Assembly (NCBI RefSeq): GCF_000467125.1
Contig: NZ_BATJ01000010.1
Span: forward strand, 62,001 to 126,000
Reading direction: 5' to 3'
Source: Vibrio proteolyticus NBRC 13287
Lineage (GTDB): Bacteria > Pseudomonadota > Gammaproteobacteria > Enterobacterales > Vibrionaceae
Length of the DNA: 64,000 nucleotides
The notes under the pieces were generated by a model. That model made no database searches and had not been told where the DNA came from. It saw only the letters and a program-made list of their open reading frames with translations. Below are positions 1 to 64,000 of the stretch, piece after piece. The position numbers and the translations under genes were made by a program. The stretch's first letter is position 1. Each line of letters begins with the position of its first letter.

Positions 1-499
1 CTCCCACGGTGCAGAACGGATGGATCGCAGACAAGGCCATGACCCCCGCGTAATCGTCGACCGTAACGTGCCCACCCAAGATCGAGTTGTTGCCGATATG
101 AGTGTGGCTCCCGACAATAACGTCGTGCGCAATATGGGCATTAACACAAAACAGGTTGTCATCGCCGACAACCGTTTCGCCTTTGTCTTGCGCTGTTCCC
201 CGGTGGATCTGAACACTTTCACGAATCACATTGCGATCGCCAATGATCACTTTGGTGTCTTCGCCGCCGTATTTCTTATCCTGGTTTTCTTCGCCAATCA
301 CCGCTTGTGGGAAAATACGGTTCTCTTTGCCGATCACTGTATTGCCCTTGATCACCACATGCGACATCACTTCGGTCCCTTCACCGATCGTCACACCCGA
401 AGTGATATAAGTAAATGGCCCGACTTTGACATTGGCGCCAATGACGGCCCCGTCTTCGACCACCGCTGCCGGGTGGATTTGAGCAGTTTCATGAATCAT
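1..499 (-). CDS. lpxA: LpxA, UDP-N-acetylglucosamine acyltransferase (5' part)
   Basis: First committed step of lipid A synthesis: it moves a 3-hydroxyacyl chain from acyl carrier protein to the 3-OH of UDP-GlcNAc in the cytoplasm. The first 166 codons are visible; the family is about 262 residues, so roughly 95 C-terminal residues lie outside the window. The protein begins [17 protein letters not shown] and shows the repeating hexapeptide pattern of a left-handed beta helix. The catalytic histidine is His125 in the NAHIAHD motif. The ATG lies two bases after the fabZ stop codon, so the two are translated in tandem in the lpxD-fabZ-lpxA operon. Confidence 0.96.
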
Positions 500-500
500 C

Positions 501-959
501 TCAGAACTCTCGGCGTGCACACTTCAATTCAGCAGAACAAACAACGTCACCATCAACTTTCGCAACACCGTTAAATGCAGCGATGCCACGGCGCTCTTTC
601 ACAAATTCAACTTCGATCACCAGTTGATCACCGGGTGTCACTGGCTTGCGGAACTTAGCGTTATCGACGCTGGCAAAATAGTACAACTCGTTTTCAGATG
701 GTGCGCCAAAGGATTTAAACGCCAGCAGGCCAGTGGCCTGTGCCATCGCTTCCAGGATCAAAACACCTGGAAAGACAGGAAATTGTGGGAAATGACCTGT
801 AAATTGAGGTTCATTCACTGACACGTTCTTGATTGCCGTCAGGTATTTTTCTTCCTGAAAGTCGGTCACGCGGTCAATCAGCAGGAAAGGATAACGGTGA
901 GGTAATAATTCCTGAATTTCAGTGATGTTCATTGTTTTGTTTTCAGTACTCAAAGTCAT
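501..959 (-). CDS. fabZ: FabZ, 3-hydroxyacyl-ACP dehydratase
   Basis: Hot-dog-fold dehydratase of type II fatty acid synthesis, removing water from 3-hydroxyacyl-ACP. It competes with LpxA for 3-hydroxymyristoyl-ACP, which is why the genes sit together. The 152-residue product has the [13 protein letters not shown] signature near residue 19, and the catalytic pair His56 (GHFP) and Glu70 (ILEAMAQ). The ATG at 959 has an AGGA box at good spacing and gives the usual N-terminal length; an internal ATG at 932 has no ribosome binding site. The gene overlaps nothing but ends one base before lpxA. Confidence 0.97.
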
Positions 960-1004
960 ATTCCTAATTCAAATCTTCTAAGGATTGAGTGGCATTATAG
1001 ATGA

Positions 1005-1027
1005 AAAAGACTCGCGGTTCGCGAGCC
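1005..1027 (-). terminator. Hairpin plus T-run between lpxD and fabZ
   Basis: On the minus strand GGCTCGCG and CGCGAGTC form an 8-bp stem with a 3-base loop (1009-1016 with 1020-1027), followed by TTTTTC. It lies just after the lpxD stop codon, inside the lpx gene cluster, so it would act as a partial terminator or RNA processing point and not as an operon end. Confidence 0.6.
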
Positions 1028-1050
1028 TTTTATGAGCGAGTCAGGAATCC

Positions 1051-2082
1051 TCACGATTCCTGTTTCGGCTCCAGCAGCTTCTCAACCGCTTTCAGGCGTT
1101 TGTTCATTTCATCAATACGATGAACCCGAGCTGCTGTTTTACGCCACTCTTTGTTTGGCTGTAGTGGAATACCAGATGAGTACATGCCTTTCTCTTCGAT
1201 ACTCCGCATTACCATACCCATACCAGTGATCGTTACGCCGTCTGCAATTTCAATGTGACCATTGATGACCGACGCACCACCAATAATGCAGTATTTACCA
1301 ATTTTGGTACTGCCTGCGACAATAGTACCACCAGCCATGGCAGTACCATATCCGATGTGCACGTTATGGGCGATTTGCATCTGGTTATCGAGGATCACAT
1401 TGTCTTCAATAACGGTGTCGTCCAGCGCACCACGGTCAATGGTGGTGCCGGCACCGATTTCAACTCGGTTGCCGATACGAACGGTGCCAATCTGAGGAAT
1501 TTTGATCCACTCCCCTTTCTCATTGGCGTAACCAAAGCCATCGGAACCAATCACTGTGTTGGCTTGCACCAGACAATCAGACCCAATCATCACATCGTGA
1601 TAAATCGACACATTCGCCCACAACTTGGTGTTGGCGCCGAGCGTGGCATTCTTACCGATAAAACAACCCGCTCCAATCACCACGTTATCACCTAGCGTGA
1701 CCCCTGACTCAACGACCGCATTGGCTCCGATCGACACATTGCTCCCCAGCCTGACGTCCTCAGCGATGACCGCTGACGGTGAAATGTCACTGGCCGGAGA
1801 CGGCGTGCTGTCAAGCGCTTGCGCGACTTTTGCAAACGCCACATACGGGTCATCCACCACCAACACATTGCCCTGGCAAAGCTCACGCTGAGCCGCTTTC
1901 ACCATCACAACCGTTGCCTTGCAATCAGCCAGATGTTTGGCGTATTTCGGATTTGACAAGAAAGTCACGTGACCTTCAGCCGCCTTATCCATCGGAGCCA
2001 CCGTCGACACAGTTGCCTCTGCGTCGCCGTGTAGCTCCCCCCCGGTAATAGTGGCCAAGTCGGCCAGAGTCAGAGTTGTCAT
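1051..2082 (-). CDS. lpxD: LpxD, UDP-3-O-(3-hydroxyacyl)glucosamine N-acyltransferase
   Basis: Third step of lipid A synthesis: it adds the second 3-hydroxyacyl chain from ACP to the glucosamine nitrogen. The 343 residues comprise an N-terminal uridine-binding domain (about 1-100), a long left-handed beta helix of hexapeptide repeats (about 105-310) and a C-terminal helical tail. His239 in the QIAHNVHIG motif is the catalytic base, at the same number as in the E. coli enzyme. The gene starts 7 bases after skp with only a weak ribosome binding site, so coupling to skp is likely. Confidence 0.97.
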
Positions 2083-2089
2083 ATCGCTA

Positions 2090-2599
2090 TTATTTTAGTG
2101 CTTTGATTACTTTTTCAGAGATGTTGTTTTCAGGTTTGGCGAAACGCACGGCTTGCATATCAATCACCATATCGTAGCCGTCTTGCTTGGCCACTTTCTC
2201 AACCGCATCCTGAATCACTTTAAACAACTTTTGTGTCTCTTCTGCTTCACGTTTCTTAGACGCTTGATCCAGTGCTTGCGCTTTGATCTTGTATTCGCTG
2301 TCCAGACGGCCGATCTCGATACGCAGCTTTTCAACCTGATCCGCTGACATCAGCTCGCCATCACGCTTGAGCTTGTCGATTTTCGTCTTCGCCTGAGACT
2401 GAATTTTCTTCAGTTCATCGGCTTTGCCTTTAAAGTCTTTCTGCATTTTCTGCATCACCGCTTCACGTTGAGGCAGAGCCTGAAACACCTGAGCTGTGTT
2501 GATGTAGCCAATCTTCTGAGCAGCTTCTGCGGCATTAGCAAAGAATGAAGACGTAAGAACGATAAGGCTTACACCAGCCGCTTTAATCATTTTATTCAA
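2090..2599 (-). CDS. skp: Skp/OmpH periplasmic chaperone
   Basis: Trimeric jellyfish-shaped chaperone that carries unfolded outer-membrane proteins across the periplasm to the BAM complex. The product has 169 residues, with a signal peptide ending near residue 26 (FFANAAEA) and a mature part of long lysine- and glutamate-rich helices typical of OmpH. The likely start is TTG at 2599, about seven bases after AGAGGAA; an ATG at 2590 in the same frame lies too far from that site but cannot be excluded. It sits between bamA and lpxD, the conserved order in enteric and Vibrio genomes. Confidence 0.95.
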
Positions 2600-2613
2600 A
2601 ATATATTCCTCTG

Positions 2614-5022
2614 TTAGAAGGTTCTGCCGATAGTGAAAGTGAAGAATTCCTCATCGTCACCTTCGTAAATCTTAATAGGTTTCGCAAGTGAGAAGACCAG
2701 TGGTCCCATTGGTGACATCCATTGCAGGGCTACACCGTATGATGCGCGATAATTCGTTGGATCTGAGTAGTCATAGTAGTACTTGTCACCATAGTCTGCA
2801 CCGCCACTGCGGTAATCAAACTCAGTATCCCAGACACTGGCAGCATCCAGGAACACGCTGGTACGGATCTGGTTACGCACTTCATCCGACGCAAATGGCG
2901 TAGGGACGATCAGCTCCAGACTGGCCAGTGCCACCGCGTTACCACCGACCGAATCATCCGTTGCTGTATCCGCACCGTTGTTCGAGCCGGAGTAATCTCG
3001 GTACACCGCTTTCGGGCCCGCGCTGTTCGAACCGAAACCACGCAGCGAGGTAAAGCCACCGGCATAGAAGTTTTCATAGAACGGGTACAAATTATCGTTG
3101 CCGTCGGTTTCGCCGTAACCATTGCCGTAACCCAAACGACCACGCATCAGAAGAGTAAACTCATGCTTTTTGGTCAGTGGGATATACTGACGGATATCGT
3201 ACTGCAGCTTAAAGTACTGCGTGTCAGAGCCAGGTACGGTTACTTTTGCCGAGGCACGTTGGTAATTCCCTGCGGTCGGGAAATAGCCCCGGTTGAGGTT
3301 GTTGCGTGTCCACGACAAATTGATATCGAAATCATCGGTTTGCAGGCTGGTCGCATTACAGTCGCCCATACTGCACAAGAACTGTTCAATCTGCAGATAT
3401 GGGGTCAGGTTACCGATGTTGTTGTGCGTGTAGCCAACACCGAACTCAAAACGGTTCAGCTCATCAAACGGGAACCCCCACGTCAGGCTGGTACCATAAC
3501 TTTCATTGGTATAGTCGACGATACCGGCTTCTGAAGCTTCAAACTCGTTGTAGAAGATCTTGCCGCCCAGGCTGACCCCATCCAGGTTCCAGTACGGATC
3601 GCGATAGTCGAGGCTAATGTTCTTCTGGTAATCGTTCATCATCGCGTTGATGCCGACCCGGTTACCACTGCCCAGGAAGTTGTCTTGTTGCAAGCCTACC
3701 TGGAAGCTGACACCCGACTCTGTACCATAACCGATACCAAAGTTAACACTGCCTGAGTTGGCCTCTTTGACCGTGTACACCAGGTCAACCTGGTCTTCAC
3801 TGCCCGGTACGCGCACCGTTTGCACGTCCACCGTTTCAAAGAACCCCAGACGGTTGAGACGGGTTTTACCGGTCTCGATCGATTTCGAGTTCAGCCAACT
3901 GCCTTCCATCTGACGCATTTCGCGACGCAGCACTTCATCTTTGGTTGAGTTGTTCCCGACAAAGCGGATATCGCGCACGTAGATACGGTTGCCCGCTTCG
4001 ACATTCACGATCAGAGACACTTCCTGGTTTTCATCATCAAACTCAGGAATGGTACGAACCTGGGGATACGCATAGCCCGCCTCACCCAGCGCTTTCTTGA
4101 CACTCTCTTCGAGCGCAGTGACTGACGAACCGTTGTAAACATCACCGTCTTCAAACGGCACCATACCTTGGAATTCTTTCTCTTTGCCGATCAGTTCCCC
4201 CCGGAACTGCACGTCTTTTACCTTGTACGGTTTGCCTTCATCCAGACCCAGCGTGATGTAGACGCCTTTTTTATCCGGTGAAATCGCCACCTGAGTCGAG
4301 GTTACCTGAAACTTGAGGTAACCGCGGTCAAGGTAATACGATTTGAGCGCTTCAATGTCGCCGGCCAACACCTGTTTCTGATATTTGTCATCGGACAGGA
4401 AGTTCCACCATGAAACGTCCACATTGAGATTGAAACGGCTAAGCAGTTCTTCGTCGGAAAAGACCTCGTTACCAATAAAGTTGATCTGCTGGATTTTGGC
4501 CGACACGCCTTCGGTGAAGACAAATTTCAGGTCAGCACGATTGCGTGGCAACGGCGTTACGACCGCTTTTACCGTCGCATTGTATTTACCAACGCTGTAG
4601 TAGAAGTCTTCCAGACCTTTTTCGATGTTAGATAACTTGGTGCGATCCAGTGCCTCACCCACCCGGATACCGGACGCTTCCAGGTTTTGAGTCAGTTGCT
4701 CTTCTTTGATCGCTTTATTTCCGGAGAAGGAAACGCTGGCAATTGTCGGACGCTCTTTGACCTGCACCACCAGCACATTGCCGTCGCGCAGGACTTTGAC
4801 ATCCTCGAAGTTGCCTGACGTGTACAGGGCCTTGATGATTTCCGCCACATCCTGACTATCGACGTTATCACCAATTCGAACGGGCATTTTCAACAATGCC
4901 GCACCCAGTGCCACACGTTGCAAACCTTCAATTTTAATATCCTGAACTACAAAGTTCTCTGCTCCGTTTGCGGAAACACTGGTCGCCAGTAACGTCGCAA
5001 ACAGAATTTTTTTCATCGCCAT
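2614..5022 (-). CDS. bamA: BamA, outer-membrane protein assembly factor
   Basis: Core of the BAM complex that folds beta-barrel proteins into the outer membrane. The 802 residues contain a signal peptide (about 1-20), five POTRA domains (about 21-420) and a 16-strand barrel. The barrel carries the conserved RGF motif in SLRGFG near residue 657, and the protein ends in Phe, the usual C-terminal signature. ATG codons at 5022 and 5016 are both possible starts with weak ribosome binding sites. It lies downstream of rseP, whose coding region contains a sigma-E-like promoter that could drive bamA-skp-lpxD. Confidence 0.97.
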   Translation of the reverse strand: MAMKKILFATLLATSVSANGAENFVVQDIKIEGLQRVALGAALLKMPVRIGDNVDSQDVAEIIKALYTSGNFEDVKVLRDGNVLVVQVKERPTIASVSFSGNKAIKEEQLTQNLEASGIRVGEALDRTKLSNIEKGLEDFYYSVGKYNATVKAVVTPLPRNRADLKFVFTEGVSAKIQQINFIGNEVFSDEELLSRFNLNVDVSWWNFLSDDKYQKQVLAGDIEALKSYYLDRGYLKFQVTSTQVAISPDKKGVYITLGLDEGKPYKVKDVQFRGELIGKEKEFQGMVPFEDGDVYNGSSVTALEESVKKALGEAGYAYPQVRTIPEFDDENQEVSLIVNVEAGNRIYVRDIRFVGNNSTKDEVLRREMRQMEGSWLNSKSIETGKTRLNRLGFFETVDVQTVRVPGSEDQVDLVYTVKEANSGSVNFGIGYGTESGVSFQVGLQQDNFLGSGNRVGINAMMNDYQKNISLDYRDPYWNLDGVSLGGKIFYNEFEASEAGIVDYTNESYGTSLTWGFPFDELNRFEFGVGYTHNNIGNLTPYLQIEQFLCSMGDCNATSLQTDDFDINLSWTRNNLNRGYFPTAGNYQRASAKVTVPGSDTQYFKLQYDIRQYIPLTKKHEFTLLMRGRLGYGNGYGETDGNDNLYPFYENFYAGGFTSLRGFGSNSAGPKAVYRDYSGSNNGADTATDDSVGGNAVALASLELIVPTPFASDEVRNQIRTSVFLDAASVWDTEFDYRSGGADYGDKYYYDYSDPTNYRASYGVALQWMSPMGPLVFSLAKPIKIYEGDDEEFFTFTIGRTF

Positions 5023-5062
5023 ACTTGTTTTAGTTATTCCTTACAACAACCCGATGCCCTGT

Positions 5063-6418
5063 TTAAAGGCGAGTAAAATCATTAAATATTGCCACAGCCA
5101 TTAAAGAAAAAATAATCACACCGCCGATTTTATATCCCATTTCCTGCACTTTCTCAGGTACGGGACGACGTATAATCGCTTCAATAGCAAAGAACAGCAG
5201 GTGGCCACCATCCAACATTGGCAGAGGGACTAAGTTGATAATTCCTAAGTTGACACTGATTAGCGCCAAAAAGCCTAAGAAGTACACCAAGCCATAATCC
5301 GCAGTGGTTCCAGCGCCTTTCGCAATCGAAATCGGGCCACTGAGATTATTTAAACCGACATCGCCAACGACGAGTTTTTTCAACATCGACATGGTCAAAT
5401 CAATGACCTGACCCGTCTTTTCAACCGCTTTACCGATTGACTCAAATACACCATATTGCAGCTCAAAGCGATAACTTTGCGGCCATTCTGCGACTTCCGG
5501 AGCGATTCCTGCGAAGCCGATCGTCTGGCCTTGCGCCTGTTTACTGTCCGGTGTCAACGTCAGGGTGCGGGTTTCACCAGCGCGATCAATCGTCAGTGCC
5601 ACAGGCACATTCGGACTCCCTTGAATCAGCTCGACCACCTGTTTCCATTCCGTGAGCGTTTGATCATTGGCCCGCAACAGCGTATCGCCACGTTCCAGGC
5701 CGGCTTTGGCTCCTGCGCCATTTTCCGACACGTTGCTGATGGTAAGCGAGATGTCCGGCGTAAACGGTTTAAAACCTAACGCTCCCATAGCAGACTCTTT
5801 TTCTGGATCAAAGTTCCACTCGGACAAATCCAGATTCAGTGTCTGCGGTGCGCCCAGCCCATCGGCTGGTGCCACGGTCAGAGTCATGCGCGGATCACCG
5901 ATGTGTGAGATCAACGCCATGTTCACTGATTCCCAGTCTGCGGTTTTGACGCCCGAGACCGCTTTAAGTTCCATATCCTGTTGCAAGCCCGCGTCTGCCG
6001 CAATGGAATACGGGGTCACTTCACCAACAACTGGCTTCACAGCCGGAATGCCAATCAGAAACACCAGCCAGTAGGCAAAAATGGCAAACAGGAAGTTAAA
6101 CACGGGGCCTGCGGCCACAATCGCAGTGCGTTTCCACAACGCTTTGCGGTCAAACGCCAGATGCGCTTCGTCAGCACTAACCTCATCTACCCGGCTGTCG
6201 AGCATCTTGACGTAGCCGCCAAGAGGAATCACGCACAGCGCGTATTCTGTGCCGTCTTTCCCCTGCTTGGTCCAAATCGATTTACCGAAACCGATGGAGA
6301 AGCGCTCGACTTTCACGCCACAGCGACGTGCGACCCAGAAGTGACCAAACTCATGCACCGCCACCAGAATGCCCAGGGCGATAATAAAAGAAGCGAAGTT
6401 CCATAAAATACCGGTCAT
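5063..6418 (-). CDS. rseP: RseP, site-2 intramembrane zinc protease
   Basis: Inner-membrane metalloprotease that makes the second cut in anti-sigma factor RseA, releasing sigma-E during envelope stress, and clears signal peptides. The 451 residues include the zinc motif HEFGH at residues 22-26 in the first membrane helix, two periplasmic PDZ domains (about 110-300) and the LDG motif near residue 402 in a late helix. The start codon overlaps the dxr stop codon as ATGA, so translation is coupled. Its product controls sigma-E, and the neighbouring bamA and skp are classic sigma-E targets. Confidence 0.97.
5790..5817 (-). promoter_or_regulatory. Candidate sigma-E promoter inside rseP
   Basis: On the minus strand GGAACTT (5811-5817) is followed after exactly 16 bases by TCTGC (5790-5794). 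This matches the sigma-E pattern GGAACTT-N16-TCTGA in all but the last base. It lies about 770 bases upstream of bamA. In E. coli a sigma-E promoter for the bamA operon is also located inside rseP, which supports the reading; no transcript data are available here. Confidence 0.45.
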
Positions 6419-7623
6419 AGCGAACGCTCACGTACAATTTCCAGGGCTATACTGCGAGTCATTCTATCTAGCTCAATCAGGCTTTCCAAGTCGTAGCACT
6501 GTAACAAGCTATGAGTCGAACAAATTTTTGACATGGCTCTTTCATTTACCTCAGCAATGTCGGTAAAACGGATACGCTGATTAAGGAAGGCATCGACAGC
6601 CACTTCATTGGCGGCATTGAGTGAGGTCGTCGCATGCTGACCTTCATAACAGGCATCAATGGCCAGTTTAAGACACGGATAACGGTCGTAATCCGGTGCC
6701 ATAAAAGTCAACTCACTTAACTGAGTAAAATCCAGGGGCTGAACGCCCGCCGGCACGCGCTCCGGATAAGCCATCGTCAGAGAGATAGGTGTTGCCATGT
6801 CCGGTTCGCCCATTTGAGCCAGTAGTGAACCATCACAATATTGCACCATGGAGTGAATCACCGATTGCGGATGGATCAGCACTTTCAGCTGATCACGTTC
6901 GGTGTTGAACAACCATTTGGCTTCGATGTATTCCAGACCTTTGTTCATCATGGTAGCGGAATCCACAGAGATCTTCGGTCCCATCGACCAGTTTGGATGG
7001 GCAATGGCCTGTTGCGGCGTCACCTCGGCCAGTGAGGCAATATCACTGTAGCGGAACGGACCACCGGATCCGGTGAGCAGGATGTGCTGAATACCATTGG
7101 CTTTGAGGTCACTGCGCCCCAGGTTGACCTGAACGTCCGTTGGCAGACACTGGAATATCGCGTTGTGTTCACTGTCCACGGGCATGATTTCGGCACCGTA
7201 CTTTTCAACGGCATCGATAAACAGTTGCCCAGACATCACCAGGGCTTCTTTGTTGGCCAGCAATACACGTTTGCCCGCTTTGACTGCGGCCATCGTCGGC
7301 ATCAGGCCGGCTGCGCCTACGATGGCTGCCATGACCGTATCGACTTCATCAAAGGAGGAGATGTGACACATGGCCTCGACGCCAGACAGTACTTCAGTGG
7401 TCAGCTTTAACTCAGCCAATTGCTGTTTGAGTAACAGCGCTGCGTCGTCACAGGCCATCACGGCATATTTCGGTCGCCAGGTTTCGCACAACTGGCGCAT
7501 TTTGTCTACGTTGGTTCCTGCCGCCAAAGCCACGACAGAAAACTGTTGTGGGTTCTGTGCGACCACTTTCAATGTACTGGCACCGATGGAGCCCGTTGCA
7601 CCGAGGATTGTTAACTTACGCAT
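6415..7623 (-). CDS. dxr: Dxr/IspC, 1-deoxy-D-xylulose 5-phosphate reductoisomerase
   Basis: Second step of the non-mevalonate isoprenoid pathway: it rearranges and reduces DXP to 2-C-methyl-D-erythritol 4-phosphate with NADPH. The 402-residue product has the N-terminal nucleotide-binding motif GATGSIG (8-14), the [11 protein letters not shown] segment and the SGGPFR substrate loop. It is the fosmidomycin target. The stop codon overlaps the rseP start. A 7-bp inverted repeat lies just upstream, between cdsA and dxr. Confidence 0.97.
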
Positions 7624-7646
7624 AGCAAGAGACCATGAATTTTACA

Positions 7647-7663
7647 GGCAGGGATGCCCTGCC
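7647..7663 (-). repeat. Short inverted repeat between cdsA and dxr
   Basis: GGCAGGG and CCCTGCC (7647-7653, 7657-7663) form a tight stem with a three-base loop in the 48-bp gap between cdsA and dxr. There is no T-run after it on the minus strand, so it is more likely an RNA-stabilising or attenuating hairpin than a terminator. Confidence 0.5.
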
Positions 7664-7671
7664 CGTAGAGA

Positions 7672-8514
7672 TTAGAAGACGAAGTATAGAAGAGCAAAGA
7701 CCGGGAAAGCCGCTGTCAGGCTGTCGATGCGATCGAGAATGCCACCATGCCCCGGGATGATATTACTGCTGTCTTTAATCCCGGATACACGCTTGAACAT
7801 GCTTTCAACCAAATCACCTAACACGGAGATCACCACAGTGATCAGCGTGATCACCAACATCACGGCGTGATTGGTAAAAGTAATATCGAACCAGTCCGCT
7901 GCAACCCAGCCCACCACCAGAGCTGTGAGAATGCCGCCAATCAGGCCTTCAATGGTTTTATTTGGACTGACGTTCGGCGCCATTTTACGTTTGCCCAGCG
8001 ATTTGCCGGCAAAATACGCCCCGCTGTCAGCCGCCCAGACTAATAAGCATACAAACAAGACCAGTTTGGCACCGTGATATGGATCGGAGTCAATGCCTTC
8101 AGCACGCAGCAGTAACACGCTCCAGAAAAATGGCAATAGCGTCAATATGCCAAACAAGTGACGCAATATCGTGGAATTTTGCCAGCCATTGCTGGATTTA
8201 GGGTACGTGATCGCCATCAAGCTGGAGATCACCCACCAAATTCCACCAATCGTCAAAATCGCGTAATGAGCGGGAGTCAACGTATTGAGACTCAGGACAT
8301 CCGACTGGACGAAAAACAGGCTCGCGCCCCCCACCACAACCGCCGGGATCAACGCCAGAACACGGGAGCGGCAATCAACAAATTGTGTCCACTCCCAGAA
8401 GCCGACGAGAGTGACCGCTGCAATCGCCGCCATAAACCATGGTAGCGGCAGCATAAAAATGCCCAGAATAACCAGAGGAGCTAAAATCAGCGCCGTAATA
8501 ATTCTTTGCTTCAA
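7672..8514 (-). CDS. cdsA: CdsA, phosphatidate cytidylyltransferase
   Basis: Integral inner-membrane enzyme making CDP-diacylglycerol from CTP and phosphatidate, the branch point to all phospholipids. The 280-residue product has about eight hydrophobic segments, and the family signature near the C terminus with KRVSGIKDSSN and PGHGGILDRIDS. No ATG is available; the start is TTG at 8514, preceded by AAAGGA at about nine bases. Its N terminus aligns by eye with E. coli CdsA. uppS lies 13 bases upstream in the same direction. Confidence 0.96.
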   Translation of the reverse strand: MKQRIITALILAPLVILGIFMLPLPWFMAAIAAVTLVGFWEWTQFVDCRSRVLALIPAVVVGGASLFFVQSDVLSLNTLTPAHYAILTIGGIWWVISSLMAITYPKSSNGWQNSTILRHLFGILTLLPFFWSVLLLRAEGIDSDPYHGAKLVLFVCLLVWAADSGAYFAGKSLGKRKMAPNVSPNKTIEGLIGGILTALVVGWVAADWFDITFTNHAVMLVITLITVVISVLGDLVESMFKRVSGIKDSSNIIPGHGGILDRIDSLTAAFPVFALLYFVF

Positions 8515-8527
8515 ACTGATGAATCCT

Positions 8528-9283
8528 TTATGAGTTGTTCATCAATGCCTTGATTTGTTCACCGGTACAACCAAAGCGTCTTTCACGATTAACAAACCAA
8601 GTCACTGCATCTAATAAGTGCTCTTCTCCAAACTCAGGCCAATAAACCGGAGTAAAATACAGCTCAGCATACGCCAGCTGCCAAAGCATAAAGTTGCTGA
8701 TCCGACATTCACCACTGGTGCGGATCAACAGGTCAACATCAGGCAGATCGGCCATAGTCAGGTGTTGAGCGATCAGCTCTTCTGTCACATCTGACGCCTG
8801 AAGTTGCCCGTCCTGAATCTGCTGGCCCACCACTTTCATGGCCTCGGTGATGTCCCATTTGCCGCCATAGTTCGCCGCAATGTTGATCACCATGCCTGTG
8901 TTGCCAGCGGTCATCGCTTCCGCATCGGCAATTTTCGATTGCAAACGCTGGCTGAAACGGGTCTTGTCGCCAATAATGCGCAGACGCAGGTTATTTTTGT
9001 GTAATTTCTTCACTTCTGTCGACAATACGCTGATAAAAAGCTCCATCAGAACGCCAACTTCTTCTTCTGGTCGACGCCAGTTTTCGCTGCTAAACGCAAA
9101 CAGAGTGACCGCTTTAATCCCCAACTTGGCGGCTGTCGAAATGGTTTTTCGTACCGCAGCCACTCCATTTTTATGCCCAAAAACTCGTGGTTTACCCTGA
9201 GCCTTTGCCCAACGGCCATTGCCGTCCATGATGATCGCGATGTGTTGAGGTAAAGAGTCAGGAGAGAGTTGTGAGTTCTGCAT
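8528..9283 (-). CDS. uppS: UppS/IspU, undecaprenyl diphosphate synthase
   Basis: Cis-prenyltransferase that adds eight isopentenyl units to farnesyl diphosphate, making the C55 carrier for peptidoglycan and O-antigen. The frame is open back to 9349, but the family start is the ATG at 9283 ([13 protein letters not shown]), giving 251 residues. Conserved [10 protein letters not shown] places the metal-binding Asp at residue 20. The segment [18 protein letters not shown] near the C terminus is the second signature. The frr terminator ends just upstream, so uppS probably has its own promoter near 9300. Confidence 0.96.
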
Positions 9284-9324
9284 AAGGAGGTTATGTGGGT
9301 TATCAACGGGGCATAAGAGTAGCA

Positions 9325-9354
9325 CAAAAAAACGCTGTGCTGCGAGCACAGCGT
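9325..9354 (-). terminator. Terminator after frr
   Basis: On the minus strand AACGCTGTGCT and AGCACAGCGTT pair in an 11-bp stem with a three-base loop, followed by a run of T. It closes the rpsB-tsf-pyrH-frr unit just before uppS. Confidence 0.85.
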
Positions 9355-9381
9355 TTCCAGAAATGTCGAGTTTATAGGCGA

Positions 9382-9939
9382 TTACACTTCCATCAACTCT
9401 TTTTCTTTTGCAGCCAGTGCTTCGTCAACTTTCTTAACAGCTGCATCGGTGAGTTTTTGAATCTCGTCTTGTGCTTTGCGATCTTCGTCTTCTGAAATTT
9501 CTTTGTCTTTCAGAAGTGCTTTCAGTTCGCTGTTTGAGTCACGACGGATGTTACGGATCGCCACACGACCACCTTCGGCTTCACCACGTACGATTTTCAC
9601 CAGATCTTTACGACGCTCTTCCGTCAGCGGCGGCAGCGGAACGCGGATCACAGTGCCTGCTGACATTGGGTTCAGGCCCAGGTCAGACTGCATGATCGCT
9701 TTTTCAATCTTAGGTGTCAGTTCTTTATCGAAAACCGTGATAGCCAGAGTACGTGCATCTTCAGCAACTACGTTTGCAACCTGGTTCAGAGGAGTTGGTG
9801 CACCGTAATACTCCACATTGATACCTGATAGCAGGCTTGGGTGAGCACGACCGGTACGAATTTTAGAAAGGTTATTTTTTAGCGCTTCAACGCTTTTGTC
9901 CATGCGCTCCTGAGCGCTTTTTTTGATTTCGTTAATCAC
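9382..9939 (-). CDS. frr: Frr, ribosome recycling factor
   Basis: Splits post-termination ribosomes together with EF-G. The product has 185 residues, the normal length, with the conserved [10 protein letters not shown] and [18 protein letters not shown] segments of the three-helix bundle. The start is GTG at 9939, preceded by AAGGTGA at good spacing. It is the last gene of the rpsB-tsf-pyrH-frr group, followed by a strong terminator and preceded by a 9-bp hairpin in the pyrH-frr gap. Confidence 0.97.
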
Positions 9940-10003
9940 AGTTTCACCTTAGATATGTCTTCTTTCTAAAAGAAAGCCTAATAGGGTTTAAGCAAAAGGC
10001 AAC

Positions 10004-10029
10004 GCCATCGACCTGAGAGTGTCGATGGC
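10004..10029 (-). repeat. 9-bp hairpin between pyrH and frr
   Basis: GCCATCGAC and GTCGATGGC (10004-10012, 10021-10029) form a perfect stem with an eight-base loop. The minus-strand sequence after it has only a short T-rich stretch, so it may be a weak terminator or a processing or stability element that sets frr levels relative to pyrH. Confidence 0.5.
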
Positions 10030-10040
10030 AATTGAGTCTG

Positions 10041-10772
10041 TTATTCAGCGACGCTGATCAGCGTGCCTTCTGCTTCGCCCATCACCACGCGACGTAGGGC
10101 GCCTGGTTTATTCATGTTGAATACACGGATTGGCATTTTGTGGTCACGAGCCAGTGTGAACGCTGCCAAATCCATCACTTTCAGTTCTTTTTCCAGAACA
10201 GCGTTGTAAGACAACTTATCATACAGTTCTGCGTCCGGGTTTGCTACCGGGTCTGCGCTAAATACGCCATCGACTTTGGTCGCTTTAAGCACCACATCGG
10301 CTTCAATTTCAATACCACGCAGACACGCCGCAGAATCGGTTGTAAAGAATGGGTTGCCGGTACCTGCCGAGAAAATCACCACGCGGCCCTGACGCAGTTC
10401 ACGGATGGCATCTGCCCAATTGTAGTCGTCACACACACCTTGCAGTGGAATTGCCGACATTACACGTGCGTTCACGTAAGCACGGTGCAAGGCATCACGC
10501 ATCGCCAAGCCGTTCATTACCGTTGCCAGCATCCCCATGTGGTCACCCACAACACGGTTCATACCCGCTTCCGCCAGACCTGCACCGCGGAACAGGTTAC
10601 CACCACCGATAACCACGCCCACCTGAACACCCAGTTCAACCAGTTCTTTGACCTCTTGCGCCATACGGTCCAGTACCGCAGGATCAATACCAAAACCTTC
10701 ATTGCCTTGCAGCGCTTCACCACTCAGTTTTAACAGAATTCGTTGATATGCCGGTTTAGGGTTCGTAGTCAT
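10041..10772 (-). CDS. pyrH: PyrH, UMP kinase
   Basis: Bacterial hexameric UMP kinase (amino-acid-kinase fold) that makes UDP and is feedback-inhibited by UTP. The 243 residues show the N-terminal [10 protein letters not shown] phosphate loop, [12 protein letters not shown] and the [16 protein letters not shown] motif that marks the family. It is preceded by the tsf terminator and shares the tsf-pyrH-frr order found in most proteobacteria. Confidence 0.97.
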
Positions 10773-10868
10773 GGAGTTTACCTTCCAAAAAAGAGAGTTA
10801 TTGATTAACAGTCATGGATGAAGGCTCACTTAACCTGCATCCATCACGGCAAATCGGCCGCTACTCAT

Positions 10869-10900
10869 AAAAAGACCGCAGCCATGGCCACGGTCTTTTT
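10869..10900 (-). terminator. Terminator after tsf
   Basis: AAAAAGACCG and CGGTCTTTTT form a 10-bp stem with a 12-base loop that can itself pair partly (GGCCATGGC); the T-run follows on either strand. It sits between tsf and pyrH and probably stops most transcription from the rpsB promoter. Confidence 0.8.
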
Positions 10901-10920
10901 ATTGTGCACGTCGCTAAGGA

Positions 10921-11763
10921 TTAACCTTTCTGCGCCAGTGCGACTTCTTCAGCGAAGCTCAGGCCTTCTTGTTTCTCGATACCTTCACCTACTTCCAGGC
11001 GAACGAATGCAGAAACAGTAGCGCCTTTCTCTTTCAGGATTTCGCCAACAGATTTCTTAGGTTCCATAACGAATGGCTGACCAGTCAGAGAGATTTCGCC
11101 AGTGAATTTCTTCATACGGCCAACAACCATCTTCTCTGCGATCTCTGCAGGTTTACCTTCGTTCATCGCGATTTCAACTTGAACCGCTTTTTCTTTTTCT
11201 ACTACGTCAGCAGGTACGTCTTCAGGGTTCAGGTACTCTGGACGAGAAGCAGCAACGTGCATAGCTACGTGCTTCAGAGTCTCAGCATCGCCTTCACCAG
11301 CAACAACTACACCGATTTTCTCACCGTGACGGTAAGAAGCGATAGCTGCGCCTTGAACGTATTGTACGCGACGAATAGTGATGTTTTCACCGATCTTAGC
11401 GACCAGAGCAACACGCTCTTCTTCGAATTTCGCTTGTAGTTCTTCAACAGAAGCTTTAGAAGCCAGCGCGTCAGCTGCAACTTTCTCAGCGAATGCAGCG
11501 AAGTTAGCATCTTTAGCAACGAAGTCAGTTTGGCAGTTAACTTCAAGAAGAACGGCAACGCCATCAGCGTCTTTGATGATGATCGCGCCTTCAGCTGCTA
11601 GGTTACCTGCTTTCTTAGCAGCTTTAGCAGCGCCTGATTTACGCATGTTTTCGATTGCTAGTTCGATGTCGCCGTTGGTTTCAACAAGCGCTTTCTTACA
11701 TTCCATCATGCCTGCGCCAGTACGTTCGCGCAGTTCTTTAACTAGAGCAGCAGTAACAGCCAT
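10921..11763 (-). CDS. tsf: Tsf, elongation factor Ts
   Basis: Guanine-nucleotide exchange factor for EF-Tu. The 280 residues start [20 protein letters not shown], the family signature, and contain the UBA-like N-terminal domain, the dimerisation core with [12 protein letters not shown] and the coiled-coil part. The length matches Vibrio and E. coli EF-Ts. It lies downstream of rpsB with a T-tailed hairpin in the gap, the position of the known rpsB-tsf attenuator in E. coli. Confidence 0.98.
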
Positions 11764-11793
11764 TCTCTATTCCTCAGTTGATTCTGGATATGG

Positions 11794-11827
11794 TAAAAAT
11801 CAGGGGCCTACATTGTCGGCCCCTGAT
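11794..11827 (-). terminator. Attenuator hairpin between rpsB and tsf
   Basis: ATCAGGGGCC and GGCCCCTGAT (11799-11808, 11818-11827) form a 10-bp stem with a nine-base loop, followed on the minus strand by TTTTTA. Because tsf follows without a clear new promoter, it probably acts as a partial terminator. Confidence 0.75.
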
Positions 11828-11895
11828 GCTAACTATAACTTAGTTTATGCGACAACTTGGTTTCACATAAAACTAAGTGTGACACAGAGCCGCTA

Positions 11896-12624
11896 TTATT
11901 CAGCTTCTACGAAACCGTCTTTTTCAGCAGCTGCTGCAACGTCTTGGTTACGACCTTCAGACACAGCTTGAGCTGCAGCGTTCAGGTATAGCTGTACCGC
12001 ACGGATCGCGTCGTCGTTACCTGGGATAACGTAGTCAACACCATCTGGGTTAGAGTTGGTATCAACAACAGCAAATACTGGAATACCTAGGTTGTTCGCT
12101 TCTTTAACTGCGATGTGCTCGTGATCAGCGTCGATTACGAACAGAGCGTCTGGTAGGCCGCCCATGTCTTTGATACCACCAAGAGATTTCTCTAGCTTCT
12201 CCATTTCGCGAGTACGCATCAGAGCTTCTTTCTTGGTCAGCTTGTCGAAAGTACCGTCTTGAGATTGAGTCTCAAGCTCTTTCAGACGCTTGATAGACTG
12301 ACGAACAGTTTTGTAGTTAGTCAGCATGCCGCCCAACCAGCGGTTGTTTACGTAGAACTGGTTGCTTGCGATAGCAGCTTCTTTAACAGCTTCAGATGCA
12401 GCGCGCTTAGTACCTACGAAAAGAACTTTACCTTTTTTCTCGCCGATTTTAGCCAGCTCAGCCAGAGCGTCGTTGAACATCGGTACAGTTTTTTCTAGGT
12501 TGATGATGTGAACCTTGTTACGAGCACCAAAGATGAATGGCTTCATTTTTGGGTTCCAGTAACGAGTTTGGTGACCGAAGTGAACACCAGCTTTCAGCAT
12601 ATCGCGCATTGATACAGTTGCCAT
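11896..12624 (-). CDS. rpsB: RpsB, 30S ribosomal protein S2
   Basis: Small-subunit ribosomal protein, 242 residues from the ATG at 12624 ([19 protein letters not shown]). The frame is open a further 11 codons upstream, but the ATG has an AGAGGA box at the right distance and gives the family N terminus. Conserved segments include [16 protein letters not shown] and [11 protein letters not shown]. The 5' region holds the hairpins expected for S2 autorepression, which controls both rpsB and tsf. Confidence 0.98.
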
Positions 12625-12637
12625 TTTAAAATCCTCT

Positions 12638-12711
12638 ATGGGGTTAGGCCTCCACATCCCCCATGAATCCGACCCTGTCTATCAGACGGGCACCCCGGAA
12701 CATGTGTCGGA
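12638..12711 (-). promoter_or_regulatory. rpsB leader, probable S2 autoregulatory element
   Basis: The untranslated leader of rpsB folds into two hairpins on the minus strand. The first pairs TCCGAC with GTCGGA (12706-12711 with 12668-12673) and encloses an inner GTCT-GAT-AGAC stem. The second pairs ATGGGG with CCCCAT (12659-12664 with 12638-12643) and presents GATGTGGAGGCC in its loop. This two-hairpin form with a GTGGAGG loop resembles the conserved gammaproteobacterial rpsB leader to which S2 binds to repress its own operon. A TATACT -10 element lies upstream at 12734-12739. Confidence 0.7.
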
Positions 12712-12733
12712 ATGTGTGTGATTTAAAGATAAA

Positions 12734-12739
12734 AGTATA
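12734..12739 (-). promoter_or_regulatory. Putative -10 element of the rpsB promoter
   Basis: TATACT on the minus strand, about 110 bases upstream of the rpsB start, matches the sigma-70 -10 consensus in five of six positions. No good -35 hexamer is seen at the usual distance, so the exact start site is uncertain. Confidence 0.4.
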
Positions 12740-12986
12740 CTCGGAAACGTAATCCGCTTCGCCTTTCGAAGAAAACGAACCAAGTTTCCGGCGCGCTTTA
12801 TATCACAAAACAGCCACTCTTGACCAGAAAAAATTGCCCGTTACCAAGCTCGCAGACGCGCCGTAACCCGCCTTCAAACCACTCAAGCGCCACGACAGAA
12901 ATAAGACAAATACACATTCTCAACACATCCTGTTAGAATGCGACCACAAGCACATTCTGTGCTCCAGAATAAACAGAGAGAAGTCG

Positions 12987-13865
12987 ATGTCTATCAAGAT
13001 CAAAACTGCTGAAGAAATCGAGCGTATGCGCATCGCCGGAAAACTGGCTGCCGACGTTCTTGAAATGATTGAACCTCACATTAAAGAGGGTGTAACGACA
13101 GAGGAACTGAATCAGATCTGTCACGACTACGCTCTGGAGCGAGGCGCATACTCAGCACCGCTGAACTACCACGGCTTCCCGAAATCTATCTGTACATCGA
13201 TCAACCACATCGTGTGTCACGGTATCCCTGCCACACAAGACGAAGTGGGCAGCAATGGTCAGGTAAAGCCAGCGGTACTGAAAAACGGCGACATTATCAA
13301 CGTCGATATTACCGTGATCGTGCCCAATGATGAAAAGGCCGATCTGAGCGTACGCCCGGAAGGCTACCACGGAGATACCTCTAAAATGTTCCTGGTGGGC
13401 GAGGTGTCACCGGCAGACAAACGCCTGTGTATGGTGACGAAGGAAGCGCTCTACGTCGGTATGCGCACCGTCAAACCTGGCTCGACGGTTGGTGACATCG
13501 GCAGCGCCATCGAGAAATACATCAAAGACAACAACAAAAAGAACCCACGCAATAAGTTTTCTATCGTGAGAGATTTTTGTGGTCATGGCATCGGCAATGA
13601 ATTCCATGAAGAACCGCAGGTGGTGCATTACAAGAACAGCGACCGCCGTGTACTGAAAGAAGGCATGTGTTTCACCATCGAGCCGATGATTAACGCGGGC
13701 AAATTTGGCGTAAGCGTCGACGCCGCGGACGACTGGACGGTGTACACCGGCGACGGCAAAAAATCGGCGCAATACGAACACACGATTGTCGTCACGAAAG
13801 AAGGCTGTGAGGTGATGACCCTGCGTAGCGATGACACCATCCCGCGTCATATGAACAACCTGTAA
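12987..13865 (+). CDS. map: Map, type I methionine aminopeptidase
   Basis: Removes the initiator methionine from new proteins. The 292-residue product carries all five metal ligands in order: Asp107 (NVDIT), Asp130 (HGDTS), His200 (GHGIG), Glu232 (IEPM) and Glu264 (QYEHT). It is longer than the 264-residue E. coli enzyme because of insertions, for example the lysine- and asparagine-rich stretch at 180-190 and about 20 residues around 85-130. It is divergent from rpsB, with an ACAGAGAG ribosome binding region. A TAGAAT -10-like box is at 12934-12939 and a 6-bp hairpin precedes the start. Confidence 0.96.
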   Translation: MSIKIKTAEEIERMRIAGKLAADVLEMIEPHIKEGVTTEELNQICHDYALERGAYSAPLNYHGFPKSICTSINHIVCHGIPATQDEVGSNGQVKPAVLKNGDIINVDITVIVPNDEKADLSVRPEGYHGDTSKMFLVGEVSPADKRLCMVTKEALYVGMRTVKPGSTVGDIGSAIEKYIKDNNKKNPRNKFSIVRDFCGHGIGNEFHEEPQVVHYKNSDRRVLKEGMCFTIEPMINAGKFGVSVDAADDWTVYTGDGKKSAQYEHTIVVTKEGCEVMTLRSDDTIPRHMNNL

Positions 13866-13884
13866 GCCTTGTGACCTCCTTTTG

Positions 13885-13914
13885 AATATCCCCGCCCTGC
13901 GGGGATATTTTTTT
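13885..13914 (+). terminator. Terminator after map
   Basis: AATATCCCCG and CGGGGATATT form a 10-bp stem with a five-base loop, followed by a T-run. It separates map from glnD. Confidence 0.9.
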
Positions 13915-13972
13915 ATTGGCTCCGTTTTGATAAATTGAATGATTATGGAGTTAACCGCATGGATTGCCGCGT

Positions 13973-16597
13973 ATGCCTTACCAATCACCTCTGACTTTTT
14001 CTGAACAACAACTCAGCGTCAGTGAACTGAAAAATCAGCTGGACCTGTTTGCCGAGTATCAGAAGCAGGAATTCCTCAAACATCATCCGGTGACCGACTT
14101 GGTCCTCGGCCGGGCAGAGTACATTGACCTGCTGCTGTTCCGTTTGTGGCAACACTTTGGCTTTGACGCTCTGCCCAACATCAGTCTGGTGGCGGTGGGC
14201 GGTTATGGCCGAGGCGAACTGCACCCCTTATCAGACATCGATATTCTGGTGGTATCACGCAAGCCGTTACCCGAATCGATGGGCACTAAAGTCAGTGAGT
14301 TCATTACCTTACTGTGGGACTTACGGCTGGAAGTCGGCCATGCCGTGCGCTCCGTGGACGAGTGTGCCGACATCGGTCGTCGCGATCTGACCGTGGCCAC
14401 CAATTTACAGGAAGCGCGCCTGCTGTGTGGTTGTGAAGATACGTTTCATCAGCTCAAGATGGTTATTCATTCTGAATCGTTCTGGCCGAGTGAGACCTTC
14501 TACAAGGCGAAAGTACAAGAGCAGCGCGAACGCCACGCCCGCTACCACGACACAACCTACAATCTGGAACCGGACATCAAGTCGACACCGGGTGGGCTGC
14601 GCGATATTCACACCCTGGGCTGGATTGCCCGCCGCCACTTCGGCGCCACTTCTCTGTTTGAGATGAGCCGCTTTGGTTTTCTGACCGACGCCGAATACCG
14701 TGAACTGGTCGAGTGTCAGGACTTTCTCTGGCGGGTGCGCTTTGCGCTGCACATAGAACTCAAACGCTACGACAACCGGTTGACGTTCGCCCATCAGGTC
14801 AAAGTGGCCGAACACCTCGGTTTTGTCGGCGACGGCAACCGCGGAGTTGAGATGATGATGAAAGAGTTCTATCGCACGCTGCGCCGGGTGGCAGAACTCA
14901 ACAAAATGCTGCTCAAGATTTTCGACCAGGCCATCTTAGAAAACGGCATTGAGGCACCACCGCAAATCCTCAGTGATGATTTTCAGCGTCGCGGGCCGCT
15001 GATAGAAGCGCGCAAACCGGCGCTGTTTCAGGCCCGGCCAGAAACCATTCTGGACATGTTTATCCATATTGCTAACGATTCAAGCATCGAAGGCGTCGCT
15101 CCGCCGACGCTACGTCAACTGCGCACTGCCCGCCGTCGCCTGAACAAGTTTCTCCACACCATCCCGGAGGCTCGGGAAAAGTTCATGGAGCTGTGCCGCC
15201 ACCCTAACGCATTGCATAAAGCCTTCAGCCTGATGCACAAACTCGGAGTATTGGCCGCTTACCTGCCACAGTGGAGCCAGATTGTCGGCCAGATGCAATT
15301 TGACCTGTTCCACGTTTACACCGTCGACGAACACAGCATCCGTCTGCTCAAACACATCAATACCTTTAGCTACGCCAGTAATCACGACAAACACCCGATC
15401 TGCTGTGAGGTCTACCCTCGGCTGCAGAAAAAAGAGTTGCTGATTCTGGCCGCGATTTTCCATGACATCGGCAAAGGCCGCGGCGGGGATCATTCCGAAA
15501 TCGGCGCAGAAGAGGCCTACAGTTTCTGTATCGAACATGGCCTGTCCAAACCCGAAGCCAAACTGGTGTCGTGGCTGGTGCTCAATCACCTGTTGATGTC
15601 CGTCACGGCGCAGCGTCGTGACATCTACGATCCGGACGTGATAGCCGAGTTTGCGAAAACGGTCCGCGACGAGGAATACCTGGAGTATCTGGTGTGTCTG
15701 ACCGTGGCCGATATCTGCGCCACCAACCCGGAGTTGTGGAACAGTTGGAAACGCACCCTACTGGCTGAGCTGTTTTATTCAACCCAACGTGCGCTGCGCC
15801 GCGGGCTGGAAAATCCGGTCGACGTCCGTGATCGCATTCGTCACAACCAGCAGTTGGCGTCGGCGCTGCTGCGCAAAGAAGGCTTTGCCGCACGGGAGAT
15901 CGAGCTGCTATGGCAACGTTTTAAAGCCGACTACTTCTTACGTCACACTCACAAACAGATCGCCTGGCACTGCACCCACCTGCTGCGCCATGACGATCCG
16001 GATCAGCCCTTGATTCTGGTGAGCAAAAAAGCCACCCGTGGAGGCACCGAAGTGTTTGTCTACAGCAAAGACCAACATGCGCTGTTTGCTACTGTAGTGG
16101 CCGAGCTTGACCGACGTAACTTCAATGTCCACGATGCACAGGTCATGACCAGCAAAGACGGTTACGTGCTGGATACCTTTATGGTGCTCGATCAATTCGG
16201 TAATGCGGTGGAGGAAAATCGCCACAATGCCATCATTAAGCACCTGACACACGTGCTGCAAGACAGCCGTCCGGTTAAAATCCGGCCGCGCCGGGTACCG
16301 CGTCAGCTCAAGCATTTTAAAGTCCGCACTCAGGTGGATTTTCTGCCAACCAAGAGCAAAAAACGCACCCTGATGGAATTTGTTGCTCTGGATACTCCCG
16401 GCCTGCTGGCCACCGTTGGGGCGACGTTTGCGGATCTTGGCATCAACCTGCATGCGGCGAAAATCACCACCATTGGCGAACGAGCCGAGGATTTATTTAT
16501 TCTCACCAGTCACAATGGCGGCCGCCTGAGCGAAGACGAAGAGCAAGCCCTGCGGGCATCACTCATCGACAATGTGGCTGAGCTGGCACCGAACTAG
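13973..16597 (+). CDS. glnD: GlnD, PII uridylyltransferase/uridylyl-removing enzyme
   Basis: Main glutamine sensor: it adds UMP to PII proteins when nitrogen is short and removes it when glutamine is plentiful. The 874 residues contain the nucleotidyltransferase motif GGYGRGELHPLSDIDI (Gly76-Gly77 with Asp88 and Asp90), a PII-uridylyl linker, an HD domain with HDIGKGRGGDHS near residue 497 and two C-terminal ACT domains (about 690-760 and 800-874) that bind glutamine. ATG 13973 is preferred; a TTG nine bases upstream is also in frame and lies closer to the only visible ribosome binding site. Confidence 0.97.
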   Translation: MPYQSPLTFSEQQLSVSELKNQLDLFAEYQKQEFLKHHPVTDLVLGRAEYIDLLLFRLWQHFGFDALPNISLVAVGGYGRGELHPLSDIDILVVSRKPLPESMGTKVSEFITLLWDLRLEVGHAVRSVDECADIGRRDLTVATNLQEARLLCGCEDTFHQLKMVIHSESFWPSETFYKAKVQEQRERHARYHDTTYNLEPDIKSTPGGLRDIHTLGWIARRHFGATSLFEMSRFGFLTDAEYRELVECQDFLWRVRFALHIELKRYDNRLTFAHQVKVAEHLGFVGDGNRGVEMMMKEFYRTLRRVAELNKMLLKIFDQAILENGIEAPPQILSDDFQRRGPLIEARKPALFQARPETILDMFIHIANDSSIEGVAPPTLRQLRTARRRLNKFLHTIPEAREKFMELCRHPNALHKAFSLMHKLGVLAAYLPQWSQIVGQMQFDLFHVYTVDEHSIRLLKHINTFSYASNHDKHPICCEVYPRLQKKELLILAAIFHDIGKGRGGDHSEIGAEEAYSFCIEHGLSKPEAKLVSWLVLNHLLMSVTAQRRDIYDPDVIAEFAKTVRDEEYLEYLVCLTVADICATNPELWNSWKRTLLAELFYSTQRALRRGLENPVDVRDRIRHNQQLASALLRKEGFAAREIELLWQRFKADYFLRHTHKQIAWHCTHLLRHDDPDQPLILVSKKATRGGTEVFVYSKDQHALFATVVAELDRRNFNVHDAQVMTSKDGYVLDTFMVLDQFGNAVEENRHNAIIKHLTHVLQDSRPVKIRPRRVPRQLKHFKVRTQVDFLPTKSKKRTLMEFVALDTPGLLATVGATFADLGINLHAAKITTIGERAEDLFILTSHNGGRLSEDEEQALRASLIDNVAELAPN

Positions 16598-16711
16598 CGA
16601 TCTCGCCCACAAGTTAGGCATTTGGTTTAAATATCAGCTATCTGACACATTTTTAGACTGCTACAGTAGGAAGGTGGTACTGTTTCAGAGACAAACATTA
16701 AGAGGTCACTT

Positions 16712-17095
16712 ATGTATCCAAACCTCACCGGCTTAGGCATCCAGGATCCTAAACAGATAGAGCGCTACTCTCTACGCCAGGAAGCGCACAAAGACGTACT
16801 GAAGATCTATTTTCGTAAGCAGAAAGGCGAACTGTTTGCGAAGAGTGTCAAGTTCAAGTATCCGCGACAGGTGAAAAACGTCTTGGTCGACAGCGGCAGC
16901 CATCAATACAAGGAAGTCACTGAGATCAACCGAAACCTGACTCTGGTTATCGATGAACTGAACAAACTGACCAAGCCGGAAAAACACACTGAAACAGATA
17001 TTAAGCAGAAGATCCTGTCGGATCTCAAACATCTGGAAAAAGTAGTGGCCAGCAAGATCGCTGAGATTGAAGCTGATTTAGACAAACTGAAATAA
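16712..17095 (+). CDS. yaeH: YaeH, UPF0325 family protein
   Basis: Small conserved protein of unknown function, 127 residues. It matches E. coli YaeH across its length from memory: MYxNLxxLGI start, the [10 protein letters not shown] and [12 protein letters not shown] blocks, and a charged C-terminal helix ending in [13 protein letters not shown] that is likely a coiled coil. It follows glnD by 114 bases with an AGAGG ribosome binding site, and ends at a bidirectional terminator facing pgpA. Its position next to glnD is conserved in enterics; no function is inferred from that. Confidence 0.93.
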
Positions 17096-17100
17096 ACACA

Positions 17101-17127
17101 AAAGGCTCCATTCGGAGCCTTTCTTTT
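17101..17127 (+). terminator. Terminator between yaeH and pgpA
   Basis: AAAGGCTCC and GGAGCCTTT form a 9-bp stem followed by TTTCTTTTC on the plus strand. It lies between convergent yaeH and pgpA and may work in both directions. Confidence 0.8.
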
Positions 17128-17150
17128 CTAGAACACGGACAGCTAAGCTT

Positions 17151-17657
17151 TCAACTCAGCCAACCCGCAAAGTGCCCAACCAGATACAATGCAATCCCAG
17201 CCATGATCCCGGCAACAATGTCGTCCAGCATAATCCCGAAGCCACCGTGGACGGTTTTGTCCAGCCAACTGATCGGCCAGGGCTTGATCATGTCGAAAAT
17301 TCGGAACAACACAAATCCTGTTAACAACCATTTCCAGTCGCTGAGCGGAATCTGAAACCAGGGCACCACCAGCATGGTGATCCAGAAGCCGGAAAATTCA
17401 TCCCAAACAATCGAGCCGTGATCATGCACTCCCATGTCGTCGGACGTGACCTGGCAGATTTTGATCCCAATCAGACACGACGCCAGTACCGCAATGATGT
17501 ACAACGGCAAAGGCAGCTGCGCCAGCAACAGGAAGAACGGCACCGCCGCCAGTGTCCCCATGGTGCCCGGGACAATCGGAGACAATCCGCTGCCAAATCC
17601 GGTGGCGAGCAGGTGCCAGGGATTTTTCAAAGAAATCAAAGAAAGTGGATTGGTCAT
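17151..17657 (-). CDS. pgpA: PgpA, phosphatidylglycerophosphatase A
   Basis: Inner-membrane phosphatase that converts phosphatidylglycerophosphate to phosphatidylglycerol. The 168 residues have the family features: GFGSGLSPIVPGTMGTLAA near the N terminus, DDMGVHDHGSIVWDEFSGFW in the middle, several hydrophobic helices and a late DDIVAGIMAG segment. Its start overlaps the thiL stop as ATGA, the same coupled order as in E. coli (nusB-thiL-pgpA). Confidence 0.96.
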   Translation of the reverse strand: MTNPLSLISLKNPWHLLATGFGSGLSPIVPGTMGTLAAVPFFLLLAQLPLPLYIIAVLASCLIGIKICQVTSDDMGVHDHGSIVWDEFSGFWITMLVVPWFQIPLSDWKWLLTGFVLFRIFDMIKPWPISWLDKTVHGGFGIMLDDIVAGIMAGIALYLVGHFAGWLS

Positions 17658-18628
17658 TTTCCTGCCTTAAAGTGGTCAAAACCGTGCAGTTGCCATTCTA
17701 CCGGCTTGCCGCCCTGATGTAACTCGAACGTACCGGCCGGGCGAATCTGGCCGATACAGGTGATTTTCGTACCACAGTGCGCCAACGCACTGTCCAACGT
17801 GCCCCGGTACTCTTGCGGGACGGTGAAACACAGCTCGTACTCTTCCCCACTGGTCAGCGCGTATTGCTGCGCTTGGGTGGTATCACCGAGAAACTGCAAC
17901 AGTTCCGCCGACAATGGCAATTCCGCCACATCAATACTGGCACCGACCGATGAACGTTGCAGAATGTGGCCCAGATCGGCAATCAGACCATCTGATATAT
18001 CGATAGCCGCGCTGGCAATATTCAACAGAGCCTGCCCGGCCAACACCCGAGGTGTGGAGATAAAATGGCGCTCTTCCAGTTTATCGGCAAACGGCAAAGA
18101 CCGTTTGTTCGCATCCAGAATCACATCCAGTCCGGCGCGGCTATCACCGAGATCACCGGTCACGTATATCCAGTCGCCAACCTGAGCAGTGTGGCGAGTC
18201 AGGGCACGCTCTTTCGGGACGAACCCTTGCACCGTCAAGGTCAGACACAACGGCCCCTTGGTGGTATCCCCGCCGATTAGCTGAATACCAAAATAGTCGG
18301 CAAGCTGGAAAAAGGCGTCACAAAAAGGAGCCAGCCAAGCTTCGTCTGCCTGCGGCATGGTCAGAGCGAATGAGACCCATGCAGGCGTGGCTCCCATGGC
18401 GGCTAAATCACTGATGTTGGAAGCCAGCGCTTTGTGCGCCACCCAACCCGGGTTGGCTGATTTCAGAAAGTGAGTGCCTTCCACCAGCGTATCGGTGCTA
18501 ATGGCCAGCGCCACATTGTCCGGCGGCTGAACCAGTGCACAATCATCGCCGGCCGCCAATAGCACATCTTTGCGCTGAGACTGGCGTCCCACAAAGTATT
18601 TTTCGATAAGGTTAAATTCCCCAGACAT
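17654..18628 (-). CDS. thiL: ThiL, thiamine-monophosphate kinase
   Basis: Last step of thiamine diphosphate synthesis, phosphorylating thiamine monophosphate with ATP. The 324-residue protein belongs to the AIR-synthase/PurM fold: N-terminal GEFNLIEKYF, the DDCALV metal site near residue 28, STDTLVEGTHF and the IDISDGLIADLGHI motif. It is translationally coupled to pgpA downstream and separated from nusB upstream by a terminator, so it likely has its own promoter in the 18.63-18.70 kb gap. Confidence 0.97.
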   Translation of the reverse strand: MSGEFNLIEKYFVGRQSQRKDVLLAAGDDCALVQPPDNVALAISTDTLVEGTHFLKSANPGWVAHKALASNISDLAAMGATPAWVSFALTMPQADEAWLAPFCDAFFQLADYFGIQLIGGDTTKGPLCLTLTVQGFVPKERALTRHTAQVGDWIYVTGDLGDSRAGLDVILDANKRSLPFADKLEERHFISTPRVLAGQALLNIASAAIDISDGLIADLGHILQRSSVGASIDVAELPLSAELLQFLGDTTQAQQYALTSGEEYELCFTVPQEYRGTLDSALAHCGTKITCIGQIRPAGTFELHQGGKPVEWQLHGFDHFKAGK

Positions 18629-18698
18629 TGGCAGGTCCTGGTTCCTTATGACTGATTGGCATGCCGACCCGTCATGGTCAGCATGAGTTAATTATCAC

Positions 18699-18727
18699 AA
18701 AAAAGGCCAGCGTGTGCTGACCTTTTT
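18699..18727 (-). terminator. Terminator after nusB
   Basis: On the minus strand AAGGTCAGC and GCTGGCCTT pair (one G-U) around a four-base loop, followed by TTTTTT. It ends the ribH-nusB unit before thiL. Confidence 0.8.
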
Positions 18728-18742
18728 ATTTACAGAAAACGT

Positions 18743-19210
18743 TTATTTCTTACGTACATGCGGTGCGGCTTTGTCCAGCACACCGTTAACAAACTTATGG
18801 CTGTCTTCTGCGGCGAACACTTTAGCCAGTTCGATCGCTTCGTTGATCACCACTTTGTAAGGTACATCTTCACGACGGGTCATTTCGTACATCGCCAGAC
18901 GCAGCAGCGCCAGCTCCATCATGTCCAAGTCCTGCATCGGACGGGACGTGTATGGGCGGATCTTGCTGTCCAGCTCTTTGTGGCTCAGTACCACACCGGT
19001 CAGAAGATCACGGAAGTAAGCAACGTCAGTTTCTGGTGCAGCCAGAGCAGGCTCAGCGGCATGATGTTCTTCTTCATCATATTTGCCACCAGAAAGGAAT
19101 TGTTCTTCGATAGTTGCTACGTTCTCATTGGTAATTTGCCATGAGTAGATAGCTTGTAGCGCAAATTGACGTGCATTACGACGTGCGGCTGGTTTCACAC
19201 TGGCCCCCAT
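18743..19210 (-). CDS. nusB: NusB, transcription antitermination factor
   Basis: Partner of NusE (S10) that binds boxA RNA in rRNA antitermination complexes. The 155-residue all-helical protein shows [17 protein letters not shown] near the N terminus and a C-terminal [27 protein letters not shown] signature spanning about residues 120-147. The start overlaps the ribH stop as TAATG, so the pair is translationally coupled, as in many gammaproteobacteria. Confidence 0.97.
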
Positions 19211-19680
19211 TAGGAATCAATTTCAGACAGAACGTTAATCATCTCAAGTGCGCTCAGTGCAGCCTCTGCACCTTTGTTACCAGCCTTGGTTCCTGCGCGT
19301 TCAATAGCTTGATCGATAGTATCAACGGTCAAAACACCAAATGCCACAGGAATGCTAAACTCCATAGACACTTGCGCCAGACCTTTATTCATTTCACTGC
19401 AAACATAGTCAAAGTGTGGTGTGCCACCACGAATTACAGAACCCAGCGAAACGATAGCATCAAATTTACCGGTTTTTGCAACACGTTGTGCAACCAGTGG
19501 TAGCTCGACCGCACCCGGGCAGCGTACTACTGTGATGTTTTCGTCGCTCACTTGGCCGTGACGCTTTAAAGTGTCGATAGCACCAGACAACAGGCTTTCG
19601 TTAATGAAACTGTTGAAACGAGAAATCACAATCGCAACTTTTGCATTTGGTGCAGGGAAACCACCTTCGATCACTTTCAT
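19210..19680 (-). CDS. ribH: RibH, 6,7-dimethyl-8-ribityllumazine synthase
   Basis: Penultimate step of riboflavin synthesis: condenses dihydroxybutanone phosphate with the ribityl pyrimidinedione to give the lumazine that riboflavin synthase uses. The frame is open to 19797, but the family start is the ATG at 19680 ([18 protein letters not shown]), giving 156 residues. Conserved [25 protein letters not shown] and [15 protein letters not shown] are present. It is separated from the ribBX gene by a strong terminator and leads directly into nusB. Confidence 0.97.
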
Positions 19681-19825
19681 AAGCTTTCCTTTAACTTTGT
19701 TCATCAAGTGAGAATCGCCGGATTCTAGCATAGATTTGTGAGCAATATCTAATGGAAATTTGCCACGTCGGCTCCACCTTCTGAGTAGGCATAGCACCGA
19801 GCAACGCTTTCTTCATCAGCCCCAG

Positions 19826-19859
19826 CAGAAAAAAACACAGCCCGCATCGCGGGCTGTGT
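19826..19859 (-). terminator. Terminator after ribBX
   Basis: ACACAGCCCGC and GCGGGCTGTGT form an 11-bp stem with a three-base loop, followed on the minus strand by a long T-run. It closes the nrdR-ribD-ribE-ribBX unit. Confidence 0.9.
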
Positions 19860-19891
19860 GACTGTCTCTGTCTGTCAGGTCAGAAGCGGGA

Positions 19892-20998
19892 CTATTCGCA
19901 CACGTATTCAGCAACGTTAAGGCCAAATCCCCCCAACGCATGGTACTTCTTATTGCTGGACGACAGGAGACGCATATCGTGCACGCCCAGGTCAGCCAGA
20001 ATTTGCGACCCAACCCCCACACGGCGAGAGGTGCCCTGTTTCTTCGCCATGGTCGGAGCCTGTCCGTTGTCCTGAGCTTCAAACATTTTGACCCGGTGGA
20101 TGAGCAGATCCGCCGATTCTTCATTCCCCAGGATCACCAGAACCCCACCTTCCTGGCCAATGCGTTTCATCGCTTTGTCCAGCGTCCAGCTGCGCTCAGC
20201 ATTGCGATCACTGCGCAGCAGATCAGTAAAGGTATCCTGCAGATGCACGCGCACCAAAGGCGTATTTTCCAGGCTGCCTTTTTTCAACGCGTAGTGGATC
20301 TGATTGTCGATGGTGTCACGATAAGTCACCAGTTCAAATTCCCCAAACTCGGTCGGCAACTTGCATTGAGCAACGCGTTCTATCGTGGTTTCGGTGTTGT
20401 TGCGATACTCTATCAGATCCGCAATGGTGCCGAGTTTGATGCCGTGTTTATCGGCAAAAATTTCCAGATCCGGGCGGCGTGCCATGGTGCCATCATCATT
20501 GAGGATTTCAACGATCACGGACGCAGGCTCCAGCCCCGCCAGACGCGCCAGATCACACCCCGCTTCAGTGTGCCCTGCGCGGGTCAGTACTCCACCGTCC
20601 TGTGCCGCTAACGGGAAAATATGGCCCGGTTGAACCAGATCCGACGCTTTGGCCTCTTTCGCCACCGCCGCTTGAACCGTGCGTGCACGATCTGCCGCTG
20701 AAATGCCGGTTGTCACGCCCTCAGCCGCTTCAATGGAGACAGTAAAATTGGTGGTGTACTGCGCATTATTGTCCTGCACCATCGGCGGCAAGCCGAGAGA
20801 CAAACAACGTTCTTTGGTCATGGTCAGGCAGATCAGGCCGCGTCCGTGGGTGGCCATGAAGTTGATCGCTTCCGGCGTAATGTGCTCGGCAGCCATGATC
20901 AGATCGCCCTCGTTTTCGCGATCTTCATCATCCATCAGGATCACCATTTTCCCCTGACGAATATCATCAATAATTTCCTGTGGCGTACTAATCGGCAT
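19892..20998 (-). CDS. ribBX: RibBX: DHBP synthase fused to a degenerate GTP-cyclohydrolase-II-like domain
   Basis: Residues 1-205 are a complete 3,4-dihydroxy-2-butanone 4-phosphate synthase: [11 protein letters not shown] at 23-33, HGRGLICL near 51 and [14 protein letters not shown] at 143-156. Residues 212-368 resemble GTP cyclohydrolase II but the zinc and catalytic site is lost. PLVRVH at 247-252 is kept, yet the usual SEC and LRCDC cysteines are replaced ([16 protein letters not shown]), and the QEGRGIGL motif is missing. It therefore should make only the four-carbon precursor; a separate ribA would be needed elsewhere. This matches the RibBX variant described in Proteobacteria and is often annotated ribBA. 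It is the last gene after nrdR, ribD and ribE. Confidence 0.9.
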
Positions 20999-21049
20999 GA
21001 TCTTATTCCTGTTGTTTTGGGCTATTCATCGGCCAGGCGGCCCGCCAAG

Positions 21050-21706
21050 TTAGGCAAAGCCGTTTTGTTGTAAGAATTCCATTGTCAGGCGGGACTGCGG
21101 CTCCTGGCTTTCATCAGCGCCCTGCAGCAGACGCTCCATATATCGGGCCATCACATCCACCTCGAGATTCACCCGGCGTCCGACCTGAAACTGGTCAATG
21201 GTGGTTTCCTGAGAGGTGTGCGGTACGATCGTCAGTTTGAATGCGTTTTTACGCAGGCCGTTGACCGTCAGGCTGATGCCATCCACCGTCACCGACCCTT
21301 TTTCAGCCACATAACGTGCAATCTCTTGCGGCATCGCGACCCACAACTCGATTGCCCGTCCAACCAACTGACGTTCAATAATCTCGCCCACGCCATCCAC
21401 ATGACCTGAAACAATATGGCCACCAAACCGCGTGGTTGGCAACATGGCTTTTTCCAGGTTGACTGTATCGCCAACCTTGTAGCCAGTGAAGCCGGTTTTG
21501 TTCATCGTCTCGACCGACAGGTCTGCCGTATAACGGCGTCCATCAAGGTGTGTTACCGTCAGGCAAACACCATTGGTGGCAATACTGTCACCCAATTTCA
21601 CGTCGCTCATGTCCAGTTGACCGGCATCGACCGTCACACTGATGTCTTCCCCTTTTGGGGTGATGGCAGTCAGGGTACCGACCGCCTCAATAATTCCGGT
21701 AAACAT
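21050..21706 (-). CDS. ribE: Riboflavin synthase alpha subunit
   Basis: Final step of riboflavin synthesis: two lumazines give riboflavin plus the pyrimidinedione. The 218 residues form the typical duplicated lumazine-binding domain, with MFTGIIEAVG at the start, GVCLTVTHLD near residue 46 in the first half and DGISLTVNG near residue 142 in the second. Called ribC in E. coli. It lies 5 bases after ribD and 51 bases before ribBX. Confidence 0.97.
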   Translation of the reverse strand: MFTGIIEAVGTLTAITPKGEDISVTVDAGQLDMSDVKLGDSIATNGVCLTVTHLDGRRYTADLSVETMNKTGFTGYKVGDTVNLEKAMLPTTRFGGHIVSGHVDGVGEIIERQLVGRAIELWVAMPQEIARYVAEKGSVTVDGISLTVNGLRKNAFKLTIVPHTSQETTIDQFQVGRRVNLEVDVMARYMERLLQGADESQEPQSRLTMEFLQQNGFA

Positions 21707-21711
21707 ATTCG

Positions 21712-22824
21712 TTAATCTTTGTGTTTTAACTTAGCCACGATACGAAGGTCATTTCCTACCGGGCGTACATCCTGAATATCCAGCTCGATCGCCTGGTCCA
21801 TCGTGTCCAGTCCCAGTGCGCCGAACAGGCCTCGTCCATCACTGCCCATCAGTTTTGGCGCGAGATAAATCACCAGCTCATCCACCAAACGCTGTTTGAG
21901 CAGCGCGCTCGCCAATGTGGCGCCGGCTTCAACCCACAGGTGATGAATGTGATGCTCATTGGCTAAAATAGCCAGTGTCGTCGCCAGATCGATGTGACCA
22001 TCTTCAGCCAACTTGGTGGCGACATCCCCTTGCGGAGACACAACCAAGACCTCTCCAGCCGTATTAAACAGTTTAAGTGTTGGCAGCAGATTTTGCTGGC
22101 GATCGAGGATCACCCGCACAGGCTGGCGTACATCCTGGCGTGCGTAATGCGCCGTTACTCCAGCAGGAAGATCGTCGTAGCGCACATTCAGAGAAGCGTC
22201 ATCGTCAATTACCGTACGGCTGGTTGAAAGCACAGCGCCGGCCTGTGCACGGTATTTCTGGACATCCTGACGCGCGGCATCAGACGTGATCCACTGGCTC
22301 TGACCATTGGCCAGCGCCGTTTGACCATCGAGACTGGCTGCCATTTTCAGTTGCACGTACGGCATGCCAGTTTTCATCCGCTTAATAAAAGCAGGGTTGA
22401 GTGCCAGCGCATCTTGCTCCAGTAACCCCACCGCGACTTCGATCCCCGCTTCACGCAGCATAGTAATGCCTCGACCGGCCACTTTGGGGTTCGGATCTTC
22501 CATGGCGCAAATCACTTTGCTCACCCCCGCCCGAATCAACCCCTCGGCGCAGGGCGGAGTTCGGCCATAGTGCGAACATGGCTCAAGCGTTACATACGCC
22601 ACCGCGCCGCGAGCCCGCTCGCCCGCCATACGGAGTGCATGCACTTCCGCGTGTGGTTCGCCGGCACGGTAATGAAAGCCTTCACCGACAATGTTGCCAT
22701 CGCACACGATGACACAGCCGACATTCGGATTGGGAGCCGTGGTGTAGACGCCCCGTCTGGCCAGTTGAATGGCACGGGACATCATTTGATAATCAAGAGG
22801 AGTAAAAGTCGGCATGGTGTGCAT
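21712..22824 (-). CDS. ribD: RibD, bifunctional deaminase/reductase of riboflavin synthesis
   Basis: Deaminates and then reduces the GTP-derived pyrimidine in the second and third steps of riboflavin synthesis. The N-terminal cytidine-deaminase-like domain (about 1-145) has the zinc ligands His58 (PHAEVHAL), Cys83 and Cys92 (EPCSHYGRTPPC) and catalytic Glu60. The C-terminal reductase domain (about 150-370) begins with VQLKMAASLDGQ. The start ATG at 22824 overlaps the nrdR stop by one base; ATG 22815 (MPTFTPLDYQ) is an alternative. Length 370. Confidence 0.97.
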   Translation of the reverse strand: MHTMPTFTPLDYQMMSRAIQLARRGVYTTAPNPNVGCVIVCDGNIVGEGFHYRAGEPHAEVHALRMAGERARGAVAYVTLEPCSHYGRTPPCAEGLIRAGVSKVICAMEDPNPKVAGRGITMLREAGIEVAVGLLEQDALALNPAFIKRMKTGMPYVQLKMAASLDGQTALANGQSQWITSDAARQDVQKYRAQAGAVLSTSRTVIDDDASLNVRYDDLPAGVTAHYARQDVRQPVRVILDRQQNLLPTLKLFNTAGEVLVVSPQGDVATKLAEDGHIDLATTLAILANEHHIHHLWVEAGATLASALLKQRLVDELVIYLAPKLMGSDGRGLFGALGLDTMDQAIELDIQDVRPVGNDLRIVAKLKHKD

Positions 22825-23273
22825 CAATCTTCCAGTCTGGCGATCTCTTCACCAAACTCTTTAATGTCTTCAAAACTACGGTATACGGACGCAAATCGGA
22901 TATAGGCCACTTTATCCAGTTCACGCAGCTGCTCCATCACCAGGTTACCAATCATTTCGCTCGGTACCTCGCGTTCACCGGTTGCCCGCAGCTTGGATTT
23001 GATCTGACTGATGGCCAGTTCCACCGAATCAGCACTGACCGGGCGTTTCTCCAGCGCACGCTGAATACCACCGACCATTTTGTCTTCATTGAACGGTTCA
23101 CGATTGCCGTTCGACTTGATCACTTTCGGCATCACCAACTCGGCGCTCTCAAATGTGGTGAAGCGCTCACCACACGCCAGACACTGACGGCGACGCCTGA
23201 CCTGATGACCATCCGCCACCAGACGAGAATCGATCACTTTAGTGTCGTTCTCAGAGCAAAAAGGACAATGCAT
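22824..23273 (-). CDS. nrdR: NrdR, transcriptional repressor of ribonucleotide reductases
   Basis: Zinc-ribbon/ATP-cone repressor that senses dATP and ATP and binds NrdR boxes at nrd promoters. From ATG 23273 it is 149 residues: zinc ribbon Cys3-Cys6 and Cys31-Cys34 (CPFC, CLAC), the basic VRRRRQ stretch and an ATP-cone from about residue 49. The start is decided by a nearly perfect GGAGGTGAT ribosome binding site; the open frame extends further upstream without meaning. It is coupled to ribD, the common nrdR-ribD order. Confidence 0.97.
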
Positions 23274-23326
23274 ATCACCTCCAAGTAATTGATTGGTAGT
23301 GTAGCGGAATTGCTTCGGTGAAGAAA

Positions 23327-23355
23327 ACAAAAAGGGGCGTCAACGCCCCTTTTTA
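23327..23355 (-). terminator. Terminator after proA
   Basis: AAAAAGGGGCGT and ACGCCCCTTTTT form a 12-bp stem with a short loop, flanked by A- and T-runs on both sides. It separates proBA from nrdR. Confidence 0.9.
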
Positions 23356-23377
23356 CGGTGACTTTGCACCAAAATTG

Positions 23378-24628
23378 CTAGCTACGCGACAGGTAATCTG
23401 CCACGCCTACCCATTTGTAACTGGTCAGCTCTTCCAAGCCCATCGGCCCACGGGCGTGCAGTTTTTGTGTTGAGACGGCCACTTCCGCGCCCAGTCCAAA
23501 CTGTGCACCATCGGTAAAGCGGGTCGAGGCATTAACATACACTGCCGCCGAGCCCGCCGAGTTAATAAACAACTCCGCATTTTTCAGGCTATTGGTTAAG
23601 ATCGCATCCGAATGACTGGCATTGTGCTGTCGCATATGCTCGATCGCCTCCCGTACATCCGCCACCAGCTTCACCCCTAAGGTGTAACTCAGCCACTCCG
23701 TATCGAAGTCCCCGTGCACGGCCTCACGCATTTCAGCGGCACTCCCCAGCAGTGCTTTAGCCTCAGGTGTCGCGACGAAAGTCACACGGCCAGCCAGGCG
23801 AGCCGCCAGCTTTGGTAACAGTTGTGCCGCCACGTTTTCATGCACCAACAAGGTATCGAGCGCGTTACACGCCGACGGACGCTGTACTTTCGCGTTTTCA
23901 ATCACAGCCAGTGATTTGTCCAGCTCTGCACTGTCGTCAACAAACATATGACTGATGCCGAATCCGCCGATAATCACAGGGATCGTGCTGTTTTCTTTAC
24001 ACATTTTATGCAAACCAGCGCCGCCGCGAGGGATGATCATATCGACATAATCATCCAGCTTGAGCAACTGGGTCACCAGCTCTCTATCCGGTTTTTCAAT
24101 GTATTGCACGGCAGCCGCAGGAAGCTTCGCTTTTTCCAGCGCCGATTGAATCACCTTCACCAGCTCCATATTGGAGAAGAAAGTTTCTTTGCCACCGCGC
24201 AGAATGCTGGCATTCCCCGTTTTCAGACACAGCGCCGCAATATCGATGGTCACATTCGGCCGCGCTTCGTAAATCACCCCGACCACTCCCAATGGGACAC
24301 GTCGACGTGACAGCGACATACCGTTTTCCAGCACTTTGCTGTCGATTTCGCTCCCCACCGGGTCATTGAGGCTAATCACATTGCGTACATCGTTGGCCAT
24401 ACTCTGCAGGCGCTCTGAGTTGAGCAGCAAGCGATCAAGCAATGCGTCACTCAGGCCAGCTTCACGACCGAGTTGAATGTCTTTGTCATTGGCCGCCAGA
24501 ATGGTATCAGCGTTGGCTTCCAGCTCATCGGCAATAATGGCCAGAGCTCTGTTTTTCTGCGCCGTCGAGGCGGTCGCCAGGTGGAAAGCAGCCTCTTTGG
24601 CCGCCTTGCCCATGTTCATTAAATCCAC
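23378..24628 (-). CDS. proA: ProA, gamma-glutamyl phosphate reductase
   Basis: Second step of proline synthesis, reducing gamma-glutamyl phosphate to the semialdehyde with NADPH; aldehyde-dehydrogenase fold. The 416 residues contain [19 protein letters not shown], the nucleotide-binding RGG segment and the [16 protein letters not shown] region with the catalytic Cys. The likely start is GTG 24628, seven to eight bases after AGAGGG; an ATG nine bases further in is less well placed. It follows proB by 19 bases. Confidence 0.97.
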
Positions 24629-24647
24629 GCGCTTTCCCTCTTAAGCG

Positions 24648-25787
24648 TTATTCCGTGATCACTACCATGTCGTCACGGTGAATGATTTCAGAGCCGTAGT
24701 CGTAGCCCAGAATAGCAAGAATGTCGTTACTGTGTTTACCGGCAATTTTGGCCAGATCCCGACTGGAGTAGCTGGTGATCCCCCGAGCGATCAAGTCGCC
24801 GTGTCGATTGGTAATGCGCGCCACTTCGCCGCGAGCAAATTCACCACTGACTTTTACCACCCCTTTGGCCAGCAGGCTGCTGCCCTTGCCGACCACGGCA
24901 TTAACCGCACCGTCATCGATAAAGATGTCGCCGCCCGCCGCCGGTCCGGCCAGGATCCAACGTTTACGATTTTCCAGCGCCTCAGAGCACGGCAGAAAAC
25001 GGGTACCGTGTGGTTCATCACTGAGTGCGTCAAAAATCACGTTTGGCGCGCTGCCGGCCGCAATGATGACTTCAATCCCGGCGCGGCGCGCGATGTCCGC
25101 CGCCTGCAGCTTGGTCGCCATCCCGCCGGTACCCAGCGTGGTCCCGGAACCGCCCGCAATTTTGCGCAGCGTGGCGTCGATGGTTTTGACTTCTTTGATC
25201 AGCTCAGCGTCGGGATCTTTGCGCGGATCGGCCGTAAACAAGCCCTTCTGGTCGGTCAGCAGGAGCAGTTTGTCCGCACCACAGAGAATGCCGACCAGTG
25301 CTGAAAGGTTGTCGTTGTCACCCACTTTGATTTCACTGGTCGCCACCGCGTCGTTTTCGTTCACCACGGGAATAATGCCGTTGTCGACCAGCGCATTGAT
25401 AGTGTCGCGCGCATTGAGAAAACGCTCCCGATCTTCCAGATCCGCGCGGGTCAGCAGCATCTGACCGATTTTCAGCCCGTAAATGGCGAACAACGATTCC
25501 CACACCTGAATCAACTGACTCTGCCCCACCGCCGCCAACAACTGTTTGCTCGCCATCGAATTGGGCAGTGCGGGGTAACCTAAATGCTCACGGCCAGCTG
25601 CGATTGCACCTGACGATACCATGACCACTGAGTGGCCTTGTTTTTTTAACTCCGCACACTGACGGACCAGCTCTACCATATGAGCTCTGTCCAACGCCAG
25701 CGTGCCACCAGTCAGAACACTGGTACCAAGTTTTACGACAACCGTTTTGGGTTGCTGAGCGGTTACACTTTGTTGATTCGTTGTCAT
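24648..25787 (-). CDS. proB: ProB, glutamate 5-kinase
   Basis: First step of proline synthesis, phosphorylating glutamate; feedback-inhibited by proline. The 379 residues have an N-terminal amino-acid-kinase domain ([13 protein letters not shown] near 21-33, [22 protein letters not shown]) and a C-terminal PUA domain (about 285-365). First gene of the proBA operon, downstream of the crl terminator. Confidence 0.97.
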
Positions 25788-25856
25788 GATGTCTTTTGAA
25801 ATGAAAAACGTACGAGAGGCTTTGTTTTAGCAATCCAGCACAGAATTAACAAGCAG

Positions 25857-25880
25857 AAAAGGTGCTAGAAAAGCACCTTT
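25857..25880 (-). terminator. Terminator after crl
   Basis: AAAAGGTGCT and AGCACCTTTT form a 10-bp stem with a four-base loop, T-run on the minus strand. It separates crl from proB. Confidence 0.85.
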
Positions 25881-25910
25881 TTGTATTTCAGAAGGGGAAG
25901 ATGGGGAAAA

Positions 25911-26297
25911 TCAGACGAATTCAACCGATTCATCATGCAATTCGACACTGAGGCCAAACTTGTCATCCAGAGCGTTAACCAGCTTGAGGTGAAACTCTTC
26001 CTGAGTTTTGTTCACATCTTGAATGGCCGGTTGCGGCAGGTCGGTCACTACCCACTCGCCTTCCACGTTATAACGTCCAATGTGATACTTGGCCGCAAAG
26101 CCTTTTTCTTCCTGTTCTAACTCCATCCACCAGCCCCAAAACTCGCGCTTTTCCGGGGATTTCTGGTCATTCACGCAGACCGATAAACAGTCAAACAGGT
26201 AAAAGCCGTCTGCGCATTGTCCCTCGCGCAAATAAGGCCCAATTGCTTTCAGTGCCGTCAACAAACGATAATGAGTAGGACTTGTCTTCTCTGACAT
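25911..26297 (-). CDS. crl: Crl, sigma-S activity factor
   Basis: Binds sigma-S directly and helps it join core RNA polymerase. The 128-residue product has the conserved [17 protein letters not shown] block (about 51-67), the [14 protein letters not shown] strand and an acidic C terminus. The length and block order fit Vibrio and enteric Crl. A single gene with its own short upstream gap (26298-26399) that contains an imperfect palindrome around CATATG, and a terminator downstream. Confidence 0.95.
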
Positions 26298-26399
26298 TGT
26301 GACTCTCCATTTTCATGTTAAGAATGCCCTTAAACTGGGTAATAATCATATGGTTATTTTCTACCCATAAGTTCACTGTTAACTAAATCCGCTGGAAAG

Positions 26400-27647
26400 T
26401 CATCTAAATAGTTCATCCTCTAACCAATTTATCGCCAAATCGAGGGATTGCTCATATCCTTTTGAAATTGTCTTGTTGCTGATTTTCTTCGCTTTACCGT
26501 AGTCGCTAAACAGCGCGACCAACTGGTTGTCCGATGGCGGAGACACAGGATCCCCCTCCATACTCATCGCCAGAATCGGCACCTTAGTTTTTCGGCTGGA
26601 GAGAAAACCTTGCACTTTGAGCGACCAAGCCATCATCTGGCCGGCCAGACTGTTGATGTCGACAGCCGATTTGCCCATGCGCGAAGCCAGCACATCCAAA
26701 TACATTTTTGACATCATTTTCAGTTTATTCGGTGACGACAACACATCGTGAATCGGTGCCCCCAGCGAGACACACGCTTTGATTTTCTCTTGTTCGAGAA
26801 ACGACAGACGCACCATGGCATTGCCGCCAAACCGGAAGCCAATGAGTCCGACGCGGCGATGATCGACCCAAGGCAGTTTAGGTAACTCATTTAAGACGGC
26901 CTGATGGAGGCAGGAGGAATCTTCACTCAACGGCCAGTGGCTGCTGTGCCCGATGGAGGGCATATCGACCGTCAACATCGCGATATCCCGCTTGGCAAAA
27001 TGATCCCGAAACAGACGCCACATGTCGGTCTGTAAACTGTCCAGCCCGGCGCTGACCATCACCACAGGTTGTGGCTTTTCGGTGTTCGATAGGTGCAGAT
27101 TAGCGATGATGCGTTTATTTTTATACGGTACTTCAATCTGCTTGATGACGTACTTAGTTTTCTTCGCTGCATCGTTATAAGCGCTGTTGGCCAGCACCTG
27201 CGCCTGCAACGCCAGGTTGTCATTTTTCAGATGCGGATAACCGGCGATGCTAAAGCACAACGAAGCCGAGAACAGCTCATCAGCGGCTTTCTCACCCTGC
27301 ATATCGTTGGCCCTTTTCTGATACAGCATACCAAGCCGGGTCCACTCATACGTCCAGTTCCCGCCGTGGTAGCCCATCACCGTATCCAGCCATTCATCCC
27401 GGGTACGCGAATGTTTGGAAGACGCGATGCGCGCCAGCACGCTTTCCATCTCTATTGGATCAATGCCCTGCCAGACCCATTGCAGCCGGCGCAAGTTGCG
27501 ATACCAGGAATGCTGCTCCTGCTGCTGCTTTTCCTCCAGCGCCACCTGACTGCTCGGCATATATTGCGTCAGTGCTGATGTCTCTTTGGCTTGTTTGTGT
27601 TTGACAAAAAGCGTTTCTGAGAGGTTCTTGCTGGTTGGTTCTGACAT
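26400..27647 (-). CDS. frsA: FrsA (YafA), alpha/beta-hydrolase-like fermentation/respiration switch protein
   Basis: Member of the FrsA family, first described as binding unphosphorylated IIA-Glc and shifting E. coli toward fermentation; a claimed pyruvate decarboxylase activity is disputed. The 415 residues include a helical N-terminal lid (about 1-170) and an alpha/beta-hydrolase domain with PVVMVSAGLDSLQ, VDMPSIGHS, and GLIGFRFGGNAMVRL where the nucleophile Ser is replaced by Arg-Phe context, as in the family. It lies between gpt and crl with terminators around gpt and crl. Confidence 0.94.
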   Translation of the reverse strand: MSEPTSKNLSETLFVKHKQAKETSALTQYMPSSQVALEEKQQQEQHSWYRNLRRLQWVWQGIDPIEMESVLARIASSKHSRTRDEWLDTVMGYHGGNWTYEWTRLGMLYQKRANDMQGEKAADELFSASLCFSIAGYPHLKNDNLALQAQVLANSAYNDAAKKTKYVIKQIEVPYKNKRIIANLHLSNTEKPQPVVMVSAGLDSLQTDMWRLFRDHFAKRDIAMLTVDMPSIGHSSHWPLSEDSSCLHQAVLNELPKLPWVDHRRVGLIGFRFGGNAMVRLSFLEQEKIKACVSLGAPIHDVLSSPNKLKMMSKMYLDVLASRMGKSAVDINSLAGQMMAWSLKVQGFLSSRKTKVPILAMSMEGDPVSPPSDNQLVALFSDYGKAKKISNKTISKGYEQSLDLAINWLEDELFR

Positions 27648-27690
27648 GACATCTTCCGGTTATTGCTTCTGTTCAGGTTATAGTAATAAA

Positions 27691-27718
27691 AAAAATGACC
27701 CATTAAAGGGTCATTTTT
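27691..27718 (-). terminator. Terminator after gpt
   Basis: AAAAATGACCC and GGGTCATTTTT form an 11-bp stem with a six-base loop and a long T-run on the minus strand. It ends the purine permease-gpt operon. Confidence 0.9.
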
Positions 27719-27742
27719 CAAAATATTATTTTTTAACCGTGC

Positions 27743-28207
27743 TTACTTCTGTTTACGGTTGATCGGCTCAATGTATTGAATCGCCATATCCCACGGCTGT
27801 TCAATCCAGGTGTCTTGAGCAATATCAACAACATAATCATCCAGCAGTGCTGCACCGGATGGCTTAGCGCACACTGCAATCAATTTCGCTTTCGGGTACA
27901 TTTCACGCAGCTTGCGAGCAGTGTCGCCGCTGTCGACCAGATCTTCCACAATCAGATAGCCTTCACCGTCACCTTCCGGTGCTTTCAGAACACTCATGTC
28001 ACGTTGATGATCGTGATCGTAGCTGGAGATACAGATCGTATCGACGTGGCGGATGCCCAGTTCGCGCGCCAGGATCGCCCCCGGAACCAGACCACCACGG
28101 CTGACTGCCCAGATCCCTTTCCATTGCTCTGCCGGCATTTGTTTTTCAGCCAGCTCACGGCAATGTGTGTGCATCTGGTCCCAAGTGATAATGAATTTTT
28201 TGCTCAT
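27743..28207 (-). CDS. gpt: Gpt, xanthine-guanine phosphoribosyltransferase
   Basis: Purine salvage enzyme that joins xanthine, guanine or hypoxanthine to PRPP. The 154 residues show the PRPP-binding signature [18 protein letters not shown] near residues 84-101 and the [16 protein letters not shown] segment near 36-51. It lies 34 bases after a purine permease gene and shares its transcript up to the terminator; a PurR box lies before the permease, so both should be repressed when purines are plentiful. Confidence 0.97.
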
Positions 28208-28241
28208 TGTAGAAAACCTAATAACTTTTTAATTGAATTCG

Positions 28242-29531
28242 TTAAGCCACGACATATTTGATGATGAAAATCGCTGCCATGACCCAGACGCTGAGGGAGA
28301 CATCGCGTCCTTTACCGCTGAACAGTTTGATCGCCGCGTAAGCGATAAAACCCATTGAGATACCTTCAGCGATAGAAAATGTCAGTGGCATCAGCAGGCA
28401 GGTCACCACCACAGGGGCCGCTTCTGTCAGATCCCGCCAGTCAATGCCAACCAGGCCAGACAACATCAGGATCGCGACATAGAACAGCGCACCTGAGGTT
28501 GCGTAAGCTGGGATCATCCCGGCTAATGGCGAGAAGAATAATGCAAGAAGGAACAAAATGCCAACGACAACCGCGGTCAGACCGGTGCGACCACCAGCCG
28601 CTACCCCAGACACACTTTCGATGTACGATGTGGTGTTGGAAGTCCCGAGCAGAGCGCCCACAGAGGTCGCCGTTGAATCGGCCAGCAACGCTTTGTTCAA
28701 CCGTGGAATTTTGCCATCTTTGCCAATCAGTTCCGCTTTGGTCGCGACCCCGACGAGTGTCCCCGCCGTATCAAACAGATCGACAAACAGAAATGCAAAC
28801 ACTACAGAGATCATGCCCACTTCAAATACTGACGAGAAATCCAACTGCATAAATGTTGGCGCAATGCTCGGAGGAGTCGACATTACCCCGCCCCATTGCA
28901 CATCACCGAATACCAGCCCTAAACCGGTCACCGCCAGAATGGCAATCATCACCGCGCCTTTAATGCCACGATGAACCAGAGCAATCGTCAGGAAGAAGCC
29001 TATCGCGCCCAGTACCGCATGCAGTGAGGTAATTTCCCCCAGCGAAACCAGCGTTGCCGGGTTATCCACCACGATCCCGGCATTCTTCAGAGCAATGAAT
29101 GCCAAGAACAGACCGATACCTGCTGAGATCCCGGTACGCAATGACAAAGGAATCGAGTTGATGATCCACTCACGGATACGAAACAGGCTCAATAAGATAA
29201 ACAGCACGCCCGACATAAAGACCGCGGCTAAAGCCACCTGCCAGGTGTATCCCATCCCCAGCACTACTGAATAGGTGAAAAACGCATTCAGGCCCATGCC
29301 TGGGGCCTGGGCGATCGGGTAATTAGCGACAAAGCCCATGATAAAACAGCCAATGGCCGCTGCCAGACACGTGGCAACAAACACCGCGCCATGATCCATC
29401 CCAGTGGCTGTCAAAATACTAGGGTTGACAAAAATAATGTAAGCCATTGTGAGGAAAGTCGTCATCCCCGCAATGATCTCAGTTTTGACTGAAGTGCCGT
29501 TCTCACTGAGCTTGAATAGCTTCTCGAGCAT
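28242..29531 (-). CDS. NCS2/AzgA-type purine (guanine/hypoxanthine/adenine) permease
   Basis: Inner-membrane nucleobase:proton symporter of the AzgA-like branch of the NCS2 family. The 429 residues hold about 12-14 hydrophobic segments and family motifs: AGMTTFLTMAYIIFVNPSIL near the N terminus, APGMGLNAFFTY, FVDLFDTAGTLVG and LGTSNTTSYIESVSGVAAGGRTGL, which spans the substrate site. Exact purine preference cannot be read from sequence. The ATG at 29531 is chosen because AGGA lies seven bases before it; an in-frame TTG six bases upstream has no proper site. A PurR box and a TATAAT element precede it. Confidence 0.92.
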   Translation of the reverse strand: MLEKLFKLSENGTSVKTEIIAGMTTFLTMAYIIFVNPSILTATGMDHGAVFVATCLAAAIGCFIMGFVANYPIAQAPGMGLNAFFTYSVVLGMGYTWQVALAAVFMSGVLFILLSLFRIREWIINSIPLSLRTGISAGIGLFLAFIALKNAGIVVDNPATLVSLGEITSLHAVLGAIGFFLTIALVHRGIKGAVMIAILAVTGLGLVFGDVQWGGVMSTPPSIAPTFMQLDFSSVFEVGMISVVFAFLFVDLFDTAGTLVGVATKAELIGKDGKIPRLNKALLADSTATSVGALLGTSNTTSYIESVSGVAAGGRTGLTAVVVGILFLLALFFSPLAGMIPAYATSGALFYVAILMLSGLVGIDWRDLTEAAPVVVTCLLMPLTFSIAEGISMGFIAYAAIKLFSGKGRDVSLSVWVMAAIFIIKYVVA

Positions 29532-29553
29532 GATCAAATCCTATTTAGGTCAA

Positions 29554-29569
29554 AAGTAAACGGTTGCGT
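29554..29569 (-). promoter_or_regulatory. PurR box
   Basis: ACGCAACCGTTTACTT on the minus strand fits every fixed position of the PurR operator pattern ANGCAANCGNTTNCNT. It begins 23 bases upstream of the permease ATG and just downstream of the -10 box, a typical repressor position. Confidence 0.75.
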
Positions 29570-29585
29570 AATCGATTGGCCGAAG

Positions 29586-29591
29586 ATTATA
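29586..29591 (-). promoter_or_regulatory. -10 element of the purine permease promoter
   Basis: A perfect TATAAT lies upstream of the PurR box. The region 16-18 bases further upstream has no good -35 hexamer, so the promoter may be weak or activator-dependent. Confidence 0.5.
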
Positions 29592-29900
29592 AAGTTATCA
29601 AATATTAAATTCCAGACGGAGTTATGGCTCAAGGCGATATTTTTCGGGGATTTGATGTGTCAGAAACGTCAGGTAATGGATTGCAAATCGACAAAACATT
29701 TAAAAATCATAAACTAACAAAAAGCGTCTAAGGCAAACTAATTGGTGTATTTTTCAACACTTTCTCAATCTTATATGGATAAACAGCGACAATTTCCGCA
29801 GTTAATATATGAAGTATCACGAATACGTCAGGAGGGATTTGTGCACAAATGGAAACCCAGCGTTAGTATTAAAGCTCTATCGATGGGCTGTTAGCAGGAT

Positions 29901-29930
29901 AAAAAAACGCCACTCAAATTGAGTGGCGGT
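29901..29930 (-). terminator. Terminator of the candidate small RNA
   Basis: CGCCACTC and GAGTGGCG form an 8-bp stem with a five-base AT loop, followed on the minus strand by TTTTTTT. On the plus strand no T-run follows, so it serves the minus strand only. Confidence 0.85.
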
Positions 29931-30009
29931 TGAATCATGTCAGCTAATCAGCTGTAAAGATATTCCAATATAGGGGTGAACAAACTGTTCGAGTCACAAG
30001 CGTGAGATC

Positions 30010-30096
30010 TTAATAACCAAAGCTTGTTGGGTATGCAAAGTTGCCAGTGTAAACAGAGTTGTTTAGCCAGAACGCTGCAGATGGTAAACCTTTCAT
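30010..30096 (-). CDS. Small ORF, 28 residues, unknown function
   Basis: A short ORF of 28 codons starting ATG at 30096, six bases after AAGGTGAT, and ending TAA. The product starts MKGLPSAAFWLNNS and ends PTSFGY. It is rich in aromatic residues (three Phe, three Tyr, one Trp) and Asn, with a single Lys, no Arg and no acidic residues. There is no long hydrophobic stretch, so it does not look like a membrane peptide or toxin. It lies in the middle of the candidate small RNA. An overlapping 82-codon frame on the same strand lacks a ribosome binding site. Confidence 0.6.
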   Translation of the reverse strand: MKGLPSAAFWLNNSVYTGNFAYPTSFGY

Positions 30097-30213
30097 AACT
30101 ATCACCTTCTAAAATCAATATAAAAAACAATGCGTTGATTTCTCGGTTCCCTGGAGGCGATAAATCGGACTCATCCTTTGAGCATTTACTCTTCATCTCA
30201 GAAGCTGGTTACA

Positions 30214-30241
30214 AATATACCACCAAGAAATTTAATTACAA
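30214..30241 (-). promoter_or_regulatory. Putative sigma-70 promoter of the small RNA
   Basis: TTGTAA (30236-30241) and TATATT (30214-30219) are separated by 16 bases on the minus strand. Transcription would start near 30207, about 110 bases before the small ORF. Confidence 0.5.
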
Positions 30242-30245
30242 GAAC

Positions 30246-30267
30246 AAAAGTGACTCCAGTCACAAAA
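30246..30267 (-). promoter_or_regulatory. CRP-like binding site upstream of the small RNA
   Basis: The minus strand reads TGTGA-CTGGAG-TCACT, one mismatch from TGTGA-N6-TCACA, flanked by A and T runs. Its centre is about 49 bases before the predicted start site, neither a standard class I nor class II activator position, which would also allow repression. Confidence 0.6.
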
Positions 30268-30569
30268 AAATCACCAAATGACCAAGATTAATAAATTATT
30301 GTAATTAAATTACATAATTGTCAGCTTATTAAAGAAACAAGTTACCAAACCTTACTAAACCAAAAGCATATGACATTATGATGTCAGTAATAATGAACGC
30401 CAGAAATGTGACCACCGCGAGCGATTTCCTGGCTTGAGTGACTACTCGCTATTTAAAGACAGTGGTATGCTGTCGCCTCAGTCTCGCTCACCAGATCCAG
30501 TGATTTGCTCTGTCGTATCGAGCCTTATCCAACATAAGATCTGGACATTCACACCTTAAGGAGTCATCC
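30268..30569. other. Intergenic region upstream of pepD
   Basis: About 300 bases of AT-rich DNA lead into pepD. It contains the ribosome binding site TAAGGAG seven bases before the GTG start. I see no further ORF, convincing operator or RNA hairpin. Confidence 0.5.
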
Positions 30570-32042
30570 GTGTCTGAATTCCATTCTGAAATCAGTAACT
30601 TGTCACCTGCCCCGCTTTGGCAGTTTTTCGATAAGATCTGTTCTATTCCTCACCCTTCCAAACATGAAGAAACGCTGGCGCAATACATTGTTGATTGGGC
30701 AACCAACCAGGGCCTGGACGTACGTCGCGACCCAACGGGCAATGTGTTTATTAAGAAACCAGCGACCGCGGGCATGGAAAATCGAAAGGGTGTGATTTTG
30801 CAGGCACACATCGATATGGTGCCGCAGAAGAACGAAGACACGGAACATGATTTTGCTCAGGATTCGATTCAACCCTACATTGATGGCGAATGGGTCACCG
30901 CCAAAGGCACCACGTTAGGGGCTGACAACGGCATTGGTATGGCATCCTGTCTCGCAGTACTGGCTGCCAAGGATCTTAAGCACGGTCCGCTGGAAGTCTT
31001 ACTGACCATCGATGAAGAAGCCGGTATGACCGGAGCATTTGGTCTCGAAGCCGGTTGGCTGGAAGGGGAAATACTGCTCAATACCGATTCCGAGCAGGAA
31101 GGCGAAGTGTACATGGGCTGCGCTGGCGGTATTGACGGTGAAATGACGTTTACGATTGAACGCGAAGCACTGCCCGCCGGTTACACCACCCGTCAGTTGA
31201 CCCTTAAGGGATTAAAAGGTGGTCACTCAGGTTGCGACATTCATACTGGTCGCGGAAACGCCAATAAACTGCTGGCACGTTTTCTGGCCGGCCACGCCCA
31301 AGAGCTGGACCTGCGCCTGATCGAATTTCGTGGTGGTAGTTTACGCAATGCCATTCCCCGTGAAGCTTTCGTGACCATCGCCGTGCCGGCAGATAACGAA
31401 AGTCGACTGGCTAAGCTGTTCGATCACTACACAGCCCTGATACAAACCGAGCTGGGTAAAATTGAAACCGGCATTGTTACTTTTAATGTTCCCGTCACCA
31501 CCGATCAGACGGCTCTGTCCCGCCAAGATCAGCAACGCATTATTGCCGCGCTCAATGCTTACCCGAATGGGGTGATCCGCATGAGTGATGAGATCGAAGG
31601 GGTAGTGGAAACCTCTTTGAATGTCGGCGTCGTGACTACACAGGCCAGCAGCATCAGTGTGCTGTGTCTGGTTCGCTCGCTGATTGATTCAGGACGCAAT
31701 CAGGTTGAAAGCATGTTGTCTTCAGTTGCTGAGCTGGCTGGGGCTGAAATAGTTTTTTCTGGCGCCTACCCAGGTTGGAAACCAGATGCTGACTCACAAA
31801 TCATGGCAATTTTCCGCGACATGTACGAAGGCATCTACGGCCACAAACCGAACATTATGGTGATTCATGCCGGCCTGGAATGTGGTTTGTTCAAAGAGCC
31901 GTATCCGAACATGGACATGGTGTCATTCGGGCCAACCATCAAGTTTCCACACTCACCGGACGAAAAAGTCAAGATCGACACCGTAGCCCTGTACTGGGAA
32001 CAAATGGTGGCGCTGTTGGAAAACATTCCGGAAAAAGCCTAA
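30570..32042 (+). CDS. pepD: PepD, cytosolic dipeptidase (aminoacyl-histidine dipeptidase)
   Basis: Zinc-dependent M20 dipeptidase with broad specificity, including carnosine-like X-His dipeptides. The 490 residues carry the metal site in QAHIDMVPQ (His80, Asp82), GADNGIG (Asp119) and DEEAGMTG (Glu149, Glu150), with a lid/dimerisation domain near 205-380. The start is GTG 30570, after TAAGGAG. Single gene, ended by a terminator. Confidence 0.97.
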   Translation: MSEFHSEISNLSPAPLWQFFDKICSIPHPSKHEETLAQYIVDWATNQGLDVRRDPTGNVFIKKPATAGMENRKGVILQAHIDMVPQKNEDTEHDFAQDSIQPYIDGEWVTAKGTTLGADNGIGMASCLAVLAAKDLKHGPLEVLLTIDEEAGMTGAFGLEAGWLEGEILLNTDSEQEGEVYMGCAGGIDGEMTFTIEREALPAGYTTRQLTLKGLKGGHSGCDIHTGRGNANKLLARFLAGHAQELDLRLIEFRGGSLRNAIPREAFVTIAVPADNESRLAKLFDHYTALIQTELGKIETGIVTFNVPVTTDQTALSRQDQQRIIAALNAYPNGVIRMSDEIEGVVETSLNVGVVTTQASSISVLCLVRSLIDSGRNQVESMLSSVAELAGAEIVFSGAYPGWKPDADSQIMAIFRDMYEGIYGHKPNIMVIHAGLECGLFKEPYPNMDMVSFGPTIKFPHSPDEKVKIDTVALYWEQMVALLENIPEKA

Positions 32043-32055
32043 TCCCCTAATAGAG

Positions 32056-32079
32056 AGCCGGCTCTCTGCCGGCTTTTTT
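32056..32079 (+). terminator. Terminator after pepD
   Basis: AGCCGGC and GCCGGCT form a 7-bp GC-rich stem with a five-base loop, followed by TTTTTT. Confidence 0.85.
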
Positions 32080-32307
32080 CTCACAAACTCCCATCCAATC
32101 AGGTTGTAATCGCGCCCACCTAGACTATAGTTTGAAGTAAATAACTTTAACGGCAGCTTTGCGTAAAACCATACTTGATACAATATGTTATGTGTTATAG
32201 CAAACTGATAAATATGGTGTATTCCGTCGATATTCACACGCCGCACCCGACCGCTGACAGGATAAATATTTTTTATCGTAACGGTCACTTATTTTCGTTA
32301 GTCACAG

Positions 32308-32374
32308 CTGTAACTGGTTGTTACAGTCCGCCCCCTTGAAGCGCCTATGGACAAACCATCTTGTCCTCTTCAAG
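32308..32374 (+). promoter_or_regulatory. Two-hairpin leader or operator region upstream of the retropepsin-rimK operon
   Basis: The 375 bases between the pepD terminator and the operon contain two clear dyads. CTGTAAC and GTTACAG (32308-32314, 32320-32326) form a 7-bp stem. Downstream, CTTGAAG and CTTCAAG (32335-32341, 32368-32374) enclose GGACAA and TTGTCC (32349-32354, 32361-32366), giving a two-part stem with an internal loop. A smaller GGATG/CATCC hairpin follows near 32397. No known riboswitch class is recognised. The remaining AT-rich part (32080-32300) probably holds the promoter, but no clear hexamers stand out. Confidence 0.5.
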
Positions 32375-32453
32375 CGATTACCCCGTGTAATGTCGTGGAT
32401 GTCTCCATCCCGGATGATATCTGAAATTCTCTCTGACAATGATTGTTACTGCG

Positions 32454-32897
32454 ATGAAAGAAAAACTACTCGTTGGTTGGCGTGAAACGCTCAGCCTGCC
32501 GGAGCTTGGTATTAATCAAATTAACGCCAAAATTGATACTGGCGCCAGAACATCTTGCTTGCACGCATTTAAAGTCGAAAGCTTTATTCAGGACAACACC
32601 ACGTGGGTGCGCTTCTGGCTTCATCCGAAACAGCACGACGCGCACGAAGAGGTGATTTGCGAAGCCAAAGTCATCGACGAGCGCGTGGTACGCGACTCCG
32701 GCGGACATGAAGAAAAGCGCTACGTTATTCAAACCGTCATGAGCCTGGGCGGAGAAACCTGGCCAATCGAAATTACTCTGACTAACCGTGAAAACATGGC
32801 GTTTCGCATGTTGCTGGGCCGTACCGCCATGCACAATCGTATCATTGTTGATCCGGTACAATCGTTTTTAATCCCATTTGAGGAGCTACCACAATGA
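32454..32897 (+). CDS. RimB-like retropepsin-type protease (COG4067, annotated ATP-dependent zinc protease)
   Basis: Small protein of about 147 residues from ATG 32454; an ATG 15 bases upstream is also possible and neither has a good ribosome binding site. It has the aspartic-protease motif [14 protein letters not shown] with Asp28-Thr29-Gly30, and a late ILGRTAM-like segment ([11 protein letters not shown]), so despite the usual zinc-protease label it looks like a retropepsin. In Pseudomonas, RimB of this type is reported to remove glutamate tails that RimK adds to ribosomal protein S6. Here it overlaps rimK by four bases (ATGA), consistent with a writer-eraser pair; that role is inferred. 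Confidence 0.85.
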
Positions 32898-33799
32898 AAA
32901 TTGGTATTCTGTCACGTAATGCTCGCCTTTACTCAACCCGACGCCTGATCGAGGCCTGTAAAGAACGAGGGCACGAAGTTAAGGTCATCGACGCGTTGCG
33001 TTGTTACATGAATATCAATTCGGACAAACCGGAGATCCACTTTAAAGGGGAAGAGTTGTCCGGTTTCAACGCGATCATTCCTCGTATTGGTGCCTCGGTA
33101 ACCTTCTATGGCGCAGCCGTATTGCGTCAGTTTGAAATGATGGGCGTTTACCCGGTAAACGAATCGGTTGCCATCACGCGTTCCCGAGACAAACTGCGCT
33201 CAATGCAGTTGCTGTCACGCAAAGGGATTGGCATGCCAATCACTGGCTTTGCCAGTAAACCGGATGACGTTAAAGACTTGCTCGACATGGTCGGCGGTGC
33301 GCCTGTCGTGATCAAACTGCTGGAAGGTACGCAAGGCATCGGCGTGGTACTGGCGGAAACCCGTAAAGCGGCCGAGAGTGTGGTCGAAGCCTTTTTGGGC
33401 CTGAAAGCCAACATTATGGTGCAGGAATACATCAAAGAAGCGGGCGGTGCCGATATACGCTGCTTTGTGCTTGGTGATAAAGTGATTGCAGCGATGAAAC
33501 GTCAAGGCGCAGAGGGCGAGTTCCGCTCGAATCTGCACCGTGGCGGCAGCGCATCGCTGGTCAAAATTACGCCAACTGAACGACGCACTGCAGTCGAAGC
33601 TGCGAAGATCATGGGGCTGAATGTGGCTGGTGTCGATCTGCTTCGTTCTGAACGCGGGCCACTGGTCATGGAAGTGAACTCTTCACCGGGTCTCGAAGGT
33701 ATCGAAAAAGCCACCGGAAAAGACATCGCCGGTATGATTGTTGAGTTCATCGAGAAAAATGCGGCAAGCAGAAGGACAAGAACTCGTGGCAAAGGCTAA
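32894..33799 (+). CDS. rimK: RimK, S6 C-terminal glutamate ligase (ATP-grasp)
   Basis: ATP-grasp ligase that adds glutamate residues to the C terminus of ribosomal protein S6 and can make poly-glutamate. The 301 residues start [21 protein letters not shown], then show [18 protein letters not shown] (ATP-binding), [19 protein letters not shown] and [13 protein letters not shown] near residue 257 (metal-binding ENSS region). The gene is coupled at both ends: ATGA overlap with the retropepsin gene and an internal start for the deacylase gene. Confidence 0.95.
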
Positions 33800-34859
33800 G
33801 CGCAATAACGTATTTGAATTTCAAGGCGAAACCATTCTTCCGGGCGAACGCAAAGCGTTCGAACTGGAAGCGGCCAAGCTGTATACCCACTCCCCATTGT
33901 CCATACCGGTAGAAGTGATCAATGGCCGTTTTAGCGGCCCGGTCCTGATGGTCAATGCCGCCATACATGGCGACGAACTCAATGGCGTAGAAATCGTACG
34001 TCAGTTGATCAACACCATTGACGCCACCAAACTGAAAGGCACGCTCATCGCCGTGCCGATCGTGAATGTGTTTGGTTTCATCCATAAGTCACGTTATCTG
34101 CCGGACCGCCGCGATCTCAACCGCTGCTTTCCGGGCAGCAACAAAGGCTCATTGGCCTCACGTATGGCGCATACGTTTTATTCTCAGGTGGCTGAGCGCT
34201 GTGATTACATCATTGACCTGCATACCGGCGCGATCCACCGCACTAACCTGCCGCAGATCCGTGCCGACCTGAGCAACCCGGAGACCATGCGTATCGCCAA
34301 GGCGTTCGCCACACCGGTGATTGTCGATGCACCACTGCGTAACGGCTCGTTGCGTAGTGAAGCCGAACTGCAAGGCATCCCGGTGCTGACTTATGAAGCA
34401 GGCGAAGCGCTGCGTTTTGAACCGATCTGCATTAATGCCGGTTTCATTGGTATTCAGCGGGTCATGCAGACCATCGGCATGCTCAGAGCAAGCCGTAAAA
34501 AGCTGCCCACCCCGGTGATTGCTAAGTCAACCAGTTGGTTGCGGGCCGAAAGCGACGGCATTTTGCGTACACTGGTCACCTTAGGCGAACGGGTTGAACG
34601 TGGTCAGATCCTGGCTTACATCAGTGCGCCGCTGGGGCATGATGAAATCGTCCTGAAAGCCAATAAAGGCGGTGTGGTCATCGGTCAGCAAACCTTGCCT
34701 CTGGTCAATGAAGGAGACGCGATTTTCCACCTGGCGTATTTCACAGAAGACGACGAAGAAGTCGAACAAGCCGTGGGTGAGTTTATCGGTGAAGTGGTGG
34801 AGCTCGATGCTGAGCCTTTGACCACCGGTCAAATGACGCCGCCCAACTCGGCCTCTTAA
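33786..34859 (+). CDS. Succinylglutamate desuccinylase/aspartoacylase family protein (COG3608)
   Basis: Zinc-dependent deacylase of the AstE/AspA family. Taken from GTG 33786, which has GAAGGA nine bases upstream and overlaps the end of rimK, it has 357 residues; an ATG at 33759 is possible. The zinc ligands are visible as HGDE (His61, Glu64) and His146 in IIDLHTG; the C-terminal 80 residues look like a beta-rich barrel. Known relatives remove acyl groups from amino-acid side chains or N termini. Its fixed place after rimK suggests an action on a modified amino acid or peptide linked to glutamylation, but the substrate is unknown. Confidence 0.88.
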
Positions 34860-34862
34860 GCT

Positions 34863-34894
34863 AAAAAAGCCCGCAATCTCGTGCGGGCTTTTTT
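34863..34894 (+). terminator. Terminator after the rimK operon
   Basis: AAGCCCGCA and TGCGGGCTT form a 9-bp stem with a six-base loop, A-run before and T-run after, so it may serve both the rimK operon and the convergent transporter gene. Confidence 0.9.
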
Positions 34895-34912
34895 GGGGGC
34901 GTAATCGCAGTA

Positions 34913-36280
34913 TTAACCAAACGAAGCCCAGATAACCGTCGCCACCAGCAATGGACAAACGAATTTCACGTACACGGGCCACAACTTACCAAACCAGCCC
35001 TGCGTAAACTCCGGATAGCCCTGCTCCAGTTCCTTGACCTTAGCATTGCGGCTCCAGACCCAACCACCAAATAAACAGAAAAGCAACGCGGCCATCGGCT
35101 GCAGGTATTGCGTGGCAACGGTCGCTACTAGGCCGAACAGCTCTGCAAAGTGATACACGATCACCGTACTGAACAAGGCAATCAATCCCCCAAGTACCCA
35201 ACTGGTGGCGCTGCGCTTGGTATTAAAGCGTTCACTGACCAACGCGACCGGACACTCCAGCATCGAAATGGATGAGGTCAACGCGGCTATCATCAGTAAC
35301 ACAAAAAACACCACAGAGAAAACTTGTCCCAGCAAGCCCAAACTGTCGAACATCAGCGGCAACACCGTGAAAACCAAGGTGTCTGAACTGAGCAGTGAGC
35401 CATCTTCAGCATAGATCTGCACACCTTTGTTCATCGCAACAAACATCGCAGGCATCACCACCAATCCGGCAATAAATGCCACTGCAGTGTCCACCAGAGT
35501 GACGTTCATGGCCATCTTAGGCAAGTTCTCTTTTTTACTCAGATAAGAACCATAAATCAGCATCGAACAACCGCCGATGGTCAACGAAAAAAATCCTTGT
35601 CCCATGGCAGCCAGAATCAGCTTCCGGTCCCAGATCTTGTTAAAGTCAGGCAGCAGATAATGCTGCAGACCTTCCATTGCGCCGCTTTGGGTCATGATGT
35701 AGACAAACAGAACCGCAAACAGGACAAACAGAGCCGGCATCAGGCGTGTGGACCATTTCTCAATGCCTTGCTTCACTCCGCCCTGAACAATCAGTATCGT
35801 CAGCACATAAAACGTGATAGTACCAAACAGGTTGCGCTCAATACTGAAGCCCTTCAACCAAGCCGTGAGGGTGTCCAGCCCCAGAATGTCCGTCACCGCG
35901 CCCAACATGAAACAGATCAGCCAGCCACCGACGATACTGTAAAACGCCAGCACAGCGCTCGGAACACTGAGGCCAATCCAGCCGACCAATCCCCCCAGCT
36001 TCTTACCCAGCGGATTCGACGTCAGCGAACGCATGCTGTCGACCGGGTTCGCCTGGCCAGAGCGGCCTATTGCCATCTCAACGACCAGCATCGGAAACGC
36101 CACAATGAGGATCAGAACCAGGTACACCAGCAGAAAGGCGCCACCACCATTGCTGGCGGCCTGCGTGGGAAACCCCCAGATATTACCAAGCCCGACAGCC
36201 GCACCCGCCGCTGCAAGAATAAAGCCCATCCGCGAACCAAAATGTTCACGCGGAGCGGAAGAAGATTGTTGAGGTGCCAT
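34913..36280 (-). CDS. Sodium-dependent transporter, NSS/SNF family
   Basis: Inner-membrane Na+-coupled symporter of the neurotransmitter:sodium symporter family, likely carrying an amino acid or related amine; the substrate cannot be told. From ATG 36280 it has 455 residues and about 12 hydrophobic helices. The first helix has the sodium/substrate signature GFILAAAGAAVGLGNIWGFP, with the unwound GLGN segment. It is divergent from the chitinase gene, with a 21-bp palindrome in the shared upstream region. Confidence 0.93.
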   Translation of the reverse strand: MAPQQSSSAPREHFGSRMGFILAAAGAAVGLGNIWGFPTQAASNGGGAFLLVYLVLILIVAFPMLVVEMAIGRSGQANPVDSMRSLTSNPLGKKLGGLVGWIGLSVPSAVLAFYSIVGGWLICFMLGAVTDILGLDTLTAWLKGFSIERNLFGTITFYVLTILIVQGGVKQGIEKWSTRLMPALFVLFAVLFVYIMTQSGAMEGLQHYLLPDFNKIWDRKLILAAMGQGFFSLTIGGCSMLIYGSYLSKKENLPKMAMNVTLVDTAVAFIAGLVVMPAMFVAMNKGVQIYAEDGSLLSSDTLVFTVLPLMFDSLGLLGQVFSVVFFVLLMIAALTSSISMLECPVALVSERFNTKRSATSWVLGGLIALFSTVIVYHFAELFGLVATVATQYLQPMAALLFCLFGGWVWSRNAKVKELEQGYPEFTQGWFGKLWPVYVKFVCPLLVATVIWASFG

Positions 36281-36418
36281 ACTACTCACATGTACCAATA
36301 AACTAGCTGACTAGTACAATATGGTACTCACGCTTCGTTCACAAGCTCATTGCTCAGCATTTGACCGGACTCTGGGCAATTGCTTTGTTCTCAAACTGTA
36401 AAATTATCAATACACAGA

Positions 36419-36439
36419 GCTGATACCCCGGGTATCAGC
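36419..36439. promoter_or_regulatory. 21-bp palindrome between the transporter and the chitinase genes
   Basis: GCTGATACCC and GGGTATCAGC flank a single central C, a perfect 10-bp inverted repeat. It lies about 140 bases before the transporter start and 180 bases before the chitinase start, in a 335-base shared promoter region, which is a natural place for an operator. No T-run follows on either side, so a terminator is unlikely. The binding protein is unknown. Confidence 0.5.
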
Positions 36440-36615
36440 CATCAATATGATTTCGTGAAGTGCGCCGAAGCCGCACTGCAACTTGCATATCAAACAGACA
36501 ACACTCGTGAGATCAGGCGAGAATTTATAAATTTATCATAGTATTACAATGACACGGTCGCTTTCTGACTTATTAGTTAAAGGTCTTGAACCTCGAAACA
36601 GATAAGGAGAAAATG

Positions 36616-39156
36616 ATGCGTTCACCTCTACTCAGGACGGCTATCCTGACAGCGATTGGGCTCAGCGCCCCTGCGCTGGCCTACCAGTGCGATCCGTTGG
36701 CGGAATGGGACTCACAAAGCACTTATACATCGGGCGACGAAGTACAGAGAGCCGCTCAGGCGTTTCGCGCCAACTACTGGACTGCCGGGGATGATCCGCT
36801 GGCCCACTCTGGTGACTGGCAGGAGTGGCAAGCTCTGGGGCCATGTGATCAGAGTGATAATCAGGCACCGCAAGTGTCGCTCATCTCCCCGGTCAACAAC
36901 GCGCAAATTCCACAAGGCAGTACTATCACGCTGAAAGCCAGTGCCGAAGACAGCGACGGCAGTATCAGTCATGTCGATTTTCAAATTGACGGTCAGACCG
37001 TCGCCACCGTCACTCAAGCGCCGTATCAGACGAGCTGGACAGCCACCCTGGGCGCTCAACAGGTGACAATTGTCGCTACTGACAATCAGGGTGCCACAAC
37101 GACGCAAAGCACCACCATCCAAGTGACGCCGTCTGGAGACCTGATCCCGCCGACAATCTCACTGACCAGCCCTAGCGGCAGCGAATCCGTCAACGAAGGC
37201 AGCTCACTGACTCTCAGTGCCGAGGCCAGTGACAGTGACGGCAGCATCATTGATGTCACGTTCCTGATCGATGGCGCGCCCGTTGCGACCGTGACCTCAT
37301 CACCATACCAATACCACTGGGCAGCTCAGGCGGGAGAACACACCTTCAGCGCCCGTGTGACGGACAATGATCAACAATCCACCAGCAGCAAAAGTGTCAA
37401 CCTCACCATCGCCGGTGCCGGAAACGGTGGCTGCGCCGGTCTGCCGCTATACAGCGCAGGCACCAGTTACTCTGCCGGTGAACTGGTACAGAACAGCAAT
37501 CAAAAATACCGCTGTGACATTGCTGGCTGGTGCTCATCGTCTTCTGCGTGGGCGTATGAACCGGGCAAAGGTGAATACTGGCAAGAAGCCTGGAGTGCTC
37601 AAGGCGCCTGCTCCGCGCCGCCGAGCGTGACATTAACCAGCCCGGCCCAAGGTCAGGTTTTTCTCGCCGGCAGCAACGTCACGCTCAATGCTGACGCCAG
37701 CGACAGTGACGGCAGCATTAGCAAGGTCGAGTTTTTTGCCAACAGCCAGTCATTGGGTAGTCTGGCTCAGCCGCCTTATCGTACCGGCTGGTCGGCGACA
37801 ACATTAGGCTCCAACACGCTCAAAGCAGTGGCGACCGACAATGAAGGTAACCGCGCAGAAAGCAGCGTCACAGTGACCGTCAGCGATCAGGATTTAGTGG
37901 TCGCGCTGACCTCTCCCGCTTCCGGCCAGAACCTGGCGTTAGGTAAAGCCACCACCTTAAGTGCCGATGCCACATCACTGACAGGCAGCATCCGTCAGGT
38001 GGACTTTGTCGTCAACGGCGCTGTCGTAGGCACCGACACCAGTGCGCCGTATCAGTACAGCTGGACACCGGGCGCTGTCGGCGACTACACCATTGCCGCC
38101 GAAGCGATCGACAACAGCGGGCAGCACAGTTTGTCCGACGCGGCGTCGGTCAAAGTGGTGACGCAAGTCGAGAAAAAACACAAACTGATCGGTTACTGGC
38201 ATAACTTCGTTAACGGAGCTGGCTGCCCTATGCCTTTGGCTGACATGTCGGATGCCTGGGATGTTATCGACATCGCCTTCGCCGAAAATGATCGCAACAG
38301 CACCGGCACGGTCCACTTTAACTTGTACTCAGGAGATATCCACAGCAGCTGTCCGGCGCTCAATCCTGCTCAGTTCAAGCAGCAGATGGCCGCGCTTCAG
38401 GCTAAAGGCAAAAAGTTTGTCCTGTCACTCGGGGGAGCGGAAGGTACCATTACGCTCAATACCGATGAAGATGAAGCGCATTTTGTCAGCAGCCTGACTC
38501 AGATTATTCAGGAGTGGGGGTTTGATGGTCTGGACGTGGATCTGGAAAGTGGCTCAAATCTGGTTCATGGCTCTCAGATTCAGGCCCGACTGGGTCGTGC
38601 GCTGTTGCAGATTGAGCAGAACATCGGTGGTGATATGTACCTGACGATGGCGCCAGAGCACCCATATGTTCAGGGCGGCTTTGTCGCTTACAGTGGCATC
38701 TGGGGCGCATACATTCCGGTGATCGATCAAGTTCGTGATACGCTCGATTTGCTGCATGTTCAGTTGTACAACAATGGCGGCTTGCCCAATCCGTATATGG
38801 CGGGCAGTGTGCCGGAAGGATCGGTCGATATGATGGTGGCACAATCAAAAATGCTGATCGAAGGCTTTGAGCTGGCAGACGGTAGCTTCTTTGCTCCACT
38901 GCGTGATGATCAGGTCGCCATAGGCTTACCATCCGGTCCAAGCTCTGCGAACTCGGGTCAAGCCCCGACTCAGAACATTCTGGATGCGCTCGACTGCCTG
39001 ACAAAAGGCACCCAGTGCGATACGCTCACACCGGCATTCAACTACCCGAATTACGCTGGTGTCATGACCTGGTCGATCAACTGGGATCACCATGACGGTT
39101 ACAATTTCTCCGGGCCCGTCGGAGACAAATTGACGCAGATGAATAACGCGCAGTAA
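36616..39156 (+). CDS. Secreted multidomain chitinase (GH18)
   Basis: Extracellular endochitinase, 846 residues from ATG 36616 (AAGGAG six bases upstream; a second ATG three bases earlier is closer than usual). Order: signal peptide (1-22, cut after SAPALA), chitin-binding module (about 23-85), two Ig-like domains with the repeated DSDGSI motif (about 87-270), a second chitin-binding module (about 272-333), two more Ig-like domains (about 335-515) and a GH18 barrel (about 519-846). The catalytic DGLDVDLE motif is complete, with the acid Glu644. Vibrio chitinases of this length are known; chitin is the main marine carbon source for the genus. It should be exported by type II secretion (inference). 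Confidence 0.94.
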   Translation: MRSPLLRTAILTAIGLSAPALAYQCDPLAEWDSQSTYTSGDEVQRAAQAFRANYWTAGDDPLAHSGDWQEWQALGPCDQSDNQAPQVSLISPVNNAQIPQGSTITLKASAEDSDGSISHVDFQIDGQTVATVTQAPYQTSWTATLGAQQVTIVATDNQGATTTQSTTIQVTPSGDLIPPTISLTSPSGSESVNEGSSLTLSAEASDSDGSIIDVTFLIDGAPVATVTSSPYQYHWAAQAGEHTFSARVTDNDQQSTSSKSVNLTIAGAGNGGCAGLPLYSAGTSYSAGELVQNSNQKYRCDIAGWCSSSSAWAYEPGKGEYWQEAWSAQGACSAPPSVTLTSPAQGQVFLAGSNVTLNADASDSDGSISKVEFFANSQSLGSLAQPPYRTGWSATTLGSNTLKAVATDNEGNRAESSVTVTVSDQDLVVALTSPASGQNLALGKATTLSADATSLTGSIRQVDFVVNGAVVGTDTSAPYQYSWTPGAVGDYTIAAEAIDNSGQHSLSDAASVKVVTQVEKKHKLIGYWHNFVNGAGCPMPLADMSDAWDVIDIAFAENDRNSTGTVHFNLYSGDIHSSCPALNPAQFKQQMAALQAKGKKFVLSLGGAEGTITLNTDEDEAHFVSSLTQIIQEWGFDGLDVDLESGSNLVHGSQIQARLGRALLQIEQNIGGDMYLTMAPEHPYVQGGFVAYSGIWGAYIPVIDQVRDTLDLLHVQLYNNGGLPNPYMAGSVPEGSVDMMVAQSKMLIEGFELADGSFFAPLRDDQVAIGLPSGPSSANSGQAPTQNILDALDCLTKGTQCDTLTPAFNYPNYAGVMTWSINWDHHDGYNFSGPVGDKLTQMNNAQ

Positions 39157-39171
39157 CACGCTCGACAAAGA

Positions 39172-39197
39172 AAAAGAGCGCCATGCGGCGCTCTTTT
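39172..39197 (+). terminator. Terminator between chitinase and yggN
   Basis: AAAGAGCGCC and GGCGCTCTTT form a 10-bp stem with a four-base loop, with A- and T-runs on the two sides; it lies between convergent genes. Confidence 0.85.
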
Positions 39198-39209
39198 ATC
39201 TGATATTTA

Positions 39210-39950
39210 TCAGATGCTGAATACCTGATAATTCTTTAACTCGGGAACTTTTTCATGCAGTGACTGTTCCTGACTGGCCATATCATCCAGTGAATCACAG
39301 AACTCTTGTCCCTGCTTCTCCAACGTGGCCGAATGCTCTCTGACTTTCGACTCCACCTTGGCCTTAAGGGCATTCATGTTGTCCGCCAGTTCGGTCAGGT
39401 TCAACCCACCGTCTTCTTTCATCTTGCCGGACATGGCATTAAATGCGCTGGTAATGAACTCGTCATTAAAGACTTGCTTCGCACGTTCAAAATCCCGCGC
39501 CCACTCTGCGCTCATTTGCTCAAACGTTTCCGCCGGAATGATCAAATCACCGTCTTTGTAGTACCGCGCCTGTACATCGGCAAAAAAGCGCTGCATCGAC
39601 GCTTTGACGTTATCAAATGAATTGGGCGCATCCAGACTGACCGCAATATCATCGATGATGCTGTTGGCCAGCTCCATGCCCTCACTCGCCAGTTGCTGAG
39701 CTTTTGGCAGGTAAGCACTCATGCTTTCGCGGTAACGGTTGATCGCCGCCTTCTGCTCCGGACTCAATGCGATCCACTGACCATCGATTTGCAGTGCGTC
39801 TTTTTCCAACACAGCCTTATCACCACTGGCTTGATGGATCTCGACTTTATCGCCGTCCAGATGAATCTCGTTTTTTATATCGACCCGGCACTGCGCCGCC
39901 ATTGTACTGTGACTGACGAGCAAGGCGCCGATTAACATCAACTTCTTCAT
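39210..39950 (-). CDS. yggN: YggN family periplasmic protein (DUF2884)
   Basis: Protein of unknown function, 246 residues from ATG 39950 (MKKLMLIGALLVSHSTMAAQC). The signal peptide ends near residue 19. The mature part starts CRVDIKNEIHLDG, contains the LQIDGQWIALSPEQ segment typical of the family, and then is mostly helical and charged. E. coli YggN is the named homologue; its role is not known. The frame is open upstream, but the signal peptide fixes the start. Single gene, convergent with the chitinase. Confidence 0.88.
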   Translation of the reverse strand: MKKLMLIGALLVSHSTMAAQCRVDIKNEIHLDGDKVEIHQASGDKAVLEKDALQIDGQWIALSPEQKAAINRYRESMSAYLPKAQQLASEGMELANSIIDDIAVSLDAPNSFDNVKASMQRFFADVQARYYKDGDLIIPAETFEQMSAEWARDFERAKQVFNDEFITSAFNAMSGKMKEDGGLNLTELADNMNALKAKVESKVREHSATLEKQGQEFCDSLDDMASQEQSLHEKVPELKNYQVFSI

Positions 39951-40006
39951 AACATTCCCTGCGGTGGTGTTTTCCGAAACCATAGCAAATATCAATAAAT
40001 ATCGTG

Positions 40007-40486
40007 TCAGGATACCGTCACGACTTGGTAACCAATCGTGTCCTCTCCCATACGAAACTCGATATCATCACCCTGATAAGTACCGTACAAGGCTTTCCCC
40101 AATGGCGCTTGAGGCGTCATCACTTTGACGGGTTCGCCCTGCCACTCAACTTCCAGTCCACCAGCACACGGTCCGATGAAGAAGCGGCTGATACGGCCGG
40201 CCTCATCCTCAAGCTCTACATACGCACTCATGGTGATCTTACCATCATCACAGTTACGCAGGCACAATTGGCGAAACTGACGCAATTCCTCTTCACAAGC
40301 TTGCACCCGCATGGCCTGGCCATGCGCCAGGTACGCGGCTTCGAGTGCCAGCGTATCGTATTTATGTTCAGGTACGGTTTCCTCGTCCGTTGCGGCGTCA
40401 ATCGCGCGCTGCGTCGCAGAGCGGGCCACCTGCAGTTGCTCTTCCAACTGGGCCACTATTTTTTGCTGAAGATCGGATTTATTCAT
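40007..40486 (-). CDS. GreA/GreB-family elongation factor-like protein
   Basis: 159 residues from ATG 40486 (MNKSDLQQKIVAQ). The N-terminal half is a predicted helical coiled coil with CEEEL, and the C-terminal half has the Gre/Rnk FKBP-like domain, seen in VMTPQAPLGKALYGTYQGDDIEF. It resembles Gre factors in layout but differs in the coiled-coil tip, so it may compete with GreA/GreB at the RNA polymerase secondary channel without cleavage-stimulating activity; that is inference. Divergent from the recQ-like gene with an 83-base gap. Confidence 0.85.
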   Translation of the reverse strand: MNKSDLQQKIVAQLEEQLQVARSATQRAIDAATDEETVPEHKYDTLALEAAYLAHGQAMRVQACEEELRQFRQLCLRNCDDGKITMSAYVELEDEAGRISRFFIGPCAGGLEVEWQGEPVKVMTPQAPLGKALYGTYQGDDIEFRMGEDTIGYQVVTVS

Positions 40487-40569
40487 ACTTTTCAGGTGCA
40501 ATCTCTAAGGAGCTACAGCATAGAATCAGGTAGTATGGAGAGCAAGGCAAAGATGGAACGGAATAAGCA

Positions 40570-42486
40570 ATGATTCAACAGACGTTAAAACGGGTATTCG
40601 GCTTTGAGCAGCTAAGGCCAGGACAAGAGCAAGTCATCAATACGCTCATGCGCGGTCAGTCTGCAGCAGCCATTTTTCCTACCGGCTCAGGCAAATCGCT
40701 CTGCTACCAGCTCCCGGCTCTGGAACTGCCGCACCTGACCCTGGTTATCTCCCCTTTACTCGCGCTGATGAAAGATCAACTGGCCTTTTTGCACAGCAAA
40801 GGAATTGCCGCCGCTTCGATCGACTCCTCTCAGGATCGCCAAACCACTCAGCAGGTGATGCAATCGGTGCGAAACGGCGACACTAAGATCCTGATGATTT
40901 CTGTCGAGCGCCTGAAGAATGAGCGCTTTCGTCAATTTATCTCACAAGTTCCCATCTCACTGCTGGTGGTAGACGAAGCTCACTGTATTTCCGAATGGGG
41001 GCACAACTTTCGTCCGGACTACCTCAAACTGCCTCACTACCAACAGATGCTCAACATTCCTCAGGTACTGTTGCTGACCGCCACCGCGACCCAAGACGTC
41101 ATTACGGACATGCAGCGCAAATTTGCTCTCAGCCCTGATAACATTATCGTGACTGGCTTCTATCGTTCCAATCTGGATCTGACCATTCAGCCCTGCCAAG
41201 AAGAGCATAAGTTTCCAGCCCTGCTGCAGACCTTGGAAGCGGATCCACAGGCAGCCACCATTATTTACGTCACACTCCAAAACAGCGCCGAACAACTGGC
41301 TGAGTCGTTGCGACAATCGGGGATCGAGGCCGAAGCCTATCACGCAGGGCTGAAAGCCGATGTCCGTGAACGCCTCCAGCAACGTTTTATGCGCAGCGAC
41401 ATAGCCTGCATTGTGGCGACCATTGCTTTCGGTATGGGCGTCGACAAAGCGGACATACGCCGGGTAATCCATTTTGATCTGCCCAAATCAATCGAAAACT
41501 ATTCGCAAGAGATTGGCCGGGCCGGTCGTGATGGCCAGCCGTCGCGCTGTTTGTTATTGGCCAATCAAAACGCCCTGCATGTTCTGGAAAATTTCGTCTT
41601 CGGTGATTCTCCGGATTTAGTGGCGATTCGTTTCGTCATTGAGCAGATCTATCAGCAACAAGATAACTGGGAAGTGGTGCTGCTGCGCCTGTCTCGCGAC
41701 GCCAATATTCGCCAACTGCCGTTGAAAACCTTACTGGTTTATCTGGAACTGGCCGGCGTGATAGAACCCAAGTACAGCTATTTTGCCGAGTATCGGTTTA
41801 AGTTTCTCATTGACAAAGAGGCCATCATTCAGCGCTTTGAAGGCGAGCGGCGTCAGTTTACTCAAGCAGTGTTTGCGTCAGCGACTCAAGCGAGAGTCTG
41901 GTGTCAACTCGATTTTGAAGCGCTGTGGATGCAGTATCAGGGCGATCGTCAGCGCGCCATCGCGGCACTGGACTATTTTCACGAACAGGGGTGGATCGAA
42001 CTCGAAAGCAAACAGATCACGGACGTCTATCAGGTGACGGATCGCTCTCAGGACATCACGCAACTCAGCGCCAACATGCACCAGTTGTTTCAAACCAAAG
42101 AGCAGCACGAAATCGAGCGCTTACATCAGTTACTCCACTTTTTTGAGTCGGATCGCTGCCTGAGTCACCGCTTGGCAGAATACTTTGCCGATCACAATGC
42201 CCCGCAACAATGCGGTCACTGCTCCGTTTGCCGTGGGCAACCAGCACAACTGCCCCGGGTCGCCACGGATGCACTCGACGCCACCCAGTTGCGTGCATGG
42301 TTGCAACCGTTTATCACGGCCAGTGACACGCCTTTGTCAGTCGAAGCACAAGCTCGTTATTTATGCGGTATCGCCACGCCGCTCAGCAGTCGTGTCAAAG
42401 CCAATAAAATGGCTGGGTTTGGCAAGCTGGAAAACGCTCCGTTTCGAGACGTCTGCGCCGCTATTCAAAAAAGCTCAGTTGCTTAG
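40570..42486 (+). CDS. RecQ-like ATP-dependent DNA helicase with C-terminal zinc module
   Basis: Superfamily 2 helicase, 638 residues. Walker A is FPTGSGKS (36-43), the DEAH box is VVDEAHCISEWGHNFRPDY near residue 135, and motif VI reads QEIGRAGRDGQ. Unlike E. coli RecQ, the four zinc cysteines sit far toward the C terminus (Cys530, Cys548, Cys551, Cys554) after a helical/winged-helix stretch, and no HRDC domain is evident. It is thus probably a second RecQ-family protein next to the classical one, whose gene would be elsewhere. Its 3' end overlaps dinB by 26 bases in convergent orientation. Confidence 0.93.
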   Translation: MIQQTLKRVFGFEQLRPGQEQVINTLMRGQSAAAIFPTGSGKSLCYQLPALELPHLTLVISPLLALMKDQLAFLHSKGIAAASIDSSQDRQTTQQVMQSVRNGDTKILMISVERLKNERFRQFISQVPISLLVVDEAHCISEWGHNFRPDYLKLPHYQQMLNIPQVLLLTATATQDVITDMQRKFALSPDNIIVTGFYRSNLDLTIQPCQEEHKFPALLQTLEADPQAATIIYVTLQNSAEQLAESLRQSGIEAEAYHAGLKADVRERLQQRFMRSDIACIVATIAFGMGVDKADIRRVIHFDLPKSIENYSQEIGRAGRDGQPSRCLLLANQNALHVLENFVFGDSPDLVAIRFVIEQIYQQQDNWEVVLLRLSRDANIRQLPLKTLLVYLELAGVIEPKYSYFAEYRFKFLIDKEAIIQRFEGERRQFTQAVFASATQARVWCQLDFEALWMQYQGDRQRAIAALDYFHEQGWIELESKQITDVYQVTDRSQDITQLSANMHQLFQTKEQHEIERLHQLLHFFESDRCLSHRLAEYFADHNAPQQCGHCSVCRGQPAQLPRVATDALDATQLRAWLQPFITASDTPLSVEAQARYLCGIATPLSSRVKANKMAGFGKLENAPFRDVCAAIQKSSVA

Positions 42487-43528
42487 TCTGGAGCTCGGGT
42501 CTGAGCATCACGCTCAGACCGAGCAGGCGAATTTCACGTCCCTGCTGCCGCTTGAGGATATCGCGCAGCAGTACTTTGAAATACTCCCGTTCGAGTCGGT
42601 TATGGGTATGCTCAATGGTCGTTAACTGAAAATCGGCAAACTTAAGTTTGATCCCCTGCTTGCTGATCAGCTTCTCCGGACTGACTTTCTCCAGACGCCT
42701 CTCCAGTTCGGGAAACAGCTTTTCTTCAATGACCTGCCAGCACTGATCGTAACTGACGATGTTCTCGGCAAACGTCCGCTCAACACCGACCGACTTCCGT
42801 TCACGCGCCACCACCACCTCGCGATCGTCAATGCCATGGCTACGCTTCCACAACGACTGACCGAGACGCCCAAATCGCCGCAGCAGCTCACGATAGTCAG
42901 CCTGTTTGATGTCTTCACACAGGTAGTAACCCGCCGCATGCAGTTTTTCCAGCGTCACTTTGCCAACACCCGGTATTTTTTCGAGGGGCAGTTTGTCCAC
43001 CACTTGCTGAACCTGATCCGGCGGAATGACCGTCTGGCCGTTGGGTTTGTTGAGATCCGAGGCTACCTTGGCCAGAAACTTAATCGGCGCAACCCCGGCC
43101 GAGGCCGTCAATTGCAGCTCGGTCCAGATATCTTGACGGATAGCTTCCGCAATCAACGTCGCAGAGCCGTGACAAAGCGAGCACTCACTGACATCCAGGA
43201 AAGCTTCATCCAAAGATAAGGGCTCTATTTTATCGGTGTAGCGGGCAAAGATCGCCCGAATATGTGCCGAGACCTGTTTGTAGACCTCCATGCGCCCAGG
43301 CACCACCAGTAACTGAGGGCAGAGTTTGAGCGCCCGCGCAGTCGGCATCGCAGAACGAACACCAAAACGCCGAGCCTCATAGTTACAGGTGCTGATCACA
43401 CCGCGCTGCTTTTCGTGCCCCCCAACCGCCAGAGGCCGGTTGCGATAATGAGGGTTATCGCGCATTTCTACCGCGGCAAAAAAACAGTCCATATCAATAT
43501 GGATGATTTTACGTGCTGTTTTTTCCAC
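42461..43528 (-). CDS. dinB: DinB, DNA polymerase IV
   Basis: Error-prone Y-family polymerase for translesion synthesis. The start is GTG 43528, five to six bases after AGAGG; it gives 355 residues. Metal-binding residues are Asp12 (HIDMDCFF), Asp107 and Glu108 (SLDEAF); the steric gate is Phe17. The product ends in LQTKQLSFFE, containing the QLSFF-type beta-clamp-binding motif. A LexA box of 20 bp, TACTGTTTTTGTATACAGTA, lies directly upstream, so it is SOS-induced. Confidence 0.97.
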   Translation of the reverse strand: MEKTARKIIHIDMDCFFAAVEMRDNPHYRNRPLAVGGHEKQRGVISTCNYEARRFGVRSAMPTARALKLCPQLLVVPGRMEVYKQVSAHIRAIFARYTDKIEPLSLDEAFLDVSECSLCHGSATLIAEAIRQDIWTELQLTASAGVAPIKFLAKVASDLNKPNGQTVIPPDQVQQVVDKLPLEKIPGVGKVTLEKLHAAGYYLCEDIKQADYRELLRRFGRLGQSLWKRSHGIDDREVVVARERKSVGVERTFAENIVSYDQCWQVIEEKLFPELERRLEKVSPEKLISKQGIKLKFADFQLTTIEHTHNRLEREYFKVLLRDILKRQQGREIRLLGLSVMLRPELQTKQLSFFE

Positions 43529-43544
43529 CTGAGCCTCTGCTTGA

Positions 43545-43564
43545 TACTGTATACAAAAACAGTA
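43545..43564 (-). promoter_or_regulatory. LexA (SOS) box upstream of dinB
   Basis: TACTGTTTTTGTATACAGTA on the minus strand is nearly identical to the gammaproteobacterial LexA consensus (CTGT-N8-ACAG core intact). It starts 17 bases before the dinB GTG, a classic repressing position. Confidence 0.9.
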
Positions 43565-43618
43565 TAACACTAAGCCGTCAGAGATGGGTAGTCAGCCGGT
43601 TGTCCGGCAGGCAGGCAT

Positions 43619-43643
43619 AAAAAAGCCCGGTCAATACCGGGCT
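43619..43643 (-). terminator. Terminator after nqrM
   Basis: AGCCCGGT and ACCGGGCT form an 8-bp stem with a short loop, followed on the minus strand by TTTTTT. It closes the nqr-apbE-nqrM cluster before the dinB promoter. Confidence 0.85.
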
Positions 43644-43662
43644 AGTGTGTATACCATCCAGA

Positions 43663-43896
43663 TCAGGCGATGCGGTCTTTTTCCCACGCAGCCAGCTTTT
43701 CTGCTCGAACCGCCTCACGGGCTTCGCGTTTTTTGCGCGCGTCGCAAGGCTCAGGGCAGTTACAAACCTTCTCGATACCGACGGCACCTAAACCACCGCA
43801 GCTGCCGCGTACGACTTTTTTCTGGAAGATGTATCCTACGGCCATCGCTGCGATGACCATCAGGAATACGGCAAATGTTGTCAGATAAACCGCCAT
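43663..43896 (-). CDS. nqrM: NqrM, Na+-NQR maturation protein
   Basis: Small membrane protein needed to insert the Fe centre between NqrD and NqrE. The 77 residues have one N-terminal membrane helix (about 4-26) and the Cys-rich cluster GSCGGLGAVGIEKVCNCPEPC at residues 31-51, followed by a basic tail. It lies 17 bases after apbE, the standard place at the end of the nqr operon. Confidence 0.95.
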   Translation of the reverse strand: MAVYLTTFAVFLMVIAAMAVGYIFQKKVVRGSCGGLGAVGIEKVCNCPEPCDARKKREAREAVRAEKLAAWEKDRIA

Positions 43897-43913
43897 TAGC
43901 TACCTCAGTGTCA

Positions 43914-44939
43914 TTAGTTTTTCTTCGTCACGTACTGCGCAAACGTGTCAGAAGCGTACTCTTTAAAGCCATCTTCAGTTTTGACAATCAGCAGTACCGG
44001 AAGTTTTTCTTTGTTTGCCAGAGCAATCGATTCTTCTTCGCCCATTACAGAGAAAGTGGTTGCATACGCATCGGCCGTCATGCTCTGTGGGCTGATCACG
44101 GTTACCGATACTACGTGGTTTGCGATCGGCTTTCCAGTACGTGGATTAATCAAATGTGAATAACGTACGCCGTTTTCTTCGAAGTAGTTACGATAGTCCC
44201 CGGATGTGGCAATCCCATTATCACCAACCTGGATGATATCCTGTACGGCACGCTCGTTGGACAACGGTTTCTCAATGGCGATGCGCCAACCGACATTTTC
44301 CAGGTTAGTCCCTTTGACGCGCAATTCGCCCCCGACATCAACCATGTAGTCGACAACGCCCAGCTCCTGCAGATACTCAGCAACAACATCTACACCATAA
44401 CCTTTGGCAATCGACGACAGGTCCACATACAGACCCGGGATTTGTTTGACCAGTTTGTTGTCGTCCGTCACCGACAGATTCTGGTAACCGATCTCCGCGC
44501 GGCGTTCAGCCAGATCCTGCTCACTTGGCGTCTGCTCCGGACGCGCTTCTGGGCCAAAGCTCCACAAATTCACCAATGGTCCTACCGTGACGTCATACGC
44601 GCCTTTCGACAATTCAGAAATGCGCAGTGCTTCACGCACCACTTTGGCGGTTGCAGCCGACACCTGGAAGGGTTCGCTACTCTTGTGCTGGTTAAAACGG
44701 CTCAGCTCAGAGTCCGGACGATAGGTCGACATCTGATCATTGACCAGCTCCAGTCGTTTATCGATCTCTGCCTGTACATCCGCTGACACGGGTAAGCCCG
44801 GTTGAGTAATGTACTTAATCGAGTAATAGGTTCCCATGGTACTGCCACTCAGGTGTACCTGTTCGCGTTTGTCACCACAACCCGCCAAGGATAAGACAAT
44901 GGCCATCAGAGCCATTACTCGCATGAAGAGATGTTTCAT
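43914..44939 (-). CDS. apbE: ApbE, FAD:protein FMN transferase (lipoprotein)
   Basis: Attaches FMN covalently to Thr residues of NqrB and NqrC from FAD with Mg2+. From ATG 44939 (AGGAGTAACA before it) it has 341 residues: a lipoprotein signal peptide with lipobox LSLAGC near residue 22, GSTMGTYYSIKY, IDLSSIAKGYGVD-like (VDLSSIAKGYGVD) and the DVGGELRVKG flavin-binding segment. The frame runs further upstream but without a signal. It follows nqrF after a strong hairpin, so its expression may be lower than that of the pump genes. Confidence 0.96.
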   Translation of the reverse strand: MKHLFMRVMALMAIVLSLAGCGDKREQVHLSGSTMGTYYSIKYITQPGLPVSADVQAEIDKRLELVNDQMSTYRPDSELSRFNQHKSSEPFQVSAATAKVVREALRISELSKGAYDVTVGPLVNLWSFGPEARPEQTPSEQDLAERRAEIGYQNLSVTDDNKLVKQIPGLYVDLSSIAKGYGVDVVAEYLQELGVVDYMVDVGGELRVKGTNLENVGWRIAIEKPLSNERAVQDIIQVGDNGIATSGDYRNYFEENGVRYSHLINPRTGKPIANHVVSVTVISPQSMTADAYATTFSVMGEEESIALANKEKLPVLLIVKTEDGFKEYASDTFAQYVTKKN

Positions 44940-45048
44940 TGTTACTCCTAAACTCACACTCATTGTTTTTTGTCGTGAGACTGCCGTTAATAACCAATCT
45001 TCACCACAAAAAACAGCTGCCGTTATTGCTTGTTCAGCATCTGGCACG

Positions 45049-45081
45049 AAAAATGGCTGACCATTTACATGGTCAGCCATT
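45049..45081 (-). terminator. Terminator-like hairpin between nqrF and apbE
   Basis: AATGGCTGACCAT and ATGGTCAGCCATT pair in a perfect 13-bp stem with a four-base loop, followed on the minus strand by TTTTTC. It separates the six pump genes from apbE-nqrM. Confidence 0.8.
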
Positions 45082-45103
45082 GATGCTGTCACGGTGGGGC
45101 TAA

Positions 45104-46327
45104 TTAGCCACCGAAATCATCCAGCAGGATGTTTTCGTCTTCCACGCCCAGATCTTTCAGCATGCCGATCACGGCTGCGTTCATCATAGGTGGACCACAC
45201 ATGTAGTATTCACAGTCTTCCGGTGCTTCGTGATCACGCAGGTAGTTCTCGTACAGAACGTTATGAATGAAGCCGGTGTAACCATCCCAGTTATCTTCTG
45301 GAAGTGGATCAGACAGAGCACAATGCCATACGAAGTTGTCATTCTCAGCCGCCAGGCCATCGAAATCTTCGACGTAGAACATTTCACGCTTAGAGCGCGC
45401 ACCATACCAGAAAGACATCTTACGCTTAGAATGCAGACGCTTCAGTTGGTCGAAAATGTGCGAACGCATTGGCGCCATACCCGCACCACCACCGATGAAG
45501 ACCATCTCTGCATCCGTATCTTTCGCGAAGAACTCACCAAACGGACCTGAGATTGTACACTTGTCGCCTTCTTTCAGAGACCAGATGTACGATGACATGA
45601 TGCCAGGTGCAACGTTTGGATTGTTTGGCGGCGGAGTCGCGATACGCACGTTCAGCATGATGATGCCGTGCTCTTCTGGGTAGTTCGCCATTGAGTAAGC
45701 ACGGATCGTTTCTTCGTTCACTTTTGACTCGTAGCGGAACAGGTTGAACTTCTCCCAGTCCTCACGGTATTCCTCAGGAATATCGTAATCCGCGTATTTC
45801 ACGTGGTGAGCCGGCGCTTCAATCTGGATGTAACCACCAGCACGGAAAGGTACTGACTCGCCATCTGGAATTTGCAGCTTGAGCTCTTTGATGAATGTTG
45901 CCTTGTTATCGTTAGAGATAACGGTACATTCCCACTTCTTAACACCAAAGATTTCTTCTGGAAGCTCGATGTCCATGTCAGTTTTCACTGCCACCTGACA
46001 CGCCAGACGCTCACCTTCACGCGCTTCACCTTTAGTGATGTGATCCAGTTCGGTCGGCAGAATGTCACCACCACCAGATTTAATTTTTACGCGACACTGG
46101 CCACATGAGCCACCGCCACCACAAGCAGAAGATACGAATACGCCAGCACCGGCCAGTGCACTCAGTAGCTTGCCACCTGGTTGTGTAACGATCGCTTTAT
46201 CAGCATCACCGTTCACAGAAATTGTAATGTCACCTGTTGGTACCAGCTTCGACTTGGCGAACAGAATCACCAGTACTAGCGCCAGTACGATCAGAGTAAA
46301 CATCACGACACCAAGAATAATGTCCAT
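45104..46327 (-). CDS. nqrF: NqrF, NADH-oxidising subunit of Na+-NQR
   Basis: Entry point of electrons into the sodium-pumping NADH:quinone reductase: one N-terminal membrane helix (about 2-23), a 2Fe-2S domain with Cys69, Cys75, Cys78 and Cys110, and a ferredoxin-reductase FAD/NADH module with [11 protein letters not shown] and a C-terminal CGPPMM. The 407 residues match Vibrio NqrF (408). Last gene of nqrABCDEF. Confidence 0.98.
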
Positions 46328-46360
46328 TGACTATTCCTTAATTGTTGCGGTTTACCCGAC

Positions 46361-46957
46361 TTACAGTTGAACACCAGAGAAAGACATGAAGCCTAACGCC
46401 ATAAGACCTACAGTGATGAACGTGATACCTAGACCACGCAGACCTGGAGGAACGTCTGAGTACTTCATCTTCTCACGGATACCTGCAAGAGCAACGATTG
46501 CCAGCATCCAACCCATACCAGAGCCGAAACCGTACACGACAGATTCAGCAAAGTTATAGTCACGCTGTACCATGAAAGACACACCACCGAAGATCGCACA
46601 GTTAACTGTGATCAGCGGCAGGAAGATGCCCAGCGCGTTGTACAGAGGCGGGAAGAAACGGTCAAGCACCATCTCCAGAATCTGTACCAATGCGGCGATA
46701 ACACCGATGAACGTAATGAAGTTCAGGAAGCTGAGGTCCACACCTTCAACTAACGCATTTTCTTTCAACACCAGGTTGTAAACCAGGTTGTTTACTGGTA
46801 CCGCGATGGTCAGAACCACCACAACCGCAACACCCAGGCCAAATGCTGTCTTAACTTTCTTAGATACGGCCAGGAAAGTACACATACCCAGGAAGAAAGA
46901 CAAAGCCATGTTTTCGATGAAAATCGATTTAACTAGCAGGCTAATGTAATGTTCCAT
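46361..46957 (-). CDS. nqrE: NqrE, membrane subunit of Na+-NQR
   Basis: 198-residue integral membrane protein with six hydrophobic helices, related to NqrD by ancient duplication. It helps hold the Fe (2Fe-2S) centre in the membrane; conserved Cys residues lie in [11 protein letters not shown] (residue 26) and TVNCAIFGG (about 120). Eight bases after nqrD. Confidence 0.97.
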
Positions 46958-46964
46958 GACAACC

Positions 46965-47597
46965 TTACTCCTTCGCTTCTACTTGTTCTGGTTTGAACAC
47001 ACGGATGACCCAGATTAGGAAGCCGATCAGGAAGAATGCAGATGGTGCCAGAAGCATCAGGCCGTTTGGCTGATACCAACCACCATTGTTCACCAGTGGA
47101 AGCACTTCCATACCGAACAGTTTGCCGCTGCCCAGCAGTTCACGGAAGAAGCCGACAGTGATCAGAACAAAACCGTAACCCAGACCGTTTCCAATACCGT
47201 CGATCAGCGATGGAATCGGTGCAGATTTCATTGCGAATGCTTCTGCACGGCCCATTACGATACAGTTAGTAATGATCAGACCTACGAATACCGATAGCTG
47301 TTTAGAGATATCGTATAAGTAAGCTTTCAGGATTTGGTCTACCACGATAACCAGTGATGCGATGATCGCCATCTGAACGATGATACGCACGCTGTTTGGA
47401 ATGTGGTGACGGATCAGAGAAACAGAGAAGTTAGACAGAGCAGTTACAAACGTTACCGCCAGAGTCATTACAAACGCTGTCTCCAGTTTTGTGGTTACTG
47501 CAAGAGCAGAACATACACCAAGAACCTGCAGCGCAATCGGGTTGTTATCCAACACCGGCGCCAGAATGCTCTTTTTAATGTTTTGTGCACTAGCCAT
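46965..47597 (-). CDS. nqrD: NqrD, membrane subunit of Na+-NQR
   Basis: 210-residue membrane subunit with six helices, partner of NqrE around the intramembrane Fe centre. Conserved Cys in [11 protein letters not shown] (near residue 29) and [14 protein letters not shown] (near residue 112). The ATG overlaps the nqrC stop by one base (TAATG). Confidence 0.97.
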
Positions 47598-48382
47598 TAG
47601 TTCAGACCTCCGTCACGAACTTTTGCTAGGAATGGACCAAAGCCCATGTCACCTAACCAGAAGTCAAATGTGTGTTGTACGCCGTTACTGGTCAGTGTTG
47701 CACCAGACAGGCCGTCAACACCGTGCTCAGAACCTTGAGGAGCACCACCTTTAACGACTTTGATAGCCGGTTTGTGGTTCTCGTCGAAGAGCTTCTTGCC
47801 GACCCATTGTGCTGTCCAGGTCGGATTTTCCACTTCACCACCCAGTCCAGGAGTTTCACCCTGTTCGTAGTAAGTGATACCGGCAACTGTGTTACCGTCG
47901 GTTTCTACTGCCACAAATGCGTACATCATTGACCATAGACCATTACCGTGTACCGGAATGATTACGCGAGACACCTGTTCACCGTTTTTCACCAGGTAAA
48001 CAATACCGGTGTCAGCACGACGAATGATTTTCGCTTCGTCTTCATCCGCTGCCAGTTTCACTGACGTTGCTGGATTCTTAGATGCACTACGTTGATCGTA
48101 GTTTGCTGCCGTTGAACCGTCTTCCGCTTTTTCAACGAACTCGCCAGTTTTGAAATCAACCAGACGAGGTTCAATATACTCAGCGAATAGTTCAGGTACG
48201 CTCTTACCGTCGGCTTGGATACCCGCAACATCAACGATCTTGCTTTGCTTATCCAGAACTGCGTTAGCTTTCTGTTGGCTACGCAGACCTACCGCCGCTG
48301 TCGATACGATGATTGAGCACACCAAGCTCAATGCGATAACAACAAACAGCGTCTTTTTAATGCTATCGTTATTACTTGCCAT
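47597..48382 (-). CDS. nqrC: NqrC, FMN-carrying subunit of Na+-NQR
   Basis: 261 residues: one N-terminal membrane helix (about 11-33) and a periplasmic flavodomain. The covalent FMN site is Thr229 in [11 protein letters not shown], the target of ApbE. It overlaps nqrB by 11 bases. Length and motif match Vibrio NqrC. Confidence 0.98.
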
Positions 48383-49616
48383 AGCGCGCTAGTCTCCGTT
48401 TGATGTTCTTTTCAATAACCACATGATCGAACAGAGGTGCAAACAGGTTCGCGAACAGAATCGCCAGCATCATACCCTCTGGGTACGCTGGGTTAACCAC
48501 ACGAATCATGACACACATTGCACCGATCAAGGCGCCATAAGCCCACTTACCTTTGTTAGTGAACGACGCTGAAACCGGGTCCGTTGCCATAAACAGCATA
48601 CCGAACGCAAAACCACCCAGCACCAGGTGCCAGTACCACAGCATACCGAACATCGGGTTGGTGTCAGAGCCCACAACGTTAAACAACGTTGAAGCCACGA
48701 TCATACCGATCATCACACCCGCAATAATGCGCCATGAAGCGATGCCCATGTAGACGATTAACGCTGCACCAATCAACAGAGCCAGTGTAGACACTTCACC
48801 AATCGAACCTGGGATGTTACCGATAAACGCATCCATCCAAGTGATTGGAGAACCTGTGACTGTGTTGATCAGAGCGCCGCTGCCACCTTGTGCCCATTGG
48901 CTTAGCGCAGTTGCGCCAGAGAAGCCGTCAGCCGCAGTCCAGACCGTATCGCCTGAAATCTGCGCAGGGTATGCGAAGAACAGGAAGGCACGACCTGCCA
49001 GAGCAGGGTTAAGGAAGTTACGTCCCGTACCGCCGAAGATCTCTTTTGCAACAACCACACCGAAGGTAATACCCAGTGCTGCTTGCCAGAGTGGCAGTGT
49101 TGGTGGAACGATCAGAGCGAACAGGATCGAAGTGACGAAGAAACCTTCGTTGACTTCGTGCTTGCGCACCATACAGAACAGAACTTCCCAGAAACCACCA
49201 ACGATAAACACCGTCGCGTAGATCGGCAGGAAGTATGTGGCACCCAGCAACATCTTGCTGCCCCAACCTGCATCGGCAGAAATGGCTCCGCCCAGCATTT
49301 CGGTCAGCCAGTAGTGCCAGTTGCCGTTGATCACATCAGCCAGATCCTGACCTGAGTGCAGGTGAGTCAGTGCTGCAATCGCTTGGCCACCCGCGTTGTA
49401 CATACCCCAGAACATTGCCGGGAATACCGCGAACCAAACCATGATCATGATACGTTTCAGGTCAACGCTATCACGAACGTGTGAGCTGCGTTTTGTAACC
49501 AGACCAGGCGTATAGAAAACCGTTGCAACGGCTTCGTACAGCGCAAACCACTTCTCGTGTTTGCCGCCTGGTTCAAAATGGTGCTCAATGTCTTCAAGAA
49601 ACTTTTTAAGGCCCAT
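48372..49616 (-). CDS. nqrB: NqrB, main membrane subunit of Na+-NQR
   Basis: Largest membrane subunit, 414 residues, about ten helices, with bound riboflavin and covalent FMN and probably the sodium channel. The FMN attachment residue is Thr236 in [10 protein letters not shown], at the same number as in V. cholerae. [17 protein letters not shown] is a further family signature. Six bases after nqrA. Confidence 0.98.
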
Positions 49617-49621
49617 GAAAA

Positions 49622-50962
49622 TTACCCTTCCTTCTCAATCTTATCCAGGCATTCACGCAGCAGTTGACCGTACTCGTATTTGCCAGGACATACAAAGGTG
49701 CACAATGCTAGATCTTCTTCATCCAGTTCCAGAGCACCCAGACGTTGAGCACTGTCTGAATCGCCGGCACATAGATCACGAAGTAGCAAAGTAGGTTCCA
49801 TATCCAGTGGCATCACACGTTCGTAGTTGCCAATTGGAACCATTGAGCGGTCACTACCATTGGTCGACGTTGTCATATTGAACAACTGACCTTTGAACAG
49901 GTGACCCAGGTAAGCACGGGTTACAGAGAACTTGTTTTTACCAGGCATTGCCCAGCCAAGCAGCTCTTTGTCACGACCTTCGCGAAGAACAGAAACCTGA
50001 ACGTGGTAACGCCCCAGGTAAGCATGAGGACCCGTTGCTTTTACACCACTCAGTACAGAACCAGAGATAATACGAACTTCGCCAGGCATCAGTTCATTAT
50101 CTGTCAGCTCTTCCAGACTCGCACCAATCAGGGTACGAACCAGACGAGGGTTATTGACAACCGGACCAGCCAGAGACACAACACGCTCGGCGTGCAACTC
50201 ACCCGTCAGGAACAATTTACCGACAGCGATAACGTCCTGATAGTTGATGCTCCACGCAACATTGTCTGCATTAACCGGGAACAGGTAATGCATGTGTGTG
50301 CCTGCAAGACCTGCAGGGTGAGGGCCATCAAAAACGTGTTCTTCAACATTTGACTGTGAAGAGCGAGGTAGGCTGTTGCCTTTCTTACAAACGTAAACCT
50401 TGCCTTCTGTCAATGCCGACAGAATGTCCAGACCAGCGACAAACGCCTCTGACTGTTCGTTGATGATGAGTTCAGGATTCGCTGCCAGTGGATTGGTATC
50501 CATTGCCGTAACGAAGATTGCCTGAGTTGAAGACTCGATTGCCGGAACCTTGCTGAAAGGACGAGTACGTAAAGCGGTCCACAGACCAGAGTCGACCAGC
50601 TGAGTCTTAATCGCTTCGCGATCCAGACCGGCCAGTTGGCTGGCTTCAAACTTATCGAATGTTACCTGCTCATCACCTGCCACTTCGATCACTACGGATT
50701 GAAGGACACGTTTTGCGCCACGGTTAACTTCGATCACTTTACCGCTTGCTGGAGAAGTAAACTTCACACCTGGGTTCTTCTTGTCTTCAAAAAGAACTTG
50801 GGCTTTTTTCACTTCATCGCCTACGCGAACATGCATAGTAGGACGCATGCCAACGTACTCTTCGCCAAGCAAGGCGACTTTAGTGATGGCTTTGCCATCA
50901 TTAATCACCTGGGATGGAGTTCCTGCGATAGGAAGATCCAAACCCTTCTTTATTGTAATCAT
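49622..50962 (-). CDS. nqrA: NqrA, peripheral quinone-side subunit of Na+-NQR
   Basis: Cytoplasmic subunit of Na+-NQR, first gene of the operon. From ATG 50962 ([20 protein letters not shown]) it is 446 residues, the family length. The frame is open 33 codons upstream, but the protein alignment starts here. It contains the [22 protein letters not shown] barrel-sandwich segment (about 73-95) and a C-terminal [12 protein letters not shown], the Rnf-like portion. Promoter must lie in the 390-base region upstream, between bolA and nqrA. Confidence 0.97.
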
Positions 50963-51352
50963 ACGCACTTGCACTACTTTTATCGGGAAAAAGATTCTTT
51001 TGATTGCGTAACTTTTAGACACGACATCAGTGTCCGGTTTTGGCATCGTTTCAAACGCCAAAATCGCAACATCCTATTAAAAACCTCGTCACAGAAAATA
51101 CGCGAGATTTATCAGGTGCGATAGTTTAGCATTTTTTGGGAACTTGATGCCATGACCAATAAATGGATTCGACGCGATATTTCCAAGGAATTGAGTTTAA
51201 AAGGCTAAAGAATAGTCATAACTTTGAAGCGACGCACAAACCTAAAATATCACACCCACTTTAGGGTTATTCATGCATTCACAAGATGAAACAAACGTAA
51301 ATAAACGTTTCATTTCATTAATTTGTTGTCACTCTGTTAACAAATCAATGGA
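50963..51352 (-). other. Upstream region of the nqr operon
   Basis: About 390 bases between the bolA terminator and nqrA hold no good ORF (a 34-codon in-frame extension of nqrA has no ribosome binding site). The most promoter-like segment is a TAAACT-type -10 near 51123-51128 on the minus strand, after an A-run, which would give a leader of about 150 bases. I see no known riboswitch. Confidence 0.35.
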
Positions 51353-51375
51353 CAAAAAAGGAGCTGACGCTCCTT
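51353..51375 (-). terminator. Terminator after bolA
   Basis: AAGGAGC and GCTCCTT form a 7-bp stem with a four-base loop, followed on the minus strand by TTTTTT. Confidence 0.8.
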
Positions 51376-51380
51376 GTTGA

Positions 51381-51692
51381 TTAACGCTTATCGCCGCCCA
51401 TACACATCGGGCTGTCTGGCGCACTTTCTTGCTGCGCTTTCCACTCTTCAGGCGTGTAAGTATGCATCGACAACGCGTGCACACTGCCAGCCAACTCTTC
51501 GGCCAAAAGTTCATTAATCTGGCGGTGTCTTGCCAAAAGTCGCTGGCCTTCAAACGCACTGCTGACCACCACCACTTTAAAATGACTTTCAGAGCCAGGC
51601 GGGACGTTATGCATGTAACTCTCATTATCAACCCGCAGATAATCCGGGTTAAGCGCATTATGGATTTTAGATTCAATAGCTTGTTGGATCAT
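51381..51692 (-). CDS. bolA: BolA family protein
   Basis: Small KH-like protein that binds Fe-S clusters with monothiol glutaredoxin and can act as a DNA-binding regulator of shape and biofilm. From ATG 51692 ([19 protein letters not shown]) it has 103 residues, with [18 protein letters not shown] and [14 protein letters not shown], the family signatures. The C-terminal tail ends [11 protein letters not shown]. It is divergent from rlmG and lies upstream of nqrA. Confidence 0.95.
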
Positions 51693-51855
51693 ATTTCTTC
51701 CTGACTTACCCATTCAGGGTATCAATGGAACGACGGATTGCGTCGGTTACTGAACAACATTTTACCTCCGCCTAAACGGGATAGGAAGGTTTTAGTTTCC
51801 TGATGGATTGCCATTTGCGACAATAGCGTCAAAGCAAAAATCTGCCACGGCAACT

Positions 51856-52989
51856 ATGAAAACTGAACTTTCGCTTTTCGAGCGGACATTAACCCTGCAC
51901 CGCTTTCCAAAGCGAGCCAACGAAACCCTACAAGCCTGGGACGCCGGCGACGAATACCTGATCCAACATGTCGAGGCATTGGCTCTGCCTGCCGGCCACC
52001 ACATCGTTATTCTGAACGACCATTTCGGCGCCCTATCCTGCTGGTTCGCGCAACATTATCGCGTCACGATGATGAGCGATTCTTTCATTGCGCATCAGGC
52101 CACACAACACAACCTGACGGCCAATCAGAGTGGAACCGTGACATTCGCCACCAGCATGGATGCCATTCCTGCCGACGCCGATCTGGTGCTGATGCAAATC
52201 CCAAAAAGTAATCGCCATCTGGTATGGCAGTTGCGTCAGCTCCGCCAGGCTCTGCCGGACCATGTGCCGATCATTGGCGTGAATAAAGCACGGGAAATTC
52301 ATACTTCCACATTGAAGCTGTTTGAGCAGCACCTGGGACAAACGACAACGTCTCTGGCGTGGAAAAAACATCGCCTGGTGTTCTCCCAAGCCAATGCTGA
52401 GCACTGCCCTGCCGTAGAACAAGACATCACGTGGGCTGTCGAAGGCGAGTCAATTCAGCTTAAAAACCGCGCGAACGTCTATTCGGGAGAAAGTCTCGAT
52501 CTGGGCGCACGCTTCATGCTGAAGCACCTGCCAAAAGACGACAAACTGGAACGTATCATTGACCTCGGCTGTGGCAATGGCGTGCTGTCAGTCAAACTGG
52601 GGCAGTTGAACCCGAATGCACGCCTGGTCTGCGTCGATGAGAGTTTTATGGCCGTGGCCTCTGCCCAGCAAAACCTCTTGGACAACCTTGGCCCGGAACG
52701 TCATGTCGATTGCTTCGCAAATAACTGTCTGGACGGGTTTGATCCTGCTTCCGCATCACTGGTCGTGTGTAATCCGCCATTTCATCAACAACTGGCGATC
52801 ACCGACCACATCGCCTGGCAAATGTTCTGTGATGCAAAGCATGTTCTCACACAAGGTGGCCAATTATTGGTGATCGGCAATCGCCACCTCGGCTACGATG
52901 GTAAGTTAACGAGATTGTTTGGCCGAGCTCAGGTAAAAACCGTGGCAGCCAATAATAAATTTGTTATTTTACAGGCAACTAAATCGTGA
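51856..52989 (+). CDS. rlmG: RlmG, 23S rRNA m2G1835 methyltransferase
   Basis: SAM-dependent methyltransferase for guanine 1835 of 23S rRNA (E. coli numbering). 377 residues from ATG 51856 (MKTELSLFERTLTLHRFP). It has a degenerate N-terminal half and an active C-terminal Rossmann domain with IIDLGCGNGVLSVKLG (SAM-binding) and VVCNPPFHQ (near residue 304, NPPF catalytic). The family start is supported; an upstream in-frame start adds 16 residues without a ribosome binding site. Confidence 0.95.
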   Translation: MKTELSLFERTLTLHRFPKRANETLQAWDAGDEYLIQHVEALALPAGHHIVILNDHFGALSCWFAQHYRVTMMSDSFIAHQATQHNLTANQSGTVTFATSMDAIPADADLVLMQIPKSNRHLVWQLRQLRQALPDHVPIIGVNKAREIHTSTLKLFEQHLGQTTTSLAWKKHRLVFSQANAEHCPAVEQDITWAVEGESIQLKNRANVYSGESLDLGARFMLKHLPKDDKLERIIDLGCGNGVLSVKLGQLNPNARLVCVDESFMAVASAQQNLLDNLGPERHVDCFANNCLDGFDPASASLVVCNPPFHQQLAITDHIAWQMFCDAKHVLTQGGQLLVIGNRHLGYDGKLTRLFGRAQVKTVAANNKFVILQATKS

Positions 52990-53006
52990 ATAAAAAGGAT
53001 ATATCC

Positions 53007-53576
53007 ATGAGAAAACTGGTTCTGGCAGCGTCAATGGCCCTTCTCACCGCTTGTGCTGCTCCTCAACAGGAACAAATCAACTTTTTGCCAAAAGCCACGC
53101 TGAGCAACAGTGACCTCGTGAAAGGCGCCACCTATAACCTGTCGAGCAAAGACGTTCGCTCCGCTCAATACGTGGCACTGGTCGACAGTGGCCGTTCACA
53201 CATCGAACCGATTCATTCGAAGCAGAATGTGCGGATCGCCGTAGAAACGGCTCTGGCGGACCAACTGGCTTCACAAGGTTTCAGAACATCAGTGAACAGC
53301 GAAAACGTCATTGAGATCGAAATCCAGGAAGCGCTGGTGAACGTCAAGCACTCGGTCATGTCGAACGACATGGATGCCAAAGTCGTGCTGGAAGTCACCG
53401 CAGAGACCCCTCAGGGCAAACTGGTCAAGACGTATACAGGCACGGCACAGCGTTCCGGTACATTGAGCGCCTCCAACCAGGAAATTGAAACCGTTCTTAA
53501 CGATACCGTGAACTTAGTGCTGAAAGAGATCTCTAACGACCGAGAACTCAAACAATACATGCAGGAGCGTTTTTAA
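53007..53576 (+). CDS. yajG: YajG family lipoprotein
   Basis: Outer-membrane lipoprotein of unknown role, 189 residues from ATG 53007 (AAAGGATATATCC before it). Signal peptide with lipobox LLTACAA, Cys near residue 16, then a YajG domain (conserved VRIAVETALADQLASQGF and VVLEVTAETPQGKLVKTYTG). It ends at ampG's neighbour, a cyclophilin gene, with TAATG overlap; the bolA, yajG, ampG neighbourhood is also found in E. coli. Confidence 0.92.
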   Translation: MRKLVLAASMALLTACAAPQQEQINFLPKATLSNSDLVKGATYNLSSKDVRSAQYVALVDSGRSHIEPIHSKQNVRIAVETALADQLASQGFRTSVNSENVIEIEIQEALVNVKHSVMSNDMDAKVVLEVTAETPQGKLVKTYTGTAQRSGTLSASNQEIETVLNDTVNLVLKEISNDRELKQYMQERF

Positions 53577-54124
53577 TGCTGAAACAATGGGTTGCCACTA
53601 CGCTGGCTCTGATCAGTTGCGGTGCGTTCGCCGGGCCTAAGGTGGAGTTTGATACCACCCTGGGCTCATTTACGGTTGAACTCAATCAGGAGAAAGCGCC
53701 GGTAACGGTCGCGAACTTCGTTAAATATGTTGAAGATGGCAGCTACGTAGGCAGTCAGTTTCATCGTATTATCCCGGGATTTATGGCTCAGGGTGGCGGC
53801 TTTGACCAAGAAATGAATCGCCTGCCAACCTACGCGCCGATAAAAAATGAAGCATCGAATGGTCTGAAAAATGATCGTGCTACGCTGGCGATGGCCCGTA
53901 CTAATGATCCAAACTCGGCCACCCGCCAGTTTTTCATCAATCTGGTCGACAACGATTTCCTCAACTACGCGCAGCGCCCACCTGGCTACGCGGTCTTTGG
54001 TGAAGTCACCCAAGGTTTTGATGTCGTCGAGAAAATGGCTCAGCAACCGACCCGCTCTTCCGGCCGGATGCAGGATGTTCCCGTTACACCGATCGTGATC
54101 ACCAAAGCCACTCTGATTAAATAA
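53576..54124 (+). CDS. Periplasmic cyclophilin-type peptidyl-prolyl isomerase
   Basis: 182 residues with a signal peptide (MLKQWVATTLALISCGAFA, about 1-19), followed by a single cyclophilin domain. Conserved motifs are FHRIIPGFMAQGGGF (catalytic Arg near residue 63), FINLVDNDFLNY and GYAVFGEVTQGFDVV. It resembles PpiA by location signal. It is co-translated with yajG (TAATG) and precedes ampG by 64 bases. Confidence 0.93.
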   Translation: MLKQWVATTLALISCGAFAGPKVEFDTTLGSFTVELNQEKAPVTVANFVKYVEDGSYVGSQFHRIIPGFMAQGGGFDQEMNRLPTYAPIKNEASNGLKNDRATLAMARTNDPNSATRQFFINLVDNDFLNYAQRPPGYAVFGEVTQGFDVVEKMAQQPTRSSGRMQDVPVTPIVITKATLIK

Positions 54125-54188
54125 TCCATCCGGCTCTGAGCGCTCCTGCTCAGAGCCTTTCTCACCATTTAGCAGGACTCCGAGTTTT

Positions 54189-55550
54189 ATGTCATCAGAT
54201 TCGTCTTCACTTACCTGGATGGGTACGGTCCGCAGTTACCTGGATAAACGCTTGTTGTGGGTGTTTATGCTGGGATGTTCCAGTGGCTTTCCCTGGGTCC
54301 TTATCGGCTCCAATATGACAGGCTGGCTGAAAGACGCAGGAATGACACGCGCCGCAATCGGCTATTTTGGCAGTGTCTTTGCTGTCTATGCGATTAACTT
54401 CCTTTGGGCTCCCTTGGTGGATCGGGTAAAACTGCCAATATTGCACAAGGCACTGGGACAACGCAGAAGCTGGGTACTGTTGTGTCAGATGGTCGTATTG
54501 GTGTGCACTCTACTGATCGCCGGCGTCAATCCTGCCACTCAAATTGTTCTGACATCGATGCTGGCTCTGGGAATCGCGATTGCATCGGCCACTCAGGATA
54601 TCGCCATTGATGCCTTCCGGATTGATACTTTTCCTAAGTCGCAAGCCAGCAAACTGCCACAGGCATCGGCTATGGCAGTGATCGGTTGGTGGACCGGTTA
54701 TTCTCTGCCGGGTTATGTGGCTTTTATCAACGCTGACTCGATAGGCTGGAACGGGGTGTACTACGGCATGGCCTTGATCGTCGGCCTGTTGATGTTGTTT
54801 ACTCTGCTGGTTGGCGAACCAGTTACCCAGCGGGAACAACTTCAGGCGCAGGCGGAAGAGCGCCACAATGCCCTGGTCGGATCTCGTGTTGTCGCCTGGC
54901 TGACGGTAACCGTGCTGGAACCGTTTATGGACTTTTTCCGGCGCAATGGCACCCGGGTCGCAATCACCATTTTATTGTTCGTCTTCCTGTTTAAAATTGG
55001 GGAAGCGTTTCTTGGCCGCATGTCGATTGCTTTTTATAAAGAGGTCGGTTTCAGCAATGAACAGATAGGTTATTACTCCAAACTGATCGGTTGGGGCGCC
55101 ACCATGCTGTTTACGCTGATCGGCAGTATGGTCAATGTCCGTTTCGGCATCGTGAAAGGGTTGATGATCGGTGGCACAGCAATGGCTGCAAGTAACCTGA
55201 TGTTTGCCTGGATTGCCGAAGTCGGTCCTAATGAGCAGCTGTTCTTGGCGACTATCTTCGTCGATAACTTTACCACAGCCTTCTCAACCGTAGCGTTTGT
55301 GTCTTTCCTGACGGTGCTGACCGGACAAGCGTTCTCCGCAACACAATACGCTCTGCTGGCATCACTGGGCAACTTTGGACGCACCACTCTGGCGTCTTTC
55401 AGTGGCGAACTGGCCGATTACCTCAATAACTGGTCACTGTTTTTTGTGCTCACGGCCCTGATGGTGATCCCAAGCCTGATCATGTTGTATTCGCTTCGCC
55501 ACTATTTCACCGATTTACTCAATAAAGCGCATCGTCACGACGAGAATTAG
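54189..55550 (+). CDS. ampG: AmpG, muropeptide permease (MFS)
   Basis: Inner-membrane importer of GlcNAc-anhydromuropeptides for cell-wall recycling and signal for beta-lactamase induction. 453 residues with about 12-14 hydrophobic helices and AmpG motifs GFPWVLIGSNMTGWLKDAGMT (residues 31-51), NFLWAPLVDRV, and ATQDIAIDAFRID. The start ATG follows AGGACTCC at ten bases. It ends at a bidirectional terminator. Confidence 0.96.
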   Translation: MSSDSSSLTWMGTVRSYLDKRLLWVFMLGCSSGFPWVLIGSNMTGWLKDAGMTRAAIGYFGSVFAVYAINFLWAPLVDRVKLPILHKALGQRRSWVLLCQMVVLVCTLLIAGVNPATQIVLTSMLALGIAIASATQDIAIDAFRIDTFPKSQASKLPQASAMAVIGWWTGYSLPGYVAFINADSIGWNGVYYGMALIVGLLMLFTLLVGEPVTQREQLQAQAEERHNALVGSRVVAWLTVTVLEPFMDFFRRNGTRVAITILLFVFLFKIGEAFLGRMSIAFYKEVGFSNEQIGYYSKLIGWGATMLFTLIGSMVNVRFGIVKGLMIGGTAMAASNLMFAWIAEVGPNEQLFLATIFVDNFTTAFSTVAFVSFLTVLTGQAFSATQYALLASLGNFGRTTLASFSGELADYLNNWSLFFVLTALMVIPSLIMLYSLRHYFTDLLNKAHRHDEN

Positions 55551-55564
55551 ACCAGCCTCAAACG

Positions 55565-55596
55565 ATAAAAAAAAGGGATGCTCTGCATCCCTTTTT
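55565..55596. terminator. Bidirectional terminator between ampG and chrR
   Basis: AAAAAGGGATG and CATCCCTTTTT form an 11-bp stem with a five-base loop between convergent genes; a T-run follows on both strands. Confidence 0.9.
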
Positions 55597-55603
55597 CATC
55601 ATG

Positions 55604-56281
55604 TTATGGGTAAAGCCCCTTGCCAAATAAATTGAAGATCCTCGCGACACCCTGAGTGAAGAGCATAGGCTCGGTCAGCACCGTCATACACAGGCAATCT
55701 TCCCCGGTACGTGTAAACGGGCTGTGACGAACCGACGCGTCACGGGTCATGAAATCGCCGGCTTCGTAATGTCCGTCTTCGTCACTAAAGCCGCCGTGCA
55801 GCACTAAAGTGGACTCCAGCCCCTTGTGCGTGTGTTGCGGGATGTGGACATCTTCAGCGATGTACATCAGATTGACCCGCACATTGTCCTCGCCCAAATC
55901 CATGGCCGCGCTGTACACCTTACCGCCATAACTGCGCCACTCACCAATCTGTCGTACATGCTTGCTCAGCGTACCAGGCAGACGAAATTGCTTACCGTTC
56001 ACTTCTAACACAGCTGCTGGCGGCGCTTGCACCGCTTTGGGTTGAATAGGATCCAAAGCCACGATGGCCTCGAACATTCCGGCAAATTCCTCACTGCCGT
56101 TGGCCACCAGCGTTGCCGGCCCGTTCATTACAGCCTGAGCGCATTCCCGCTCTTTGACTGCAACTAACGCTCTGCAACGACTGCATGACTCAAGGTGCGT
56201 CGCCACTGCCAGTCCATGAACCGCATCGATTGAACCAGCTGCATACGCATCTAAAAGATGTTGTTCCGGATGATAACTCAT
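55604..56281 (-). CDS. chrR: ChrR-type zinc anti-sigma factor
   Basis: Cytoplasmic anti-sigma factor for the ECF sigma gene just upstream; in Rhodobacter it releases its sigma in response to singlet oxygen. The 225 residues carry both zinc sites: an anti-sigma domain with His4, His29, Cys33 and Cys36, and a C-terminal cupin with His150, His152, Glu156 and His186. Relative spacing within each site is the same as in R. sphaeroides ChrR. Its start overlaps the sigma stop as ATGA, ensuring balanced synthesis. Confidence 0.93.
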   Translation of the reverse strand: MSYHPEQHLLDAYAAGSIDAVHGLAVATHLESCSRCRALVAVKERECAQAVMNGPATLVANGSEEFAGMFEAIVALDPIQPKAVQAPPAAVLEVNGKQFRLPGTLSKHVRQIGEWRSYGGKVYSAAMDLGEDNVRVNLMYIAEDVHIPQHTHKGLESTLVLHGGFSDEDGHYEAGDFMTRDASVRHSPFTRTGEDCLCMTVLTEPMLFTQGVARIFNLFGKGLYP

Positions 56282-56862
56282 AACTGCCCCGCTTCTATTG
56301 AGTGTCGTAATTTTTCCACGGCCAGACGCAATCTGGACTTCACGGTTCCGAGAGGAATATTGAACATGTCGGCCACCTGCTGATGAGGTAGGTCTTCTAA
56401 ATACACCGCCCTCACCACGGCTTGTTGCGCTTCGGGCAACAAATCAAGAAACTTGACCACCTGCTCTTTCAACATGTCATGCTCCGGCGCATAATGCTCC
56501 ACCAAATCTGGCGGACAGTAGTCGGCGGGCCAGATATCTTCGGAATGAATGTGCAATTCCCGCCCTTTCTGCTTACGCAGTAAATCAAAGCACAGGTTTC
56601 GGGCTATGGTGTAAATCCAGGTCGATAATGAACTTTTACGACCATCGAATAAATGTGATTTCTGCCATACCGTCGTCAACGTTTCCTGCACCATTTCTAG
56701 CGCCACCTGTTCGTTGCCAATGTGCTTATAAGCAAACTGCTTTAACCGCGGTGAAAAGTGAGTAAAAACCTGTGCAAACGCGCACTTGTCACGTTGTTTG
56801 ACGCGGTTCATACATTCTTCCCACTCCGCGCGGGTCATATCCTGGGAACTGGTTTGACTCAT
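56278..56862 (-). CDS. ECF RNA polymerase sigma factor (ECF11-like, ChrR-linked)
   Basis: 194 residues, with sigma-2 (about 25-95, EMVQETLTTVWQKSH and STWIYTIARNLCFDLLRKQ) and sigma-4 (about 128-185, LPHQQVADMFNIPLGTVKSRLR). Partner gene for a ChrR-like anti-sigma indicates the RpoE/ChrR photooxidative-stress class and not the envelope-stress RpoE. It was probably called rpoE in related genomes, but this is a different factor. A TGATCG-N18-TAAACT motif upstream suggests self-control. Confidence 0.92.
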   Translation of the reverse strand: MSQTSSQDMTRAEWEECMNRVKQRDKCAFAQVFTHFSPRLKQFAYKHIGNEQVALEMVQETLTTVWQKSHLFDGRKSSLSTWIYTIARNLCFDLLRKQKGRELHIHSEDIWPADYCPPDLVEHYAPEHDMLKEQVVKFLDLLPEAQQAVVRAVYLEDLPHQQVADMFNIPLGTVKSRLRLAVEKLRHSIEAGQL

Positions 56863-56936
56863 GTGCTTCCCTATCCCTTAACACTCAGAGTTAGACTGAG
56901 CGTGATTGTGTCCGTATTTCACTGACTTCGTTGCCT

Positions 56937-56966
56937 AGTTTACGTTTAACCATCACGTTGCGATCA
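56937..56966 (-). promoter_or_regulatory. Candidate ECF-sigma promoter of the rpoE-chrR pair
   Basis: On the minus strand TGATCG (56961-56966) and TAAACT (56937-56942) are separated by 18 bases, about 75 bases upstream of the sigma gene. The -35 matches the TGATC core recognised by RpoE/ChrR-class sigma factors; the -10 is only similar. Autoregulation is inferred. Confidence 0.45.
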
Positions 56967-57036
56967 CAACGGCGTGTAACATTTACGGCCACCCTGCAGT
57001 CTTCTAATTATAGTGACTGCGTCCACACACACCATT

Positions 57037-57636
57037 CTAGGAAGACCATTTACTTTGCGTCGTCACACTGCCCTCAATTGCCATGCTCAAAAAGTGCATA
57101 GCCGCGCTACAGTCCCGTTGCCCGGCCAACTGTTCCATCTGCGTGCATTCCAGTGGCAATATCTCCAACCAGCGTTGGCTGACCCAGCTTGCATCATCAA
57201 AAAAACAGTGCGAGTACAAGTCGCCTATCTGGGGGAACTGCCGATAAACAAATTGGAGCTGTTCACTGATATATTGTTGTGATCGTTCGATTTTCTGCTG
57301 AGACCAGTTGTCCAGCCAACGCACGTGGGCTTTGCGCAATCCATCAAACTCGGCTGCAACACGCTCAACCACAAAGCGCTGAGTTCCGGACACGGTAATC
57401 CCCAGCAACCCGTCGTCTAATGTTTCGAAGTCAACGATTTTTACGTAAGTACCAATCGACGACACGTTACCCGGTGCCAGACCGGCGTCACTGTCCAGCA
57501 GACAGATACCAAACCCACTGTTTTGTCGCGAACACTCAGCAACTAAACGCTTATAACGTGGCTCAAAGATACGCAAACTCATTTTACCTTCGGGCAACAC
57601 CATTGAACTCAGCGGAAACAACTTAATTTCGTTCAT
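57037..57636 (-). CDS. Lon-substrate-binding-domain protein
   Basis: 199 residues consisting of a single LON N-terminal (PUA-like) domain, without ATPase or protease parts: starts MNEIKLFPLSSMVLPEGKM and shows LRIFEPRYKRLVAEC and GTYVKIVDFETLDDG. The role of stand-alone LON-domain proteins is not known; they may bind substrates or cofactors. It lies upstream of the sigma gene in the same direction, 174 bases away, and its start follows AAGGA by nine bases and a 13-bp hairpin by about 16. Confidence 0.9.
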   Translation of the reverse strand: MNEIKLFPLSSMVLPEGKMSLRIFEPRYKRLVAECSRQNSGFGICLLDSDAGLAPGNVSSIGTYVKIVDFETLDDGLLGITVSGTQRFVVERVAAEFDGLRKAHVRWLDNWSQQKIERSQQYISEQLQFVYRQFPQIGDLYSHCFFDDASWVSQRWLEILPLECTQMEQLAGQRDCSAAMHFLSMAIEGSVTTQSKWSS

Positions 57637-57652
57637 CTACACATTCCTTTTA

Positions 57653-57685
57653 GCTGGCACCCCTTATTACGCAAGGGGTGCCAGC
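57653..57685. repeat. 13-bp hairpin between the LON-domain gene and ompK
   Basis: GCTGGCACCCCTT and AAGGGGTGCCAGC (57653-57665, 57673-57685) form a perfect 13-bp stem with a seven-base loop. No T-run follows in either direction. It begins 17 bases upstream of the minus-strand LON-domain ATG and 280 bases upstream of ompK. It could be a leader hairpin near the ribosome binding site or a protein-binding dyad. Confidence 0.6.
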
Positions 57686-57964
57686 CCGATCACTAACGAA
57701 AAATGTTGGTTTAACGATAAGCATAAAAAAACCTAAAAATCGCCAAGCAAACGATCAAGATCACACATAAAATGAAAAGCCATGCAACACAAAATAAGTT
57801 CCGTGAAATAAAACGAAGTTGAGATCTTCGTCACTAATTTTGTTTGGTTTTGCACTGGGTATCACTTTCAATTGAGATTTTTATCGCTATCATTCCCGCC
57901 ATCTGGAAGCACGGCAATCAGATCGTGTATCCAAAAAACAAACAAACCTATAGAGAGTCCCCTT
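57686..57964 (+). other. Upstream region of ompK
   Basis: About 280 AT-rich bases lead to ompK. I find no ORF with a ribosome binding site; an in-frame extension of ompK upstream to 57872 lacks one. The predicted start of ompK follows AGAGAGTCCCCTT. Sites resembling one half of a CRP box are present but not convincing. Confidence 0.4.
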
Positions 57965-58810
57965 ATGCGTAAATCACTTTTAGCTCTTAGCTTGTTAGCA
58001 GCGACTTCCGCGCCAGCTCTGGCCGCTGACTACTCAGATGGCGATATCCACAAAAACGATTACAAGTGGATGCAGTTTAACTACATGTACTCAATCGATG
58101 AGATGCCTCGCGTAAAAGGCGCTGACGACAACGCCCACGATTACCTGGAAATGGAATTTGGCGGTCGCTCAGGAATCTTCGATCTATACGGTTACGTTGA
58201 TGTATTTAACCTAGCGACTAAAGACAATCAGGATAAGTCCATCGAGAACGGCGCTCCTGACAAAATGTTCATGAAATTTGCACCGCGTGTTTCTCTGGAC
58301 GCAGTCACTGGTAAAGACCTGTCTTTCGGTCCTGTACAAGAGCTGTACTTTGCAACTCTGTACAACTGGGGTGGTAACAATGGCGGTGTAAACAACTCTT
58401 TCTGGGGTCTGGGTTCTGATGTGAACGTACCTTGGCTGGGTAAAGTTGGCCTGAACGTGTACAGCCTTTACGACATCAACAAAAAAGACTGGAACGGTTT
58501 CCAAATCTCGACCAACTGGTTCAAACCATTCTACTTCTTCGAGAACGGTTCATTCATTTCTTACCAAGGTTACATCGATTACCAATTCGGTATGGATGAT
58601 GATGCAGGTAACAAGTTTGGCACGACATCCTCTAACGGTGGCGTAATGTTTAACGGTATCTACTGGCACTCTGAGCGTTTTGCTGTTGGTTACGGCCTGA
58701 AAGCATACAAAGACGTTTACGGCGTGAAAGACGGTCTGGACATCGGTAACGGCCTAGAGCTTGAATCAACTGGTTTCAGCCACTATCTGGCAGTAACCTA
58801 CAAGTTCTAA
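57965..58810 (+). CDS. ompK: OmpK, Tsx-like outer-membrane channel
   Basis: Outer-membrane nucleoside-channel family porin, known in Vibrio as OmpK and as receptor for phage KVP40. 281 residues from ATG 57965: signal peptide MRKSLLALSLL... cut after APALA near residue 20, then 12-strand barrel with KWMQFNYMYSIDE, and a final Phe (YLAVTYKF). The length and start follow the signal peptide; the longer frame adds 31 residues without it. Monocistronic, with a terminator. Confidence 0.95.
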   Translation: MRKSLLALSLLAATSAPALAADYSDGDIHKNDYKWMQFNYMYSIDEMPRVKGADDNAHDYLEMEFGGRSGIFDLYGYVDVFNLATKDNQDKSIENGAPDKMFMKFAPRVSLDAVTGKDLSFGPVQELYFATLYNWGGNNGGVNNSFWGLGSDVNVPWLGKVGLNVYSLYDINKKDWNGFQISTNWFKPFYFFENGSFISYQGYIDYQFGMDDDAGNKFGTTSSNGGVMFNGIYWHSERFAVGYGLKAYKDVYGVKDGLDIGNGLELESTGFSHYLAVTYKF

Positions 58811-58826
58811 TCAGAACTCTGCTTTT

Positions 58827-58854
58827 AAAAATGGCGCCGGATGGCGCCATTTTT
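58827..58854 (+). terminator. Terminator after ompK
   Basis: AAAATGGCGCC and GGCGCCATTTT form an 11-bp stem with a five-base loop, followed by TTTTTG. Confidence 0.9.
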
Positions 58855-58916
58855 GTTTGCTTTCCTGAGACAGGACATTATCCTTGCTCCCATTCGCAAC
58901 AACCGTGGGAAGCAGG

Positions 58917-59807
58917 ATGAATATTGTGGTTGTCGGCCCAGGTGCCATCGGCTCGTTATGGGCCTGTCATCTGGCTCTGGCCGGGCACAACGTGTCGCTA
59001 TGGAGTCGCCAACACGTGACTTCAATTAATCTGGCACTGGGTAAGACATCAAGCCTCTCCTTTGCCAATCATCAGCGCTCTGCATTAACCAAAGCGGATA
59101 TGCTGCTGGTTACAGTCAAAGCCTGGCAGGTTGACGCGGCCATACGGCCTTTGATTCCCCATCTCGACCCTCGCACAATATTGCTGTTTTGTCACAACGG
59201 GATGGGCGCGCTTGACCAACTGGCGCCAACGCTCTCCTCGCATCCGATGGTTCTGGCCACCACGACGCACGGCGCATTCAAACCAACCCCGAATCAGGTG
59301 AATCACACCGGCCTGGGTCACACGCAACTGGGGGCTTACAACACGCAGGGACAGCAGTGTCAGTTCCTGACCGACGTTCTGCACCACGCACTCCCAGACG
59401 TGCAATGGAATGAGCATATCCAGTCCGCGCTGTGGCACAAACTGGCGATCAACTGCGCCATTAACCCGTTGACCGCGTTACATCAGTGTCGCAATGGTGA
59501 TTTAGCAGACCCGCAATTTCAGGCACCACTGGAGGCCATCATCGACGAGTTAGTTCAGGTGATGCACGCTGAATCCATCGATGTATCCAAGCAAGCTCTG
59601 CGCAGTAACATTCACAACGTCATTGCGGCCACAGCGACAAACTTTTCCTCCATGCAGCAGGATGTTTTCTACCAGCGGAAAACCGAGATAGACTTTATTA
59701 CGGGTTACCTCCTTCGCCGTGCCACACATCATGGTATTGAGGTACCAACGAATAGCGCCCTGTATCAGCAGATTAAACACACAGAATTAAGTTGGACTTC
59801 ATCATGA
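58917..59807 (+). CDS. panE: PanE, 2-dehydropantoate 2-reductase
   Basis: NADPH-dependent reductase making pantoate for coenzyme A. 296 residues from ATG 58917 (MNIVVVGPGAIGSLWACHL) with the Rossmann fingerprint GPGAIG (7-12), LWHKLAINCAINPLTAL (active-site Lys near residue 177) and a C-terminal helical domain. The end overlaps yajL as ATGA, and yajL overlaps csdA in the same way. Confidence 0.94.
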   Translation: MNIVVVGPGAIGSLWACHLALAGHNVSLWSRQHVTSINLALGKTSSLSFANHQRSALTKADMLLVTVKAWQVDAAIRPLIPHLDPRTILLFCHNGMGALDQLAPTLSSHPMVLATTTHGAFKPTPNQVNHTGLGHTQLGAYNTQGQQCQFLTDVLHHALPDVQWNEHIQSALWHKLAINCAINPLTALHQCRNGDLADPQFQAPLEAIIDELVQVMHAESIDVSKQALRSNIHNVIAATATNFSSMQQDVFYQRKTEIDFITGYLLRRATHHGIEVPTNSALYQQIKHTELSWTSS

Positions 59808-60406
59808 CCAAACGTGTACTTATACCGATTGCTCCTGGCACCGAAGAGATGGAAGCAGTCACTGTTATCGATATTATGGTTCGGGCCGGATATGAGGTGG
59901 TGGTCGCCAGCGCAGACTTTGAAGGCGAGCTGACGATGAAAGCCTCGCGAGGCGTTACACTGACGGCCGATTGCAAACTGGTTGACATTGCTGATGAAGA
60001 ATTTGATGCCGTTATCTTACCGGGCGGCGTCGGGGGAGCTGAAACCTTCAGAGACAGCACTGTGTTGGTCGAAATCGTTCGCCAACAAAAATACGATGGC
60101 CGCCTTGTTGCCGCCATCTGCGCAGCTCCGGCACTGGTCTTGCAGCATCACAATCTCTATCCCGGCGCTCTGATGACCTGTCACCCTGGCTTTCAATCGC
60201 ACATTCCGGCTGACAAATGGCGCCCTAAACGCGTTACGATTGACATCAATCACAACCTGATCACCAGTCAGGGGCCGGGCACCGCTCTGGAGTTCGCGAT
60301 GGAGATCATCATTAAGCTGTCCGGTAAACAACTGGCAGCAGAGGTGGCAGACCCCATGGTCGTGATCCCGACACTGCAATACCACAAACTGAGTAACGAC
60401 GCATGA
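59804..60406 (+). CDS. yajL: YajL, DJ-1/PfpI family protein (protein deglycase/chaperone)
   Basis: Bacterial DJ-1 homologue linked to repair of glyoxal-damaged proteins and oxidative protection. 200 residues, with Glu17 and the nucleophile Cys106 in AAICAAPALVL, the number used in human DJ-1; GGVGGAETFRDS (74-85). The ATG at 59804 overlaps the panE stop. It is the middle gene of the coupled panE-yajL-csdA string. Confidence 0.95.
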   Translation: MTKRVLIPIAPGTEEMEAVTVIDIMVRAGYEVVVASADFEGELTMKASRGVTLTADCKLVDIADEEFDAVILPGGVGGAETFRDSTVLVEIVRQQKYDGRLVAAICAAPALVLQHHNLYPGALMTCHPGFQSHIPADKWRPKRVTIDINHNLITSQGPGTALEFAMEIIIKLSGKQLAAEVADPMVVIPTLQYHKLSNDA

Positions 60407-61614
60407 TAGACATCGCTGCGATCCGGGCGCAATTCCCGGCCCTGCAACAACAGGTCAACGATTCATCGCTTGTCTACCTCGACAGTGCCGCGACCACACA
60501 AAAGCCGCAAGTGGTGATCGATGCCATTTCCCGCTACTACAGTTCACAAAACGCCAATGTACATCGCGGCAGTCACAGCCTGACGGCTCATGCCACCAGC
60601 CAGTTTGAAGCAGCCCGAGACAAGGTCGCTGAGTTTATCGGTGCCTCGACAAGTAAAGAGATCATCTGGACCCGGGGCGCCACCGAAGCCATCAATCTGA
60701 TTGCCCAAACATACGCGCGCGGCACACTCCAGCCTGGCGATGAAATTCTGGTTGGTGAGATGGAGCATCACGCGAACATTGTGCCTTGGCAAATTGTTGC
60801 TGAGCAAACCGGCGCCAAGGTGGTGAAAGTGCCCATGACGCCGGATTGCCAGTGGGATATGACGGCATACGACCAATTACTCAGTGCTCGCACCCGAATC
60901 GTGGCGCTGGCGCACATCACCAATGTCACTGCAACGCGTCAGCCAATTGAAACCGTCATTACCAAAGCACATCAGCACAATGCCGTTGTAGTGGTTGATG
61001 GTGCTCAGGGAATCGTGCATGAATCGGTCGATGTCACCCAGTTGGATGCAGATTTCTATGTCTTTTCCGGCCACAAACTTTACGCGCCAGCTGGCATCGG
61101 CGCGCTGTATGGCAAACTGACCCTGTTAGAAGCCATGCCACCGTGGCACGGCGGAGGCAAAATGGTGGAGAAAGTGACGTTCGGACACACCACTTACTCA
61201 GCGTTGCCGGGCAAATTTGAAGCCGGCACCCCCAATGTGGCTGGCGCCATCGCGCTGGCCAGTGCCATCGACTGGTATCAACAGTTTCCGCGCTCTGAGG
61301 TCGAAGCGCATCTACATCACTTGCAACAACGCACCTACGCTGCGTTGGCGGCCATGGCTGACATCCGGGTACTGGGTTATCAGCCTGATGCGGCAGTGCT
61401 GACGTTTGTCATGGAAGGTGTGCATCATCAGGACATCGCAACCTTGCTCGATCAACAAGGGATCGCAGTGCGGGCCGGGCACCACTGTGCACACCCGCTG
61501 ATGGACGCCCTCAAGGTGACCGGGACGGTGCGGATTTCCTTTGCGATCTACAATACTTCGGAAGATGTGGAACGTTTGATTGCTGCGCTTGAGAAAGCGG
61601 TCGATATGCTCTGA
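60403..61614 (+). CDS. csdA: CsdA-like cysteine desulfurase
   Basis: PLP enzyme that removes sulfur from cysteine. 403 residues with the class II (SufS/CsdA) layout: ATTQKP near residue 30, the PLP-binding HKL (His224, Lys225), and the catalytic Cys362 in RAGHHCAHPL on a short loop. CsdA is preferred over SufS because no suf genes are nearby; the two are close. Its usual partner csdE is not in the window. It is coupled to yajL by ATGA overlap. Confidence 0.92.
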   Translation: MIDIAAIRAQFPALQQQVNDSSLVYLDSAATTQKPQVVIDAISRYYSSQNANVHRGSHSLTAHATSQFEAARDKVAEFIGASTSKEIIWTRGATEAINLIAQTYARGTLQPGDEILVGEMEHHANIVPWQIVAEQTGAKVVKVPMTPDCQWDMTAYDQLLSARTRIVALAHITNVTATRQPIETVITKAHQHNAVVVVDGAQGIVHESVDVTQLDADFYVFSGHKLYAPAGIGALYGKLTLLEAMPPWHGGGKMVEKVTFGHTTYSALPGKFEAGTPNVAGAIALASAIDWYQQFPRSEVEAHLHHLQQRTYAALAAMADIRVLGYQPDAAVLTFVMEGVHHQDIATLLDQQGIAVRAGHHCAHPLMDALKVTGTVRISFAIYNTSEDVERLIAALEKAVDML

Positions 61615-61670
61615 AAACCGTTGCGCCGTCAATGTGTGAATGCACATCAGGACAAAACAGAAAAATCAAA

Positions 61671-61697
61671 AAAGCCCCGGAACAATTCCGGGGCTTT
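61671..61697. terminator. Bidirectional terminator between csdA and ndk
   Basis: AAAGCCCCGGAA and TTCCGGGGCTTT form a 12-bp stem with a three-base loop between convergent genes. Confidence 0.9.
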
Positions 61698-61712
61698 GTT
61701 ATTCAATTCGAT

Positions 61713-62138
61713 TTAACGTGGATGAACTTCTGCCTGCGGGAAGAAAAATTCAATCTCGCGAGCCGCTGATTCCGGGCTGTCTGAGCCATGAACCGAGTTA
61801 TGACGCATGCTCAGTGCGTAATCCGCACGTAGCGTGCCACATGCCGCCTCTTCCGGGTTAGTTTTTCCCATCAGTTCACGATAACGCGCAATGGCGTTTT
61901 CACCTTCCAGAACCTGAACCATGATGGGGCCAGAGGTCATGAACTCTTTCAGTGGTTCAAAAAAAGGTTTGCCTTCGTGCTCGGCGTAGAATCCACGCGC
62001 TTGATCTTCTGTCAGGCGAACCATTTTCGCCGCAATGATGGTCAGACCCGCTTTTTCAATACGATGGTAAATCTCACCAATCAGATTACGTTCGACTGCA
62101 TCGGGCTTAATAATAGAAAATGTTCTTTCCAGAGCCAT
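61713..62138 (-). CDS. ndk: Ndk, nucleoside diphosphate kinase
   Basis: Transfers the gamma phosphate between nucleoside triphosphates and diphosphates through a phospho-His intermediate. 141 residues; the active His117 lies in [10 protein letters not shown] (112-121), with [21 protein letters not shown] at the N terminus. The length is normal. It follows pepB, with a 10-bp hairpin in the gap. Confidence 0.97.
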
Positions 62139-62178
62139 AAGAGGTATCCTTCTACTTCATATCATTGTAGTTATAAGT

Positions 62179-62203
62179 CTGGTTCCGCTGTTCGCGGAAC
62201 CAG
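62179..62203 (-). repeat. 10-bp hairpin between pepB and ndk
   Basis: CTGGTTCCGC and GCGGAACCAG (62179-62188, 62194-62203) form a perfect stem with a five-base loop. No T-run follows, so it may adjust stability or expression of ndk relative to pepB. Confidence 0.5.
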
Positions 62204-62210
62204 TAATACT

Positions 62211-63509
62211 TTATTTGTCGGCCTGCTCCACCAGCACTCGGGCCAGTGTACGCACGCCCATACCGGTGGCACCCGCCGCCCATTTGTCTGACGCCGCTTT
62301 ACGGTAAGTACCTGCACAGTCAAAGTGCAGCCAGCCGTGCTTATAATCGTCGACAAAGTAGGACAAGAACGCCGCGGCTGTGCTGGCGCCCGGAGAGTAG
62401 TCACCAGAGCTGATGTTCGACAGATCCGCAAAGCTAGAAGGCAACATCTCACGGTGGAAATCAGCCACAGGCAGTGGCCACAAACCTTCCTGTTCATGAC
62501 GAGCGGCCGTCAGTGCCTGATGAGACAACTCATCGTCAAAGCTCATCAACGCATGGTAATCGTTACCAAGCGCATTCTTGGCCGCGCCCGTCAAGGTCGC
62601 GCAGTCAATGATCAGTTGCGGCTGTTGCTCTGAAGCGTAAATCAGACCATCGGCCAACACCAAGCGACCTTCAGCATCGGTGTTCATGATTTCGACAGTT
62701 GTCCCGTTTTTGTAAGTGATGATGTCACCCAGTTTCAGCGCACGACCAGAAACCATGTTTTCAGCACAGCACAGGATCAATTTTACCCGCTTGTTCAGGC
62801 CACGCATGATGGCCAGTCCCAGGCCACCGGTAATAGTGCCGGCGCCGCCCATGTCTGCTTTCATTGCCGACATAAAATTCGATGGTTTCAGGCTGTAACC
62901 ACCAGAGTCGAACGTAATACCTTTGCCCACCAGACAGGCGAATACCGGTGCATTCTCATCCCCTGTCGGGTTGAAGTCGAGCTGCAGCATGGCGGAGGTA
63001 CGTTCAGAGCCACGCCCCACGGCAAAAATGCCTTCCCAGCCTTCGGCCAGAAGATCGCGATCTTTCACGATGCGGCTGGTAACGGTACCTTCAGGAGCCA
63101 CGGACTTGATAAACTCCGACGCCAGCGTCGCCAACTGACGTGGTGCAATTTCTTCCGCACTTTTGTTGATAATATCGCGTGTCCAGTCAGCCGCTTTAAT
63201 ACGAGCCAGCAACTCATGTTGCTCGCCTTCTGCCAGCGTTGACCATTCTAGCTGGTTGTTCTTTTTCGGATTACGGTAACCTTGATGAAAAGTCCAGATC
63301 GTCTCCAGATCCCAACCATCACCGGCGAGTGAGATTGTACGAATACCCTGTGCATCTAATTTGCGCGCCGCTCGCTGAATCGCGTCCTGAGCATTCCCCT
63401 GAGTCAGGTGAATGGTGGTGCCATTTTCAGAAAATGAGAGCAGTGCCTTGTCTCCCCACTGAGGCTGGGCAGGTTCACGGCTGATAAAAACTGACATATG
63501 TGCAGACAT
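62211..63509 (-). CDS. pepB: PepB, leucyl aminopeptidase family peptidase
   Basis: Two-metal M17 aminopeptidase, 432 residues from ATG 63509 (AAGGAGAAACC before it). C-terminal catalytic domain with [18 protein letters not shown] (metal Lys and Asp), [18 protein letters not shown] (metal Asp/Glu and active Arg) and [12 protein letters not shown]. The iscX-pepB-ndk order is the conserved one after the isc cluster. Confidence 0.96.
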
Positions 63510-63601
63510 GGTTTCTCCTTGTCTTTCCGCGGCTTTGCCTGGCCGCACTATTCATAACCATCGAATGTTAGCATTATGTAGGGTAAAAATGTCAACTTGA
63601 G

Positions 63602-63632
63602 AAAAAAACGGACCATAAGGTCCGCTTTTTTT
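63602..63632 (-). terminator. Terminator after iscX
   Basis: CGGACC and GGTCCG (63609-63614, 63619-63624) form a 6-bp stem with a four-base loop, extended by A-T pairs, with a long T-run on the minus strand. It ends the isc operon. Confidence 0.85.
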
Positions 63633-63675
63633 AGTAAGAATTGTTAACTGCGCAGGGTTTTGCCAAGCGAAATGC

Positions 63676-63870
63676 TTAGTCCATTTCGTCCATCCAGCAC
63701 AGTATCACCGCTTCGAGGATTTTCTCGTTTGAGCGGTTAGGCTCATCGTCAAAATCCTCCAAATCCAGAATCCACTGATGCAGATCGGTAAAACGTACGT
63801 TTTTCGGATCGATGTCCGGAAATTTATCACACAGTTCAATCGCAATATCGCGCGAATCAGTCCATTTCAT
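63676..63870 (-). CDS. iscX: IscX, Fe-S assembly regulator
   Basis: 64-residue acidic protein with [20 protein letters not shown] and [19 protein letters not shown], the complete IscX signature. It binds IscS and Fe2+ and modulates cluster assembly. Last gene of the isc operon, 55 bases after fdx. Confidence 0.97.
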
Positions 63871-63925
63871 AACGGTTTCCTGTCTTACTCACAGCGGTTA
63901 CCCTGAGTATAACCGCCATGCATGA

Positions 63926-64000
63926 TTAGTGATCTTCTTTCGCCAGGTTAATGGTGTAACGAGGGATCTCAACCACTAAGTCCTCATCGGCCACTTTCGC
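63926..64000 (-). CDS. fdx: Fdx, ISC 2Fe-2S ferredoxin (3' end only)
   Basis: The last 24 codons of a minus-strand frame run off the right edge: it reads DEDLVVEIPRYTINLAKEDH and stop, the typical C terminus of the ISC-system ferredoxin. The 2Fe-2S cysteines lie outside the window. Its place before iscX confirms the identity. Confidence 0.85.
   Translation of the reverse strand, partial: AKVADEDLVVEIPRYTINLAKEDH

Follow-up and report, generated by a model that had tools for sequence, protein, structure and literature searches.

A zinc hydrolase of the AstE/AspA superfamily was found to accompany the glutamate ligase RimK across the Pseudomonadota, and its gene forms with rimK and a RimB-like retropepsin gene a three-gene arrangement that occurs far above chance. 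A functional link of some kind between the hydrolase and RimK is very probable, and hydrolysis of alpha-glutamyl chains is favored, a little above an even chance, as the activity of the third enzyme. The arrangement was followed up from a stretch of 64,000 nucleotides (the window) of the 4.75 Mb genome of Vibrio proteolyticus NBRC 13287, in which the following features were assigned:

32454..32897, + strand: rimB-like retropepsin gene (PF05618, DTGA motif), ATG start with an alternative ATG at 32439
32894..33799, + strand: rimK, alpha-L-glutamate ligase (ATP-grasp), ATGA overlap with the retropepsin gene
33786..34859, + strand: RimK-associated zinc hydrolase of the AstE/AspA superfamily, GTG start inside rimK
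34861..34896, + strand: hairpin resembling an intrinsic terminator and closing the three-gene unit (-23.9 kcal/mol; z -6.2 relative to shuffled sequence)

The first-pass annotation had described three overlapping genes, joined by an ATGA and an internal GTG and encoding a DTGA-type protease, RimK, and a zinc enzyme with HxxE and LHTG motifs, and all three were recovered at these positions with their motifs present. The hairpin directly follows the hydrolase gene and has 15 pairs and a U run; it was absent from the output of the consensus terminator scan, and the promoter scan gave no excess above shuffles. The hydrolase reading frame is open from 33738, and the GTG at 33786 lies 14 bases inside rimK. 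This GTG was taken as the start since the same codon position is occupied by ATG in 21 of 21 Vibrionaceae loci without rimK upstream and by GTG in 47 of the 57 rimK-linked loci examined. Further along the window, positions 36586-39156 encode a large protein, probably a chitinase, in which a glycosyl hydrolase family 18 domain is accompanied by four Big_7 (bacterial Ig) stretches and by a weak match to a chitin-binding domain.

The protease identification held, with KIDTGARTS in the translation containing the catalytic D-T-G motif and a PF05618 score of 155.9 bits against a cut-off of 27, the nearest solved structure by sequence being 9g59 (E 4.5e-14). Its score for the RimB equivalog fell under the cut-off (NF052261, 124 against 200 bits), and the protein is therefore named RimB-like. 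RimK was likewise confirmed, scoring 483.4 bits against a cut-off of 331 for the 30S ribosomal protein S6--L-glutamate ligase equivalog (NF007764) and 522 bits against PDB 7qyr, and CphA matched it weakly in a sequence search. In the text available from the literature, RimK is described as adding alpha-linked glutamate onto S6 and as synthesizing free poly-alpha-glutamate, and RimB as an endopeptidase requiring about five or six contiguous glutamates (PMC11957791).

Conservation of the linkage was examined in 229 gammaproteobacterial genomes, drawn evenly, in which the three families were searched and their coordinates compared. RimK was present in 94 genomes (98 rimK hits), and the hydrolase gene lay within 3 kb on the same strand at 58 of the 98 hits (58 of 94 RimK genomes), accompanied by the retropepsin gene at 53. 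The gene order matched the window at 47 of these linked hits, five had RimK-hydrolase-protease, five RimK-hydrolase, and one protease-hydrolase-RimK; two of the five hits with the hydrolase but without the retropepsin gene came from contigs roughly 3 and 5 kb long. The protease alone adjoined a further 26 of the 98 hits, 25 as protease-RimK (five of them a single fused frame) and one reversed, and neither partner was beside the remaining 14. Thus the retention of the third gene with rimK in other genomes, on which the first-pass reading depended, was observed in this class and also beyond the Gammaproteobacteria. Clustering of the neighbors of the 58 linked loci for a regular fourth gene gave a commonest cluster in only 10 loci, and several other neighbor clusters resemble antisense frames. 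The cluster in 10 loci is a CorA-family metal transporter by the Pfam assignment of one member (e.g., L207:2547-3524).

Co-occurrence was more extensive than adjacency. A search with the hydrolase profile and for RimK in 249 Pseudomonadota genomes identified RimK in 92, the hydrolase anywhere in the genome in 63 of those 92, and RimK in all 63 hydrolase-bearing genomes. The two genes were adjacent in 42 of the 63 and apart in 21, so that co-occurrence outlasts adjacency; 43 of 71 hydrolase hits adjoined rimK, as did the hydrolase at 25 of 30 loci fetched from this sample. The class sample agreed, with RimK in 63 of 64 genomes containing a rim-type hydrolase (63 of 65 counting a divergent copy in G049), and the hydrolase occurred without RimK in G216, perhaps in G049, and in the Vibrionaceae genome of locus L084. 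Because the samples overlap in part and kinship links their genomes, counts are used here and very small p-values are given no weight. RimK evidently works without the hydrolase, since no adjacent copy was present in 36 of the 94 class-sample genomes with RimK. The hydrolase was also missing from all six RimK genomes of one group in the phylum sample (f170, taken as the enterobacterial family from its size and kinship). Genomes with the fused RimB-RimK frame (G145, G031, G105, G058, and G222) had the hydrolase subfamily in none of five cases versus 63 of 89 other RimK genomes (p 0.003, with kinship ignored and only five genomes).

Among 80 Vibrionaceae loci, RimK lay beside the hydrolase in 59 and the hydrolase stood alone in 21. 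The linked loci were arranged as in the window in 57 cases; of the other two, one abuts a contig edge and the second has a rimK split into two pieces (L027:4110-5014), where the neighboring genes are whole and the break is either genuine or a sequencing artifact. A pepD-like gene upstream is common to the window and the four solo loci that were read out. RimK was encoded elsewhere in 19 of the 20 searchable solo-hydrolase genomes, in each case as a RimK-protease pair, and was absent from the genome of L084; three solo-hydrolase genomes had a second RimK, one with its own hydrolase adjoining. A quick RimK tree placed the 19 solo-genome proteins in one group (support 92) within a clade of 27 whose other members were mostly from RimK-hydrolase-protease modules (six), and the sister of the group was the RimK of such a module in G484, a genome of the window's own genus (support 99). 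The simplest history would be that an incoming module displaced the native protease-RimK pair and lost its own hydrolase, with the native hydrolase retained.

The third protein matched PF24827 at 160.3 bits (cut-off 25) and contains both motifs noted at first pass, as H61-G-D-E64 and L-H146-T-G. It was below the equivalog cut-offs for AstE (TIGR03242, 26.7 against 305.65 bits), aspartoacylase (NF002601, 37.3 against 180), and DoeB (TIGR02994, 93.6 against 402.7), DoeB being the best-scoring NCBIfam family and this deacetylase the nearest characterized relative by sequence. The closest relatives in the named collection were Vibrio proteins with up to 87% identity. A tree of 87 proteins separated the subfamily (80 members) from seven paralogues by a long branch (support 98). 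Five of these paralogues, one from the window's own genome, passed the DoeB cut-off at 463-528 bits; one of the other two was narrowly under it, and the last, on a very long branch, is something else.

Alignment of 70 relatives showed H61, E64, and E204 in all and H146 in 68, and these four residues together with N112 and R113 were conserved in the subfamily and in the seven outgroup paralogues. By motif, they would correspond to H21, E24, H116, E178, N70, and R71 of human aspartoacylase, listed in the order H61, E64, H146, E204, N112, and R113 (residues as given in the available text of PMC10998430). By analogy, H61, E64, and H146 are predicted zinc ligands, E204 the putative general base, and N112-R113 the likely carboxylate pair. 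Residues conserved specifically in the subfamily include E69, R72, R152, N154, Q157, R159, R190, E207, R210, W251, and R253, the arginines being placed from the alignment and not from distances in a model. Arg occupies position 190 in 69 of 70 relatives and in all ten N-extended members described below, whereas Asp is found there in six of seven outgroup proteins and in DoeB (6twl), whose substrate carries a cationic side chain.

An AlphaFold model of the hydrolase built from 44 Vibrionaceae sequences had pLDDT 80 and pTM 0.83, with values under 50 in the active-site loops 96-104 and 149-152. The best fold matches were DoeB-type structures (Z 28.7-31.2, with 3cdx at 31.2), followed by two uncharacterized Shewanella proteins (Z 26.6 and 26.1) and then by CphZ, the nearest characterized match after the DoeB type (Z 25.6, 297 residues, 15% identity; profile match E 0.099). 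The zinc and carboxylate residues are shared with the N-acetyl-L-2,4-diaminobutyrate deacetylase DoeB (6twl, 6twm), as is the fold over nearly the full chain (Z 30.9, 301 residues); the two differ at position 190. AstE, aspartoacylase, the deglutamylase CCP5 (Z 15.3), and many carboxypeptidases of other specificity gave Z 14.6-18, so the match to CCP5 is unspecific because the others are equally similar. The fold and zinc site fit plain deacylases as well. Deglutamylase activity had been suggested on structural grounds for bacterial M14 carboxypeptidases of a different clade, which then, in the published text available, had little activity on a model substrate (PMC3940198), a precedent that calls for caution in reading such activity from fold.

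Ribosomal protein S6 had been assumed as the substrate of the system at first pass, and this was not supported: S6 tails do not track the trio. The tails were compared in 80 genomes chosen non-randomly from the S6 matches listed, comprising 40 of 58 with the trio, 20 of 36 with RimK but no adjacent hydrolase, and 20 of 135 without RimK. A C-terminal Glu was no commoner with the trio (18 of 40) than with RimK lacking the adjacent hydrolase (10 of 20) or without RimK (8 of 20), and one tail in the last group (G131) resembles a run-on. S6 as a common target is weakened by this lack of correlation; the case of S6 in the window's own genome, where the protein ends in Glu, is unaffected. S6 as the sole target is likewise not supported by these counts.

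We infer a three-enzyme cycle with the following reaction, substrate, and sequence of steps. RimK would add alpha-linked glutamates to an acceptor, which may be S6 in some species and free glutamate or other C-termini in others, and the RimB-like retropepsin would cleave within the glutamate chain. The zinc hydrolase would then strip C-terminal glutamates or degrade the oligo-glutamates left by RimB to free glutamate. In its active site, zinc would bind the scissile carbonyl, N112-R113 would grip the free alpha-carboxylate, E204 would activate water, and extra arginines including R190 may accept the acidic side chain. The carboxylate pair and extra arginines appear suited to the chain ends that an endopeptidase such as RimB leaves. 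The first-pass annotation had offered two roles for the third enzyme, of which trimming of poly-glutamate fits the results better and simple release of N-acyl-glutamate fits them worse; trimming is preferred because the AstE, aspartoacylase, and DoeB cut-offs were all missed and because the hydrolase tracks RimK.

AstE frees glutamate from N-succinylglutamate, and a DoeB- or AstE-like N-acyl-amino-acid deacylase could in the same way supply or salvage glutamate for RimK and leave the polymer untouched. That DoeB is the best NCBIfam family and that the nearest solved structures are DoeB-type speak for such an enzyme, which is nonetheless considered unlikely: every curated deacylase cut-off was missed, whereas five of seven paralogues pass that for DoeB, a long branch separates the subfamily from these paralogues, and co-occurrence with RimK in 63 of 63 genomes would not be required of a glutamate supplier.

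Two other explanations set chain hydrolysis aside. The protein might serve chiefly as a RimK partner or regulator, with hydrolysis secondary, as reported or proposed for Pseudomonas RimA and RimB: in the texts available, RimB is reported to stimulate RimK (PMC11957791) and RimA is described as a proposed RimK regulator (PMC12239564), and five of 98 rimK hits have the hydrolase without an adjacent retropepsin gene. Against this, the catalytic residues are nearly invariant in the 70 relatives and the solo hydrolase of Vibrio was kept alongside a foreign RimK, which is less likely for a specific partner, and a mainly regulatory role is distinctly improbable. The substrate of the trio might instead be a small molecule or another protein, neither S6 nor free polyglutamate, in a pathway to which RimK contributes a ligase; the uncorrelated S6 tails would agree with this, as would the cofactor side chains built by RimK relatives in other organisms (available text of PMC11957791). 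Such a pathway is quite improbable given that linkage does not extend regularly to any other gene, the most frequent additional cluster reaching 10 of 58 loci, and that RimK here exceeds the cut-off for an S6 ligase.

Hydrolysis of glutamyl chains, the preferred reading, may extend to a second setting. Ten further members of the subfamily are extended at the N-terminus by 49-271 open-frame residues that include a hydrophobic, signal-like segment, and these ten form a single clade (support 100). The segments were judged by hydrophobicity alone, and the best 12-residue means of 1.8-3.0 in these ten touch the range of the 58 linked proteins (mean 0.66, maximum 1.94). Five of the ten adjoin rloBC, encoding RloB- and RloC-like proteins, and the Rlo ligase RloC was present in all ten genomes; of two genomes without the N-extended form, the window's own has the Rlo ligase and G216 does not. 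The published rlo operon is described, in the text available, as encoding a secreted retropepsin, a transglutaminase-like membrane protein, and an ATP-grasp protein, and the system is associated with osmotic stress, biofilm formation, and antibiotic resistance (PMC12239564). The five loci beside rloBC and the trio loci taken together indicate that a single hydrolase type accompanies two different retropepsin-ligase systems. A separate Rlo-type locus with a PF05618 protease and RloC lies in the window's genome (G000:C49:357594-360496), in which no N-extended hydrolase of the subfamily was detected.

More tentatively, and with rather less confidence than in chain hydrolysis itself, it is proposed that a build-cut-finish cycle for poly-alpha-glutamate may exist twice in the Proteobacteria, once in the cytoplasm, with RimK, the RimB-like protease, and the hydrolase, and once in the periplasm, where the Rlo proteins would take part. 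The hydrolase would be the missing third enzyme, S6 one acceptor among others, and the whole a counterpart of cyanophycin turnover and of the tubulin glutamylation code. If the hydrolase finishes glutamate chains, models of reversible ribosome glutamylation and of poly-alpha-glutamate turnover miss a step in those lineages, and the Rlo system gains a new candidate member.

Among the papers listed by the literature searches, none joins RimK with this enzyme type, an earlier mention being possible, for example in the 2009 ligase-neighborhood survey of Iyer et al., which reportedly covered the gene neighborhoods of ATP-grasp ligases. The word desuccinylase is absent from the main text of the rim papers (PMC11957791, PMC10092738), as are desuccinylase, succinyl, aspartoacylase, M14, carboxypeptidase, and deacylase from the main text of the rlo paper (PMC12239564), and a study of ATP-grasp neighborhoods mentions neither desuccinylase nor aspartoacylase (PMC4431377). 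The Pseudomonas RimB-RimK and RimA-RimB-RimK operons likewise have a retropepsin adjacent to an alpha-L-glutamate ligase (available text of PMC11957791 and PMC10092738); they differ in that no zinc hydrolase is described in them and in that the window's retropepsin is below the RimB equivalog cut-off. The RloA-RloB-RloC operon also combines a retropepsin with an ATP-grasp protein and is described in the text available as three genes without such a hydrolase, whereas the subfamily hydrolase adjoins it in five genomes here; a signal peptide is reported for RloA, and the rlo-linked hydrolases have hydrophobic N-terminal segments (PMC12239564).

The cyanophycin cycle of CphA, cyanophycinase, and CphZ (8ein, 8eip) similarly employs an ATP-grasp synthase, a first polymer hydrolase, and then a member of this superfamily, cyanophycinase being described in the available text as an exopeptidase and CphZ as cleaving the dipeptide that it releases (PMC12661447). 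Cyanophycin is an Arg-Asp polymer, in contrast to the glutamate chains here, and CphZ and the hydrolase are alike in fold with only 15% identity over the aligned residues. Cyanophycinase is not known to be a retropepsin. In tubulin glutamylation, TTLL ligases are opposed by CCP deglutamylases, which are zinc carboxypeptidases. CCP5 (8v3n) has the same fold as the hydrolase but belongs to a different family, with 215 residues aligned. Two retropepsin-ligase systems, rim and rlo, were therefore already known; new here are the hydrolase as their shared partner, the putative module swap in Vibrio, and the N-extended clade.
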